Origin: Spirogloea muscicola
Taxonomy: Eukaryota; Streptophyta; Zygnematophyceae; Spirogloeales; Spirogloeaceae
DNA: 64,000 nucleotides
Assembly: GCA_009602725.1 (NCBI GenBank)
Contig: WELB01000001.1
Span: 484,621-548,620 of the forward strand
Direction of reading: 5' to 3'
Part shown: piece after piece, positions 1 to 64,000 of the stretch
Layout of the letters: every line of letters begins with the position of its first letter
Position numbering within the stretch: the stretch's first letter is position 1
The notes under the pieces: model-generated
Databases searched by the model: none
What the model saw: the letters and a program-made list of their open reading frames with translations, nothing else
What the model was told of the DNA's origin: nothing
Translations under genes and position numbers: made by a program

Positions 1-600
1 CCGCGGCCGCAGCCGCGCGGCGGGCGCGCGGCGGGCGCAGGTGGAGAGGACGGAGGAGAGAGAGAGAGCGAGAGAGAGAGGGGAGGCTCTTCCTCCCTCC
101 TCCCTCCCTCCTCCGCCGCCGCCCGTCGCCCCCCCTCCCCCCGCGCTCCTTCCTCGATGCCGCCGGGGCCTTAACGCAGATCCCGGCCGGGCCTCCTAAC
201 CGCCAACGCAATCCCTAACAGCCTTCTTAACGCGTTTCCTCACAACCTGCCGCCACCCCGCCGGGCCGCTCCTTGTCCAGCCGGACGCAATCCCCCCGGC
301 GCAGGCCGCAATGACCGCCGGTTAGGAGCCCGCGGTTAGCGGATAACTGCCTCGATAACCGCCGGTTTTGCGCGCCCGGCCGGCCTGGCCCTTCCGGTCA
401 GTGGCCGTCGCGACGCGCCGCGCGCGCAGAAGCTGCGGCCCCCGGCCCCACGGCCGGCTGACGTCACGCCCCGCCTCCCCAGCTCCCAACCTTCCCCCCC
501 GCTTACGCACCGCCCCGCTCCACCCTGACGTGCCCGCCCCTCCCTCCCCCTTCTCTGGAAGACAGCTCTCTTTCTTATCTCCTTCTTCGGCTGCTTCTTC
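1..600. other. GC-rich promoter-like island without a recognised gene
   Basis: This stretch is very rich in C and G, with CpG clusters, a GA-rich tract near 50-80 and C-rich runs near 100-160 and 490-560. It resembles the GC-rich 5' ends of the other genes in the window. Open frames occur on both strands but are proline/arginine-rich composition artefacts. It could be the 5' end of a gene lying to the left of the window. Confidence 0.4.
459..466. promoter_or_regulatory. Palindromic TGACGTCA (CRE/bZIP-type) site
   Basis: A perfect TGACGTCA octamer sits in the GC-rich island. This is the classic binding palindrome of bZIP factors (TGA/CREB type). Function is inferred only from the match. Confidence 0.35.
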
Positions 601-604
601 TGCT

Positions 605-1390
605 TCAGCCCTTGCTGGGCTGTGAGGGCAAGGGCTGTGAAAAGCCAGCCCGAAAAAGAGTTGAACAAAGGTTCGAAGGGGCCATAAAGCTTCTTGGACC
701 CATCTCGTCGGGGTTCCTCGTTTCCAGCCGCAAGTCACGACTTGCGGGTGCTGACTCTGGGGGACTACGGGAAACAACAGCCCTTGCCCCCCATGGGAGA
801 GCCACTAATCTTCCAAACAACATCGCTTCAAAAATGACCGGTGGCCGTAAGAAGAAAGAAAGAAGACGCCGTATGAAGCCAGCCCAAAAGGAATATTCAA
901 GGTCTGAAGGAGCCAGATGGCGCAGAAAGCCAGAGTACTAAGTGCTAAGACGGCAGCAAGGGGGCTCTCAGTAACCTCGAGTCAGTAAGTGCAGATCGGA
1001 GTAGCCAGCAGGCGGGTAAAGTGAGCTCCGTCAAAGAAAAAGCTCGCCCAACTTGAGAAGGTGGCTGGGAAAGGCCAGCCCAAACAGTATGGACAAGGTC
1101 CACAGAGCCGAAAGCCGAAGGCGCTTAAACCACACAGCTATGCACGAGATCACAGCGGAGCAAGAAATTGCTCGCCCACAGAGAAGAGGGGCTGGCAGGC
1201 GAGCTTAGTAACCCCGGGTTAGAGCAGCAAGTTACTCCGACTTGCTGCTGGAAAAGAGGCACCGCAACGGGGGCGGGGGCTGGGAATGGCCAGCCCAGAA
1301 AGAATGGACAAGGGTTTCTGCAGGCAGGCCGCGCTGCTGCTTCTGCGTTGCAACCTCGCTCGACGCTTTTCTGACTGCTAGCTACTTTGA
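605..1390 (-). mobile_element. Cluster of 5'-truncated LINE tails with GGCTGG hairpins
   Basis: At least three minus-strand copies of the dispersed tail are visible, with hairpins near 628-650, 1066-1085 and 1278-1300. Each is followed by the reverse complement of the conserved block CCTTGTCCATTCTTTT. Minus-strand 3' coding remnants of the LINE follow near 975-1010 and 1200-1250. A short plus-strand remnant of the LINE C-terminus lies near 1318-1385. No intact gene is present. Confidence 0.65.
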
Positions 1391-1529
1391 CTTGCGGCTG
1401 TGGACTTGAGGTTATTGAGCACCCACTTGTCATAGCCACTTTGAATCTGTGAAATTTGCGCATTCGGGCCCCTTCGGACCTTCTTGAAATCTTTTCGGGC
1501 TGGCCTCCTGAAGCCATCGCCCACCTCTG

Positions 1530-1990
1530 AATGACCTCCTTCTGGTTTGGGCTGGCTTCACACAGACCCTCCGGAGAAGCCCTCTCTCAGGGCTCTGCCC
1601 ACCTAACCCCCTCGCTTCATCTCTCTACTTCTGTCGAGATGGGAAGGTTGGCACTCCACTGCTCTCACTGCCCAGCTCTTGACACTCGCTCAGCCTACGT
1701 TCGCCGGCTCGTTCGCTGACCGCCTCTGGCCGCCTCAGTGGAACAAGAAGCTCATCGACGGGGGCGATGGCTGTGAAGGGCCAGCCAAGGGAAGAATGAA
1801 GAGAGGAGCCAATTCTTCCTGGTTGAATTCGTCGACCCTTTCAGGTATACACTTTCCGAGTCCTTGGAACCTTGTTCATTCTTTTGTGGGCTGGCCTTTC
1901 ACTGCCATCGCCCCCTATGGAGTTGGTGCTTCTGTCTTTGGGTTTGAGCTTTCACAGCCATTGCCCCCATAGAGGGAGCTTCTCTCGGCA
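1530..1990 (+). mobile_element. Hairpin-bearing LINE tail fragments
   Basis: Plus-strand hairpin motifs occur near 1551-1570, 1888-1912 and, degraded, near 1945-1965. A minus-strand motif lies near 1765-1785. The copy at 1868-1920 keeps the upstream block, the stem and the CATCGCCCCC continuation. These are short remnants only. Confidence 0.6.
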
Positions 1991-2993
1991 GAGCTTCTTC
2001 CGGAAGCGCAAGCAGCCCAAGTTTCCCAAGGTTTCCCCAGGATTCCCAGAAACGCTGCAACCCACCCCCCTCGATTTTCCTCCCCCGGCATTCTGCAATC
2101 ATGCTGTACAGCAGCTGCAGAGAAGCAGCTCTTACCGCCACAGGTTGGTACATTGTGAATCGCCAATGACCCCTTCATTTGTTGAATAAGTTTGGCCCCG
2201 GATTTTCTGCACGCATGGCTCAGCAGCCCATGCCATTGCAAGTACTACCATCGCATCTGAATGAGACACTTGCCTTGCTGTGAAGATGATTTGCCTGCGG
2301 GCAATTTCCACTTAGCGACTTGGCAGAGCTAATGGCTGCTCCCTGGCAGCAGGCTCACCCCATGTACTGTACAGCAGTACCTTCTGGAGGCACCAGACTG
2401 AATGAAAGATTGACTGGCAGGCGAGTGCAAAGGTCGATGTAATGATGAGTTGCCTCGAAGGACAAGTCATATATATTAGCTTGCCTGAGGCACTAAAGCA
2501 AATATGTACAAATGCCATCAACATTGGCAAGGCACTGTGGCCAACAAATTGGGCTACAAGTAATTCTAGCTAAGGTAAGGTCACACTGTTGGCTTGCTGT
2601 ATCGGCTGGTCTGAAATGGGGCGAGAAGGCTCACGTGCTTTCTGCAGCATTCAGGAAGACTACTAAATTTCAAATGTTATGGCTAATATAAACAAGAACT
2701 GCTGATTGACTACTGAAGGTCGGAGGAAGCTCCGACTGTGCTTTCAAATGGCATGTGAGAAAAGGGACCAGGAGAGGACCCTAGCAAGGGGCGTGCCTTG
2801 AGCGCGCTACCTCCGCCCCACTGCAGGAGCAGGAACTTGGCAGGTGGCGCCGGTGGAATTTTCTTGCGAGCTTCGCAAGGATGGGCAGGGCTGCTGGAGT
2901 CTGCCAGTGTGATGCGGCGGTTGGAGCTTCGGCGCGTCCAGATGGAGGTGACCGACTGTACAGAGGGTTGCGGCCGCAGCCTGAGGCCGCTGC
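1991..2993. other. Intergenic, nothing recognised
   Basis: No conserved peptide, RNA gene or repeat was recognised between the repeat cluster and the 3' end of the AAA ATPase gene. The 3' untranslated region of that minus-strand gene probably lies in its right part. Confidence 0.5.
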
Positions 2994-4950
<1,957 letters not shown>

Positions 4951-6113
4951 ANTGGCGGCGGGATGGTGGCGGCGCCTGCGGCGGGGCACTCCTGGCCGGT
5001 CCTCCTCGTGACCAACCGCCCTCCCTCCCTCCTCCGCCTCCCTCCTCCTCCCATTGGTCGCTAAGATCCATCGATCCGTCAAACAGTCTCTGTCATATCC
5101 CCCGGATCCAGTCCAAGCGTCCGTAAAATTCCGGAATACATTTTTGGCGGGTCGTCCCGCCGTGGGAATTGGCGATCGAAGACGATGGCTCCCACGTGGG
5201 GGGGGCGGCTGCCGGGCGCAAGTGTCCGGCCCGCCGACGTCGCGGGCCTCGGCTAACCGGCAGCTATTGTTGACTGCTTGTCACGGGGAAATGGCGTGGG
5301 GATTGAGCAAGGCAACCGGGGAAGTGTCGCAAATCCTGCTGTTGACCTCTTCTTACCTTTGGATTGCTTTCACTCAGAATAGCATACCAAGAAATGGGAC
5401 AGAAACCACCTCTCAATTAGCCTTGGCGTGCACTCTTGCAGATGTACTCCTGCATTACCTTGCTACTTGGTAAAGCCCCATCTCCTACTCCGCTCCAAGG
5501 GCACCTTGATCTCGAGGAGCTTTCAAACTAACCATTGAAGCCTGGGGTGATAATTGCAGCCCATTTTCTGCTGGAGGCCCTTGTTTCTCTGCCTCCAGAG
5601 TGCTAGTTCTACATGTGTGGCCTTCATAAGGCAAACTCGTGGGTACCCCATTTCACCTGAGATCCATAGTTTATCATTTTCCGGCCTTTACCTGAGCTAG
5701 CATTCACCTAAGCAAGCCACCATTCCCAACCCACTAGCAGAGATTCCACCAGGAGTGGCAATGGTTGCTCGAGCACATCATGAAAGCTTGTGTTGACCAT
5801 TCGCCTCAAGATATTTAGAAACTCTTCACATTCATGAAAGGGAAGTATGCCCAAAGCTTCCTGGACTGCGCCTCCCCCGTTTGTCATGGACCCTGATTTA
5901 CTCCCGATGACGCACACTCACCTTGACTTTGAAAAGCAGGCTATGAGCTGACTGAACGCGAGAAGCTGAAACAGCAGATTGCACAGTGACGGCAATGGAG
6001 ATAGTTGGCAATGTGTCGATAGAAGAGAGGCTAAGCTTTCCCCATGGCTGGCATTCCCATAAGCCCCAGCCATGTACTGCCTGACCAAAATAAGCAGGTC
6101 CAGCTACAAAATA
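4951..6113. other. Intergenic region between two minus-strand genes
   Basis: The left part (to about 5240) is GC-rich with a single N at 4952. It should contain the promoter or missing 5' exons of the AAA ATPase gene. The right part is AT-richer and is probably the 3' flank of the arabinosyltransferase gene. No further conserved peptide was recognised. Confidence 0.4.
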
Positions 6114-9100
6114 TCAAACCTGTCCTTCTGTCCAGCGAGGGAGCACATTCATGGCATCATTAAGTCGGGTGATCAAGGTCACCTGCGCAAAACACAAAGC
6201 ACATCAAAGTGAATCTCAGAACAATCACAGTCTGCTTTTTTGAGAGTCCTACAGCTGCTACATTGCAGCACCGCGACCAAAAACTGAGGTCGTCGTCAAC
6301 GCCCTGCCTACCTGAAAGTACTCGGACAGAGTACTGGAAATTGGCATCTCTAAGCTGCGTTCTACTTTTGATGACACGGCTCAATCACTCTAATCTTCAC
6401 CAAATAACTTCTGGTTGTCACAAACAGCTGCCTGTCCTGCCCTATCAGATGCCAACCTTGCCATCACAAACAAAGAGCAAAGAAATCATGACTATTCACA
6501 AACATACCACTGTCTCTGGGGCCCCTGCTGGAGGTAGTGTGATGTTCTTGGGCGGTGCTCCTCCTGACCATTCTCGCTTGTCAAAGTGCCACCAACCCAC
6601 CTTGCCAGGTGTGAATACGCCCTGGCAAGAACCCACCATGCAAGGTGCTACGTCAGAAGTATGTCAAGGCAGAAATAGCTTGCGCTAAATGCATCAGAGG
6701 TCCATCCTGCAGGAAAATCATCCAAGTCAACATAGAAACTCCTGCACGAAGCCCCAGCTTTGTCTGCGCATCTTTGAATATCTCCTTAACTTTGATAGGA
6801 CAGTAAACTGCATTTCACACTCGCGGCAGTATGGTGAAGGAGCTCACATCCTGGGTGTAGTCGCACCCATAGGTGTAGTGGATGATATAGTTTTCAGCTA
6901 GGAGTGTGTCCCATGGTGGTTGCACCATGAAGTCCTTGCGGAGGATGTGATGTACACCATGCAGGGCCGACGATACAGCATAGGCATACCTGTAAAGCAA
7001 ATGATTACCTTCAGTCATGCTTTGAAGGAGGACAAGCACGTCAGACAAAGACGGTGATGATAGACGATTGCCAGAGTATCATACTATCGTTTACATGGTG
7101 TTTTGTTACTCTTGCAGTTGCCAGCTCCATAACAATATCTGTTGACAAAGCATTCACCTATGGTGTCGGTTTCACACGGAGATAACTCACATTTCAAGCA
7201 CCCAGCCAAAGACCTCATCTGCTTCTGGATCACTCTTCATAGCCAGAGACATGTTGTGCCATGTGGGTGCAATCGTTTCTAGATCTTTCTGGAGCACGTA
7301 AATACAGTCCAAAAGAACGTCAGTTGCTAGCAGTGCTCCAGTGTGTGACCAACCTCCTGACACTGTGGTGGCATAGAAGCGCCAAAAAAGTAGGGCCCCG
7401 GCACCTCTGTGGACTATTTACCTGACATAGGCACTAAAGATACTTCAATATAAGCAATACAGCACTGAACATGCTTTGTTGCTTCAGTCCAAGTGCTAGT
7501 TGCTCATGCAGTAATGTAGGTCACCACAAGGACCCTGACGTGGCTCCAATTCATGCTCCCTCGTTATGACTAGGTGACTAGCAAGTGCAGGTGACTAGCA
7601 CGTGCAGTAACAACTACATGCTAGCAAGTGTCATGGGTCTGCAAAGATGACCAGGCCCACCTTCTTGATGATTACAGGCGAATTGCCAATTGGGTCAATG
7701 TTGGTCACAGGTCCGAGCTCCTCAGGGTAGAATTTCCTCACAATTTCTGCGTAATATGGAGAGGGAGACATTCTTCAGCACTTGCCCTTAAGGCACCGGC
7801 TGCACACGCAGATACGTCTTTTGGGCAGATTCATAAGAATCTGTCCTCATCGGACTACACAGATGACCCACAACCATATCCTGGAGCCTAAAAGCAACGA
7901 CCAAGAAGAAGTGCTTCAGGGCCACTGATGAATACAATCTGAGACAGATGACAAAGCTACTTACTCTCATTTTCTTTGGGAGTAATGTAGAAGAAAGGGA
8001 AGGCAGCTGGCATGAATTCTGTTGCAAGATTGGGTAGGGGCCTCACAAATATGTGGTCGGGCTCTGCCATCAAGACGTATCTGTGCCAGAATCCAGAACA
8101 CATCGTCTTTACTTCAGGACTTGTGATAGTTTGTCTGTATTTATTTTTAAATACCTGTCCTAGTCAACCTGACCTTGGTGTAAGATGCTTCTGTACAAAT
8201 CCTACTTCTACTGAGCAATATTGTAGGCTTGATGCGTGCCCATGGCTCAAGCCACAACAAGAGCATTACAGGGCAGCATCTTACTCCTCTTCAATTGTTG
8301 CTTTCTTCACCCACTGCACAAATGCCCAAGGTCGATTGAGCACAACATAGCCCTGCAAAAGCAAGCTGTGCACTGTTGAGACAGCCTGATGTCAACCCTT
8401 CCAGCTGCAGTGATCCCTACAGCATACCTTTACTGCTGAAAACCTTCCACCTCGAGATGTTCAAGCTGCTAATAATGCCCTAAGAAAGCAACTGACAATC
8501 CACTAAGCGTGACAATGGATGGAGAACAACGTGCAGCAAGTCACTAAAAAAGGTTGCTCACAAGACCAAAGTAAGCTGCTCATAAAGCACCAATACAGAC
8601 CTTATCCATGCCGGGTGGCAAAGGATCCACAACAAATGTTGGAATCTCCTCCATCATGTTGTCTGCTTGTCCAGAGTGCAATATTCTCGTGAAGCCGCCC
8701 ATCTCAGACTCGGGCATCTTAGCAAAGTGCTTATACCAGTGGTACATTATACGGCATTGCCATTTGTTGTAGGGGGACTCGTTGGCAGTCACGAGGGTGT
8801 GGAACATCCTCTTCTGCTTGGGCGCTAGCGTCGTGGCCGGCCTAATGACGACAGGGTGGTCCTCAGGGACTGTGTCCTGCTGCTGGCGACTATCTGGTAC
8901 AGTGCAGGTAAGCACACAAGAGACCATCAGCTGCGATCAAAGTCTGTAGAGGCTAACAGTAGCTGTACTCAAGAGGCCTCCTGATGTTAAGTCACAGTGC
9001 ACCTCCACTGACAGAATGACGCGCGTGCTGGTGCTGGCAGCTGCGTCACAAGCCTCATGCAGACTGGTGGTGGGAGATTACCTGATCCTGACGCTCCACC

Positions 9101-9479
9101 ACCTCGCCGTCCTCCGAGTACTCGCTTGGCAGCGATGACTGAGGCCCCTGAGGCGTCATCTGTCACCACATCCACCGTACCACCAGGAACCCCTGTCTCC
9201 ATGCTGGCTCCATCGTGGCTGGCGTGCTTACCCGAGTGCGAGAACACCACATTCATGGTGTTGTATGTCGCAATGAAGGAAGATATTCTGCAGCGCACGC
9301 ACGCTGTGTCAATGCCAGGACAGGCGAGCTTCGATTGCTGGCCGAGCAAGATCATGCTGCTGCCCTCTCACCAAGCAGTAAAAGGTGGAATGCTAATGGC
9401 AACGAGCGACTACGATCGGCATGACGTCTCCAGAAGCTCACCCGACGATGATAAGGAACGGCACCGCCAGCCGAGTCAT
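6114..9479 (-). CDS. HPAT: Hydroxyproline O-arabinosyltransferase (HPAT, GT95-like)
   Basis: A type II Golgi glycosyltransferase that adds arabinose to hydroxyproline in extensins and secreted peptides in plants. The first exon starts at ATG 9479 (MTRLAVPFLIIVG) and with the next exon (near 9280) forms a hydrophobic anchor. Conserved blocks on the minus strand: about 8890-8590 with NKWQCRIMYHWYKHF and MGGFTRILHSGQADN; about 8350-8290 (GYVVLNRPWAFVQWVKKAT); about 8085-7970 (YVLMAEPDHIFVRPLPNLA); about 7770-7645 (GPVTNIDPIGNSPVII); about 7300-7200 (LETIAPTWHN); about 6985-6840 (ALHGVHHILRKDF and IIHYTYGCDY); about 6620-6540 (WWHFDKREW); and 6175-6114 (TLITRLNDAMNVLPRWTEG), ending at TGA. The whole HPAT core is present in order. 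The related serine galactosyltransferase group is less likely because the blocks match HPAT throughout. Confidence 0.92.
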
Positions 9480-9914
9480 CTTGACAGGCCCGGCGCTGGC
9501 GCGGCGTTAGCGGCGGGCGTCGTTCGGCGGCCCGGGCTCAAGCCCGGCCGACTGGCTGCAGGTGGCAGAAGGCGAGCTCCGCGCCGTGCGCGCCCGGCGC
9601 CGCGCTCTGGCGACGTCGCTCGCGCNGGCGACGGGCCCGCGACGGGGCCGTTTCGAGGCGGGTGGAGGAAGGTGAGACTGGGGCCCACTCGCCGTTCCGT
9701 CGCCGAATACAGGGGGCGGCTGGAGGCCCCCTCCGCCGCCCATGTGATAATAATGACCGAGGCCCCCTTTTTAATACAGCAACTTTCTTTTGCCACGGAC
9801 GGAACGGCGGAGAAGGGGCCGTCAGACTGCCGACAACGAACCCCGTCGCCGCGGCTCGAGCCGTCGGCGCAGCCTGCGGCGGCGGCGGCGGCGGCTTCGG
9901 CGGCTGCGGCGGCA
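9480..9914. promoter_or_regulatory. Divergent promoter region between HPAT and the GCKR-like gene
   Basis: The two start codons are 435 bp apart on opposite strands, so this interval must hold both promoters or a shared one. It is GC-rich, has a single N at 9626 and ends in a GGC tract just before the plus-strand ATG. No TATA box stands out. Confidence 0.5.
9876..9913 (+). repeat. GGC-rich tract upstream of the GCKR-like start codon
   Basis: A run of GGC units, broken by two CTTCGGCGGCT-like interruptions, lies directly before ATG 9915 and would be in the 5' leader. Confidence 0.75.
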
Positions 9915-12900
9915 ATGGCGGCGCCCGTCACGGAGGCCTCCAACGAGCTGGCGCAGGAGCTGGACGCCGCCGGCGCCCAGGGCATCGTGCGCGTGCTGCG
10001 CGCCTGCGACGGCCAGGCCTTCGCCGGCTACCGCTCCTTCCCCGGCCTCCAGGACGCCGAGGTGCGGCGTGAGGAGGCTCAGCAGCTTAAGATGATGGCA
10101 GTAGTGTCCGCTGCAGAGCTGGTGACGCAGAAGAAGGAGCGAGCGTCTTCTGTGGTTGAGCTTGACGAAGCTGACTCCGCTCGCTGCTCATCAGGACCTT
10201 CTTGTTCCTCATCCAGATACAAGAAGCCGTCGATGCTCTCACTGCTATTGCTGTGGACATCCTAGCTTCTCCTCAGGTAAGTCAATTCTGCATTACCTGC
10301 CCATGACAGCATTGGTCTGGTCGTCTATTTGCAGCTCATTCCCATGTCAGCACGCCGCACTTGCTCGATGCCTGCCGAGCTCCTCAACGTATCTATTGTA
10401 TTGGATTCATTTCCTGCTCTTAGACCGTAAGCTGGACTGTGTCAATCTGCAGCATGTTCACGTTATTTTGTGTCAGAAGGCTGCTGGCATTGCCACCCCT
10501 GTGACCTTGCCATTTGCTGTTGTTGTGTTGACGGCATACTTGTCTACATGTGCCATTTGAGGTTGTTGCTGTTTTCGTCAACTGTGTCCGCCCATAGTAG
10601 ACTGAGATTCATGAGCTGCTTCACATCTTGCAGGACAGTGGAGTGATAATATCTGGAGCAGGCACAAGTGGCCGGCTAGCCTATTGTGCGGCTAGAAGTT
10701 ACAACAAGCTACTGAGTAGGCGTGGGCTTCCTCGCTCCTTTCACCACCTCATTGCAGGTGGAGATGACGCTTTGTTGGAGGTAACATTCAGTGCTAACTC
10801 GCACGTCATGCTGCTGCCAAGCTGAACGTTTAGATGCACGTACTTTATAAGTCATTTTGGGCTGCGCAGAGCAGTGCCTGTGCCTATATGACGTGCATGC
10901 CTAAGGGAATCAAAACTGGCAAGTGTATTGACATCCGGATTGGCAACATGTAGCAGCTTACATAGCTAACAGGAAGCAAGCACTGCTTACTTAGGCACCT
11001 ACGAAATAGAGAGGCACCTCTTGCAGGCTGCTTGAGCCTCAATAGAGCGCTGACTAGAATGCTGAGTACGGTGGCAGCAGGTGCAGGAGGGTGCAGAAGA
11101 TGATGCAGCTAAAGCGGTGGAACGTTTGCAAGAGCTTGAAAGAAGGGGTACACCTTTCGGCAAGCAGTACAACCGCCTCATCTTTGTGAGTCTGCTGGCT
11201 TTATATTGACACTTGTAGGAGATTAGCCTTTCAAGTTGGAATGCTGCTTATGAGCTCTATCTGCTGGAAATACAACAATTCCTCAGAGCAGTGGATGTTG
11301 CTTAGTCGTACATTGGACATCCCTTTCCAGTGGTGATTCTGTAGCTGGGAGGGGGTGGATTGGAGCAGTTGCAGCTTGACGTGATCACAGCAGTCATGTC
11401 AACTGCTGCTAATCTCATGCTGGACCTTCTCTTGTGCCATCAGCTCCAAGTCGAAGCACTGCAATCATGATGATGTGAAGCAGTGAGCTTCTTTGAGCAG
11501 GTTGGCATAAGCTGTGGATTGAGTGCCACAAGTGTGGCAGCCCAGGTGCAGGTGAGTTGGTCAGCCACTTTCCGAAGGAGCCGTTGTAGATTGTTCCCTG
11601 CATGTTGACGTTTTCCGGCTCTTGAAGCTCACGGCTACGTATCATTCCATGCTCCTGGGCCTGCAGTATGCCATGTCAAAGTCGCACTACGCCGTTGCAT
11701 TGATTGGCTTCAACCCTGCTACTGCAGCTCGAAGGGTCAAGGTATGTCGATCACAATGATCTCTTGCAGTCAGCTGAGATAAGGCCCCCACAGTGGCACA
11801 GATGGACTCTGCTTTGCAAGTTCAGTGACGATTGTCATGCTGCTTACATTTCTTCGCTGCCCCTTGCTACTGATGTGCACACTGCAGGTACAGGGTTTTG
11901 GCCATAATGTTCTTGATGTAGTCACACAGTTGAAGAGATCTGCAGACATGCAAGTCATGGATGACCGAAGGCATTTTCTGATAAACCCTGTGGTGGGGCC
12001 GGTGAGCATGTGCCTCCAGAGCTTCGCTCATCTAGTGCATGATAGCAGGATGTCTATATTCTGAAGGTCTTGCCAAAGCTGTGCCGTGCTTAAATTTGGC
12101 GTAGTTTCGTGTGAAGCGGGGCTGACGAGTGCTACTTTCAGGAGGCAATAACAGGGTCTACCAGGCTGAAAGGAGGCTCCGCCACAAAGATCTTGTTAGA
12201 TATTATATTTGGACGGGCACTATTGAGGCTGTTACAGCTACCACTCCTTGGGAAAGGTAAGAAAGACACTTGCTTGAATATCATATGGCAATGTCGACAA
12301 ATTTTAAGGTATTTAATTGTTCTTCTGCAGAGCTAATGGCTGACTGCTTGCATTGTCCATTCAGCACCTGTCACTCGGCAGGTTGCCTCGAGCATGATCA
12401 ACGGCTCCCTTCAGACATCTACACCAACTGTCAGCCATACAGCTTTATCTGGACGATTCAGGAGCCCAGTATGTGCACCTGCATCCTACTACCACACGCT
12501 GCTGGCCTACGAGGGTGTCTACCGTGCTGCCTATACCTGCCTTGCGTCCACAGCTGTGAGCAGCCCTAGAGCTTCTGCAGCTCATTACTGTCATATACAT
12601 AAGGGCATGCAAATATATCTGTCCAGGGAATGCCACTGCTTATTCATGGGTGCCACTGCTTTTAGCCTGTTCAATGCTGACTGTGCAATCAGATAGTGAG
12701 GTGAACCATGTATTGCTCTCATGCAGGCCTTAGTGGAGGAAGCCTCAGATTCTCTTCAAGCTGGAGGAAGCATCTACTATATAGGTGGCACAAGTGGCGG
12801 CCTTGTTGGCCTCATTGGTATATGTCAGCATCTCTTAAAGGCCAACTTAGACAGGGGAACTAAAGAACCCAGAAGGCAGTGTGTAGATGTGTATGAGTTG

Positions 12901-14556
12901 GCACACATACATCCCTAAATGATCGAGAATTGCTGCCAGCACTACAAACCGGCATCATTTGGAAGAAACTCTGTGAATAGCTAAATGAATTCTGTCAAAT
13001 ATTGAAAGTTCAATTGTTGGTGAAAAGTGTTGCCCCCTGACCTTCTGATTGTCCTCTTTGCCTTGTCAGTGATGCCATCATCTTCACTGCTGATTATTGC
13101 TGCTTTTATGCTTGCTCTTTGCAGATGCGGTTGAGCAAGTCCCTACTTTCGGCGCTCTGCCTGAGCACGTGCAAGGCTTCATTGCTGGCGGGTGGCCAGC
13201 ATTGTCAAGTGCGATTGCACCTGCAGCTCATGATAGCAGAAGAAATGCTTCCTCTTTGGCGTGCACCTCGCCTGCGGGACTGACCGGCACTGATAAAGCA
13301 GCTGCTGTAACAAGAGCTGATGGAAATGTAGATGCTAAGCTGGATGAGGAGAACCCGTCCATGTCCGCCTGCGATGTAATAGTAGCATCTTCATCTAGGG
13401 CTGGTGATGCTAAAGAAGGCAGTCATGTGGGAGCACCAAGTGACATGACAAGGGTGCAGGCCACAGCAGATCGCCAGGAAGAACATGTACCTGAGAATGG
13501 CTTGCAGTCGGGATTGCCAGATGAGAGTGAGGGGCCTGGAGCCCCCCTCAGTGCTGCAAGAGTCTCCACCAAGCACTTCGTCTCAGTAGTCCTGCCAAGA
13601 GCCAGGTAAGTGCCTACAGAAGCTGTTGGTTGTGATAGTCGAAGTTTATGGCAGTGTTGGACGCTGCTGCATCAGCTTCTCTCTTGCAGAAGTGGTGCGC
13701 TGCATGGGCGACTGATGCCCGCAAGTAAGAGATAAGACAAGCTCATCTTTGACTTGGAACTGCTATTGATATTTGTATCAGGCACTACGACACAATCATT
13801 GTTTTGCACGCCTCGGAGGATGACGATCTGCCGCCTTCCTTAGTCTCAGCCATTCTTCAGAAGAAGCAGGGCAAAGGCATCCAGCTTGCGCTTGTGACAG
13901 TGGGCACAGTTGAGCATGACAGGCTGTTGTGCATTGACTTTGAGGTACCAAAGGGGACCAGAGGATGGGGCTTTCAGGACGAAAAGCCTCTGCCAGCTGC
14001 GTCTCCGCCCTTGGGCCTGGAATCTGTGGCCGACATCATTGTCAGGGTGGAGTTGCCGGCCGCCTGCGCAGCACCTCTGCTGCCGCGGTTACACTCCCTT
14101 GCGGAGCTTGCTATCAAGTATGTCACGAACGCCATCAGCACCGGAGCTCACGTCCTAATTGGCAAGGTATACAGGTCCCTCATGGTGGACCTGAGGATCA
14201 CCAACAGCAAGCTCCTCCACCGCGCGGCCCACATTGTGGCGGAGCTCATCAGTCTGTCGGAGGCAGGGGCCATGGAATACGTGGTGCGCGCCATCTACAC
14301 TGACGACATACTCGGCTTGGGCTTGACATATGAGGATGTGCGGCTTCTCCCAGCGTCGGAGCACATACTTAGGGCCAGCAGAAGCAGACGCATCGTCCCC
14401 CTGGCGCTGCTTCTGGCGACCGGCCTTTACTCTGTAAGGCAGGCTGCCGACATGGTCGGAAAGCCTGTAAGCGTGCGGACGCTGATTGAGGCAGACCTTG
14501 CTGCTCGCAAGAGCAAGCTCGGTGGAAAAACTATCTCCGGCTCGCTAGCAATCTAA
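9915..14556 (+). CDS. GCKR/MurQ-like double SIS-domain sugar-phosphate-binding protein
   Basis: This resembles animal glucokinase regulatory protein (GCKR) and bacterial MurNAc-6-phosphate etherase (MurQ), both of the SIS sugar-isomerase fold. Exons: 9915-10061; 10217-10276 (IQEAVDALTAIAVDI); 10634-10780 with GAGTSGRLAYCAARSYN; about 11080-11184; about 11500-11551 (VGISCGLSATSVAAQ); about 11668-11741; about 11888-12001; about 12141-12256 with TGSTRLKGGSATKILLDI; about 12363-12555; about 12727-12821 with a second glycine loop IGGTSGGLVGLIG; about 13125-13604; a short one near 13690; and about 13781-14556 (YVTNAISTGAHVLIGK, DLRITNSKLLHRAA), ending in TAA. The second SIS module and the C-terminal helical part match GCKR rather than the single-domain MurQ. 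The 13200-13540 part is a low-complexity insert of about 110 residues. The presumed ligand is a phosphosugar; enzymatic or regulatory role is unknown. Confidence 0.85.
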
Positions 14557-14934
14557 CCAGCACCCAAATCTTCCCAAGTATGACTTGCATCAATGGCAAA
14601 AGTCTCCTGTGAGGTCTGCTGAATGTTGAGCGTCAAGATCAGACACGATGTGGTTGGCAAGTTGCAGAAGGCAATAAGCACAGTATGGACATTAGTGCAA
14701 TGTACAGTATGGACAGCAAGAGTTGCTCTGCTTGAAGTGACCCAAATTGCTAACCCATAATCTGCCAGGCTATTGGTAGCCGATGGTAGCCAAGCTTTGG
14801 CCGACACCTCAGCAGGCTTCTCGCCTCTTGAATTCTGTATGTGTGTTCTTGAATGCACCAGGCAGTATTCCTGAGCCTGCCGTTGTTGCCAGCATTCCTC
14901 CTCAATTTTTACCCCTTTTGATGTTCTCGCGTGG

Positions 14935-17714
14935 TTATGTAGCCCTCACAGCCAGCACCTCCAGCTTGTCACCAACCTCAATGTAGGTTGGCTTCAGCGC
15001 TGCCTCGTTGCAGTTAGCAGAAGTAAAGTAGGCGCCCAGGTATACCTGCACAGGCAGCAAAGTCACGAGTCATTGACTATCCAAGCATTAGTCAGGTTGG
15101 CAGGATTGCAGTAGCTCTCTGTGTAGAAGTGGCTCAATGCCATTTGCTTCAATAGAATAAAGCCAAGCCATAGTTCAACGTCTTCACAACTTGACAGACA
15201 AGGCAGGACAAGGCGAGCATGTCAATGGCAAGTCAATCATCTCCACTGTCAGAACGTCAACAGGATGCCCGCAGGCCACGGTGGCTCCATCCTGCAATAC
15301 CTGTCTGGACTCGTGCTGGAGGAGTCCCAGGGCCTCGCCAGTCCGGAATGTTGCGAGGGTCTGCAGCCCGTTCTCCAAACCAGTGGATTGAGTGCACAAA
15401 CAAGGGACGCAACTCTGAGCAAAACAATGTCACTTGCTCCGCATGACGCAGCTCAGCCTCGAAGGTGGCATACCTGCAGGGCCACATTGCCTCAGACAAT
15501 GCCCGACATCTTACCTTGGTCGGCTCTTCAGAGCCCAGACCCAGGCCTGTCTCCTGGTCCACAGTGGGCACCTAGAACACCAGCAGCAGCTGTTATGATA
15601 AGGCATGCGTGTGGAAAGTCGCAATGTGGCGCTCCATGGCTGCTTGTTTGGCCAGCGGCAAGCAAGAGGGGCCCGCACCTTGCACCGGGAGCACTCTTTT
15701 ACGAAGACGAAGTTGGGGGACTCCGCGGGGTCCCTGCTTGCGCTGGTGATGCGGAGCTCGCGCCAGGTATCCTCCTCCCAGGCCTCTGGCCCGTCGAGAA
15801 CGATGCTGTCACGAGGGCAATGGATCAAGGGAGCCCATCAGCAGCTTGCTGCAATCAATGCATCTATGGCTATCAGCAGTTTAAAGGAGGATTGCATACA
15901 GTGCATCTTGTGCAAGGTTCACACTCATTCACCTCGGTCGGAAGCGGCTCATGGGCAGCGGAGCTGGCATCTTCGTGTTGAGGTCGGCATGGGTTGCCTG
16001 CGGGACATCTGATCGTGATGTCAAACCCTCTGCTGAATGCAGGATACTGAGCCACCAGAAGTCAGAATTGATAGCTGGAGGTGTATCAGGGGTACTTCGC
16101 AGCAACACTGCCAGGGAGGAGCTGCGCAAGACTTTTCGAGTTCATATTTTGCAACGTGGAGCTGTCCACCTTGGCTATCATGTGGAATTGCGACAGGTTC
16201 TGGAAGCCCGTGAGATGGCCCTTGGGAGCACGGTCAACCTGCCGCCTCGTGTTCTCTGCGTGCACATCCGTGCTGCAAATAAGCTGAGCCTCAATAACGG
16301 CCATCCTTTGTACCCCTTGCACACTTCATGCCCATCCTTTTCATTACATGGTCTTGCAAATGATCAGCTAGCCTGGGTCTTCAAGCAACACTTACACTAC
16401 AGACGTTCACAATGTTGCACGTGCCCCACTCACTGGAGTCGAAGCGCACGAGGCGAAGGTCGAGGTCGAGAACCCTGGAGAACCACGCGGCTGCCTCGTC
16501 GCCTTCGTCGTTCGCAACCCCCTGCCACATGGACCAGAACTTGATGCTGATGCTGCTGGCCTTCTCTGGCAGCTTCAGTGGCACTTTCAGGTTCGGCATC
16601 CCGGGTGCCATAATTTCTGCGCAGAATATGGAGTGCGCCCTCAGCTTGAAAACCATTTTCTGCGAGACATCTGCAGAACATAATTTGCACTGGCTATCGC
16701 ACGACTACAAAGTCTGGAATTGGTTGTTACCAGGCTCTGGCCAACATCTGCAGGGGAAAGGTGCGCCGCTTACCCATGATAGCGTCGTCTGGCAGCTCTT
16801 CGCCTGATGTTGCTGCCACTGGCAGGAGTGGCTGTATCGTTGCCATCTCGGGCTTGACGCGCTGCGTGAGCATGCGGCCGGAGTCAGCGTAGACCACCAT
16901 CCAGAAGCGGTCGTACAGCAGCCCTGGCAAAACCGCAGGAGGCGCAGAAGCCGTGGGCGAGTCAAAAAATCACGCAGTTGATCACGACCAGCCGACTGAG
17001 CTCCCTCGCAATTTGCGAACACCCCATCATGGCTTAGCAACCAGTCTGACCTGCGGACTGTCCATGCACAACCCGCAATCCTGAGCCTTGCAAGCCTGAC
17101 AATGCCGGGACATTGCCTACCTCGCGGACTCGAGGGTTTCGGGCTCGCTCCATACCAGTGGTGGAAAGCCGGGCTTTGGTGACGGCGAAGCCGCGGCAGG
17201 ACTTGATGGGGTAGATATAGAGGTCGCTGACGGTGTGGCAGGCCAGCGGCGGCAGCGTCGCCACAGGGGTGCTGCTCGTACCCCACCCGCCAGTCCAGGA
17301 CTTGGGCAGAAAGCTGGTCATCGTGAGAGGAGCTGGAATGCCGTCGGCGAGTCGGGGTGCGGTGCTGCAGAACTCGGGAAGCCGTGTGGCGCTCGGATGA
17401 CGTGCACGAGAATGGGGTGGGCACTCTACGGCCGCAATGTGGGTGCTGGAAGTAGGCGAACGAAGCGCGGAGGAAGTGGGAATGACGTGAAGTGAGTTTG
17501 ATGGGCAGCAATGCGGGCGCTGGCAGCAAGGAGTGGGAGGGCGGAGAGCGGGCGTCGCCGGCGGCGAGGTGGAGGAGCTGCAGGCAGTGAGGGAGGGAGG
17601 GAGGGAAGGGGAGGGGAGGGGGGGGCTGCAGCTTGGCGGGAGGGGCAGGTGTGGCGGGAAGGTGGGTGGGGGGGGGGCAGCCATGGCGGAGAAGGGAAGG
17701 CGCGCTGACGTCAT
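14935..17714 (-). CDS. mARC-type MOSC domain molybdenum-cofactor protein
   Basis: Homologue of mitochondrial amidoxime reducing component, a small molybdoenzyme that reduces N-hydroxylated compounds with cytochrome b5 partners. The N-terminus from ATG 17714 is proline/serine-rich and could be an organelle targeting sequence; a second ATG lies at 17684. The MOSC_N start VSDLYIYPIKSCRGFAVTKA is near 17240-17170. Next come DRFWMVVYADSGRMLTQRV (near 16910-16860), MPNLKVPLKLPEK (near 16600), WFSRVLDLDLRLVRFDS (near 16490-16440), LNTKMPAPLPMSRFRP (near 15980-15930), SIVLDGPEAWEEDTWRELRI (near 15805-15745) and CSRCK, continued after an intron by VPTVDQETG (near 15690 and 15570). The CxRC motif holds the expected molybdenum-ligand cysteine. 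The last exon (15048-14935) reads VYLGAYFTSANC to TAA. Intact domain order supports a functional gene. Confidence 0.88.
17706..17713. promoter_or_regulatory. TGACGTCA palindrome overlapping the mARC start codon
   Basis: A perfect TGACGTCA octamer overlaps the chosen ATG (17714-17712) of the minus-strand mARC gene. If real translation begins at 17684 the site would lie in the 5' leader or core promoter instead. Confidence 0.35.
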
Positions 17715-18220
17715 GGGGCCTCGGAAGCTTCCACGCGCCGAAGGGCCGCGACTGCGGGCGAGTTACCGCGAGTGCGGACTCGGCAGGTGCTCGTGCCGTC
17801 TTTGCCGAGTTCAGGGATGCGCAGGGCAGGCCTGCCCCTAAAATTCACTTTCTCGTCGCTGCTAGATTTGGCAGTCTGTCGGATGCTCGTATTCTGCCCC
17901 TCCTTGGCCATTGAATCCGCAAATATTCTCGGTCTCACTGGCGGAGTTGGGAATGGCGGTGGAGAGGAGGCATCGGTCCGCCGCGTTTGGAGATAAACGA
18001 GAGGCGGGAGGGGGATCCCGGGCTGCCGGGCAGTGTGAACGGCTCCCCGGCCGGGCGCCCCGAGCGGGCGCCCCAACCTCCCTCCCCCACCTCCCTCCTT
18101 CCAATCTCAGCACCCGTGTATTCTATTGTCAGCGGCCGCATCCTGTTGTCCTCCATGACCGCGCCAGCCGCAGCGCCGGCCTGAGGCGCCCGAGCCGCCG
18201 CCGCCGCCGCCGCCGCCGCC
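17715..18220. promoter_or_regulatory. Divergent promoter region between mARC and RLCK-VII genes
   Basis: The start codons of the minus-strand mARC gene and plus-strand kinase gene are about 506 bp apart. The interval is GC-rich at both ends, less so around 17850-17950, and ends in a GCC tract at 18195-18220. No clear core elements were seen. Confidence 0.45.
18195..18220 (+). repeat. GCC tract in the 5' leader of the kinase gene
   Basis: Eight uninterrupted GCC units run directly into the ATG of the kinase gene. Confidence 0.85.
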
Positions 18221-20839
18221 ATGGGCTGCTTCGCCTGCTTCGGCCCCGACGACGCCGCNNNNNNNNNNNNNNNNNNNNNNNNNNNNNNNNNNNNNNNNNN
18301 NNNNNNNNNNNNNNNNNNNNNNNNNNNNNNNNNNNNNNNNNNNNNNNNNNNNNNNNNNNNNNNNNNNNNNNNNNNNNNNNNNNNNNNNNNNNNNNNNNNN
18401 NNNNNNNNNNNNNNNNNNNNNNNNNNNNNNNNNNNNNNNNNNNNNNNNNNNNNNNNNCGCCGCCGCCGCAGGCTCCGCGCCGCCGCCGCCGGACGGCGAG
18501 CAGCGGCGGCGGCCGCCGGCGGGGAAGATTGCGGCGCAGACGTTCATGTTCAAGGAGCTCGCGGCCGCCACCAAGAACTTCCGCCCCGAGTGCCTCGTCG
18601 GCGAGGGCGGCTTCGGCCGCGTCTACAAGGGCCGCCTGGAGGCCACCGGCCAGGTGACGGCCGCTCAGTGGCAGCCGCTCGCTGAGCCTCGCCGCACTTG
18701 CCGGCGTCCGCATGCGCTCGTCTCTGCGAGGCCGAAGGCAGCGGCCGCCGCACACCTGTAGTCCGGCCCAGCCGTCGGTGGCGTCGCGGTCGTTGCCGCC
18801 GGCATCTTGCGGCCCGGTGTCGCCGCAAGGGCCTTGCGAAGCGCAGTTGCCTTCTCTGGCCTCGCCGGCAGCCGCACTCGCACCCTCCATGGACTTGAGA
18901 GCAGACAGACGACAGGGGCCCGCTGTTGCCGATGCATACGAATACAAGCGATCTGTCTTCAGTAGGAATGGATCTGTCATCAGAGGAAAGCAGGCTGTTG
19001 TGGGGTTCACGGCTGATGGCGGCTCGTGACAGTGGCGGCGCCGCCCGCCCACTGGCAGTCGGTGACGGCGTGATTTTGATGAAGGTCGCAGGCATGTCGT
19101 CAGCATGTGTGCAAACCTGCAACTGACGCGGCCTCCGAGGCGGCCGGCGGCGGCTGCCTTGTCGGGTCCAGGTGGTGGCGGTCAAGCAGCTCGACCGCAA
19201 CGGGCTGCAGGGCAACCGCGAGTTCCTGGTGGAGGTGCTGATGCTCAGCCTGCTGCACCACCCGAACCTCGTCAACCTCATCGGCTACTGCGCCGACGGC
19301 GACCAGCGCCTGCTCGTCTACGAGTTCATGTCCCTTGGCTGCCTTGAGGATCACCTACATGGTGCGCACTGCCGCCGAGTCTTCCTGGGCCTCGCCTAGT
19401 GCTCACTCGACCTGCCCGGTTGCTCGACCTGCTCAGTCACTCAGGCGGCAGGTCGTTGCATTGATTGGCCTGTCATTTGATGTGGTGATCATGCGGTCCT
19501 CCTCCTGGTAGTACTTAAACCCACTAAGGTTGGGTAGCCTGGATTGGAGGATGATCAAGCTTGTAGTCAAAGTCATCAGGGCAGAGCCGATTTCCCATGG
19601 TTGTCATGGTGGGGCTTCTTCTCCTCCTCGGCAGACATGGCGCCAGGAAAGGTGCCGCTGGACTGGAACACGCGGATGAAGATTGCAGCAGGCGCCGCAC
19701 GCGGGCTCGAGTACCTGCACGACAAGGCCAACCCGCCGGTGATCTACCGCGACTTCAAGTCATCCAACATCCTGCTGGACGACAGCTACCACCCGAAGCT
19801 GTCCGACTTCGGGCTTGCGAAGCTCGGCCCCGTTGGCGACAAGACACACGTGTCGACGCGCGTCATGGGCACCTATGGGTATTGTGCTCCCGAGTATGCA
19901 ATGACAGGCCAGCTGACACTCAAGAGCGACGTGTACAGCTTCGGTGTTGTGCTGCTCGAGCTCATCACCGGCCGCAAGGCCATTGACAGCTCGCGCACGA
20001 CCGGAGAGCACAATCTCGTTGCCTGGGTATGCGCCAGTCGCCACTGCCGAATGTGTCTTTGCGATTGACACAAAGAGGCCGGAGTGGCGCCTCCTCCCGC
20101 TCACTGAGAACAACTCTTGCCGGCAACCAACATATGTGCATCTCTTTCTAAGTCGCATTGATGCGAGGGCGACATGACTCAGTGCCATCAACTCGGCAAT
20201 GCAGGCAAGACCGATGTTCAAGGACCGACGGAAATTCCCGACAATGGCGGACCCGCTACTGCAGGGCCACTTCCCCATGCGCGGCCTGTACCAGGCACTC
20301 GCCGTCGCGGCCATGTGCCTGCAGGAGCAGGCGGCGACTCGGCCCCTCATCAGCGACGTGGTCACAGCCCTCACCTACCTGGCTGCGCAGGTCAGAGTGG
20401 GTGGTCAGAATGATTGCCGTGAGTTGCGGCCAAAGCGAGTCTGTCATCAGCAATGCACCATGCCATCCCCAGTCGTCACTCTAGCTGTTGACATGGGCTG
20501 CCACAGCTGACAAATCCATCATCTGGCATGGCTGCTTCGGTGCAGAAGTACGACCCCAATGCACAGCCTGCGCAGAACGTGAGGCAGGGCAGCAGCGCAC
20601 CGTCACCTCGCGGAGCGTCGCGCGGGCAGTCACCGCGGGCGGGCCGGCAGTCCAATGGCGAGTACACCAAGGACGGCCCAACTGCAGTCGCCTACGGCCG
20701 CAGCTCTCCAGAGTCCTCGGAGGAGTGGGACAGCCGGGTGGCGCGGCAAGCGTACGCCGGCAACCCGCGGGACCGCGGCATGGCGGTCGACCGGGGCTCT
20801 GGGGGCGACTGGCATGAGAGGCGTTCAGATGGGGGATGA
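18221..20839 (+). CDS. Receptor-like cytoplasmic kinase, RLCK-VII (PBS1/PBL-like)
   Basis: A plant signalling kinase that acts below cell-surface receptors. The N-terminus MGCFACFG carries Gly2 for myristoylation and Cys3/Cys6 for palmitoylation, predicting plasma-membrane attachment. Exons: 18221-18653 (interrupted by a 199-N gap) with [13 protein letters not shown] and glycine loop [11 protein letters not shown]; 19172-19361 with [19 protein letters not shown] and the hinge region; 19635-20026 with catalytic loop [34 protein letters not shown] and [11 protein letters not shown]; 20205-20390; and 20546-20839, a serine/glycine/arginine-rich tail ending in TGA. The catalytic Lys, Asp and DFG are all visible, so the kinase should be active. 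YRD instead of HRD is usual for this family. A short stretch behind the N-terminus is hidden in the gap. Confidence 0.93.
18259..18457. other. Assembly gap of 199 N inside the first kinase exon
   Basis: The gap follows [12 protein letters not shown] and precedes a proline/arginine-rich stretch coded by GCC-like repeats. It is probably a GC-rich tract that could not be read through. The coding length across it is unknown. Confidence 0.95.
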
Positions 20840-21658
20840 CGCTCAGCTCCACACATTTTCTCTCCGGCCCCCCCCTCACCTCACCCCCTGCGTTGCCATT
20901 GAACCCCCCTCTACCTGTAGGCCCACTCGTCAAGATAACTGCACCGTGCTGTACAACACAACGTTGAGAGTAGCAGCAGTCAGCGTGCTGCCGCAGAGCC
21001 CATCTGCCCTGCCTGTTCAACTACCATACACATACCTTCTCTTCTGCCTTCTGTGCAGCCTGCCAACTTGTCAGCTACATGAGTACACCGCGTCAAGGTG
21101 ATAGATTCTCTCGTGTGGTGAGTGGCCAACAGCCAGCGGCAGCTTGCTAAGTTTATGCCAATAAACAAGCAGATTTTGGATTGAGAGCTGTTCAGGAAGG
21201 CAGGCAGGCAAGACAACCGTTATCACTTTCTTCAGCACTCCTGCGCTGACCCTATGATAGCACACATTGTCTGACCCTTCACAATCTGCCACATATTACA
21301 ACGGAACTTGCATATGCATGAAGCCCAATGGCAGTGAGCCTTTCCATGCTACCGTGTATCTATGTGCAGGCACCCTGCGCCGCTCACATTATCAACCTCA
21401 ATGCTTGCTTCTAGCTGCTCATGGTCAACAGATGCGTTGTCAATTGCCAGCCTCAATGATTAATAGTGACCTTAGGCGAAGCAGGGGAACAAGGAGGGGC
21501 AGCCACTGCCCTTGGGAGGCGTGCGCAAGGGTGTTCATTGAGAGAGCTTGTGGTCACTGTACAGTTTAAGATACCCTGTGGCTTCGAGCTCAAAGCACCA
21601 CTCATTGTGCATGCTTGACTATTGTCACCAGCCGTGAAGCCCGGGAGCTTGCGTGGGC
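20840..21658. other. Convergent intergenic region, nothing recognised
   Basis: This lies between the stops of the plus-strand kinase gene and the minus-strand TLDc gene. It should contain both 3' untranslated regions. No conserved peptide or known repeat was recognised. Confidence 0.5.
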
Positions 21659-23332
21659 TCATGCCAAGCCGCCTGACGAGGGCTGTACCTCGACGCATGG
21701 GCAAATCCCCACAACTGCAATTTGCACCACAGCAGCACATGTCAGGCTTGGTGAGCCAATTCCAGGATTACAACGGTGACAAACCTCTACAGCATGCGAA
21801 GCAGGACAGCTGCAAACTGGCTCTTCTGTCAGTCTGCAGACCTCCACATTCTTCACAATGTAGTCCTCATCATGCGCCAGGCATGGGCTCCCGTACGTCT
21901 CGCAGGGCCCGCTGGTCCCAGTCGTGCTGTGGCATCCATGCCCCAGCAGCAAGCGCAAGTTGGTCAGCCTTGTGCAGACGTCCTCTTGGCAAGCATATAG
22001 ACAAGAAGCAGGTCCATGACCTTCCCTCGGGCGCCTCACAATGGTCACCCTTTGCAATGAAACAGAGCCAAGCAGGAGCAGCAGCGGAAGTTGACTCACA
22101 GGTCGCCATCCAGCTGGATGGCAAAGTGGCCCCCGCCCCCCAACGCAAGGTTGTCGATGAGGCACAGCACAAAGTAGCGGTTGATGCCTGCACGAGCAAC
22201 CAACATGCTGAGCCATGCACCCAGCACTTGGAGGCGTGTCGCTGTGACACTCAGCGCGAAGAATTCATATCAAGGCTTGAGTGGCGACGAAAGGCTGCAT
22301 GGAGGCACCTGTGGAGAGGAAGAGCTCCAGCTTCCCCGTGACGTCCGTGAAGACGAACGAGTCACTGCTGCCCTATGACATTGCCCATGCAAGACGGCCC
22401 TGTCATTCGCCATTAGTCATAAGGCCATGTGACATTTGCACGACCTTGCTCCCCTATTACGACTTGCACCAGCCAGCAGAACCGCCTGGATTCTTATTGC
22501 ATTCGTTCACATGCACAACCCCAATCCCAGTTGCTCACGAGATACTTCTTCCGGCTGGACGGCTTGAGCACAGTCGAAAGCAGGCCTCCGAAGACGGCTC
22601 CTCGCTTGTCTCCCACGACCTGAGCAAACGCAGCCAGGATGAGCGCCCACAGTGGTGATATACTTGCAGAGAAATGGGCACAGAAATCTCCTCCAGCAGT
22701 ATGCGGCATCAGCCGACTGGCTAACCATGCAGTCACGGGACAGCTAAAATATCCAGTCATGCACGCCACAAGGTCCGCGCCAAACCTTGACCAAGTATGC
22801 ATCTTGCGCAGGACTTGCAGGATATGCAGACGACACCCAGGATGCGATGCGGAAGCGAGCCTCACCAGCAGGCTGGGCCCGGCCAGCATCTGGCTCCGGC
22901 GATACATTGTCGCCAGGGAGATGCCGTGCCGCTGAGAACTGCAGCAAAGGAAAAGAGGGGCGAGGAAGACGAGCCTGTGAAGCACCACCGGCGGCAGCCC
23001 CGACGCCGCCACCAGGATTCGAACACCAAGTCGCAAGACTGCGGCAGATGAGATAGTGTCGGCCGTCGAAGCGGAGGAGCTCGCATGTGCGGTCACCTGT
23101 ACAGGAGGACCCACTCGCGGCCGATGGCGATGGCCGGCAGCGCGCAGCAGAGGGCCCGGCGGTGCGCGTCCAGCAGCAGCTCCGACTGGTGCGACATGTC
23201 CGGCAGGCGCCCGGGGGCCTGCTTCAGCGCCCGCGGCGGCGGCGGCAGCGGCAGGTCCAGGTGGACCGCCGGCAGACTGCCACCACCGCCACCGGGAAAG
23301 TCAGCGCAGTCGGGGACGCCGTCGGCCACCTT

Positions 23333-23364
<32 letters not shown>

Positions 23365-23428
23365 TGAGCAGCTCACGGCCGCTGCTTTGCCACCTACCTC
23401 CCTCCTCCCTGCCTTCCACCCTCCACAC
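21659..23428 (-). CDS. TLDc-domain protein
   Basis: TLDc proteins protect against oxidative stress and in animals and yeast bind the V-ATPase. Exon 1 (23428-23097) starts with a glycine-rich N-terminus and reads MSHQSELLLDAHRRALCCAL then AIAIGREWVLLYR. Exon 2 begins at 22938 and restores SSQRHGISLATMYRRSQML in phase. Further exons: near 22640-22545 (GDKRGAVFGGLLSTVLKPS), 22375-22314 (SDSFVFTDVTGKLELFLSTG), 22190-22090 (YFVLCLIDNLALGGGGHFAI), 21925-21845 (ETYGSPCLAHDEDYIVKNVE), and a last exon near 21708-21659 (LWGFAHASRYSPRQAA) ending in TGA. These match the ordered TLDc blocks, including the terminal E-LWGF. One exon around 22790-22725 is uncertain. No extra domain was seen. Confidence 0.82.
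23333..23363 (-). repeat. GCC/GGC tract coding a glycine run in the TLDc protein
   Basis: About ten GCC units; on the minus strand they encode ten consecutive glycines near residue 25 of the TLDc protein. Confidence 0.8.
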
Positions 23429-23886
23429 TCGACGCCCCCCTTCTCAGAACCGAACAGCTGCCATGTATTGCAGGAATAGGATCTTCGCTCCCCATCCTGT
23501 TCATAGAAGAAACTTACACTCTTAGGGCAGCTTTGTTCTCTCTCAGAAGCCACAAAGTTCGGTGTGCTCAGCTGTAGAGCCTCTGCCGCTGATCCTCTTT
23601 ATATGCAGAAAGAAATAAGAGAACTAGCGCAGCTACATAGCTCGTGCCAATGGCCAAGACCCCAGTGAATAGGGCGGCAGTGGCTCTACGCCGTTCAGCA
23701 GTCTCTGTGAAAAGAAGCTGGCACCCCGCCAGCCCCGTCGTGGTCAGGACATCTGCTGGCCACTCGCCGAGGTGTCTCAAACACGGCCTCGACTGGCAGG
23801 AGGAGTGGTCATGAGGTCGCCGCAGGCGGCAAGATTTCCTCCGAGCTGCTAGCCATATGCCAGCCGAGAGCTCTTCCAGAAGGGGG

Positions 23887-24010
23887 CGGGGGCTGTGGGT
23901 GGCCACAGCCCAGAAGCAATGACCAAGGTTCGGAGGGCCGAAAGGCGCCAAAGCCACACAGCTATGAGCTTGGTAACTGCCGTTGTTTCGTAACACCCAG
24001 TCGGCAGCCG
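23887..24010 (-). mobile_element. LINE tail inserted between TLDc and helicase genes
   Basis: A minus-strand copy of the dispersed tail: hairpin with GGGGGCTGTGGGTGGCCA near 23887, then the reverse complement of CCTTGGTCATTG, GGCGCC and CACACAGCTATGAG near 23951-23972. This is the same module order as at 42645-42750. It lies in the presumed shared promoter of two genes. Confidence 0.65.
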
Positions 24011-24028
24011 CATGTAACTTGCTCGCCG

Positions 24029-24111
24029 TTGGCTCGTCCGCAGAGGCGAGCTGGACCAGCAGTCCGGCCCGGTCCGTCACAGCAAGCCCCATGGCAGCCA
24101 TTGCCGGTTCA

Positions 24112-24151
<40 letters not shown>

Positions 24152-24266
24152 TTGCTGGCGGAGGCCGGCCGAGCTGGGCGCCGGTGGTGCCGGCCTCACG
24201 GGCGCGCGGCGCTTCAGCACCGAAGATCGGNCGGCGGCGGCGGCGGCTCCGGCGACGGCGGCGGAA

Positions 24267-24309
<43 letters not shown>

Positions 24310-27300
24310 GGATCGAGGCACGATGATGATGGGAGGCGGCGACAGGGGCATGGACGGGGACGTCGGGTCGGCGCGGCGGCCGGCGCCGTGGGACGAGAAC
24401 CCCAAGAACTTCCTGCAGGCCAGCCCGGCGTACGACCGCGCCCGCAACGGCATGACCGCCAAGCTCCCGCTCGACGTCAGAGCCGAGGGCCCCGAGCACT
24501 CCAAGGTGGCAGCCAGCCTCGCTCGCCACAAGCAGCAGACGCTGCCTGCCTGTCATGGCCGCCGAGACAGCTGCTGCAGCGGCAGTGATGCTGCTTGCAT
24601 CGGCCAACGTCCAGTGCCCGCCCCGCAGCATGCAGCGTGCCATGACTCGACAGGCTGCTGGAGGAGTCGAGCACGCAGCAGTGACATGTTCTCTTCTTCT
24701 TCAGCTGCTGCTTGCGGTGCCGACAGACCCAACTGGCAGCCCCCTCCACGTGGCCTTCATGCATCTGCTGATTCGGCTTCGCATATGCCCCCAGACCTTC
24801 ACGGCGACGCTGGCGGTGCCTCTGCCCTACGGCTCGTGGATGGCAGTCGGCAAGGGCCGCAACAAGTCGGAGGCGGAGCGGATGTGCTGCGTGGCAGCCT
24901 GCGAGAAGCTGTACCAGGAGGGGCTCCTCTACGTGCCGAGCCGGCTCCCCCCAAGCTCAGGGGGAGGCGGAGGAGGAGCCCCCGGGCAGCAGCGGGATGT
25001 GAGTCGAGCAGCCTGCTTAAGGCTCAGCTGCCATGACGAAGCTATCCTTTCAGCTGCCTGCTGAGGGCTTCTGGACAAACATCATATTTAACCATGGGGT
25101 GCTGAGGGAGGTGGAGTAGCATTGTCCTTGATTTGCCAGAATGCCAAGGTCAATTAGCATTGGTGTTTACTTCTGTAGTGGTTGAGGAGCTCACCAACAT
25201 CGATGCAATTTACAATCGTTGCTGCAGCTTATGGATGAGCTCCCAGTGCTGCACGTGAATGCGCAAGCCTTGGAGGAGATGGAGACGGTGATGAGCAACT
25301 TGCAGGATGTCTATGCAGCCGAGGCTCGGCAGCAGATGGGGGCTAGCTCACAGCCAAGAGGCGGGAGCAAGAACGGCGACCTCCATGAGCGCTTGGGCAG
25401 ATCGAGGTTTGGGGCCGGAGAGTCTATGGCGATGGATGCCAGCAACAGTCAGATACAAAGGGAAGCACAGCGGCGGGTCGCCAGCCTTGAGCTGAGAGAG
25501 CAGAGGAAGGTGAGGGAAGCCCTGCCAGCGTGGAAGGAGCGGGATAACATACTCAAGCTCGTGCAGGAGAATCGAGTGATTGTGCTGACTGGCGAAACTG
25601 GGTGTGGCAAGACCACTCAGGTGATGACTTCTGCACCCACCGTCCTTGTCACATCCAACTGATGACATTAATGTGCCTCTCAATGTCTCTCAAGAAGTGG
25701 CCCATGAAGTTGCCTCTGGCAGTTGAAGACTTGCAGAAAGATAGAGCAAAGTATTGTCAGTGCTTCGTTTGGGATACGCCCAAGCATTGCAGGCGTGGAA
25801 CCTGATATGCAGAGTTGTTGCCCAGGTTCCGCAATACATCTTGGAGACAGCAGAGGGCCAAGGAACTGCTGGTCAAGTGCGTGTCATCATCACGCAGCCA
25901 CGGCGCATTGCTGCAATAAGGTATACAGGAACAGAGGTCATTGTGCAATGTCATATTTTCATTGTTATGCTATGGTCACAGACATAAAGTGAGTAGATCG
26001 ATCTTGTCATCACCTCGTTCTGAATATGCATAGTTTTCTTGTCGATAACAAAGATGGTAAGCTGGGCTTGATCCTGCAGCGTGAAGAAATCTTGCAAGTG
26101 CCGTGCAATCTCTTTGATGTAATGCCTGCTTGGTTCCTAAAGTACCTTGGCAGGCTCGATGCAAGAACTCAGAGCAGCACGCTTAGTGTGTCCTTACTTT
26201 GCGTCCTTGGGCAGTGTAGCAGAACGTGTGGCATGGGAAAGGGGCGAGCCAATAGGCCGAAGTGTCGGATACGCAGTGCGGTTGGAAAGTGTGGCCCCAC
26301 GGATGCAAGGAAGTCTTCTCTTCTGTACAACGGGCATTCTTCTTCGCAATCTGCAGGTTGCTCTTACAAGCAGACTGCTCTTCCATTGCTCTTCTCAGTC
26401 ATTCAAGTGCTTGTGAGACGTACTATTATACAAGTAGCAGAATGTGTCTGTTTAGCACTTCTGCATGAATTTGTGATACTCAAAACTCAGTGATGTATGC
26501 ATGCTGCAGAATAAAGACTATCTGGCCACTGCCAGTCATATCATAATCGACGAGGTGCATGAGCGGGATGTGAATACGGACTTTCTGCTGATAGTGGTGA
26601 AGGAGCTGCTGCCCAGCTATCCTTCCCTGCGAATCATAATCATGAGTGCTACCCTGGACTCTGATAGTCTAACTAGGTATGTGCACCTGCGGCTGCTTCA
26701 ATTGTTATTGAATTTGCAGGGCTGTTACAGCAACATGCTTTTGTCAAAAGGAAACCCATGTCTGACTAATTCATAGTGGATAGCTAGCATGTTGTCTGGA
26801 AACTTTCTCAGGCCTCTAGTGAATGAGCACTTCAGTGATCAATCTACTGATCCTGATATCCTGGCTTTCGATTGACTGTTTGATCCTGCCAGATACTTTG
26901 GGTCTTGTCCACACGTCCACATTCCTGGATTCCTTTATCCAGTACAGATATCTTACCTTGAAGACTTGCCCCAGCTCATGGGCTCAGCTTGCCCCTTGGT
27001 GGTCAAAGCAGCGGCTCAGGGAAGGCTGCCAGCCGCACTGGAGGAAGACGAAGTCGACCCCCAGCTGACGGCGGCAGTCATTGGCTGGTATGTGGACCAT
27101 GTTGAGCACTTCGATGGAGCTGTGCTCTGCTTCCTACCTGTGAGTGCCCTCTGCCTCGGCCTGTGGTCCAAATACAGCATGAAGCTCATTACATAGGCGA
27201 TGTCGGCACCACTAGAAGGAAAGGCCCTTGCATACACATGTCTGTTTAAGGATGTGGAGCATGATGTGTCTGTTATCTATGGTGAGATGCATCCTTAGCA

Positions 27301-30300
27301 CTACATGTCCATGCGTTTTTGGCTGGAAAAGCTGTGTGTTGTCAATATGGCACCAGTTACTGCTGACTCTTTGTTAGAGGTCTTGATGCACCATGCCCTC
27401 CTATCTGGTGCTGTGGTTCTGATGGATACAGATTGACTTCTTCAGGGCTGGGAGACTATCTCCAAGGTCACGGAGAAGCTCATGTCGCATTCCGCAGCTC
27501 GTCGAATGCACATTGTGCCTCTTCATTCACAGCTCCCTGTCAGGGAGCAGCATTTGGCCTTCCGTCGTGCTCCAGAAGGCTATTGTAAGGTGAAGGCCTG
27601 TAAATTGAAAGGCTGAGAGCATGTGAAGTTGCGCTTATCCTGCACATACCAACAACAAAGTTATATACTGGATGATGGATCATGTCGTTCTTGACCTCAG
27701 ACAAGCAAGAGGCCTGCTAGTGATGCTCTCATAGTCCCTGTCATGGCTTGCAACTCAAGTACTTCCATGAAATACATCATTGGTGAAGCCTAGGACAGGA
27801 AACTTACTGTTCCTACTCACTGCAGATTGTACTAGCAACGAACATCGCAGAAACAAGCATAACAATAGATGATATTGTCTGCGTCGTGGACTTGGGGCGG
27901 CACAAGATGAAGGCCTATGATTCAAGCCGAGATATCACAGCAATGCGAGTGCAGGTACAAATATCATAAGCTACACCACACACGTCCTGCATTGTAGTGC
28001 CTCTATGACGTGCCAGACACAAGACTTGAGTGATGTGCCACTTGGACTTTTACAATAGTACCGAATGGTAAAGAAAGCCAGTTTTCTGTGGCAGTGAGAG
28101 GCTGGCAGGGAATTGGTAGCTCTACTGTACTGGTGACTGCTACAATGCCATTTTTATCCTTGTTGTGAGGTATTGAGGAGGTGGGCTGCATCGTATCAAG
28201 GGATGAATGCCTTCATGAGTACTAATGTCACTTGAAAATGTTGCATACACAGTGGATCTCCAAGTCAAATGCAAGGCAGCGAAAGGGTCGGGCCGGCAGA
28301 GTGCAGTCTGGCCATTGCTTTCGACTATACAGTGAGCAAGTGAAGCCTCCTGTCCTGGTTGACAACTTCCTGCTTTCTGGTCGATACTGCTTGCCTCAAA
28401 TGTGACCCAAGCCTGTGCTGTGTCCTTCTGAAAATGTGAAAGAGCAACTTGGAGACCGAGCTTGCCTGACATCTACTCTCGTAATCTGTGAACCTGAAGT
28501 CTTCACGAGTTTTCTTTAGTTTGATTTGAATATATAACAAGACTAGTCCTCACCTGTTTTACATATTGGACGAGCTCTCTCAGAGTCAGACATTCAGCCG
28601 CTTACTTGACTTACAAGGAGTTTTTGGTTAAAATAACATTGATCTGAAGTAACAATGTTGTCCAGGGTAGGCATGTCATTGACTTGTGGGTGATTGACAC
28701 GCAGCTCCAAATCACCCGTTGACCATCTCAAACCTCCAATGCTTGGAAAGCAGTCCTCCGATGTGAACATATTTCATATGGACAATCGTTCCATTTTGTG
28801 TTTCCAGATCCATGCTGCCATGTATGATCAACCCATTCCAGAGATGCTGCGGATGCCATTGGAGGAGGTCTGCCTCCAGATCAAGTCCTTGGCGGTCACA
28901 GGCCCTGTAAGCAATCTGTCAATTCTACACTCTCACTTCTCCTCAACGGCTCAAATTCAATTAATGCTTGGAGCTCAGAGTTGGACTTAATCAAGAATAT
29001 TCAACCATTAGTACCTCAAAGGTTGTGAGATGGTCTCAGAACAATCATGCAAATGCAATAGGAGATTAGTCTCATTGCCAATCCAGGTCTAAGCTATCCT
29101 GCAAAGGAGCCTGCAGGTGGAGAAGCGAAGCACAGCAGCTTCAGAAGTCAATAGCTGGAGGCACTCATCAGTTGTGGACTTGGCAGACATCACCACCTTC
29201 CTCGCAAGGGCCCTGCAGCCACCGAAAGCATCAGCCGTGTATTCTGCCATCAGGACGCTGCGGGACATGGGTGCACTTGACAAGGTCAGGCGGCTGGATG
29301 ATACTTAAATTTGACTAGTGACGTGCCCAATTCACGTGATGACAGGCTTTGTAGATTGCCATATTAAGAAGATGCTCAAGGCTGTAGAGACAAATTTCAT
29401 AATCAACTAATTGAAGCTTGCTTTCCTGCTTCAGGAGGAGAACTTGACACCCCTTGGTCAGAAGCTGTCAAAGTTGGCAGTGCACCCGCGGCTTGGCAAG
29501 ATGCTCATCTACGCAGCTTTGCTGGGCTGCTTGCCTCCCCTTCTCACTGTGGCAGCTGCAGCTTGCTTCCGTGACCCGTTCCTCTCACCCATGTACAAGA
29601 GGGACGAGGCAGACAGGATACGACTGGGCTTGGCCACGGGTGCTGCTAGCAACAGTGACCACCTTGTCGTTGCTCGAGCCTTTGAGATGTGGGAGGATGC
29701 TCAAGCCTCTGGGAGGGGCTTCGAGTTTTGCGATGTCCACTTTCTGGCCGTCGGCACCATGCAGCTCATTGCAGGCACCCGCAAGCAGGTTTGTGCATGC
29801 ACGGCCGCCACACTAGGGTTGCTTTGCAGCACGAATAGTAGCAGAGCTGCACTGCAGATTGGAAATGCATTATCTCATGTAGTACTGCGCTTTTTGTTTG
29901 CACTAGTAGCTGGTACAGGCAGTAGTTGTCAGGAGTACTCCCACAGGTGTAGGAAGACCTGTAACGAACTCCATGCTGCTGCAGTTTGAGAGGGAGCTTC
30001 TGGACTCTGGCCTCTGGCAACCAGAGAGGCAGCTGCCTGACCGAAGCATCATCAGAGTGGCACGATGTGCTTTGACGGTCGGCATGCACCAGAATATTGC
30101 ATACACCGAGATGTTCAAAGAAAGTAAGGGGTACAAGAGTGGTTCAAAGAAGGCCTACCGCACCAAGTTGGGCTTCAAGTCTGATGGTTCTCGGGTGTTC
30201 ATACATCCCACGTCGGTCGTGTCAGAGAAGAGGCTGGACCAAGCAGAGCACCACTTTCTTCTCTTTCAGGAGAAGGTGGCTTCCACAAGTCAGGTATGTT

Positions 30301-30846
30301 CAATCTAGTGTCAAGCAGGCCTGCTGAGCGCGAGCAGGAGTAAGCAGAGCTGTGATGAGTGCACCGAGAATTGCTAGTCCTACTACATCTCTTCTTTGCT
30401 GTACTTATAGTGCAACTGGTAACTTTAATCATTGGTGCATAAACTACAACACGAGTCGTATTCTCAGTCATCAATAAGCAACAGGTGAGACCATCATGCT
30501 TGTTGCATAGCTTGTGTGAGGCTCGTCTGACCTGGCTGTCTTCTTTATGGTGCAACAGGTGTTTGTGAAGACCTGCACTCTTGTCTCACCAATCAACCTG
30601 GGAATATTTGGAGGCTCTCTCAGATTTGGCAGCAATAGCTCAAGCAGTTATGCCAGTGAATTCAAGGTCATGGAAGTCAATGAGCAGGTCAAGCTCTTGG
30701 TCAAGAGTGGTGTGGGGGAGGTGGTAGTGCAGATTCGGCGGATGCTTGACGAGATCGTGGAGAGGTGGCTACTGGGGGTGCAGCGCAACGAGCTGGAGAT
30801 CCAGTTCATGGAGAGCCTGGTGAACCTGCTAGTGCAGTCACTCTGA
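24029..30846 (+). CDS. DExH-box ATP-dependent RNA helicase (DHX36/plant DExH group)
   Basis: A large superfamily 2 RNA helicase. The start is uncertain: an upstream in-frame ATG at 24029 would include the glycine tract, while 24323 is the first of two adjacent ATGs after it. Blocks in order: a dsRNA-binding-like segment near 24790-24920 ([30 protein letters not shown]); motif [11 protein letters not shown] near 25590; motif Ia [10 protein letters not shown] near 25890; [14 protein letters not shown] near 26315; motif [19 protein letters not shown] (DEVH) near 26545; motif [24 protein letters not shown] near 26895; HSQLPVREQ near 27525; motif [16 protein letters not shown] near 27830; motif [20 protein letters not shown] near 28275; HA2 helical part near 28810-29790; OB-fold part 29979-30294; and last exon 30559-30846, ending at TGA. 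All catalytic motifs are intact. Likely roles in RNA or G-quadruplex unwinding are family inference. Confidence 0.9.
24112..24149 (+). repeat. GCC tract near the helicase 5' end
   Basis: A run of about twelve GCC units in the 5' region of the helicase gene; it may be leader or a coding alanine/proline run depending on the real start. Confidence 0.8.
24232..24309 (+). repeat. GGC tract coding a glycine-rich N-terminus
   Basis: A run of GGC units following a single N at 24231. In the helicase frame it encodes a glycine/serine-rich stretch, similar in kind to the Gly-rich N-termini of DHX36/DExH relatives. Confidence 0.75.
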
Positions 30847-31554
30847 CGTGCTAGCAGCGCGTCAAATGCAGAGCGTCAACGACACAACAGTCGTGGATGT
30901 CAATTCTTTGCCAACTATTACAGCTATTTGGCCCAGAATCAATCAAATGCCAGTCTGAGAGTTGCTGCTGTGGGAGCCACGAGCAAAGGTGAAACAATCC
31001 AGGTTGTGGGTCTATCAACAATGGCTACAGACCTCAGACCATTGAGACCAGGCCCAAGCTCCCCTGGTCTAAGACCAACGTGACAGCCCCAAATGATTCG
31101 TGGGTCATGTTTCTCAATGTGTGCCCAAATGCTTACAATCCAAGAAGCTGCCAACTGTTAACGCCCACTTCATCCAAGTGCGAAGTTGTGAATGTGCTCA
31201 GAGGATTGTATTGCCATGGACAGGACAGCCAAGCCTTGATGCTTGCTATTCTCTTGCCTGATGTGGACCACAAGGCTTGTGGGCAGCGTGCAAGCTTTTG
31301 CCTCAATGATAAACGACAGCATCCTGATGACCATTGATCATAAGCGACAAGCTTCCTCATGGCTAATTGAGTTGATTAAGTACAAGCTGGACAACCTGTT
31401 GCCTATTTTTCCTGACGGCTACTTGAAATGATTGAGTACAAGCTGGACAACCTACTGCCAACCTTTGCACCAAAACCTGCAGAGACCAATTTGGACTCTG
31501 ATCGATCAGATCTGATATGACACCCTCTGGTCACTTGCCATGGCGGCGCCTGCC
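30847..31554. other. Convergent intergenic region with a diverged direct repeat
   Basis: The region lies between helicase stop and zinc-finger stop. Near 31373-31402 and 31432-31461 the phrase AGTACAAGCTGGACAACCT occurs twice, about 59 bp apart, with similar flanks. Nothing else was recognised. Confidence 0.55.
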
Positions 31555-32964
31555 CTAGAAATCATCCGCCAGCCTTGCGGGCAAGCCTGCCAGGCCGAAC
31601 CAGCTGGACTCGGAGGGGCAGATCTGCTGAAAGATGGGTAGTCGGCGCGCACGTGCGGCCATGCCGCAGCCCCAGCTAGCTTCGCTGAGCGATGCGAATA
31701 GCTTTACAGCAGGATCTGTTGCCGCTGCGAAAAAGGGCCGTGCTTCCTGCTTCTTAAGTAAGGCTGCGGCCACTAGCCCTGTGCGGTGGTGGATGAAACG
31801 GCAGCGAGTTCCATAGGGGCAAGTCCCGTTTATATTGAAGGTGCGGCAGATCTGCATGGGCCAACATCACGCGGCAACGCTTCAGCAGCAGCATGCTGGC
31901 CAGCGGGCTGGCAGTGGAGTCCGTTCCGAGCTATAAATTTACACAACAATACGACCATCAATTGGTTCATTGTTGATCAAGCGGCCATTCTGACGAAGAT
32001 TGAAGGCTGCCCAAGACCTTGCTTAATTGGGTCAGACAATTTTGTTACAATTGCAACCCTGCATGTAAGAAGCTCAAGACAAGGATGGTGTACACCAAGC
32101 ACCATACCTCGGTCTTGTATTTGGGGTGGCGTGCAACAGGCCTGAGTTCCTCTTTTCCATGAGCAAACTGCACCAACAAGGACCGACTTATACATGAGCA
32201 GGAGGTCGTAGTCATGTTATGTTTTGGGACTGGCAAAGTACAGCAGTGTGTACAGCGTCCTCAGACGACAACCTGGTGAATAAAAGAATCTGGAGCTGGC
32301 TTTGGAATGATAGTCAGCACACGCAATAACAAGGCTAGCAGACGGGCTGCTGCAGGCGGCTCATGCATGGGCCTCCGCTGACTGCACTGTGATCCATAGG
32401 TGCTATCATCAGATCGAGGCGCCATCCTAATATCATCATGCACGTGTTCGGATAAGGTTGCCCAACCTGGCACTTGCTGCCGTACCGGCAGGAGCCGGTC
32501 TCCTCCCAGGACCGGCACAGCTCGGTCTTGTATAAGCTGTGTGGGGAGTGGGAAGGCCCGGGGGCAGCTGCTGCGGCCATGCTGCAGGAGGCGAGGCTGC
32601 TGCTGCTGCTACTGGACGTGGTGTTGACGGAGCTGCCTGGGCTGCTGGGCAGGTCGCCGATGCTGCCGTCCTCGTCGTGGTCGCTCACGTAGCTCACCTC
32701 GTCGTAACTCTTTGCCGACCATGGAAGGTGTGCAGCCTCCACCGGCAGCTTGAAGTGATACGGCTGTGGTGAATCCATGCCACCGTAGTCAGGCAGCGAG
32801 CTCGAGGCGTGTGAGCTGGAGCCTACTGCGGAGCCAGCCGCGTTCCATGCCAGCATCGTGGTGTGCCGCGGTAGCTGCAGCATCGTGGGCAGCGGGCTCG
32901 TGGATTCTGTGACGGCGGCGACGTCGGCGGCCTTGTCCGCGGATGCCCACGCCGTCGCCAGCAC
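31555..32964 (-). CDS. Tandem CCCH zinc-finger protein of TTP/TIS11 type
   Basis: An RNA-binding protein of the tristetraprolin type, which in animals and yeast binds AU-rich 3' UTR elements and promotes mRNA decay. Three exons in phase: 32964-32467, 32167-32108 and 31851-31555, giving 284 residues. Finger 1 uses C150, C159, C165 and H169 (CX8CX5CX3H) preceded by YKTELC; finger 2 uses C188, C197, C203 and H207, preceded by KYKTEIC. The linker is exactly 18 residues, the canonical spacing. Both introns fall inside the zinc-finger region. The N-terminal 145 residues are serine-rich with a poly-serine run near residue 120. The C-terminal tail has no recognised domain. Start 32964 is the first ATG of this frame; a longer N-terminus cannot be excluded. 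Confidence 0.9.
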
Positions 32965-33149
32965 CCAGCGGCGGCCGTCCTGCGTCTGGGGAGGCGCTTG
33001 CGGCTGCGCCGGCGCTGGCGCTCGACTTGGGTGGCCACAGCGGAAGCAGAAGCCCGCGCGCGGCTGGCAGTGGCAGCCCCGGAGGTGCGGTGGTGCCAGC
33101 GGGCAAGTGGGCTGCCGCGCCCGAGGAGGGCAGTGGGCTGTTCAGCTAG

Positions 33150-33530
33150 TGATTGCGTGCGAGCTAGCGAGAGAGGGAGCGAGCGAGGCAGGGGGAGGGA
33201 GAGAGGGAGGAAGAGAGGGAGGGGGGAGAAATGAGAGGGAACGAGAGGGGGAGGGCGCGCACGAGTAGGAGAGAGAGGGAGAGGGAGAGGGAGANNNNNN
33301 NNNNNNNNNNNNNNNNNNNNNNNNNNNNNNNNNNNNNNNNNNNNNNNNNNNNNNNNNNNNNNNNNNNNNNNNNNNNGAAGGAGAGGGAGAGGCGAGGCGC
33401 GAAGGGAGGAAGGGCGAGGGCGAGGGGCCGAGCGAGAGGGAGAGGAAGAGCGTGAGGAGAGGGAGAGGGGGAGGGGGAGGGGAGGGACGCCGCACGCAGA
33501 GCTGCAGGCGCAGGAGGGGGGGAGAGGGGA
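33150..33530. repeat. GA-rich low-complexity tract with 82-N gap (33295-33376)
   Basis: Long runs of GAGAGG and GGGAGA units flank a gap of 82 N. On the minus strand this is a CT-rich stretch upstream of the zinc-finger gene, a typical plant-lineage leader or promoter composition. Apparent open frames here are compositional. Confidence 0.85.
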
Positions 33531-33930
33531 GAGGGCCCCCCCACATGGGCTCCCGCGCCACGCGCAGCGCGGCGGCGCGTGGGCGCCCATGGGCGCGACG
33601 CCTGCAGGCCGCCGCCTGCAGGCATGCAGCGCGGGCATGCATGCAGGCGGCGCGTGGCGCCCCCGCGACTGATCGCGACCGCCCGCCCGCCCAGCCCAAG
33701 TGCTCGCCACTACCCCGCCGCCCGCTTGCGGCCGCGTGCCAAAGTAGATAAGATCGCACTCTGCATGCACGTGGCTGGCTTCCACAGCCGCTCGAAGGTA
33801 TCCGCAGCCACATCTTCTCCCACTCGGGCCTCGTCTGCCGCCGTGCGCTTTCTGGCTCCGTTTCATAGAAGAATGCGGCTCTGAAATCAATTCCATTTCA
33901 TGTAGCCCCAGTTTGCACTAGTTTTTGCCT
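33531..33930. other. GC-rich stretch, no gene recognised
   Basis: Contains repeated GCATGCAGGCGGC-like and CTGCAGGC words near 33600-33660. It may belong to the upstream region of the minus-strand zinc-finger gene. No supported coding region. Confidence 0.4.
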
Positions 33931-34160
33931 GAAAGAACGTACTGGCCTGGATTGGCCACCCTATCAATTTCATGCGAACCGCACGCTTTCTCGCTTTCCG
34001 GGCGGCCTCTCGCAGCCATCGCTTCGCTCTGGAAGAGCTGTGTCTTCACCGCCGCCCTCCGTTGCAGCGCTTCCTTCCTTCTCTTCTCTGCCTGAACAAT
34101 GTAGTGGCTTGAATTGGCCTCTTTTCATTCAATGCGCTCCGTGCTTTCTCTCCCCTTCCC
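33930..34160 (+). repeat. Two copies of a second dispersed motif (CTTGAATTGGCCTC family)
   Basis: Near 33930-33990 and 34085-34155 a shared layout occurs: CTGCCTGAACAATGTA, then GGCTTGAATTGGCCTC, TTTCAT, CAATGCGCTCCGTGC and a CT-rich end. Further copies lie at 57463-57540, 38400-38450 (minus) and weaker ones at 48640-48685 and 52400-52480. The family is different from the GGCTGG hairpin tails. Confidence 0.6.
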
Positions 34161-35070
34161 CCGAAGAGCCCGAGGAGCCCCGTGAAGCTCGAGGGCCGAG
34201 GTCCCCCTGCCCGTGGCCCCTCCTCTCGCCCCTCCGCCTGCGCCCGCCGCGGCTAGCACCGAGGCCGCGCCTGCAAAGCCGGCGCCAGCTCCACCCCGCT
34301 GCCTGCCGGCGGTGCCAGCAGACTCGATCCTCCCTGACTGCACCGCATCGGCGGCAGCTAGCTTGCTTGCCCTTTGACGGTCATGACCGTATGATGCAAC
34401 TTCCACAGTCTGTCAAGGACTCACAGCGGCAAAATTTGTGCAGTCCTGGGTGAAGCTGCTTTGAGGCACACCTGCTTGGTGTTGTTGCTGTCGTTGTCAC
34501 CATGCTTGGGCATATGGGCGCTGTTATGGTCGAGGTGCTTGAATGTTACACCTCAGCGCTTGGGCCCCGCCTGCTAATATCTACCTGCTGCACAAAAGCC
34601 CAAACGTCGAGTCGGGGCTGAGCACGACCTTGCTGCTTCCGCTCTATAATACCACTGTTTTTAAAAAGCGGCTAGATTCCCGACCTAGCGAACACGGGGG
34701 CAATGACAAGTAGGTCTCAAGAAGACTGAGCTGCTTCAACATCTGCCGCTCGCAGCTAGACGACCACGTTCAGCCTCCTCAGTGCGACCACCATGGCGAC
34801 CCCCTTATGTTGTTGAGCATATTAGTGTATAGAGCAACTGCTCCACGCTTTGCTGCTACAGTAGTAACTGCATTCAAGTGTTTATTTCTTAGCAAGCGTG
34901 TAGGATTGGTCTACGTTGCCGCCGTAGAAGTTGCAACAGTGTAGGCCTGTTTCAGCACACTTCTAGCGTCCGTGCAGCTCAGAGCGTGCTTGTCACCCTA
35001 TCGCACTGACGGCTTGCAGCCAAACAGCGTCACGGCGAATTCCACTGAAGCTTAGTTCGATAAAAGTAAG
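34160..35070. other. No gene recognised
   Basis: A short GC-rich, proline/arginine-coding patch at 34160-34330 is followed by ordinary composition. No conserved peptide, RNA gene or clear repeat was seen. Confidence 0.45.
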
Positions 35071-35074
35071 AGGC

Positions 35075-35910
35075 GGTGGCTATGAAAGGCCAGCCCAAGA
35101 AATTGACGAGATTGAAGGGTGCCCAAACAGGAATGGATCAATAAACAAACAGAAGCAAGTTGTGAGCTTCAAGGTAATGATGGCATGCGCTTCGCTCCAA
35201 GGACCCCCCGGTGGGGCTGCTCACGGCCATCGTTGATGACTTCGCCTCTATGCAAAGCAGAAGGCCAGCACTTGGTGCATTCCTAACAAATTTTCGTGGG
35301 ACATTGCCTGTGTTTGCCGGCACCCTCATTCTTTCACCAACTTTGGCTATTGCAGGCTAAGCAGGTCGCTTCAAGCACGCTTTCTCCAGTCCATCAAGCT
35401 GACAACCATCCAAAGTGCCAACAAGACTCAAAGCTCACGACTAATGAGCTCCTTAGGACTTTCCAGCTGCAATCTGACCTAGTGGGGAGAAAGTTGCGCG
35501 GCTCTGTTGGAGGAAAGACGAGGCAAGCACGAGCAAGTCTTCAAAAAATGCTGATGCGAAAAGCAAAAGGAAGAGGGAACACGACGATCTGGGCACGCCG
35601 GGTCGGTGTGGATGGGCTGATTGTGATAGTCCTACCGGGAAGCTTTAGGAAAGCGCTATTTGGCCCTTTCAAACCTTGTCAGTTCTTTTCGGGCTGGCTG
35701 TTCATAGCCCTTGCTCCCTTTTTTTTGAAAACGAGCCACCTCCTTCCGATGGGCTGGCCCTAATTGGAAGTTTGTTCGTGGTTTGGCCCCTTCGAACTCA
35801 GTCAATCTTTTGTTCGGGCTGGCTTATCACAGCCCTTGCCCCCATTGGGAGAGAAAGTGCTTCGCCCATAGAGAAGAGGGGCTGGCAAAGCCAGTCCAAA
35901 AACAATAAGA
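35075..35910. mobile_element. Hairpin-bearing LINE tails with an unknown stretch between
   Basis: A minus-strand hairpin lies at 35080-35103. Plus-strand copies lie at 35665-35720 and 35785-35855, both with ...CTTTTCGGGCTGGCT or a close variant followed by CAGCCCTTGC. A minus-strand stem is at 35877-35900. The sequence 35130-35650 between them has no recognised protein similarity. Confidence 0.6.
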
Positions 35911-36056
35911 GCCACTTCTGATTTGATTAGAAAGCAAGAAAATCCTAAATCCCTCAATATACTCCAGCTGCTGCCACGTCGGCAGATCGCAATGTTTGAG
36001 CCACGCCTTCAAGGGCATTCACACGCGGCTGTCTGCGCTGGTACGCTCGTCAGCTA

Positions 36057-36064
36057 TGACGTCA
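36057..36064. promoter_or_regulatory. TGACGTCA palindrome
   Basis: A third perfect TGACGTCA octamer, here far from any recognised gene. It may be chance or part of a repeat. Confidence 0.2.
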
Positions 36065-36106
36065 TGCGGCGCACGCGGCCGGCATTCCGGCTCTAGCACC
36101 TGGCCT

Positions 36107-36152
36107 GCAAGTGCTAGAGCCCGTGGCCCGCAAGTGCTAGAGCCCGTGGCCC
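36107..36152 (+). repeat. Perfect 23-bp tandem duplication
   Basis: The 23-base unit starting GCAAGTGCTAGAGCCCGTGG occurs at 36107-36129 and again at 36130-36152 without mismatch. A partial inverted echo (CTCTAGCACCTGGCC) lies just upstream at 36091. Confidence 0.9.
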
Positions 36153-36299
36153 CTGATTCAGGGGCCCCTCACGCCGAGCACCCATTGGACACCAAATGAC
36201 GCGCTTGCCGGGGCCGACTCTGAAACGAGAAATAGCTTTCGGAGCTAATTATGTTTTTCTGTGCAGGCCTCTCACAGCCACTGCCCTCTCCTGGAAGCG

Positions 36300-36450
36300 T
36301 CTTTTCATCGGACCTTGTCAGTTCTTTTCGGGCTGGCTGCTCGCAGCCCTTGCCACCTTTGGGACAAGTGGCACTCCCAATGGGGGCAAGGGCTGTGAAG
36401 AGCCAGCCCGAAAAGAATTGACAAAGGTTCGAAGGGGCCGAAAAAGCATT
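36300..36450. mobile_element. Tail-to-tail pair of hairpin elements (foldback)
   Basis: A plus-strand copy (36310-36362: CTTGTCAGTTCTTTTCGGGC, CAGCCCTTGCC) is followed within about 12 bp by a minus-strand copy (36374-36440). The arms are inverted repeats of roughly 50 bases and would fold into one long imperfect hairpin. Confidence 0.75.
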
Positions 36451-36462
36451 GAGCAGCTACAA

Positions 36463-38040
36463 AGAAGAAGAAGAAAGTGCTCGCCCATTGAGAATAGGGG
36501 CTGGAATAACCAGCCCGAAAAAGAATGAACAGAGTACGAGAAGGGGGCCAGGGGAAGCGCTAAGTAACAGAAACAAAGCTGCTACGAGACACTCAGTAAC
36601 CCCTGCTAAGCAGCCGCAGATCAGAGATGCTGGGCTCCTGGAAGTGGGTCCCCTGGCCAGAGCCAGAGGCAGCAGCGAGGGCTCTGCCGGCACGAAGGTG
36701 CAGCGCCCGGGCCATGGACCTCTGCAGCGAGACGGCCAGGCGCATTCGATACACTTGCGCCAGCGACCCGGCTGCAGGGAAGTCAACCGGCTCCCCATGG
36801 AAGCGCCGGGCGATGGTGTGGCGGGCGAGCTGGGTGAGCAGCTCGAGCCACCGAGCGCCCAGCGCCCCATGTGTGTCGATGGCCAACGGGAAGAACTCGT
36901 CTTCCCGCGGATGATCCGCGTACTTCAGCTCTTTGGCCCGAGCAGCGCAGGCGACCGCATACCCAGCCGTGGTGGCACATTTGGCTGGGTGTGAGCGGTC
37001 ATAGGCATCAGTAGTCACCACGTCCAGGAGAAGACGTGGCCCGCCGGCCTGTCGGGTGGCCACCAGGTCTACACGCCTGGCATGGAGACCGTCGGCCCTG
37101 TGCTGGATTGGCATGATTCCGGAGTGCTCTGCTGCCACGGAGAAACCAGCCTCCAACAGGATGCCATGCATTACGTCGCGGAGGCGGTCGTGGGCCGCTG
37201 TCCGCTCTCCGCCGTGGGAACAGCGCAGAACATGAGCAGCCAGCTCTCCAGGCTCGGTCCCGCGCTCGCCACACTCACATTGACGCACACCCTGGAGACA
37301 TGGCGGCAGTAGGCCCAGGAGCCGGTGGACGGCACTTCGGAATACCTCGTCCGGGAGGGTGAGGGCGTCGTAGAGGGGGAGGGCCTGGAGCCACGCCGCA
37401 GCCCCCGGGGAAGAGGCCGAGTGGAGTCTCGCGCGCCCGCGCAAGTCGGCCTCGGGGAGCTGGAGCACGGCGGTGGTGTAGGCGGCCTTGTCGACCACTG
37501 CCGCGATGCGCGCTTGGACGCGCAAGTCGGCGGTGTGCGCGAGGTGCGCAAAGGATACCGCCTGGCCGGCCAGGTCCGGGTGCGCCGCGAGCAGCTCCTG
37601 GTGGGCGGAGCGAAGCGACACCTGGAACGGCAGCGGGCCCATGTCGACCTCCGCCACCGCCTGCTCCAGTGCCCGCCGGCCGTGGACCAAGAAGCGCTGG
37701 GCCACGGAGGCGGCAGTCTGCGCCCAGCTGCCGAGGTATGCCGCCCGGCAAGAACGAGCGAGCGGGCGCAGGCCGAGACCACCGTGGCTGAGGGGTAGCG
37801 CCGCCTGGTGGATAGCTGCTGGCGACTGGAGGAAGCCCTGGTGGCGGACCAGGGCCGCCAAGCTCGCCACCATGCTTGCATCGAAATCTGCATACGCTGC
37901 CAACGCCCCAGGGGACGGCGGAGTGGCCCGCGTCAGGTACTGGGGCCGCTGCCCAATGGCCCTGGTCAACATGGCCAGCGATAGTTGCATGTCGTCCAGC
38001 TCGGGAAGGGGTCGGAAGATGCTATGGTAGAGCAGGGGGA
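36463..38040 (-). mobile_element. LINE copy A: 5'-truncated, R2-like endonuclease retrotransposon
   Basis: A non-LTR retrotransposon fragment with an open frame of at least 465 codons (37990-36593), which reads open upstream to about 38040. It starts behind the reverse transcriptase core, with the post-RT segment LSHGGLGLRPLARSCRAAYL. Next are a CCHC-like knuckle (CECGERGTEPGELAAHVLRC) and a restriction-like endonuclease: RRVDLVATRQ, LLLDVVTTDAYDRSHPAKC, then KYADHPREDEFFPLAID. This order (D, D, HxxK, Y) resembles R2-clade endonucleases. It ends SISDLRLLSRGY then TGA. The 3' UTR contains the GGGCTGG hairpin at about 36495-36517 and ends with CTTTCTTCTTCTTCTTTG-like repeats. The reverse transcriptase itself is absent. 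Confidence 0.85.
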
Positions 38041-38450
38041 GGTTGGATCACTCAGTAGTTACGAGTGAGGAGCCTCAGATCCGACAGACTAGCTGCCGGA
38101 AAACTGTCCCCCTGACGAAAGCCAGAGGCCGCAGCGAGAGCACGGCCAGCACGCAGATGCAGAGCGTGGGCCATGGACCGCTGAAGGGATACAGACAGTC
38201 TCATACGGTAGACCTGGGCCCAGGAGCCAGCGGCGTTGAAGTCAGCCGGCTCGCCGCGCCTACGGGACACAGCCCGCCGCGCAAGCCTGGCCAGCAGGTC
38301 AAGCCACTGGGACCCGAGAGCCCCGTGTACGTCCACAGCCAAGGGGACGAACTCATCATACGAAGGGGCAAGGAGGGGCCTGAGGAGAGAAGGCGCGCTG
38401 GGCGCATGAAATGAAAGGGAGGCCAATTCAAACCAATACGTTGTTCAGGC
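38041..38450 (-). mobile_element. LINE copy B: C-terminal endonuclease fragment
   Basis: Minus-strand fragment reading YDEFVPLAVDVHGALGSQWL, FNAAGSWAQVYRMRLSVSLQ and DLRLLTRNY to the stop. About ten bases after its stop the sequence joins copy A. Upstream, at about 38400-38450, it is fused to a minus-strand copy of the second dispersed motif (CTTGAATTGGCCTC family). Confidence 0.75.
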
Positions 38451-38509
38451 AGAGTCTAGTGCAAATTAAACAAGGCTACATAATATGAAGGGGCCTGAAG
38501 AAAGCTATG

Positions 38510-38560
38510 GCAGTACGGGGGAAGGATGGACCACTCAGTACTTACTAGTGAGGCGCCTCA
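38510..38560 (-). mobile_element. Small LINE stop-region remnant
   Basis: The minus strand carries the same stop and leader seen in copies B and 39780-39862 (AGTACTGAGTGGTCCATCC followed by CCCCC). Only a few terminal codons are left. Confidence 0.45.
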
Positions 38561-38562
38561 AA

Positions 38563-39465
38563 TCCTCCCTTGTCAATTTTTTTTGGGCTGGCTTTTCGCA
38601 GCCCTTGCCCCCATTGGGAGTGCCACTTCTTCCTTTGAGAGCCCTTTGCTTTGGGAGAGCCACTTCTTACAGACCTTGTCCATTCCTTTGGGCTGGCTCT
38701 CCCAGCCGACCTGGTCGCCATCCCGCCCGGCGGCGGTCCCCGCATCATCGCTGATGTGGTGACAACTGACTGCCTCGACTCCGCCAATCCTACTAGATCG
38801 GCGTCGTATGCAGGACACGCGGTCGGCCTGGCGGCCCGGGGCAAGGAACGAAAATATGCCGACCACCCGGTCGGCGACGAGTTCGCGGCCCTGGCGATCG
38901 ACGTACAGTGCATGGGGCTTTCGGCCCCATGTACGTTAGGGCTGGCTTGTCCAGCCCCTCTCCTCAATGGGCGAGCCCTTCCCCCCCTTTCTTCTGAAGC
39001 GGGCGAAGCTGTGGAAGAGGCTAGCCCAGAAAGTATTTCGGCAGCCGCTGGCTAGATCTCCTCCAGCGGCTTTTGCCCGTCAGGCCATTGACCGGCGGCC
39101 GGGTCTGCCAGGAGCAATGCCCGGCTTCAGTGCCGCCGATTCGCTCGCACAAGTCTTCCGAATGCGCCTGGCGGTATCGTTTCAATGCTCACTTGCCCAT
39201 GCCGACCACAAGCGAGCAGGCCGTGCTATGGCCGCCGCCTCTGGGTCTTGGCGGAGTGCCTCTTTCCCTGCAGCGAGCTATTCCGACCTGATGCTGCTCA
39301 CTCGCGGATACTGAGCTACCCTCTGCATCGTCTTGTGTTTAAGTCGAGTTTTCGAAGTGTAGTCCTTTTTTCGGCACCTCTTTCTTTGGCTTTGGACATT
39401 GTCCATCCTTTTAGGGCTGGCTTTGCCAGCTCCTCTTCTCTATGGGCGAGCCCTTTCATTCCCAG
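38563..39465 (+). mobile_element. LINE copy C: endonuclease fragment bracketed and split by hairpin elements
   Basis: Plus-strand hairpins at 38570-38605 and 38672-38707 precede endonuclease sequence that begins directly after the second stem (DLVAIPPGGGPRIIADVVTT, then KYADHPVGDEFAALAID). At about 38910-39040 another plus-strand hairpin element (GGGCTGGCTTGTCCAGCCCC, then GGGCGAGCCCTTCC) interrupts the frame and replaces about 20-25 codons. The LINE resumes with DSLAQVFRMRLAVSFQ and ends SDLMLLTRGY with TGA at 39312-39314. Its 3' UTR runs to the hairpin at 39410-39455 and matches the layout at 49280-49410. Confidence 0.75.
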
Positions 39466-39535
39466 CCACCAGTCAATCTGGCTACGCTTCCTTTTCTTGC
39501 CCCGTTGCCCTCGGTCCTCGGCAGTTGCTGGCTGG

Positions 39536-39645
39536 ATTTCTGCAGCGGCTTGCCCGACAGGCCAGCGAGGGTAGCAGCCCGACTTCAATGCGGCCGGGTC
39601 ACTTGCCCAGGTATTTCGGATGCGGCTGTCTGTCTCCTTCCAAGG
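39536..39645 (+). mobile_element. LINE C-terminal fragment
   Basis: Plus-strand sequence translating DFNAAGSLAQVFRMRLSVSF, the same block as in copies A, B and C. It is broken off on both sides. Confidence 0.65.
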
Positions 39646-39654
39646 AGAAAAGAA

Positions 39655-39862
39655 GAAGAAGTGGCACTCCCAATGGGGGCAAGGGCTGCGAGAAGCCAGC
39701 CCAAAAAGCATTGACAAAGGTTTGGAGGGGCCAACAAGCGTGTAGCAGCTACAATGGGGCTGGAAGATGCTAAGTCCGAACAGGGGGAGGATGGATCGCT
39801 CAGTAATTACGAGTGAGTAGCCTCAGATCCGACAGACTAGCTGCCGGGAAACTATCCCCCTC
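39655..39862 (-). mobile_element. LINE tail, minus strand (copy B subfamily)
   Basis: Contains the last dozen codons (ending LLTRNY-like), stop near 39799, a 3' UTR of about 60 bases and the hairpin at 39680-39705, all on the minus strand. It begins immediately next to LINE copy D. Confidence 0.65.
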
Positions 39863-40600
39863 ACATGCTGAGATGCCCCACTGGACCAGAAGTGGTGGGC
39901 ATCCACAACCTTCTCCGCGATGCACTGGCGGGCTTGATGCGCGACGCCGGCTACCGTGCAGTCTTGGAAGTCAACGATATCAAGCCTAATACCACGGACG
40001 CCCAGGGACGTCATCATCGCCGCACACTTGACATTGTGGGCGTGCAACCTGGTGGAGGACCACGGGCCCTGGTCGACGTTGTTGTAACGGAGGCGTACAA
40101 GGGACCAGCATCAACACACATTGCTGGTCACTCAGTGGGCGTTGCAAACCAAAGAAAGCTGCAGCACTACTCCGACTACCCTCAATGCGATCAGCTCCTG
40201 CCAGCGGCAATCGACGTCTTTGGTTGTCTGGGTCCTCGTTTCCACACCCTCCTCCAAAACATTGCCAATCTAGGCTACACACGTCGTGCAGATGTGTTTC
40301 CGGCTGAGTTGGGCTTGCCAGCCGCATATCTGTCTTTCTTGCGACGACGTGTTTCGGCCTGTTTGCAGCGTGCTCAGGCTAATGCCTTGCACCAGAAAGC
40401 TGCCGAGCTCTAGTTGGTGGCAGAAGGGCTTCGTATCTGACATCTAGTATTCAGGCATCGATTAGCGACCTTTATAATTTGACCCGTGGTTACTGAGCGG
40501 GTCAATTTGCTGTAGAGTATGTAGGTCTTTAGATGTGCTTACCTTTGTACTCGGCCAATTCAGTTGGCCTTCGTTTGTTTCAAATACACGAAAATATCTT
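39863..40600 (+). mobile_element. LINE copy D: second subfamily with R2-like endonuclease
   Basis: An open frame of 182 codons (39865-40413) covering the endonuclease: RRTLDIVGVQ, ALVDVVVTEAYKG, KLQHYSDYPQCDQLLPAAID and RRADVFPAELGLPAAYLSFL. It continues in another frame through ...DLYNLTRGY and TGA near 40494. The 3' part to about 40590 (GGTCTTTAGATGTGCTTACC, TACACGAAAATATCTTGACG) also occurs in copy F on the other strand at 53940-54080. The hairpin is not part of this subfamily's shared tail. Confidence 0.75.
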
Positions 40601-40606
40601 GACGAA

Positions 40607-41240
40607 AGAGGGCCATTGAGGATATGGGCTGGAAAAGCCAGCCCAAAACGACTGAACAAAGACCGAGAAGGGGGCCAGGGGAAGCGCTAAGAAAAACGAT
40701 CCCTGGCTCACGCCGTGCACTTGCTTGCGGGCAGGCCGCGCTATGGCTGCTGCTTCTGGGAGTTGTCGGGGTGCCTCTTTCCAGCTGCAAGTTACTCCGA
40801 CTTGCTGCTGTTAACTCGGAGTTACCAAGCTCCCCTCCGCTGCAGTCTCGTGCATAGCTGTGTGGTTTCGGCGCCTTTTGGCTCTTTGGACCTTGTCCAT
40901 TTTTTTTGGGGCTGGCCTTTCCCAGCCACTACCTTAATTGGAGAGTTTCTTTCGTTATGAGAGCCACTTTCCTTCCAAACAGCCCTTGTCAGTCGTATTT
41001 GGGCTGGCTATTCACAGCCCTTGCCCTTTTTGAGAGAGCCACTTTCGTTTCACAGATTTCGCCCCCTTGGGATGAACTTGCTGTGTACCTTATAGCTATA
41101 TCTGGCCCGTCGAACTTGGTTGTCAGGGCTGGCATCTCTCAGCCATGCCATCTACTGGAAGCGTCTTATATTACTTCTTCCAATGTACAGCAATGGCTCT
41201 GAGAGGCCAGCCCGGAGAGAAGAAATTCCCTCCAGAAGAG
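40607..41240. mobile_element. Series of hairpin elements with LINE C-terminal remnants
   Basis: Minus-strand tail at 40607-40690 (GGGCTGGAAAAGCCAGCCC, AGAAGGGGGCCAGGGGAAGC). Plus-strand remnant of the C-terminal codons at 40720-40835, ending in a 3' UTR with CATAGCTGTGTGGTTTCGGC and a hairpin at 40905-40930. Further plus-strand hairpins at 41000-41025 and 41128-41150, and a minus-strand one at 41195-41215. Confidence 0.65.
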
Positions 41241-41249
41241 GGCGATGAC

Positions 41250-41508
41250 CTGCAGAGGTCCATGGCCCGGGCGCTGCACCTTCGTGCCGGCAGAGCCCTC
41301 GCTGCTGCCTCTGGCTCTGGCCAGGGGACCCACTTCCAGGAGCCCAGCATCTCTGATCTGCGGCTGCTTAGCAGGGGTTACTGAGTGTCTCGTAGCAGCT
41401 TTGTTTCTGTTACTTATCGCTTCCCCTGGCCCCCTTCTCGTACTCTGTTCAGTCTTTTTCGGGCTGGTTGTTCCAGCCCCTATTCTCAATGGGCGAGCAC
41501 TTTCTTCT
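41250..41508 (+). mobile_element. LINE copy E: clean 259-bp insertion with target-site duplication
   Basis: The insert starts at CTGCAGAGG and carries the last 45 or so codons of the LINE (to SRGY and TGA), the 3' UTR, the hairpin GGGCTGGTTGTTCCAGCCCC and the end CACTTTCTTCT. It is flanked by GATGAC at 41244-41249 and 41509-41514, a 6-bp target-site duplication. It matches copy A (minus strand) with only a few differences over about 250 bases, so it is young. The outer sequence, read without the insert, is itself a minus-strand hairpin element. Confidence 0.85.
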
Positions 41509-41514
41509 GATGAC

Positions 41515-42200
41515 TGTGACTAATCAGCCCAGAAACGAACGATGTACACGGATTGATCAACACCCAAAGGACTGAACAAGGTTTGAAAGGGCCAGACGGC
41601 GCAAAAAAGTACGGCACTACTGTCCTGACATCTGCAAGTGGGCAGTCAATCACCTTCGGTCAGCAAGTGCAGATCAGATTAAGTAGAGGGCGGAAAAGCG
41701 TAGCCCTGACGGTACCAGGAGGCAGCAGCCTAGGCGAGGCCTGCCCGCAAGTGTATGGCAAAGTAATTCTTCATATGACTGAAGGTTTAGAAAGTGTGTC
41801 ACACGGCTATAAATTTGACTAGCCCGTTATACAGCGTCACAGATATTTAAGTAAGACTCTAAAGGCGGTAGCTGAGTAAGGCCTTGCTAGCCACAGCGGG
41901 TGCTGAGTGAGGGGAATTATTCCGTGCTCCATTTATGTGTGCTACCTGGCTGAGATTGACCACCCCGGGAAGAATGTAACAATGGTTCTGAAGCAAAGTA
42001 CGCCAGTTGGGAAGGGGAATTTTTAAAGCCAGCAAGCTGAGGGCACATTGAGCAACTCTTGGAACAGCGTAGCTTTAGCTCGCCTCTAAATACATGAGAG
42101 CTGGTGGAATGAGAGTGACTTTTAGGAACAAATCAATATTGCTAGCTCAAAGCAGGCATCATTATAATTTTAGAAGGAGATTGGTTGAGGATGAAGAAGC
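41515..42200. other. Old LINE-tail remnant, then unassigned DNA
   Basis: At 41570-41700 minus-strand tail words recur (GAACAAGGTTTGAAAGGGCC, CAGCAAGTGCAGATCAG), as in 880-1000. From 41720 to about 42370 no gene or repeat was recognised. Confidence 0.45.
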
Positions 42201-42374
42201 CGTGGGCAGCCGCTTGTGAGGGCTGGACCGAGAAGAACGTACAAGTATGACGTGTTCGAGAGGGAAGTCGCAAGCCTGCCGATACTTACCTATTATTGCC
42301 ACCTGCCTGCATTCGCAGTTACTCTTGATGCATATCCTGGAGAGCAATTGCGGCCAACAAATGGACCAAAATGT

Positions 42375-42605
42375 GGGGCGAGGTTATCAGGCTGGCCGTG
42401 CTCTAGCTGCGGCCTCTGGCTTTCGTCAAGGGGACTGCTTTCCGGAGGCTAGTCTTCCTGACTTGCTGCTGCTGACTAGAGGTTCCTAAGTGATCATCCT
42501 CCATGGTGTGTGTTTAGAGATGTGTTTCAGCACTTTTCGGCCCCTTCGGACCTTGTCTTTTTCAGGCTGGCCTTTCGCAGGCCTCGCCCCCTTTGGAAGA
42601 GCTCC
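42375..42605 (+). mobile_element. LINE tail, plus arm of an inverted pair
   Basis: C-terminal codons AGRALAAASGFRQGDCF through DLLLLTRGS and stop near 42487, then a 3' UTR with TTTTCGGCCCCTTCGGACC, and a hairpin with stem AGGCTGGCC...GGCCTCGCC at 42566-42590. Its stem varies from the consensus. Confidence 0.75.
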
Positions 42606-42639
42606 ACTTCTATCAGGACGCCGTTCTCACAACAAAAAG

Positions 42640-42890
42640 TGAGCTCTTCCAAAGGGGGCGGGGGCTGTGAAAAGCCAGCCTAAAGGATGAATGAGGTCCA
42701 AGGGGCCGAAAGGCGCCAAAACTACCCAGCTATGCAAGAGCCTACAGTGAATGGGAGCTTGAAGAAGAGCTTAGTAACCCCGAGTTAGCAGCCGTAAATC
42801 ACACAAAAAACAGCCGTAAATCGGAGTAACTTGCAGCTGGCACCCGACGACGCCCAGAAGTAGCAGCCAAAGCGCGGCCTGCCACATGCA
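42640..42890 (-). mobile_element. LINE tail, minus arm of an inverted pair
   Basis: Reverse-strand copy whose hairpin end (42648-42680) lies about 40 bp from the end of the plus-strand copy. It extends through GGCGCC and the CACCCAGCTATGCAAGAG-like block into C-terminal remnant codons up to about 42890. Together the two copies form a foldback of about 500 bp. Confidence 0.7.
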
Positions 42891-43250
42891 CAACCCACAG
42901 ACAACTGTGACGCCGAGCATCGTGGGAGAGGTTTCGCTGGCTTTATCGGGCCGTCTTCAGAACGCCTCGTGGCGCATCGTACGGCGTGGTGGCGCCCGCG
43001 GATTGTGCCGCGCCCCCCCAGTGTTCAAGTTTTCGAAATTCGTGTTCGAAATCACCACCACGCCCCTCCCCCCAAGCCTCTCTCCTCAACCCCCGCAGTC
43101 CCGGCGCCCCCCCTCCCCGCCCCGCCATCATAGCTGTGAGCAGACCCCTTGCCCGCCGTTCACCCGCCCCCCCCCCGCCAAAATGCGCCAGCTCCCCCNG
43201 AACTCCCCCCGCCGGAGCGTCGGCGGCGGGGGCGGAAAGCCGCTGAGCCG

Positions 43251-46200
43251 ATGTCAAGCGCGCCTCCGGAGCCCCGCCTGCGCGCGCGCATCCACGCCTG
43301 CAGCGCGGCGGCGGCGGCGGCGGAGGAGGAGGCGGTGAGCGGCCCCTCCGCCGCTGGCGATGACGGCGGCGCCATGAGGCGGACGACGCGCGCCGCCGCC
43401 AAGCGCGCCACCATGGAAGCTGCTGGCAAGCCCGGGGGCGCTGCAGCGGCGGGGACCTCGGCGCCGCGGGACGCCCGCAGCAAGCGCCCCGCGCTGGCGG
43501 ACCTCAGCAACCGCCAGAGCGTCTCGCCAGGCTCCGAGGCCCCCTCCAAGCCTCCTACACGGCAGGTCAGCTCAGACGAGCAGCGTGCAGTGCTGCATCG
43601 ACTGATACACCGCTAGCGCGAGCGCCCGGCTAAGGTGACGGCCTCCCATGGGGCTCTCGGCCCTCTGCCTCACCTTCGGCCCCCGGGCGCCTGGCTCTAG
43701 GCAAAGGCTGGCGGCGTGTCCATCGCATCAATCCAGCGAAGGACCGAGCAGAGCCTGCGCATCTCGTCTCTCAGCCAAACCCCAGATTGCCGAGGTTCTT
43801 GCGGCGCCCGACCTTGCCCTCGTCGTGCCTCCTCGTTCATGGTCCTCCAGCCTGGCTTCAGATCCTGCAGAAGTGGTGCACTGGAATCTCCGCATTGGCT
43901 GCTTGCTCTGACGCTGTTGTCTACATTGTTCAGCGGGCAGGTGATGCCTTGGTGAGACGAAGGTTGACCCTGCCTCTGGGCTGCTGGTCGCCGTTTGTCA
44001 CAGACATGGAGGACGAGGACAGCGGGAGCTGGATGGCCAGTCCGTGTCACAATGACATTGATAGCAACCATGCAGATCCCCAGATGTGTACGTCCTATGC
44101 TTCGGAGATCTACGACCACCTCCGGATCGCCGAGGTAGTTGTGCAAGAGCTTCCTAGCCAGTGAACCACATGGAGCGGTGTTCCTAGCTGCTAGGCCTGC
44201 GAGTGCTAAGAACAACTAAGAACAAGCTGGCACTTGCAGCTGCAACGAGCAGAGTCAGTTAATGTGAGTGCACGCAAGGTTGTCCTGCAGTCGTACTGTC
44301 TTGACACTTGCTTTGTTCGATGGAGCTCGTCTTTTGTTTAGGAGCGGCGGAGGCCCTCCATAGACTTCATGGAGACCTGCCAGCAGGACATTAATTCCAG
44401 CATGCGGGGCATCCTCGTCGATTGGCTCGTAGAGGTGTGGCGGTGCACCTATGGCTCTTAGCTAAGCACGGCTGACTACACCTAAGCTAGTGATTGACGG
44501 TCACATGTGGGCTATTGGTAAATTCCTTTGATATTACAGCACAGCATGAGGCTGAAGATTGTGCACTTGTCATGCTCGCCAGGTGGCTGAGGAGTACAAA
44601 CTTGTACCAGACACGCTCTACTTGACCTGCTCATACATTGATCGATACTTGTCTGGCAACACCGTCCCACGTGGCCGCCTCCAGCTGCTAGGCGTGTCGT
44701 GCATGCTTGTGGCTGCGTAAGTGTGTCGTACTGATGTGGTGTTGTCTTGCCTGCTGGCAAGCACCCGCCGCCCGCCGCGTTGCTCGTTGCAGTGGGCCCA
44801 ATGGTGCCTGCTGGACTATCGGCTGCTTCTCTTACCAGTGCATTATTGGGCTAAGCAATGAAGCATGAGATACAGTCTGCCCACGTTACGGCTGATTCAT
44901 GCCAGCACCTTCGTCTCCTTGTGCAGCAAATACGAGGAGATCTACGCTCCACAGGTGGAGGAGTTTTGTTACATCACCGACAACACATATCAGAGGACTG
45001 AGGTAGATATCTCACACAAGCACAGAGACCCCACGAGCCAGCAAGTCAGGAGCTTTGCTGTCAAGTTTGTGAAGTTCCTATGGGCTTGTCTGATGTACCA
45101 TTCTGTAGGTTTCTTATGGGCTTGTCTGATGTAACCAATTTACTGCAGGTGCTTGAGATGGAAAGAGCGGTCCTCAATCACCTACACTTTGAGCTCACAA
45201 CACCAACCACCAAGAGCTTCTTAAGGTTCTTGTCCCAGAATCTTGCCCACCTGTTATGTGATCAGGATACAAATTACTGTCATGCAACTCCATCCAGTCA
45301 AAATGCACAAGGGTAGCTTCACCTTCCCCAAGTGTGAATCAGTGCTCTTCTGCAATAATTCTGAAATGCATTTATCCAAATCCTCTTTGTGCAGACGCTT
45401 CATACGAGCTGCGCAAGCTGGCTTACGTGTACGTCTTTTACCTCGCCTGCTGGTCATCAGCTGCAATGGTTCATAGATTCCCCACCTGTATAGCCGGTGT
45501 GGTCTTCTCACAGCTGCTGCATTTTGTTACGTGCTCAGAGAGCAGGACTTGATAGGCCTATGTTGCTCTTTTCCATATATTGCCAGGTTGTGAAGCTGGA
45601 ATTGGAGTTCCTTGCTAACTACTTAGCTGAGCTCACGCTGATGGAGTACTCGTTCCTGAAGTTCCTGCCCTCTTTAGTAGGCGCTTCTGCCGTTTTCCTT
45701 GCAAGCCTCACTCTGCAGCCTAACAAGAACCCTTGGGTGAGTTTTCAGCACAAGGACGCCTGAGTTCCCAAGATATTGCTGTGATGCCAAAATAAACTGC
45801 ACCTACGACAATGGCAGGCTTCTTGTCCAAGCAATCTTACCCTTCTTGATCTAGAATTTGCAGTATCTAGGAATATGCTGTCAGTGCTGATTGCTGGAGT
45901 TGCTGATGGTGCTGTGTGCTACAGACCCCAACACTGCAGCACTATTCTCACTACAAGCCATCAGACCTGCGGGAGTGTGTCATATCGCTGCACGCACTGC
46001 AGATGAACAGCAGAGGCTGCCAATTGCCAGCCATACGAGAAAAGTACCGGCAGCACAGAGTACACAACTATCATGCTTTCTTGCCACTTGCATCTGCCTG
46101 CTGCTCTAGCCATGGAACAAATCAGTGTGCATGTACTTAATGCAAATTGAGCTTCACTTTGTTTGCATCTGATCGAGGATAGCATAGCACAGCAAAGAAA

Positions 46201-46409
46201 GAGCCGGCTGACGTACATGTGTACTAGCAGAGGGAATTTGGTGTCAGGCTTCACGTAGCATGCATGTTAGATTGGAAAGGTGGTGCTAGCCTTCATAACA
46301 TGGCTCTTGTGCCCTGCTTGTGCAGTTCAACTGTGTCTCGAGCCTCACTCCTCCCACCACCCTCTCTTCTACACTCTTTCAAGACCTTCTAGAAGATGCC
46401 ACAGGCTGA
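43251..46409 (+). CDS. CYCA: A-type cyclin
   Basis: Cell-cycle cyclin that binds CDKs in S phase to mitosis. Exon 1 (43251-43565) encodes an alanine-rich N-terminus with a destruction-box-like RPALADLSN starting at residue 79. Later blocks: [19 protein letters not shown] near 44065-44135; [28 protein letters not shown] (44342-44433); [20 protein letters not shown] (44584-44716); [19 protein letters not shown] (44929-45003); [19 protein letters not shown] (from 45150); [10 protein letters not shown] (near 45393); [20 protein letters not shown] (45587-45736); [19 protein letters not shown] and [12 protein letters not shown] (near 45920-46050); final exon 46326-46409 ending in TGA. Both cyclin folds are complete. 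MRGIL replaces the usual MRAIL. The join between exon 1 and the 44006 exon is not in phase directly, so one small exon between 43566 and 44005 is unplaced. Confidence 0.9.
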
Positions 46410-48455
46410 AGTGGCAGTAGCCTGTCCTGTTTACTTGGCTTTCAGTCCCTGCATAAGTGCAGAGCTGCAGAAGCTGTTGTGATGGGTGCAAAGCAAAGCT
46501 GTGTACAGACATTGCAGCTTTGCTGCACAAACACTGCAGCCTGGACAATGCAATATGGATGGCAGGTTGCTGCAGGATCTTGAATTTGATATCAATCAAT
46601 TATCCTGTGCCCTGGACACAGCACTTTGACGGTAGAGGAAGTGCCTCCATCGCAATCTAATATTGTCTGGGGCAATCATTAAACTGCCGAATCCGTCCTC
46701 TGGAGCAATTTGTAAGTGCCGAATCTATTAGCAGGTATGGTGTTGTCAGCATTTAAGGACCTGCTCAGATGCGATAGACAAGATGTTCAAATTGCTTGAT
46801 GCAACAGTACGCAGTCACATTGTGAGCCTGAATTGCCAGTTAGCTTGCAGACCACAGATGCGTACAATCTTCAGACCATGTACTGTGGACAAGTAGCAAA
46901 CCTACTAATGACAGAGAAGGCGGAAGACATAGTACTATTGCTTCACCAGGTCATGTACATAGTAAAGGCAGCACTTTAAAAGAAACGTCAGGCGCCATTG
47001 CCCCAGAAGGTATAGGAACTCTAGCTGGCCAATGCTGCCACATGTAGCACTTCACATCGTAAGCCAAGGTCTACGTCTAAATGCTCTTGAAAGCAGTGCG
47101 AAATTATCACAATCTATCTTCTGCAACACAAAACAGTCGGGTGTCGTTCTGGTCATAAGCACAGGAGGTGGAAAATAATTGAGAAGGAAGTTCAAAACTC
47201 CAACGCTGCACACCATAAAGGGATTTCACCAAGTGGCTTGCTCGCAGCTTCTTGACTTAAAAGCTCCTGAGCCTCTCTGATCAATGAAGAAAGTACCTCC
47301 ATGCAAACACCTCAGCGTAAGTGCCGCAGACTTGATGCCATTACTGAGTTCCAAGCAGTTGCATCTGAAGGACCTTAGACGTTCTGCTCAGACGAGCTCT
47401 CTGCAGGGTATCAATCTTCTCCAGGGCGAAGCCAAGAACAAAGGCAGTCCCTCATGGCCACTGCCTAGACGAAAAAGGGAGTTTCATGCACTAGCCCTGT
47501 GGAAGTGGCATCTGAACTTGCATTGTGTAAAGGGCTTCACCTGATTATGATAAGAAGCTCCACCAGCTTTGACTTCCACGGTTTCTGCGACACTCGGAAA
47601 AAGTAGAGGGCTGGCGACTCTTCCCTGCTAACATGCGGCATCTGGATCTGATCATTGCGGTCAAATGTTCAATGGATTGACTGGTCACATGCACTGCTAG
47701 GTACATGCAATAATACGAGCTTGAGATGACATGCAAAACTGGAGCACAAGGTTGAGGTGAAAGCCACTTCAGCAGCCTTGATGGTCCCAGGACGCTCCTA
47801 GCGCTGGTATGCAATCTCACAGCAAGCTGCATGAGCCAGTAGGAGCCAGTACGAGCCTACCGATCCTGGCAAGAAAAAGGATACTATATCACAATGACCT
47901 CAGCCAGCACTGGTCATGAAAGGCACATTGTGCACTGTACTTGATGTGCTTCATGTCCAAGTATGCATAGAGTTCACCTGCACGACGGTTGGGAAAGTCC
48001 GCATTTTCCAGAGGAAGATTTGTGCGCGGTGAATCAGGACAGCGGGGTGAGGAAATCGGTGCTGCGGCCAGCGGAAGCGGGCTAGCAGAGCAACATAGCG
48101 TGAGGACGATGACGCGGCCTCGCAGCTTCTATTGGCGAGTCCACGCCACAGGCCCTGCACTCTAAGTGTTATGCTGCCGGCTGACAAATGCACGGGGAAG
48201 CTTGCTGTGGCAGGTAGCAGCAGGCTGCCGATAGCAGCTCTGGCCCTCCAGCACTCTAGAGACGCTTGTCCCCCGCCAGGTGGGCCCTTGCATCGGGTGC
48301 CGCCATTGAGCTGGGCTCGAGGGCGTAGCCGCGGCAGGCGGTCGCAGCGAGACTCGGGGTGCAGGCGGGGCTGCCCACGCTGCTGCAGCAGTCGGGTGCC
48401 AGACCGGCCAGCCGGCGGGTGCCCACCTGCCGAAACCTGGCACGTCCCCTTCTTC
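46410..48455. other. No supported gene
   Basis: The left part is AT-richer and without similarity. Around 47560-48190 the minus strand has open pieces with splice-like edges (FRVSQKPWKSKLVELL near 47610-47560; WRGLANRSCEAASSSSRY near 48150), but their phases do not join and no family was recognised. Confidence 0.4.
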
Positions 48456-49425
48456 TATCCTCGGGCAGTGCTCCGGCTCCCCACTTCAGCCTGTCAGATG
48501 TCTGCGTCCAGTAGTGCGTACTGAGGTCACCTCGTTTGTTGTACTTTCGGCCTCTTACAACAGCCCCTCCTATCCAAGGGCTTCGCTAAGTGTAGCTCCA
48601 TATTTTGCACGTACTTTGCTGCCAAATGTTCTGGCTCAGCTTAACGTCCCTTGCATTTCATGCGCACCGCGCACCTTCCGTATAGCGGACGTGGATGTGA
48701 TTGTCCACGAAATTGATCTCTCAGGCCCTTTCAGTACACGTTCTGTTCCTGGGCGGCTGGCCGATGTCAGTCATCGCCCTCTCAAGGAAGAAAGGGCTCG
48801 CCCATTGAGGTTAGGGGCTGGAAATAGGTAGGGGCTTGAATAGGGGCTTGCTTTTGGGGCTGGAATAGCCAGCCCAAAAAAGAATGAACAAAGTACGAGA
48901 AGGGGGCCAGGGGAAGCGCAAGGAAGCATCTTTCTCTATACTGGAAGATATATATACATATACTGGAAAAGAGTCTCTCTCTTTCCTACCATCTCAGGGT
49001 CCTCCGTCGTCTGTCACCTGTCACCGACCTGTCGCGAGCGGGGACCAGGGCCACCGCCACGGACCTCCTCGAAGCCCTTACTTGCCTCGACTTGGCCGGC
49101 GCTGCACTCTCGGCGGGCGGGCCAAGCGCCCCGCTATACGTAGACAGGACTGGGCCGGGCGTCTCAGATGCCTGCCCTCCACCTCAACCAGGCAGCACAT
49201 GCGTGGGCCTCGCCGAGCGAGGCAAGGAGTTGCTTCACGAAGTAGTCATCCTCTCACTCTGACCTGCTGTTGCTCACTCGCGGGTACTGAGCTTCCCTCT
49301 GTATCGTCTTGTGCTCTGTAGTGTAGTCCTTTTCTGGCTTCTCTTCCTTTGGACATTGCCCATTCTATTTGGGCTGGCTTTGCCAGCCCCTCTTCTCTAT
49401 GGGCGAGCACTTCTCTCACTCTCTC
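48456..49425. mobile_element. LINE tails and second-motif remnant
   Basis: A plus-strand stop-region remnant at 48467-48530, a weak copy of the second dispersed motif near 48640-48690, then a minus-strand tail at 48785-48925 whose hairpin region is partly duplicated (GGGGCTGGAAATAGG, then GGGGCTGGAATAGCCAGCCC). A plus-strand tail at 49245-49420 has the same 3' UTR layout as copy C and ends in a CT-repeat after GGGCGAGCACTTC. Confidence 0.65.
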
Positions 49426-50941
49426 TCTCTCACCCGACTTCCTCTCACTGACTGCTGCCTGCAGTGGTGAACCGCTGGGCTGCCTGAGCCCTGGGCTGCA
49501 GCTTCCACACTCCGCCCAGAGCCTTGATGTGTCGGCAGTTGTGTGTCAATAGCTGGATAGATACACACCGCCAACATGTGGTTGTCTGCGGCTGTCCTCT
49601 TCCTGTTGCGCCGCGGGCAGTACATTTGTACATAGCGTGCTCAGCTTCTCGCGTAGCTTTAGCACCCTGAGCAAGCCTTAGCTAGGCGCACTGGGTCTAG
49701 GCGCACTGCTCTGCCATCATAGACACTATGGACCCCTTGCCGTGACATGTTGTGTGCAAGACTCGCTAAGTGCTAGATCGCTTCTGACTGAAGTGTCTTC
49801 ATCTCAGTAGACAACTATAGTGACAATCGTTGACTAGATTCCTACTAAAACGACATCGTTGGTTTTGCTAGTAGACTTAGTATTATTTTGGGCTGGCATT
49901 TCTCAGCCACCATCTGTCCTCCTAAGAAGCTTGTCACTCTGTGCTCCTTACTTGTGCGCCTGCGCTGGCACGAGTCATACTTGGCTACAAACTGCAGTAA
50001 GGTTCGTGCGGGGTGCATGACCTGCTCATCACGGGGTTATGTTGAGCTTGTTACAGCAACCCATTGTCAAACATCATGGTTGCCTGTCTTTGCTGGCTTC
50101 ACAATTTGAAATTGTTGCTCGCTGTATCTCAGAAGGTCAGAAGGAATAAAGACAAATGTTGCACTGACACTGACACACCAGAACATGTATGCAATTCAAT
50201 GAGCAAAAGACACATACTCATGCCAACTAAGCAGGTATAAGAGAGATGGATTTGCACACTCTAGTTGATCACTCGAACTTTGATCTACATTCACTTTTCT
50301 TGTTGTGTCAAGAATTATCAAATATCAAGATGGTGCTGCTATGTGTGGCATCTGCCAAGTGGCTATTTCCATCATCACATTCCACTGAAAATGAACACTC
50401 CGTGCAACTTTGAGACCTACTCAATGACTTGACACAGACACAGGACACAGCAGCTTTCCAGCAGTGCATATCGGTGTGTTCGCTATGGTGCCACATTTGA
50501 CATGTGCTACAAGAAGCGCTTTGCATGATGACTAATGCAAACACTCAATAAAAAGGACAGCACAAGCCTTGTTGAGGCCAGCATTGATACCTCACATGAC
50601 TCTCTTAATTCAATGTCCAACATCCTACGAGATTGATTAGAAAATTGGTAGTAAATGCAGTGGTTTGTATTTTTCACACAAAATGAAAGCGCAAAATATG
50701 TTCGTATGCCTGCCAGAGAGTCTCAGGATCTCAGGTTGGGCAAGCATCTCATGCAGGAAAAGCAGCTGAAAGTACTTGGATAATAGGAGCACAGAAGCGC
50801 TTCATGAGATGCTACTTTTACTTTTCCAGTCTGACATGCAAACATGCTTACTAAAACTATAAGTAGTAATCCGATGCCTTCTATTTGAGGAAGCTGACCA
50901 AGAGGCCTGCAGCTTCGTCACTATTGACCAAGACCTAGACC
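49426..50941. other. Mostly unassigned DNA
   Basis: Only a degraded plus-strand hairpin near 49888-49912 (GGGCTGGCATTTCTCAGCC) was recognised. The right part, from 50110, is AT-richer and probably contains the 3' flank of the minus-strand secreted-protein gene. Confidence 0.45.
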
Positions 50942-51577
50942 TCACAGGTGCCTGCCACCCCTGCCCCTGTGGTGATTGCCTCGAAAGACGAAGCTGGGAG
51001 CTGGGCCAGGGGCACCAGCAAAGTAGCTGTGATTGTGGCGGACTCCGTGAGTATGATTGGCTGTGCCATTGACGGTGCCGTTGAGCAGTTTGTTGCAATC
51101 ATGTCCATGGGTAGTGCCGTTGACAATCACACTTGTGCCGTTGGGAAAGACGCATGTGTGCGTGCCATTGCCAACCAGGGTGTGATTTCCAGCAAAGGTA
51201 CCATTGCCATGGTGGTGCCTGCCACCCCTGCCACCCCCGCCGTGGCCACCTCTGGCAAAGCCTCCTGCACATGCACATGCACATACTTCCACAAAGTAAG
51301 CACGTGCAGCACTTCCATGTAGTGTTTGCCGGCTTTGAATATCACAAGAGCGACTGATGAGGAAAAAAGGTTGCCTATTTCTAAGCAGAAGGCGCGGATG
51401 TGCTAACTCCTACTGAGAGCGTCAGTCATTGCTAAGGCATCAAGGCATCACATGGTGGAAGTATCTCTGTAAGTGTCTCCCACCCAGTGCCATATGCACC
51501 GCGTGCTCACCATCCGGCAGGGTGGCGAACACCAGCGCCACGACAGCCAAAGTGAATAGCATGCGCGAGAATGCCAT
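50942..51577 (-). CDS. Small secreted Gly/His-rich protein packed with N-glycosylation sequons
   Basis: Family not recognised. Two exons join in phase: 51577-51511 encodes a signal peptide (MAFSRMLFTLAVVALVFATL), with donor GTGAGC; 51264-50942 encodes the rest, to TGA; 129 residues in all. The mature part starts with a glycine/arginine/histidine stretch (GGHGGGGRGGRHHHGNGT). About nine or ten N-x-S/T sequons follow, mainly NGT and NHT (GNGTF, GNHTL, PNGTS, VNGTT, LNGTV, NHTHG, HNHSY). It ends in another Gly/Arg/His patch (NHHRGRGGRHL). Only two cysteines are present. Predicted to be secreted and heavily N-glycosylated; the histidines suggest metal binding, a guess. The gene at 54958-55699 is a divergent relative with the same exon-1 length and phase. 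Confidence 0.7.
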
Positions 51578-52784
51578 TCTGAGCGTGGAGATGGCTTGCC
51601 ATGCACGAACATAGCAACACCGTCAGTCAGAGCTGTGTCATGTAGCTGCGGGAAGTAAGTGGCTTCTCAAACAAAGTGGAGCAGGCATTGCTCGAGGCGT
51701 CATATACAAGCAACCCCTTATGCGCGAGCTCACTCAGCTCGGCAGCTGCAGGTCGTTTGGACATTCAACTCGCGCTGAGGCCTGTCGCTGGTTGGGCAGC
51801 CCACGAGCTTGGCGACCACTGGCCCCAAGAGACGGCGCAGCAGGCACCGCAGCGCAGGGGAGGAAAAAGGAAGCGCTTGCGAGCACTCACCTGGAGACAC
51901 GAAGGGGCCGCTGGGGCAATAACGGGAGGCCTTGTACTGGACGAGTCTGGTATGGCGGCGAAGGAGAGTGCAGTACGGGGCTCGCGGCGGGAGGGCCTTA
52001 AAAAGGAGGGCGCGTACAAGTGGCGGAGGCCACGGTGGGTGGTCAGCGTGGAATGACAAGAATCGTTATTGCTTGACTCGTCGCACCGAGACGGCGACTT
52101 CCCGTTTGCGCCGATGGGCGGTGCGACGCGGGCCCCCGAGCGGCAGCTTCGCTGTGGCCGCACAACAGAGATTCCCCGCTGGCATCTACACGTGGCCGCC
52201 GGCGTGGCCGGGCCCCGCTGCCCACGTCCCGCGAAAATATCGCGCACCTGACACCTCGGCTTCGCCAGGTGCCCTCCCCAATGCGCCCCCCATCTGACGC
52301 TCCGAGCCGGCTGCTTGGCAAACTGGAAGTGTCCATTTCTTTCTTGTGCGGGCCTCTACCACGTTGCCCCCCTTGTAGAGCTTCCACTTTCTGCCTCGCT
52401 CTTTGCACTGGCTTTTGGATAATAATATCTTGGCTTAATTTGGCCTCCCTTTCTATTTAAGCGCGCCCCTTCTCTCTCGACGAGCATCAAAGTGTGGTGC
52501 AGATACAGATAATCTCGTCCAGGATGCGCTCTTTCGATCGCCTCGCTCAAGGGAATCAAAGACGCTGACCATCCTGGGGGGGGATGACTGCGGTCCCACT
52601 CGACGAGACGCTCACGATGCATTTTGCCTCCGTGGCTCGGCCCCCTCCAGCTGCTTGAGTGACAGCGGTGGCCCGACGACAGGGGCAGGTGGGGAGGATG
52701 TTGAGCAGCCCCATCCATTGCTGCAATCTGCTGGCGCCAATGTGCAGCATTCGCCCTTGTTGTGCTGCAGCTTCCAACTTATTC
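51578..52784. other. No gene recognised; GC-rich centre and a weak second-motif copy
   Basis: 51900-52300 is GC-rich and promoter-like. Near 52400-52480 a diverged copy of the second dispersed motif is visible (GGCTTAATTTGGCCTCCC, then GCGCGCCCCTTCTCTCTC). No supported gene. Confidence 0.4.
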
Positions 52785-53670
52785 ATCATGCATCTGCCTG
52801 CTGGCCAGGCCTTGGCTGCCGCCTTCCTGTATCAATGGCCGACTCCTTCCCTGCTGCTATTTAATCACACTCACGACAGGGCTTACTGATTGGCTGTGCA
52901 TAGCGGTTTCTGTGTTGCTGCGGAATCTGCCAATTCATAGTTGTGGCTTCCCTCTAGACCTCGTCCTATTGTATGCCTGGGCTTGCCGATCACAGCCATC
53001 GTCTCTACTGGAAAACGTTTTCAGTCTTTGATTGCTCAGCTTCAGTAGCCACCGCCTCCTTGAGTACTACTTCCTCTCTTGCCTGTATGGCTGCATCTTT
53101 AGCAGCCTCGCTGCCTTACGAGCACTGGAGAAAGCGTCAGCACCCGCCTGCCAGCGAGAGCACTCTCTCTCTCCCTACTCTTCGTCAGTCCCTCAGACTT
53201 GTATAACTTTCCGACCACTCCGGCAGGCGAAGTACGCATGTAAGCTGGTGAGGATGGATGTCTTCCCTTTCTATTGATATCCACGTGGCCTTTGAGCTCA
53301 GTGGCTTAATCTATCACCAGCTTGCGCGATGCACGATGATCAGTGGCAAGAAAAGCAGGCTGGCAGCAACGCCGCCGGCTTAGGCTCTCTGGCTTCTCTG
53401 AAACCTGCGGCGTTCTCTGGCTTACGCCTTGTATCTGCATGCTGGCCGTGCCCTGGCTGCTGCCTCGGGCGATCGGCAGAGAGATTGCTACCCAGCTGCT
53501 TGTGTATCTTGACTGCGGCTGCTAATCAAGGGGTTACTGAGAGGCCGTCCTCAGTGATTGCTTGTTACCCTGCGTGCTGTGCTGCCGTCTCCATTGAGAT
53601 TTGTTATTGTGGGCTGGCGCTTCGCGGCCCTTGGCCCCTTTTAAGAGAGCTGCTTCTCCGGCACTGCCCT
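52785..53670 (+). mobile_element. Diverged LINE tails
   Basis: C-terminal remnants occur at 52790-52890 (CTGGCCAGGCCTTGGCTGCC) and 53430-53545 (GCTGGCCGTGCCCTGGCTGC to GGGGTTACTGA). Degraded hairpins follow near 52978-53000 and 53608-53630 (GGGCTGGCGCTTCGCGGCCC). Confidence 0.6.
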
Positions 53671-53929
53671 CTTCAAACGAGCTGTTCTCTGTCCTTCATT
53701 GAGTGCTCTTCCCCTCTCCAATAATTAGGCTGCTGCATATTCACTGCTGTTGTGGAAGGTGCTTCTTGTTGGGGATGTTGAGGAAACTCTCGTATCCGAA
53801 CAAAGGCTGAGAATGCACGGCTAAGCGTGTACCAGCACACCCAAATACAAGTACGTGGACTATGAGTTGGCTCACCCGCATCACAAGATCAGCTGCTAGG
53901 AGCCACCTACATAAAGGTGGGCTTGTGGG

Positions 53930-54400
53930 CTTGCATCCACCTCTGCGAAGAAAATTTCGTGTATTCGAAACAAACATAGGCCAATGGCCAAGTACAAAGG
54001 CAAGCAAGCACATCTAAATATCTACATAACCTACAGCAGGTTGACCCGCTCAAAATCCACGGGTCCAAAACATAAAGGTCGCTAACCGATGCATGAATAC
54101 TAGATGTCAGGTACGAAGCCCTTCTGTCACCAACTAGAGCTCGCCCAGCTTTCTGATGCAAGGCATTAGCCTGAGCTCGCTGCAAACAGGCCGAAACTCG
54201 ACGTCGCAAGAACGACAAATATGCAGCTGGCAAGCCCATTTCAGCCGGAAACACATCTGCACGTCGTGTGTAGCCTAGATTGGCAATGTTTTGGAGGAGG
54301 GTGTGAAATCGAGGACCCAGACAGCCATAGATGTCGATTGCCGCTGGCAGGAGCTGGTCGCATCTGCGAGGTACCCTCAGCATACCTGGCCAATATCCAG
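53930..54400 (-). mobile_element. LINE copy F, close relative of copy D
   Basis: Minus-strand fragment reading DQLLPAAIDIYGCLGPRFHT, RRADVFPAEMGLPAAYLSFL and NALHQKAGRAL. The protein differs from copy D at only a few positions over about 70 residues. The shared tail extends to about 53940 (CGAATACACGAAATTTTC). 5'-truncated at about 54375. Confidence 0.8.
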
Positions 54401-54957
54401 GGACCACCATACAGAAGCACCAACTCGTGGATGACCGGACCTAGTGATTGCTTGCGCATGCCTATAAGTTCTATTTGCTCTGTATGCTATCACCTTCGCT
54501 TCATTGTGCTCTATGACTTCTGACCCTTGTTATGTTCAGTGTGGACCTGCAAGTGCAAGTCTATGCCTTGAACAATCACAACATCAATCATGGCAACATG
54601 TTTGCAGCATGTAGACTGTGCTTCTGCAAGGCTCATGCCTTGGCAAGTCAATAGTCATCAGTTGACCAAGTGCGCAGTTTGTTTCAAGCATACTGAAACC
54701 AACTTCGATATACAGAAGACAATTCTCACCCAAGTCTTTCAGAGACAAGTGAGATATAGTGCAGGTGTGAATCAAACTGCAAAAGTAGCGACTACAGTAC
54801 GAAAACTGCCCAACTACAGTACGACAACTGCCCAACGTCCTGGCCTTGCACACATTGTCCTGGCCTTGCTCATCAGTGCCTCAGCAAATCTAGCTAAGAA
54901 AGACGACAGCAAATTACACTAAATATTCAGATAGTCCTGCCAAAAGTTTCCTAGTTC
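54401..54957. other. No gene recognised; small direct repeat
   Basis: At 54792-54834 a unit of about 24 bases (ACTACAGTACGAAAACTGCC and its variant with GACAACTGCC) occurs twice in tandem. Two CCTGGCCTTGC words follow. Nothing else was seen. Confidence 0.5.
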
Positions 54958-55699
54958 CTAGTGACCACGGAAACGACCAAAGAAGCCACCCCTGCGGCCA
55001 CCTCCATGCGTTCCATTCAAAGTCTTGTTGCCGGTAGTGCAGTTCGAGTTGAGAGTGTGGTTGTGTCCGAGAGTGTGATTGTATCCAACAGTGTGATTGT
55101 GGATAGTATGGTTGTGAGCAGTTTCATTGAACTTGGTGCCATTGTGTGTGCCGTTGTGGTGGAAAAGATGACCATGGTCTCTGCCTGGTCCATGCAACAA
55201 AAAACAAGTCCGCTGCTTAAGATCTGCAACCTCAAAACCAAGCTGCAACAAGAGAAGCAGCAGTAGCTGCAATGTATGTAGCAGAAATCTGCTTTACAAC
55301 AGGCAGGTTACTTACCATGAAGCATGCGACCTTCTACAGCAGCGTCCACTGCGCTGCCTTGACCTGCGACCGATCAAATGAAGCAAGTCAGTTGACCACA
55401 GATGAAGCTGGTGTCGGACTGATGACGCACCCCTGAACTAGCATGGACAAACTCTTGGGACATCTCATCTACCTGTGCGCAGGACCTCAGATGCATATCT
55501 TCCCTAGACCTGTAAGAGATGGTTCACAAGTTGCCTTATGCTCTTGTCTTGGAGCTCAGGCATCTCCTATTCTGTCCTTAATGATGGCAGAACCCCCAGG
55601 CTTGCCATTCAGGCCTCGATGACCAAACTCACCAAGGAGTAGCACAAATGCCACAACAAGAGCAGCCAGAAGCCCCATAAGATTGATTTGACTCGCCAT
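54958..55699 (-). CDS. Small secreted protein with dense NHT/NGT sequon repeats
   Basis: Family not recognised; relative of the gene at 50942-51577. Three exons join in phase: 55699-55633 (signal peptide MASQINLMGLLAALVVAFVL), 55363-55316 (QGSAVDAAVEGRMLH) and 55184-54958, to TAG; 113 residues. The mature protein carries about ten N-x-T sequons in roughly 60 residues: HHNGTHNGT, FNETAHNHT, HNHTVGYNHTLGHNHTL, NCTTGNKTLNGT. Spacing between HNHT-type units is 4 to 6 residues. A short Gly/Arg/Phe tail follows (GGGRRGGFFGRFRGH). Exon 1 has exactly the same coding length (67 nt) and phase as its relative, supporting common origin. No transmembrane segment apart from the signal peptide. It could be a cell-wall or mucilage glycoprotein; function unknown. 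Confidence 0.7.
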
Positions 55700-56520
55700 C
55701 TCTTCTGAAGATCTGCAAGTCAATCATGGCGCTGCCAAAATGTTCAGTACTTATGGCCCATGCGGCCTCCCAGCTAATTAAGCCTCATAAGAGAGCTTCG
55801 AAGGTGAACCATGGGCACACAATTTCCAGATCCACAGCAACGACATTGGTCATTACTGCGACAAGCATGCCAGTAAGTGTCAAAGTTCATATCAATGTCC
55901 ACTGTTTGGGTGCAAGTCTGTGGTGGCAGAGAGTGCTATGCAATAAACAGAGGCTGATGCGTGACAGAGCCAGCCATGACTGGGGTCTGCGGCAGCCTTC
56001 CGTGTGCTCACCTGGGCGGCGGGGAGTTGCTCAGCCTGGGCAGCCGGCGGGGCGGGGCGAGGGAGGGCTGGGAATGGGAAGCGGCTGAGGGGGGGCTGTG
56101 GCTTTAGGAGCGGCGGCAGCAAGGGACGGTGAGACCGACAATGGCTGCACCGGGGCCGGTCTCGAGCGGTGAGGCGGTCAACGGCCGCGGCGCAGAATTC
56201 GGCCGCGCGGCGGGCGGCCGGATCTGGGGATGCGCTGGAGCCGCATCCGGAGATACGGGGCGGCCGATGTGGCTCCGGTCTTGGCCGCCAGTCTCCGTTT
56301 TCGCGGCAACCGCGGATTTGGCAAACGTGCCCCCGGGCGCAAGGAAGCCGCGCTGGCGCAGCAACTGACCCGGAGTTCCAGTTTCGCATCATTCCCGTCC
56401 GCGGCGGGCGGGCGGCCCCGTCGGGAGGCCCGCTTGATCCGCGGGCGCGCCAACTTCGCCAGGGTCGATCGGTAAGAGTTGGAAGACCCGGTACAGCTGG
56501 CTTTCCCCGTCGGAAAAGCT
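55700..56520. other. GC-rich island without recognised gene
   Basis: From about 55980 to 56500 the sequence becomes GC-rich with CpG clusters, like the gene starts elsewhere. Open frames on both strands are arginine/proline-rich and not supported. It may be a promoter or the 5' end of an unrecognised gene. Confidence 0.4.
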
Positions 56521-56524
56521 GCAC

Positions 56525-56815
56525 CTTCTTGAAGAAAGGGCTCGCCCATTGAGGATAGGGGCTGGACAAGCCAGCCCAAAAAAGAATGAACAAAGAACGA
56601 GAAGGGGGCCAGAGGAAGCCAGAGGAAGCGCTAAGAAACCAAAGCACACAAAGAAAGAAAGCAGCTACAAATTACTCAGTAACCCCTGCTAAGCAGCCGC
56701 AAATCAGAGAGGCTAGGGTCCTGGAAGTGGGTCCCCTGGACAGAGCCAGAGGCAGCAGCGAGGGCTCTCCCGGCACGAAGGTGCAGCGCACGGGCCATGG
56801 ACCTCTAAGAAAGGG
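56525..56815 (-). mobile_element. LINE tail, copy A/E subfamily
   Basis: Minus-strand copy with the end AAGAAAGGGCTCGCCCATTG, hairpin GGGGCTGGACAAGCCAGCCC, the UTR, a stop in the TTACTCAGTAACCCCTGC context, and about 40 C-terminal codons, up to GGTCCATGGCC near 56800. It is more diverged than A and E and lacks part of the UTR. Confidence 0.75.
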
Positions 56816-56839
56816 ACTGCCAATTTTAAAAGCGTGGCT

Positions 56840-58330
56840 ATTAAGAGATGGCTCTCCCAATGGGGGCAAGGGCTGTGAACAGCCAGCCCGAGAAGAATTT
56901 GCAAGGTTCAAAGGGCCAAAAGAGCTGTCTCGACACCGGGTTAAACTGCTGGAAAAGCCAGCCAAGTGTATACAGAGCTCAGCTCTCGTCCCCCTGGAAG
57001 AGCTTATTAGTTATTATTTGCTTAGTACGTAACTTCTTCTTACTACACGATCCTTGCTTAGTGGTGTCCACCAGCGCTTTTCGGCCCCTTCGAACCTTGT
57101 CAATTCTTGTTGGGCTGGCTGTTCAGAGCGACGTCTTTCCTTCCTCTAGCTATCTCGATTTGCACTTGCGGACTCGCGGTAACTAGAGCCTACTTGCTGA
57201 CGCTTAGAGATTAGTCTCTAGCTTTTTGCGCTATCCGGCCCTTACAGACCTTGTCCATTCCTCTTTTGGGCTGGACTTTCCCTTTTAGGACCCTCCGTCA
57301 TTTGACCCCTTCGAACCTTTGTCAATTCTTTTCGGGCTGGCTTTTGACAGTCCTTGCCCCCATTTGGACAGCCACTTCTCTCACAGCCACTGCTGTCTAT
57401 TCGGAAGCGCTGTTCTTTTGTTCGCAGCCCTCGCCCCCTTTGGGACAGCCACCTCTTTTCTTTCATGCCTGAACAATGTATTGGCTTGAATTGGCCTCGC
57501 TTCAAGTTCATGCGCACCGCGCGCCTTCTCTCTCTCTCTCCCGCAATGGTGCAACGGCTGTGAAAACTAATGGACAAGGACAAGGTCCGAAGGAGGCCGG
57601 AAAGCGCTAAATTACACAGTCACGCAAGTGGCTGCTAGGAACGGGGCTTATTGATTTTAGCTGCCGCAAGTCAGTAAGGTCTTCCAATTGTGCATTCATG
57701 TTTTTCTGGGCTGGCCACTCACAGCCATCGCCCTTTACTGGCTTTTCCAGCCCCTATCCTCAATGGGCGAACCCCTCCTCTTTACTGGAAGAGACTCTCT
57801 CTTCCAACTCTCCCAACCGTCCTCTGCCGCTCTGCACTTAGTCCCCTGCTTTCTGCGCCATTCGGCTCCTCTTGACCTTATTCCTTTTGGGCTGGCTTCT
57901 CCCAGCCACCAGTCAATTCGGCCGCGCTTTTCTCTTTTCTCTGCTCGAGGAGGCGACAGAATATGGGGAGGCTGTGGAAAGAAGCAGCTTTGAAATGGTG
58001 ATAGCTCTTCCTAGAAGAGCCAAGCGCGGCCAGATTGACTGGTGGCTGGGAGAGTCCAGCCCAAAGGAATGGACAAGGTCTGAAGAAGCCGGAGTGCTAA
58101 GGACTAAGACATCAGCAACGAAGAGGCAGTGGCTGCGAGACCAGCCCAGAAGAGAATGGACAAGGTCAATAGAAAGAAAAGCTGTTCTCCCAAAAGAGGC
58201 AGTGCTTTCAAGCGTCCTTCTTTTGACCGGGGGAGAGCTGTAGAAAGCCAGCCCAAAAAGAATCAACAAGCTCCGAAGGAGCTGGATGTTCTTGAAGGCC
58301 ACTAAGGGTGCCTGCTTAGTTACCCCCGGT
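56840..58330. mobile_element. Dense cluster of hairpin tails and second-motif copy
   Basis: Minus-strand hairpins at 56862-56890, 58045-58062, 58130-58150 and 58228-58250. Plus-strand ones at 57085-57125, 57250-57280, 57315-57355, 57705-57735 and 57885-57912. The 57870-57935 copy and 58020-58085 copy are inverted repeats (CCAGTCAATTCGGCCGCGC against its complement). A good copy of the second dispersed motif lies at 57463-57540. No gene recognised. Confidence 0.65.
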
Positions 58331-59939
58331 CAGCAGCCACAAGTCGGAGAAAGTACCAGCAGGAATAAACCGCTCCTTCAAAGTTAGGCGATGATTGAAA
58401 GAGGCCACTCCGTAGTAATGAACGAGGTCCAAACGGGCCGGACGGAATAGATCTGGCAACAACCTTATTATCAGAGCCCTATCAACCATGAGACTGAATT
58501 GAACTGTCTTTGCCTTCAGCCTCTAGTGCACTAGTAATTTATCGAAGAGCGTAAAAGGCCTCCCAATGATTGGCAGAAAGCTTCAGGGTCTTCAATCTTA
58601 GCATCTGACTTTTCAATTCACGCATGAGTGCTTCACAGTTTTGACAGTATAGGTTTGCTCTGATGGAACCTGGTCATGAAGGTGACATCTGTATGGACCA
58701 CTTGATTCATGAAGGAATTTTCCTTGTAAAAATTTGTAAGACCTTCCCACATTGCTAACTTCATGGCTTGACATACACAGTTGACAACTACAATCGAATC
58801 ATACATGCTGACTATTCCTAGACCATGTATTGAATGAAGAATATTCAGCGACTGCTTTTCTTCCAAGACCATCTTCAATCCTGGACATGTGTTCGTTGCT
58901 GTAATGTTCAGTCACTCTCAACGTCTCGAGAAAATCACCACCAACATCCATGACAATCCCTCTCTAGCCGCAATCATCACCAGAATCTCGTCAGATACTC
59001 TGGTCTTGGAATCAGAGTTCAACTATGTATATACAGGATACATACTACTCCAGGTTATGATTCTGGGAATCTTTCAGCTGCCAAACATACTGTTTTCAAG
59101 AACGAAGGAGTCAGAGAATAAAGGCCACTGAGTCTGGGTCAAATCCATGTGCGTAATACATACATAGCCCAGCTTTGTGGGATAGTCTTACCGCTAGCTA
59201 TGAGCAACACTATCATGTGTCCAAGATGAATTGATCAAAAGCCAATCAAGATGCACCCACTCCTGCCAGTGCTGGCCGGTCTCTGCAGCCAAGTGTTGTT
59301 AAGCCTAAACCCAAATCATAAGTCGAGGCATCGGCATAAGTGACATATAATAAGCGAAGTACTAGGCTCTGACATGAAAGTGCCGGTTCATCAGTTGCAT
59401 GCAGCCAAAAACCTGCAAACTTTTGTAAAGCATGTGCAGTAAGAACAAGTAACCTCTCGGCTAGCCAGTCAAAGAGATTGTGAGGAGCTCGGCATGTGGA
59501 TATTCTTATGAAGAGGAGTAGGTGACATAGTATGATTGTAGTGCTACTGAGCAGTCATTGAACTCAAGCTTCCACACACTCCCTTGCTTCAGTAGAGACT
59601 GCCTTGGATGGTCCTCAGAGCAGAAGCTGTAGCTCAGCACACATTGTATTGCACCTGCAGCCGGAGATGTGCTAAATAATGTAACAGTTACGCTGCGAGG
59701 CAGAAGCCAATGCCAAGATACCTGCAAATCTCTCAAGGCATGCCACTGGGGTGAAGCATCAGTACTTGTTCAAGCATCGTGGAGACCTGCTTATCCAGGC
59801 TCGACCTGATCGACCTGATGAGCCTGCAGTCTCTTGCCAACAGTGGCAGTCTCTGGCAGTGACTTCAATGATCGGTGCGGGCACACCTCGATTGCCCGTG
59901 CCAGAGCCTGTCGGCAGCTCTAAACGGCGGACCTGAGCC
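58331..59939. other. AT-richer unassigned DNA
   Basis: No conserved peptide, known repeat or RNA gene was recognised. Short open frames near 58630-59130 on both strands have no recognisable similarity. Confidence 0.4.
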
Positions 59940-60978
59940 AGCCGTGCGTGAGGGCCCTTCGGATGGCGTCGAAGGCTGCCGTGGCAGCTATCTATGTGCT
60001 CTGCAGTGGCGACTCAAGCGTATACATGCGCAGCTCCGAGGAGCTGCGCATGCTGCTGTCCTGCGGCAGCCCTCACCGCCGCCGCTGCAGCCCCAGCGCC
60101 GTCAGCCGAGCACCCCACGCCGCCACTGACGCATGGCCGAGTCCAGGCGGGCCTGCGGCCGGCAAGGTCCCCGCTGCCGGCGGCGGCGGCGATTCATCGC
60201 CGCTGCCGTCCACAGGCCAGCCCGGGCTGCGGCGTGCGAGGGGCCCAGAGAGAAGGCGCGCAGTGGAGGCGAGCGAGCTGCGAGCCTCGCGGGGCGCGCG
60301 ACCTCGGCGGGTGGCCCCGAGGTGGCGAAGGCGGCGGCGCGGCGGAGCCTCGGGGCCCCGGGGCTCCGCCGGGGGAGGGCCATGGCGGCCGGCCCGAGCC
60401 TCGTCTGCGCCCGAACTCCCTCATCTCGGCCTCGCTCCGTCGCTCGCCATTCCACTTCCCTCCCCCTGTTCGTCCTCCTATTTCCTCAAAGAGATCTGTG
60501 CTTGGAAAGCAGGGCCCTGATGGGCGCGCCCTTTCCCCTGATGCACTGATGCATTGCCTGCGGCTCCGCAAAGTGGATAAAGATCGGAAAACCTCCATCC
60601 CGCAGTACATGCTCCACTTCTTGAGTACGCACTCGGCTGGCTTGCACAGCCTGATATCAGCAGCCGCTTCCCTTGTGAAGAGCCTCTTCTCTTTCTAGAC
60701 TTCCCGACGAGGATCAGTTCCCTCTGTACTAATCCTCTCTGACCCTCTATCACTTAGTACACGCTCTTCGCCCCTCTCAGCACGATCACATCTTCCATTC
60801 GTTCTTGCAGGCCCCACCTGTATCCATATACACAGATGTGCCCCTTCCCATTCGGTCATCACGGTTGGTTATTACTGCTTCTAGGCCCATCAGTATCGTA
60901 CTGCAGCAGCCAGACGTGCCATCCAGCAGGACACCGAGCATCCTGACTCGCATGCACAACAACTAATTCTGCGGCATC
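59940..60978. other. GC-rich island upstream of the sulfotransferase gene
   Basis: 60050-60420 is strongly GC-rich with open frames on both strands, like the gene starts elsewhere in the window. It is probably the promoter or a 5' untranslated exon of the downstream gene, because the sulfotransferase frame has an in-frame TAA shortly before ATG 60979. Confidence 0.4.
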
Positions 60979-63398
60979 ATGGGACGTACATGGAAGCACC
61001 AGAAGCTCGCCGATGGCCTGCATGGTGACAGGATGGGTAAGACAGGCAGACCGTCTTCGGCCAAACTGGTCAAGTACAAAGCACCCACTATGCTCCCAAT
61101 GATAGTGTCGCTGTGGATCAATGCCGGCAAGATCTCACGCAGCTTGGGTGTGCATCCAAGGCGCTTCGACGCTGAGCGAGCACTTCTGCAGGTAGGTCAT
61201 ATACAGGAGATTTCTCGCCCATTTAACTCAATTTGTTGCAGCAGCCGCACACCAATGGAGCTCTGCTTGCAGCGGCACTGTTGATTAACAGACTGATCGT
61301 ATTGGGCCTCTTGCCGGCTCTCTTGCATCACATCGTGATGCAGGCGTGCAAGGCCACTGGTCTTCAGGACTTTGGCGAGCCAGGCTTTATGGAGCCACTG
61401 CAAATACTACTGAAAGGCCTTGACGACGAGGCACAGCTGACTGCTTTTGGGAGGTCATTTGCTTGGGACATGCTACAACGCCTTCTCCAGGTGGTCATGT
61501 TCCCAACGCAGCTTAACTCATCCGCGCTCAACTGCAAAGTACAGGCGAGAGGAAGGTTGCAGCCCAAATCTACCATGATCTATGCTCAGGATTAAATCGA
61601 CATTGCTGAATTGCAGGGCAGGCTGCATCTGGTGGACATCATGGGCCGCCACCCCGAAATTGATGAGGAGACTCTAGAGGTAGTATTTCCTGACCTTCGC
61701 AAGCATTGGAGACTGCCTCAGACTGCCCCGGAGCCTGCCCAGCTTGTTTGGATCAGTGATTGCCAGGTTTCTGTGCATTGTAAAATGGCAGGAGCCATTG
61801 TTTGTGGTGGGCCTGCCAAGAACAGGCACGACCCTGCTTCACCACCTCCTAGCCCAGGACACGAGTAGCCGCTCTCCTGCCACCTGGGAGGTCCACTACA
61901 TCTACCCACCACCTGATGCAGCCACGTACACAATAGACCCCCGCATTGCGCGTATGGAGGAAACATTGGCCATGCTTGACGCTCTGCTGCCCACTTTCAA
62001 GCGAATCCACCACGTGACAGGTAAGCCGCAGCTTGGAGCAGTAGCCTCATCTCGTTCAAGCCAAGCTGTGTCTCTCATTCAGGAAGCAGCCATGCAGAAT
62101 TAGCTCATTCGTGCTGCTTGCGGGGTTCGCGACAGCACAATCGCCACAAGAGTGCATGGGCTTCATGATGTACGACTTCGCCTCCTTTGCCTTCCCCGGT
62201 GTTCATTTCGATCTCCCAACCTATTGGACGTGGTACGAGGGGGCAGACCTTTACCCAACATATAAGTTCATGCGCTGGCAACTCAAGTATCTTCAGGTGA
62301 GCTGCAGCCATCTCACATTGCTGCACTTCCTGGTACTCTTTTACTGGATATCACATGCTGAATCGCTGAATAATCTCCTCTGCCTACCGGGTCAGTGGAG
62401 AGGGCCCAAGGGCCAGCGTTGGGTCCTCAAGTGCCCAGCTCACTTATGGAGCATGAAGTACCTCATCAAGGTACATACACGCATATGCCAGTTACGCAGC
62501 ATATGTACAATCTAGCGTTAGAATACAGATATCCGAGCATGTCTGACAGGGTAAGATGCACCTGTGGTTCGTATGACCTCCTAGAAGAATGTCTTGGCCA
62601 GTTGTGACCACAGCTCATTATCGGCAATGGTCAGGCATTCCCGGATGCTCGCTTCATCTTCACGCACAGAGACCCGCTCAAAACGCTTGCATCAGCAGCA
62701 AGCCTCATAACAACATCCCAGCGACTTGTCTCGCAAAGGGTCAATATGTCAAAGGTACCAAGACCTATCCTTGACCACCTTAACAAGCTGGAGTCTCAGC
62801 TTTGGAGCACGAGGATGCATCTGTTATGGTCCTTGCTATCGTGCTGTGCTATCAGGAGCGCCTCTGCTGCTACTGACAGAGCGCATGAGATTCGTACAGA
62901 ATGCAGCCGAATGGGCACCAAGATTTGCAACTGCCCTTGCAAGCTGCGAAGCAGCACGATATGCACATGGCCTGTGGGATCCCAAAAGAGCTGCTGATTT
63001 GCGCTTCGACGAACTGATAAGATCACCGGTGGAGAGCATGCAGACAATTTACAGTGGGTTCGGCTACAAGGTGGGCAAAAATAGACCGTGCTGTCCCAGA
63101 ATATAGGGCATTTAGATTGTTGTCTCACAGAATTTGTGTGAGAGCCTCATCTGCCTTTGACCATGAAATGACTATTACAGCCAGTATGCCCACCTTCAGA
63201 ACACTGCATGGTTGCGTGATTGTGCAGATGACAGAGGCGCTGCAGGGTCGCATGAATACATTCCTCAGGGAACAAGAGCGAGACAAGCACGGGGCTCACC
63301 AGTATAACTGGGCTGACACTGGACTGGATGAGGGACATGAGCGTAATCGCTTCTCCTCATACGAGCAAAGATTTGACATTCCAAGGGAGCTGCTATAG
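60979..63398 (+). CDS. Bacterial-type sulfotransferase family protein
   Basis: A PAPS-dependent sulfotransferase of the kind common in actinobacteria and proteobacteria (Sulfotransfer_3-like); substrate unknown. Exons: 60979-61191; 61344-61490 (GLQDFGEPGFMEPLQILLKG); 61617-61679 (MGRHPEIDEETLE); about 61767-62021 with the 5'-phosphosulfate loop FVVGLPRTGTTLLHHLLAQD; 62136-62296; about 62389-62470 (QRWVLKCPAHLWSMKYLIK); about 62633-62754 with the 3'-phosphate site FIFTHRDPLKTLASAASL; about 62878-63070; and 63229-63398, ending in TAG. Length is close to 400 residues, as usual for the family. Joining exon 3 to exon 4 at the obvious splice sites leaves the frame one base off, so there is a sequence error, a missed exon or a real lesion. 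A short hydrophobic stretch (TMLPMIVSLWI) lies near residue 37. Confidence 0.85.
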
Positions 63399-64000
63399 AT
63401 AGTGCATAATTAAATAGCACTTGCGCAATCTCTACATGGGCCTTACCTGGTCTGTCTGTGTATAAATGTCAACAGCTCATGGAATCGGATGCTGCAAGTG
63501 CATAGCAAAGCCCTTCAGAGTTACAAGAAAAAGGTCGAGACCATGACAGTGCTCAGCACTGGCAACCAATGGCACCCTAGCGACAATTTAGTGCAAAAGC
63601 GTGCTTCATGGATCTGATTGCAAGTACCTTCAGCAACCAGACTGCAGGGCGATAGGGCTATTTAATGGAGAGTTAAGGTAAGGTTGCCTTGTGCTCGGGG
63701 TCTCAGACAAGTCAGTGCATCAGCTGATCAGGAGTCATGCATGCTAACTCAAAGGGGTCCATGGCTGTTAGATGCAAGCCAATGAACCAATGTCCTGTGG
63801 GACTGGAAAGTGCAAACCTTAAGCAACATTAGGTGACTACTACATAAAGGTGCTACATGACCCTGGTCAACACTCGCAAGTTGGATTACCTAGCAGCTGG
63901 AAGAGACCGCCCTGCCACTGAAGACACACGGCTGTAGAGGTAGACCAAAACGCTCAAGATCAAAATGAAGACTCTGCCATATATGTGCTGCGTCATCAGC
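63399..64000. other. 3' flank, nothing recognised
   Basis: Sequence downstream of the sulfotransferase stop. It should contain the 3' untranslated region. No other feature was seen. Confidence 0.5.

Follow-up and report, generated by a model that had tools for sequence, protein, structure and literature searches.

Spirogloea muscicola carries a small family of genes, A and C, whose predicted products are small, secreted, disordered chains with an array of N-x-T sequons and a basic tail. The chances are judged about even that these proteins are N-glycan carriers with sequons under selection; gene B, a neighbour of A that also encodes sequons, is treated as separate in this reading.

Gene A lies on the minus strand of the window (the whole stretch of 64,000 nucleotides analysed), with its start codon at 55699 and its stop codon ending at 54958; this is exactly where the earlier note had placed it. 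Three exons of 67, 48 and 227 nt, all on this strand, join to encode a protein of 113 residues. Exon 1 (55633..55699, 67 nt, ending in phase 1) encodes a signal-peptide-like start with a best 15-residue hydropathy of 3.01, at residue 8; there is no further strongly hydrophobic stretch beyond it, and the GT donor is kept in three homeologs. Exon 2 (55316..55363, 48 nt; GQGSAVDAAVEGRMLHG), which the earlier note leaves out, supplies the end of the putative signal peptide and the start of the mature chain; its AG/GT borders are kept in the three homeologs, and its counterpart in gene C is 45 nt long. The likely cleavage site falls in this exon, between SAVDA and AVEG, and fits the -3,-1 rule; signal peptides are judged here solely by hydropathy and this rule. 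Exon 3 (54958..55184, 227 nt including the stop) encodes the array of ten N-x-T sequons, followed by a basic Gly/Arg tail, and shows no indel among the three homeologs.

If cut at this site, mature A is 83 residues long and holds 10 sequons, all N-x-T and 4-6 residues apart; sequons so closely spaced may not all be occupied. Part of the array is an 18-nt tandem repeat (55051..55101, minus strand; 2.8 copies at 84%). The tail that follows the sequons is GGGRRGGFFGRFRGH, with a net charge of +5 in the last 22 residues. A single-sequence AlphaFold2 model of exon 3 has a mean pLDDT of 52 and a pTM of 0.13; such a low-confidence model is probably what a disordered chain would give, a single sequence being weak evidence.

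Translation of the window in six frames gives 26,088 stop-free 60-residue segments, 105 of which have at least five sequons; all 105 lie inside A or B. When the residues of mature A, B and one C copy are shuffled, the mean is 1.6, 1.3 and 1.1 sequons respectively, and the observed number is reached in 0 of 20,000 shuffles for each. The density in mature A is about 60 sequons per 500 residues (10 in 83). This is unusual against human secreted sequon-bearing proteins, for which the available part of PMC10987669 gives a mean of 3.9 per 500 residues. Proline is absent at +1 and +3 in all 29 sequons of A and B on contig C1 and of C on contig C158, and 28 of the 29 are N-x-T. AAC and AAT codons are mixed among the sequons; the array is thus not a fresh DNA repeat. 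For the N codons, a recent DNA repeat was dropped as an explanation on this ground, and a repeat is kept as the likely origin of the array.

The relatives of A are the C genes on contigs C220 and C158, which protein A matches at E values of 0.001-0.01 (0.00127 for one of them). At the nucleotide level, A matches C220 over 49 nt at 88% (E 1.6e-8) and C matches A on contig C70 over 48 nt at 85% (E 1.7e-6). Both genes follow one plan, with three exons, phase-1 junctions, GT-AG borders kept in the A copies and the C copies, and an exon 2 that encodes a VDAA-type cleavage region. The exons measure 67/48/227 nt in three A copies and 64/45/335 nt in two C copies; the C genes have the cleavage region VDAAKGG, ten sequons and the tail GGKKGGKRG. 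Contig C220 holds two tandem C genes (Ca and Cb) and C158 holds one. Cb (C220:206292-207117; exons 64/45/310 nt) is frameshifted and shows a 24-base gap in exon 3; it is a pseudogene, a variant or an assembly error. A C copy on a third contig was looked for in the genome and not found; weak matches to C occur on contig C4 (E 5.89, with one stop) and contig C14 (E 7.95).

Gene B is on the same strand as A, has two exons and encodes 129 residues. Its exon 1 (51511..51577, 67 nt, phase 1, minus strand) is signal-peptide-like; exon 2 (50942..51264, 323 nt including the stop, minus strand) encodes a Gly/Arg/His-rich start, nine sequons and a His/Arg/Gly tail. Several points of the earlier note agree with this structure: the spacing of about 3.4 kb (from the start codon of B at 51577 to the stop of A at 54958), the runs of sequons (ten in A, nine in B) and a first exon equal in length and phase (67 nt, phase 1). 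The same is true of its remark that A and B have little other identity. A genome search with protein B at E <= 10 recovers its own three copies and nothing else, and A and B match in neither direction at this threshold; when the A+C profile is compared with the B profile, 12 columns align at a probability of 12.6% (E 0.0023).

The proposal that A and B define a small family therefore stands in part: a family exists, and on sequence similarity the sequon-array family is A and C, with no demonstrable relation of B to A. B falls outside it, with two exons and no detectable similarity, and could still share an old origin with it. The equal 67-nt exon was dropped as proof of common origin. Exon 1 of C, the relative of A, has 64 nt, and the neighbourhood of signal-peptide cleavage sites (positions 20-40 in plants, according to the available part of PMC1626468) is enriched in phase-1 introns, so equal length is a poor guide. 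B is best read as a separate His/Gly-rich protein, predicted to be secreted, with a looser sequon array.

Pfam contains no family matching the A, B or C proteins at E <= 1, and the A+C profile has no match among solved structures at E <= 10. The B profile matches four solved structures, namely antibody light chains and a nanobody, with a best E of 0.12; these are taken as chance. The A+C alignment gives 41 pattern matches in viral_contigs and 30 in genome_contigs, and the B alignment gives 113 in viral_contigs; none is confirmed, which leaves no viral or prokaryotic relative in these scans. A word search of the literature (titles and abstract starts) finds no such protein family described, its partial coverage not being proof of absence.

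The genome sequence searched comprises 471 contigs and 153 Mb. All four loci queried (A, B, a sulfotransferase exon and a GKRP-like exon) have a single copy on each of contigs C1, C70 and C79, where their order is the same and A and B are adjacent and on the same strand. The collinear three-copy loci in the window are 13753-14553, 50942-55699 and 61684-62100. Two non-sequon exons compared across these contigs have dS of about 0.02-0.17, as after a recent triplication; a recent whole-genome triplication of S. muscicola is reported in the available part of PMC9065682. There are also 92 matches to GRAS in the genome, many of which form sets of roughly three and some of which lie on the window's contig, and 14 control genomes have none. 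GRAS genes mark zygnematophytes and land plants. Light-harvesting proteins are many-copied in the genome (68 matches). Among solved structures, the best match to one LHCII-type exon is a chain named LHCI-2, ahead of land-plant LHCII chains and, further down, Chlamydomonas chains.

Other repeated sequence is found in the window. Open frames at 39989-40378 (minus strand) and 54170-54520 (plus strand, just past the 3' end of gene A) have a clearly similar stretch, …VCSLDWQCFGGGC…, and are probably a dispersed repeat or transposon remnant. Frames with recurring GWL...PLSSMGEP or SPCPHW-type strings occur at about 36400, 38940, 40860, 56500, 57300 and 57660, which suggests another interspersed repeat. 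There are 285 N in the window; N runs flanked by low-complexity sequence lie at about 18200-18500 and 33300-33400.

Divergence, indels, dN/dS and pN/pS together show that constraint on the genes is real but mild. All three A copies and all three B copies keep an intact frame, as do two of the three C copies. Exonic indels are absent in A and between the two intact copies of C, whereas they occur in flanks and most introns; the B exons have one two-codon gap (tallied as two gap openings in another count). C exon 3 (6.9% divergence, against 12-13% in introns) and B exon 2 (5-6%, against 11-15%) change about half as fast as introns. A exon 3 (4.4, 7.5 and 8.8%) is slower than intron 1 (5.6, 11.4 and 10.7%) and not slower than intron 2 (4.6, 7.6 and 3.8%). 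C exon 1, at 18.8%, is above the C introns; across the C genes, exon 1 diverges by 15.6-20.3% and introns by 3.4-13.1%.

Whole-gene dN/dS is 0.92, 0.40 and 0.52 for A, 0.32, 0.69 and 0.53 for B, and 0.61 for C; in the C1-C70 pair of A, 0.92 overall becomes 2.66 in the mature part, which has one synonymous change. As a yardstick, a neighbouring exon gives 0.16-0.37 and a second one (57 codons) gives 0.16, 0.69 and about 0. When each family contributes a single pair (C70-C79 for A and for B, C158-Ca for C), the nonsynonymous changes number 56.5 out of 88, against 75.6% expected, and pooled pN/pS is 0.58 (P = 0.008). The basic tails hardly change among copies. Free drift outside the sequons, as proposed earlier, is thus too strong a description.

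Sparing of sequons is assessed from the minimum amino-acid changes in the mature chain that fall on N, X and S/T codons. The comparison set consists of homeologs and paralogs of the same genome, standing in for sister-species orthologues. Sequon counts are 10, 9 and 10 in A (one sequon is lost on C70, N to K), 10 and 10 in C, and 9, 9 and 7 in B. When A and C are pooled without B, a grouping in line with the homology result but chosen with the data already in view, sequon codons take 2 of 29 changes against 9.1 expected (P = 0.0017; a small test); for N and S/T codons only, 1 is observed against 6.1 expected (P = 0.009). C alone has 0 of 16 changes on sequon codons (4.3 expected, P = 0.007) and A alone has 2 of 13 (4.8 expected, P = 0.086, not significant). 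B alone has 7 of 15 (4.35 expected; P of this or fewer 0.96), and with all three pooled the sparing is not significant (9 changes against 13.5 expected, P = 0.094).

Exon 3 of C contains a 66-nt internal duplication with units 73% alike. The two sequons of the first unit have 6 synonymous and 0 nonsynonymous differences, against 1.5 and 10.5 outside (Fisher P = 0.0015, on rounded counts); Ca gives 6 and 0 against 5 and 14 outside (P = 0.0026), this being the same duplication and hence not independent. Non-sequon histidine columns have changed in 4 of 12 cases in A, 4 of 16 in C and 0 of 12 in B. From these three results, A and C behave as if sugar sites matter, small as the numbers are, and in B the histidine and Gly/Arg parts seem to matter more than the sequons. 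Selection for glycan display, which the earlier note had suggested for both neighbours, thus finds support in A and C and none in B.

The sequons may instead be a by-product of repeats. The genes would then encode His/Gly/Arg-rich basic secreted peptides, with metal-binding, wall-binding or antimicrobial roles, and the sequons would be carried along from the 18-nt unit G-H-N-H-T-L. The 18-nt tandem repeat in A and the 66-nt duplication in C are consistent with this, as are the histidine content of the mature chain (13-18% across eight copies) and the 12 non-sequon histidine columns of B, which are unchanged while B sequons change. This explanation is somewhat unlikely: in A and C it is the non-sequon histidine columns that change (8 of 28) while sequons are spared, and the sequon codons of the duplicated C units differ synonymously only. 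It is quite unlikely that these are simply weakly constrained, lineage-specific genes, real or recently real and of low importance, whose sequons persist mostly via short divergence and shared ancestry. Pooled pN/pS of 0.58 (P = 0.008, one pair per family), the intact frames of every A and B copy (three each) and of two of the three C copies, and the lack of exonic indels in A or the intact C pair despite indels in flanks and most introns all argue against it. It draws on whole-gene dN/dS of 0.32-0.92, compared with 0.16-0.37 in one neighbouring exon (about 0 to 0.69 in the second, short one), as well as on the frameshifted C copy, the third-contig C copy that was not found and the turnover of sequons in B.

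A further alternative is that A and B arose long ago by tandem duplication of a single gene and have since lost all resemblance except their architecture. They are same-strand neighbours on all three homeologous contigs, and both have a signal-peptide-like, 67-nt, phase-1 exon 1, a sequon array and a basic Gly-rich tail. Common descent of the two is possible though doubtful, given no sequence match at E <= 10 either way, a profile probability of 12.6%, three exons in A against two in B, and the 64-nt exon 1 in C, the relative of A.

As putative N-glycan carriers, the A and C products can be compared with several known systems. Arabinogalactan-proteins and hydroxyproline-rich wall glycoproteins of plants and charophytes resemble them in small size, secretion, a mass that sugar could dominate and a likely location in wall or mucilage; theirs are O-glycans on hydroxyproline, whereas the sites here are N-linked sequons. 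Nor are the chains proline-rich: mature A has 0 P in 83 residues in three copies, B has 4-5 and C has 11-12, with 1-2 AP/SP/TP pairs in the mature C chain. Secreted plant glycine-rich proteins (GRPs) share the signal-peptide-like start and the Gly/His/Arg-rich stretches, most clearly with B, but glycine repeats do not dominate here (Gly 18-20% in A, 15% in C, 22-24% in B) and a dense sequon array is not known as a GRP feature. Vertebrate histidine-rich glycoprotein is histidine-rich, N-glycosylated and secreted, and has cystatin-type domains; A, B and C share the histidine richness without any Pfam domain found. The salivary basic proline-rich glycoproteins of animals are repetitive, N-glycosylated and secreted. 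They are alike in their disordered repeats with recurring N-glycosylation sites but are proline-rich, and they are likened here by description only.

A signal sequence, an N-glycan array and a basic tail together suggest a small extracellular glycoprotein, and retention of sequons in A and C hints that carrying sugar is their job. The chain would enter the ER, where the sequons would receive N-glycans, and the product would go to the wall or mucilage. There the sugars would retain water or interact with partners, and acidic polysaccharides could serve as the anchor for the basic tail (Gly/Arg or Gly/Lys). The array may have grown by short tandem and internal duplications and been retained by selection on sequons more than on intervening residues. 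In the zygnematophyte Penium, high-mannose, complex and paucimannose N-glycans are described on secreted proteins in the available part of PMC6027541; gel-like mucilage is common in zygnematophytes according to that of PMC10762512.

A broader reading, which is distinctly unlikely, would make A and C the founding members of a family of mucin-like matrix proteins built on N-glycans, in the algae that are sister to land plants; apart from the sugar sites and the anchor tail, selection would preserve little of the disordered chain. N-glycans would then take the hydrating or gel-forming role that arabinogalactan-proteins fill with O-glycans, possibly as part of an air-exposed mucilage life. If the reading of A and C as glycan carriers is false, they are an ordinary set of repeat-built, lineage-specific secreted genes. 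If it is true, they would offer a compact case of selection on glycosylation sites as such and a candidate for one of the little-known proteins of zygnematophyte mucilage.
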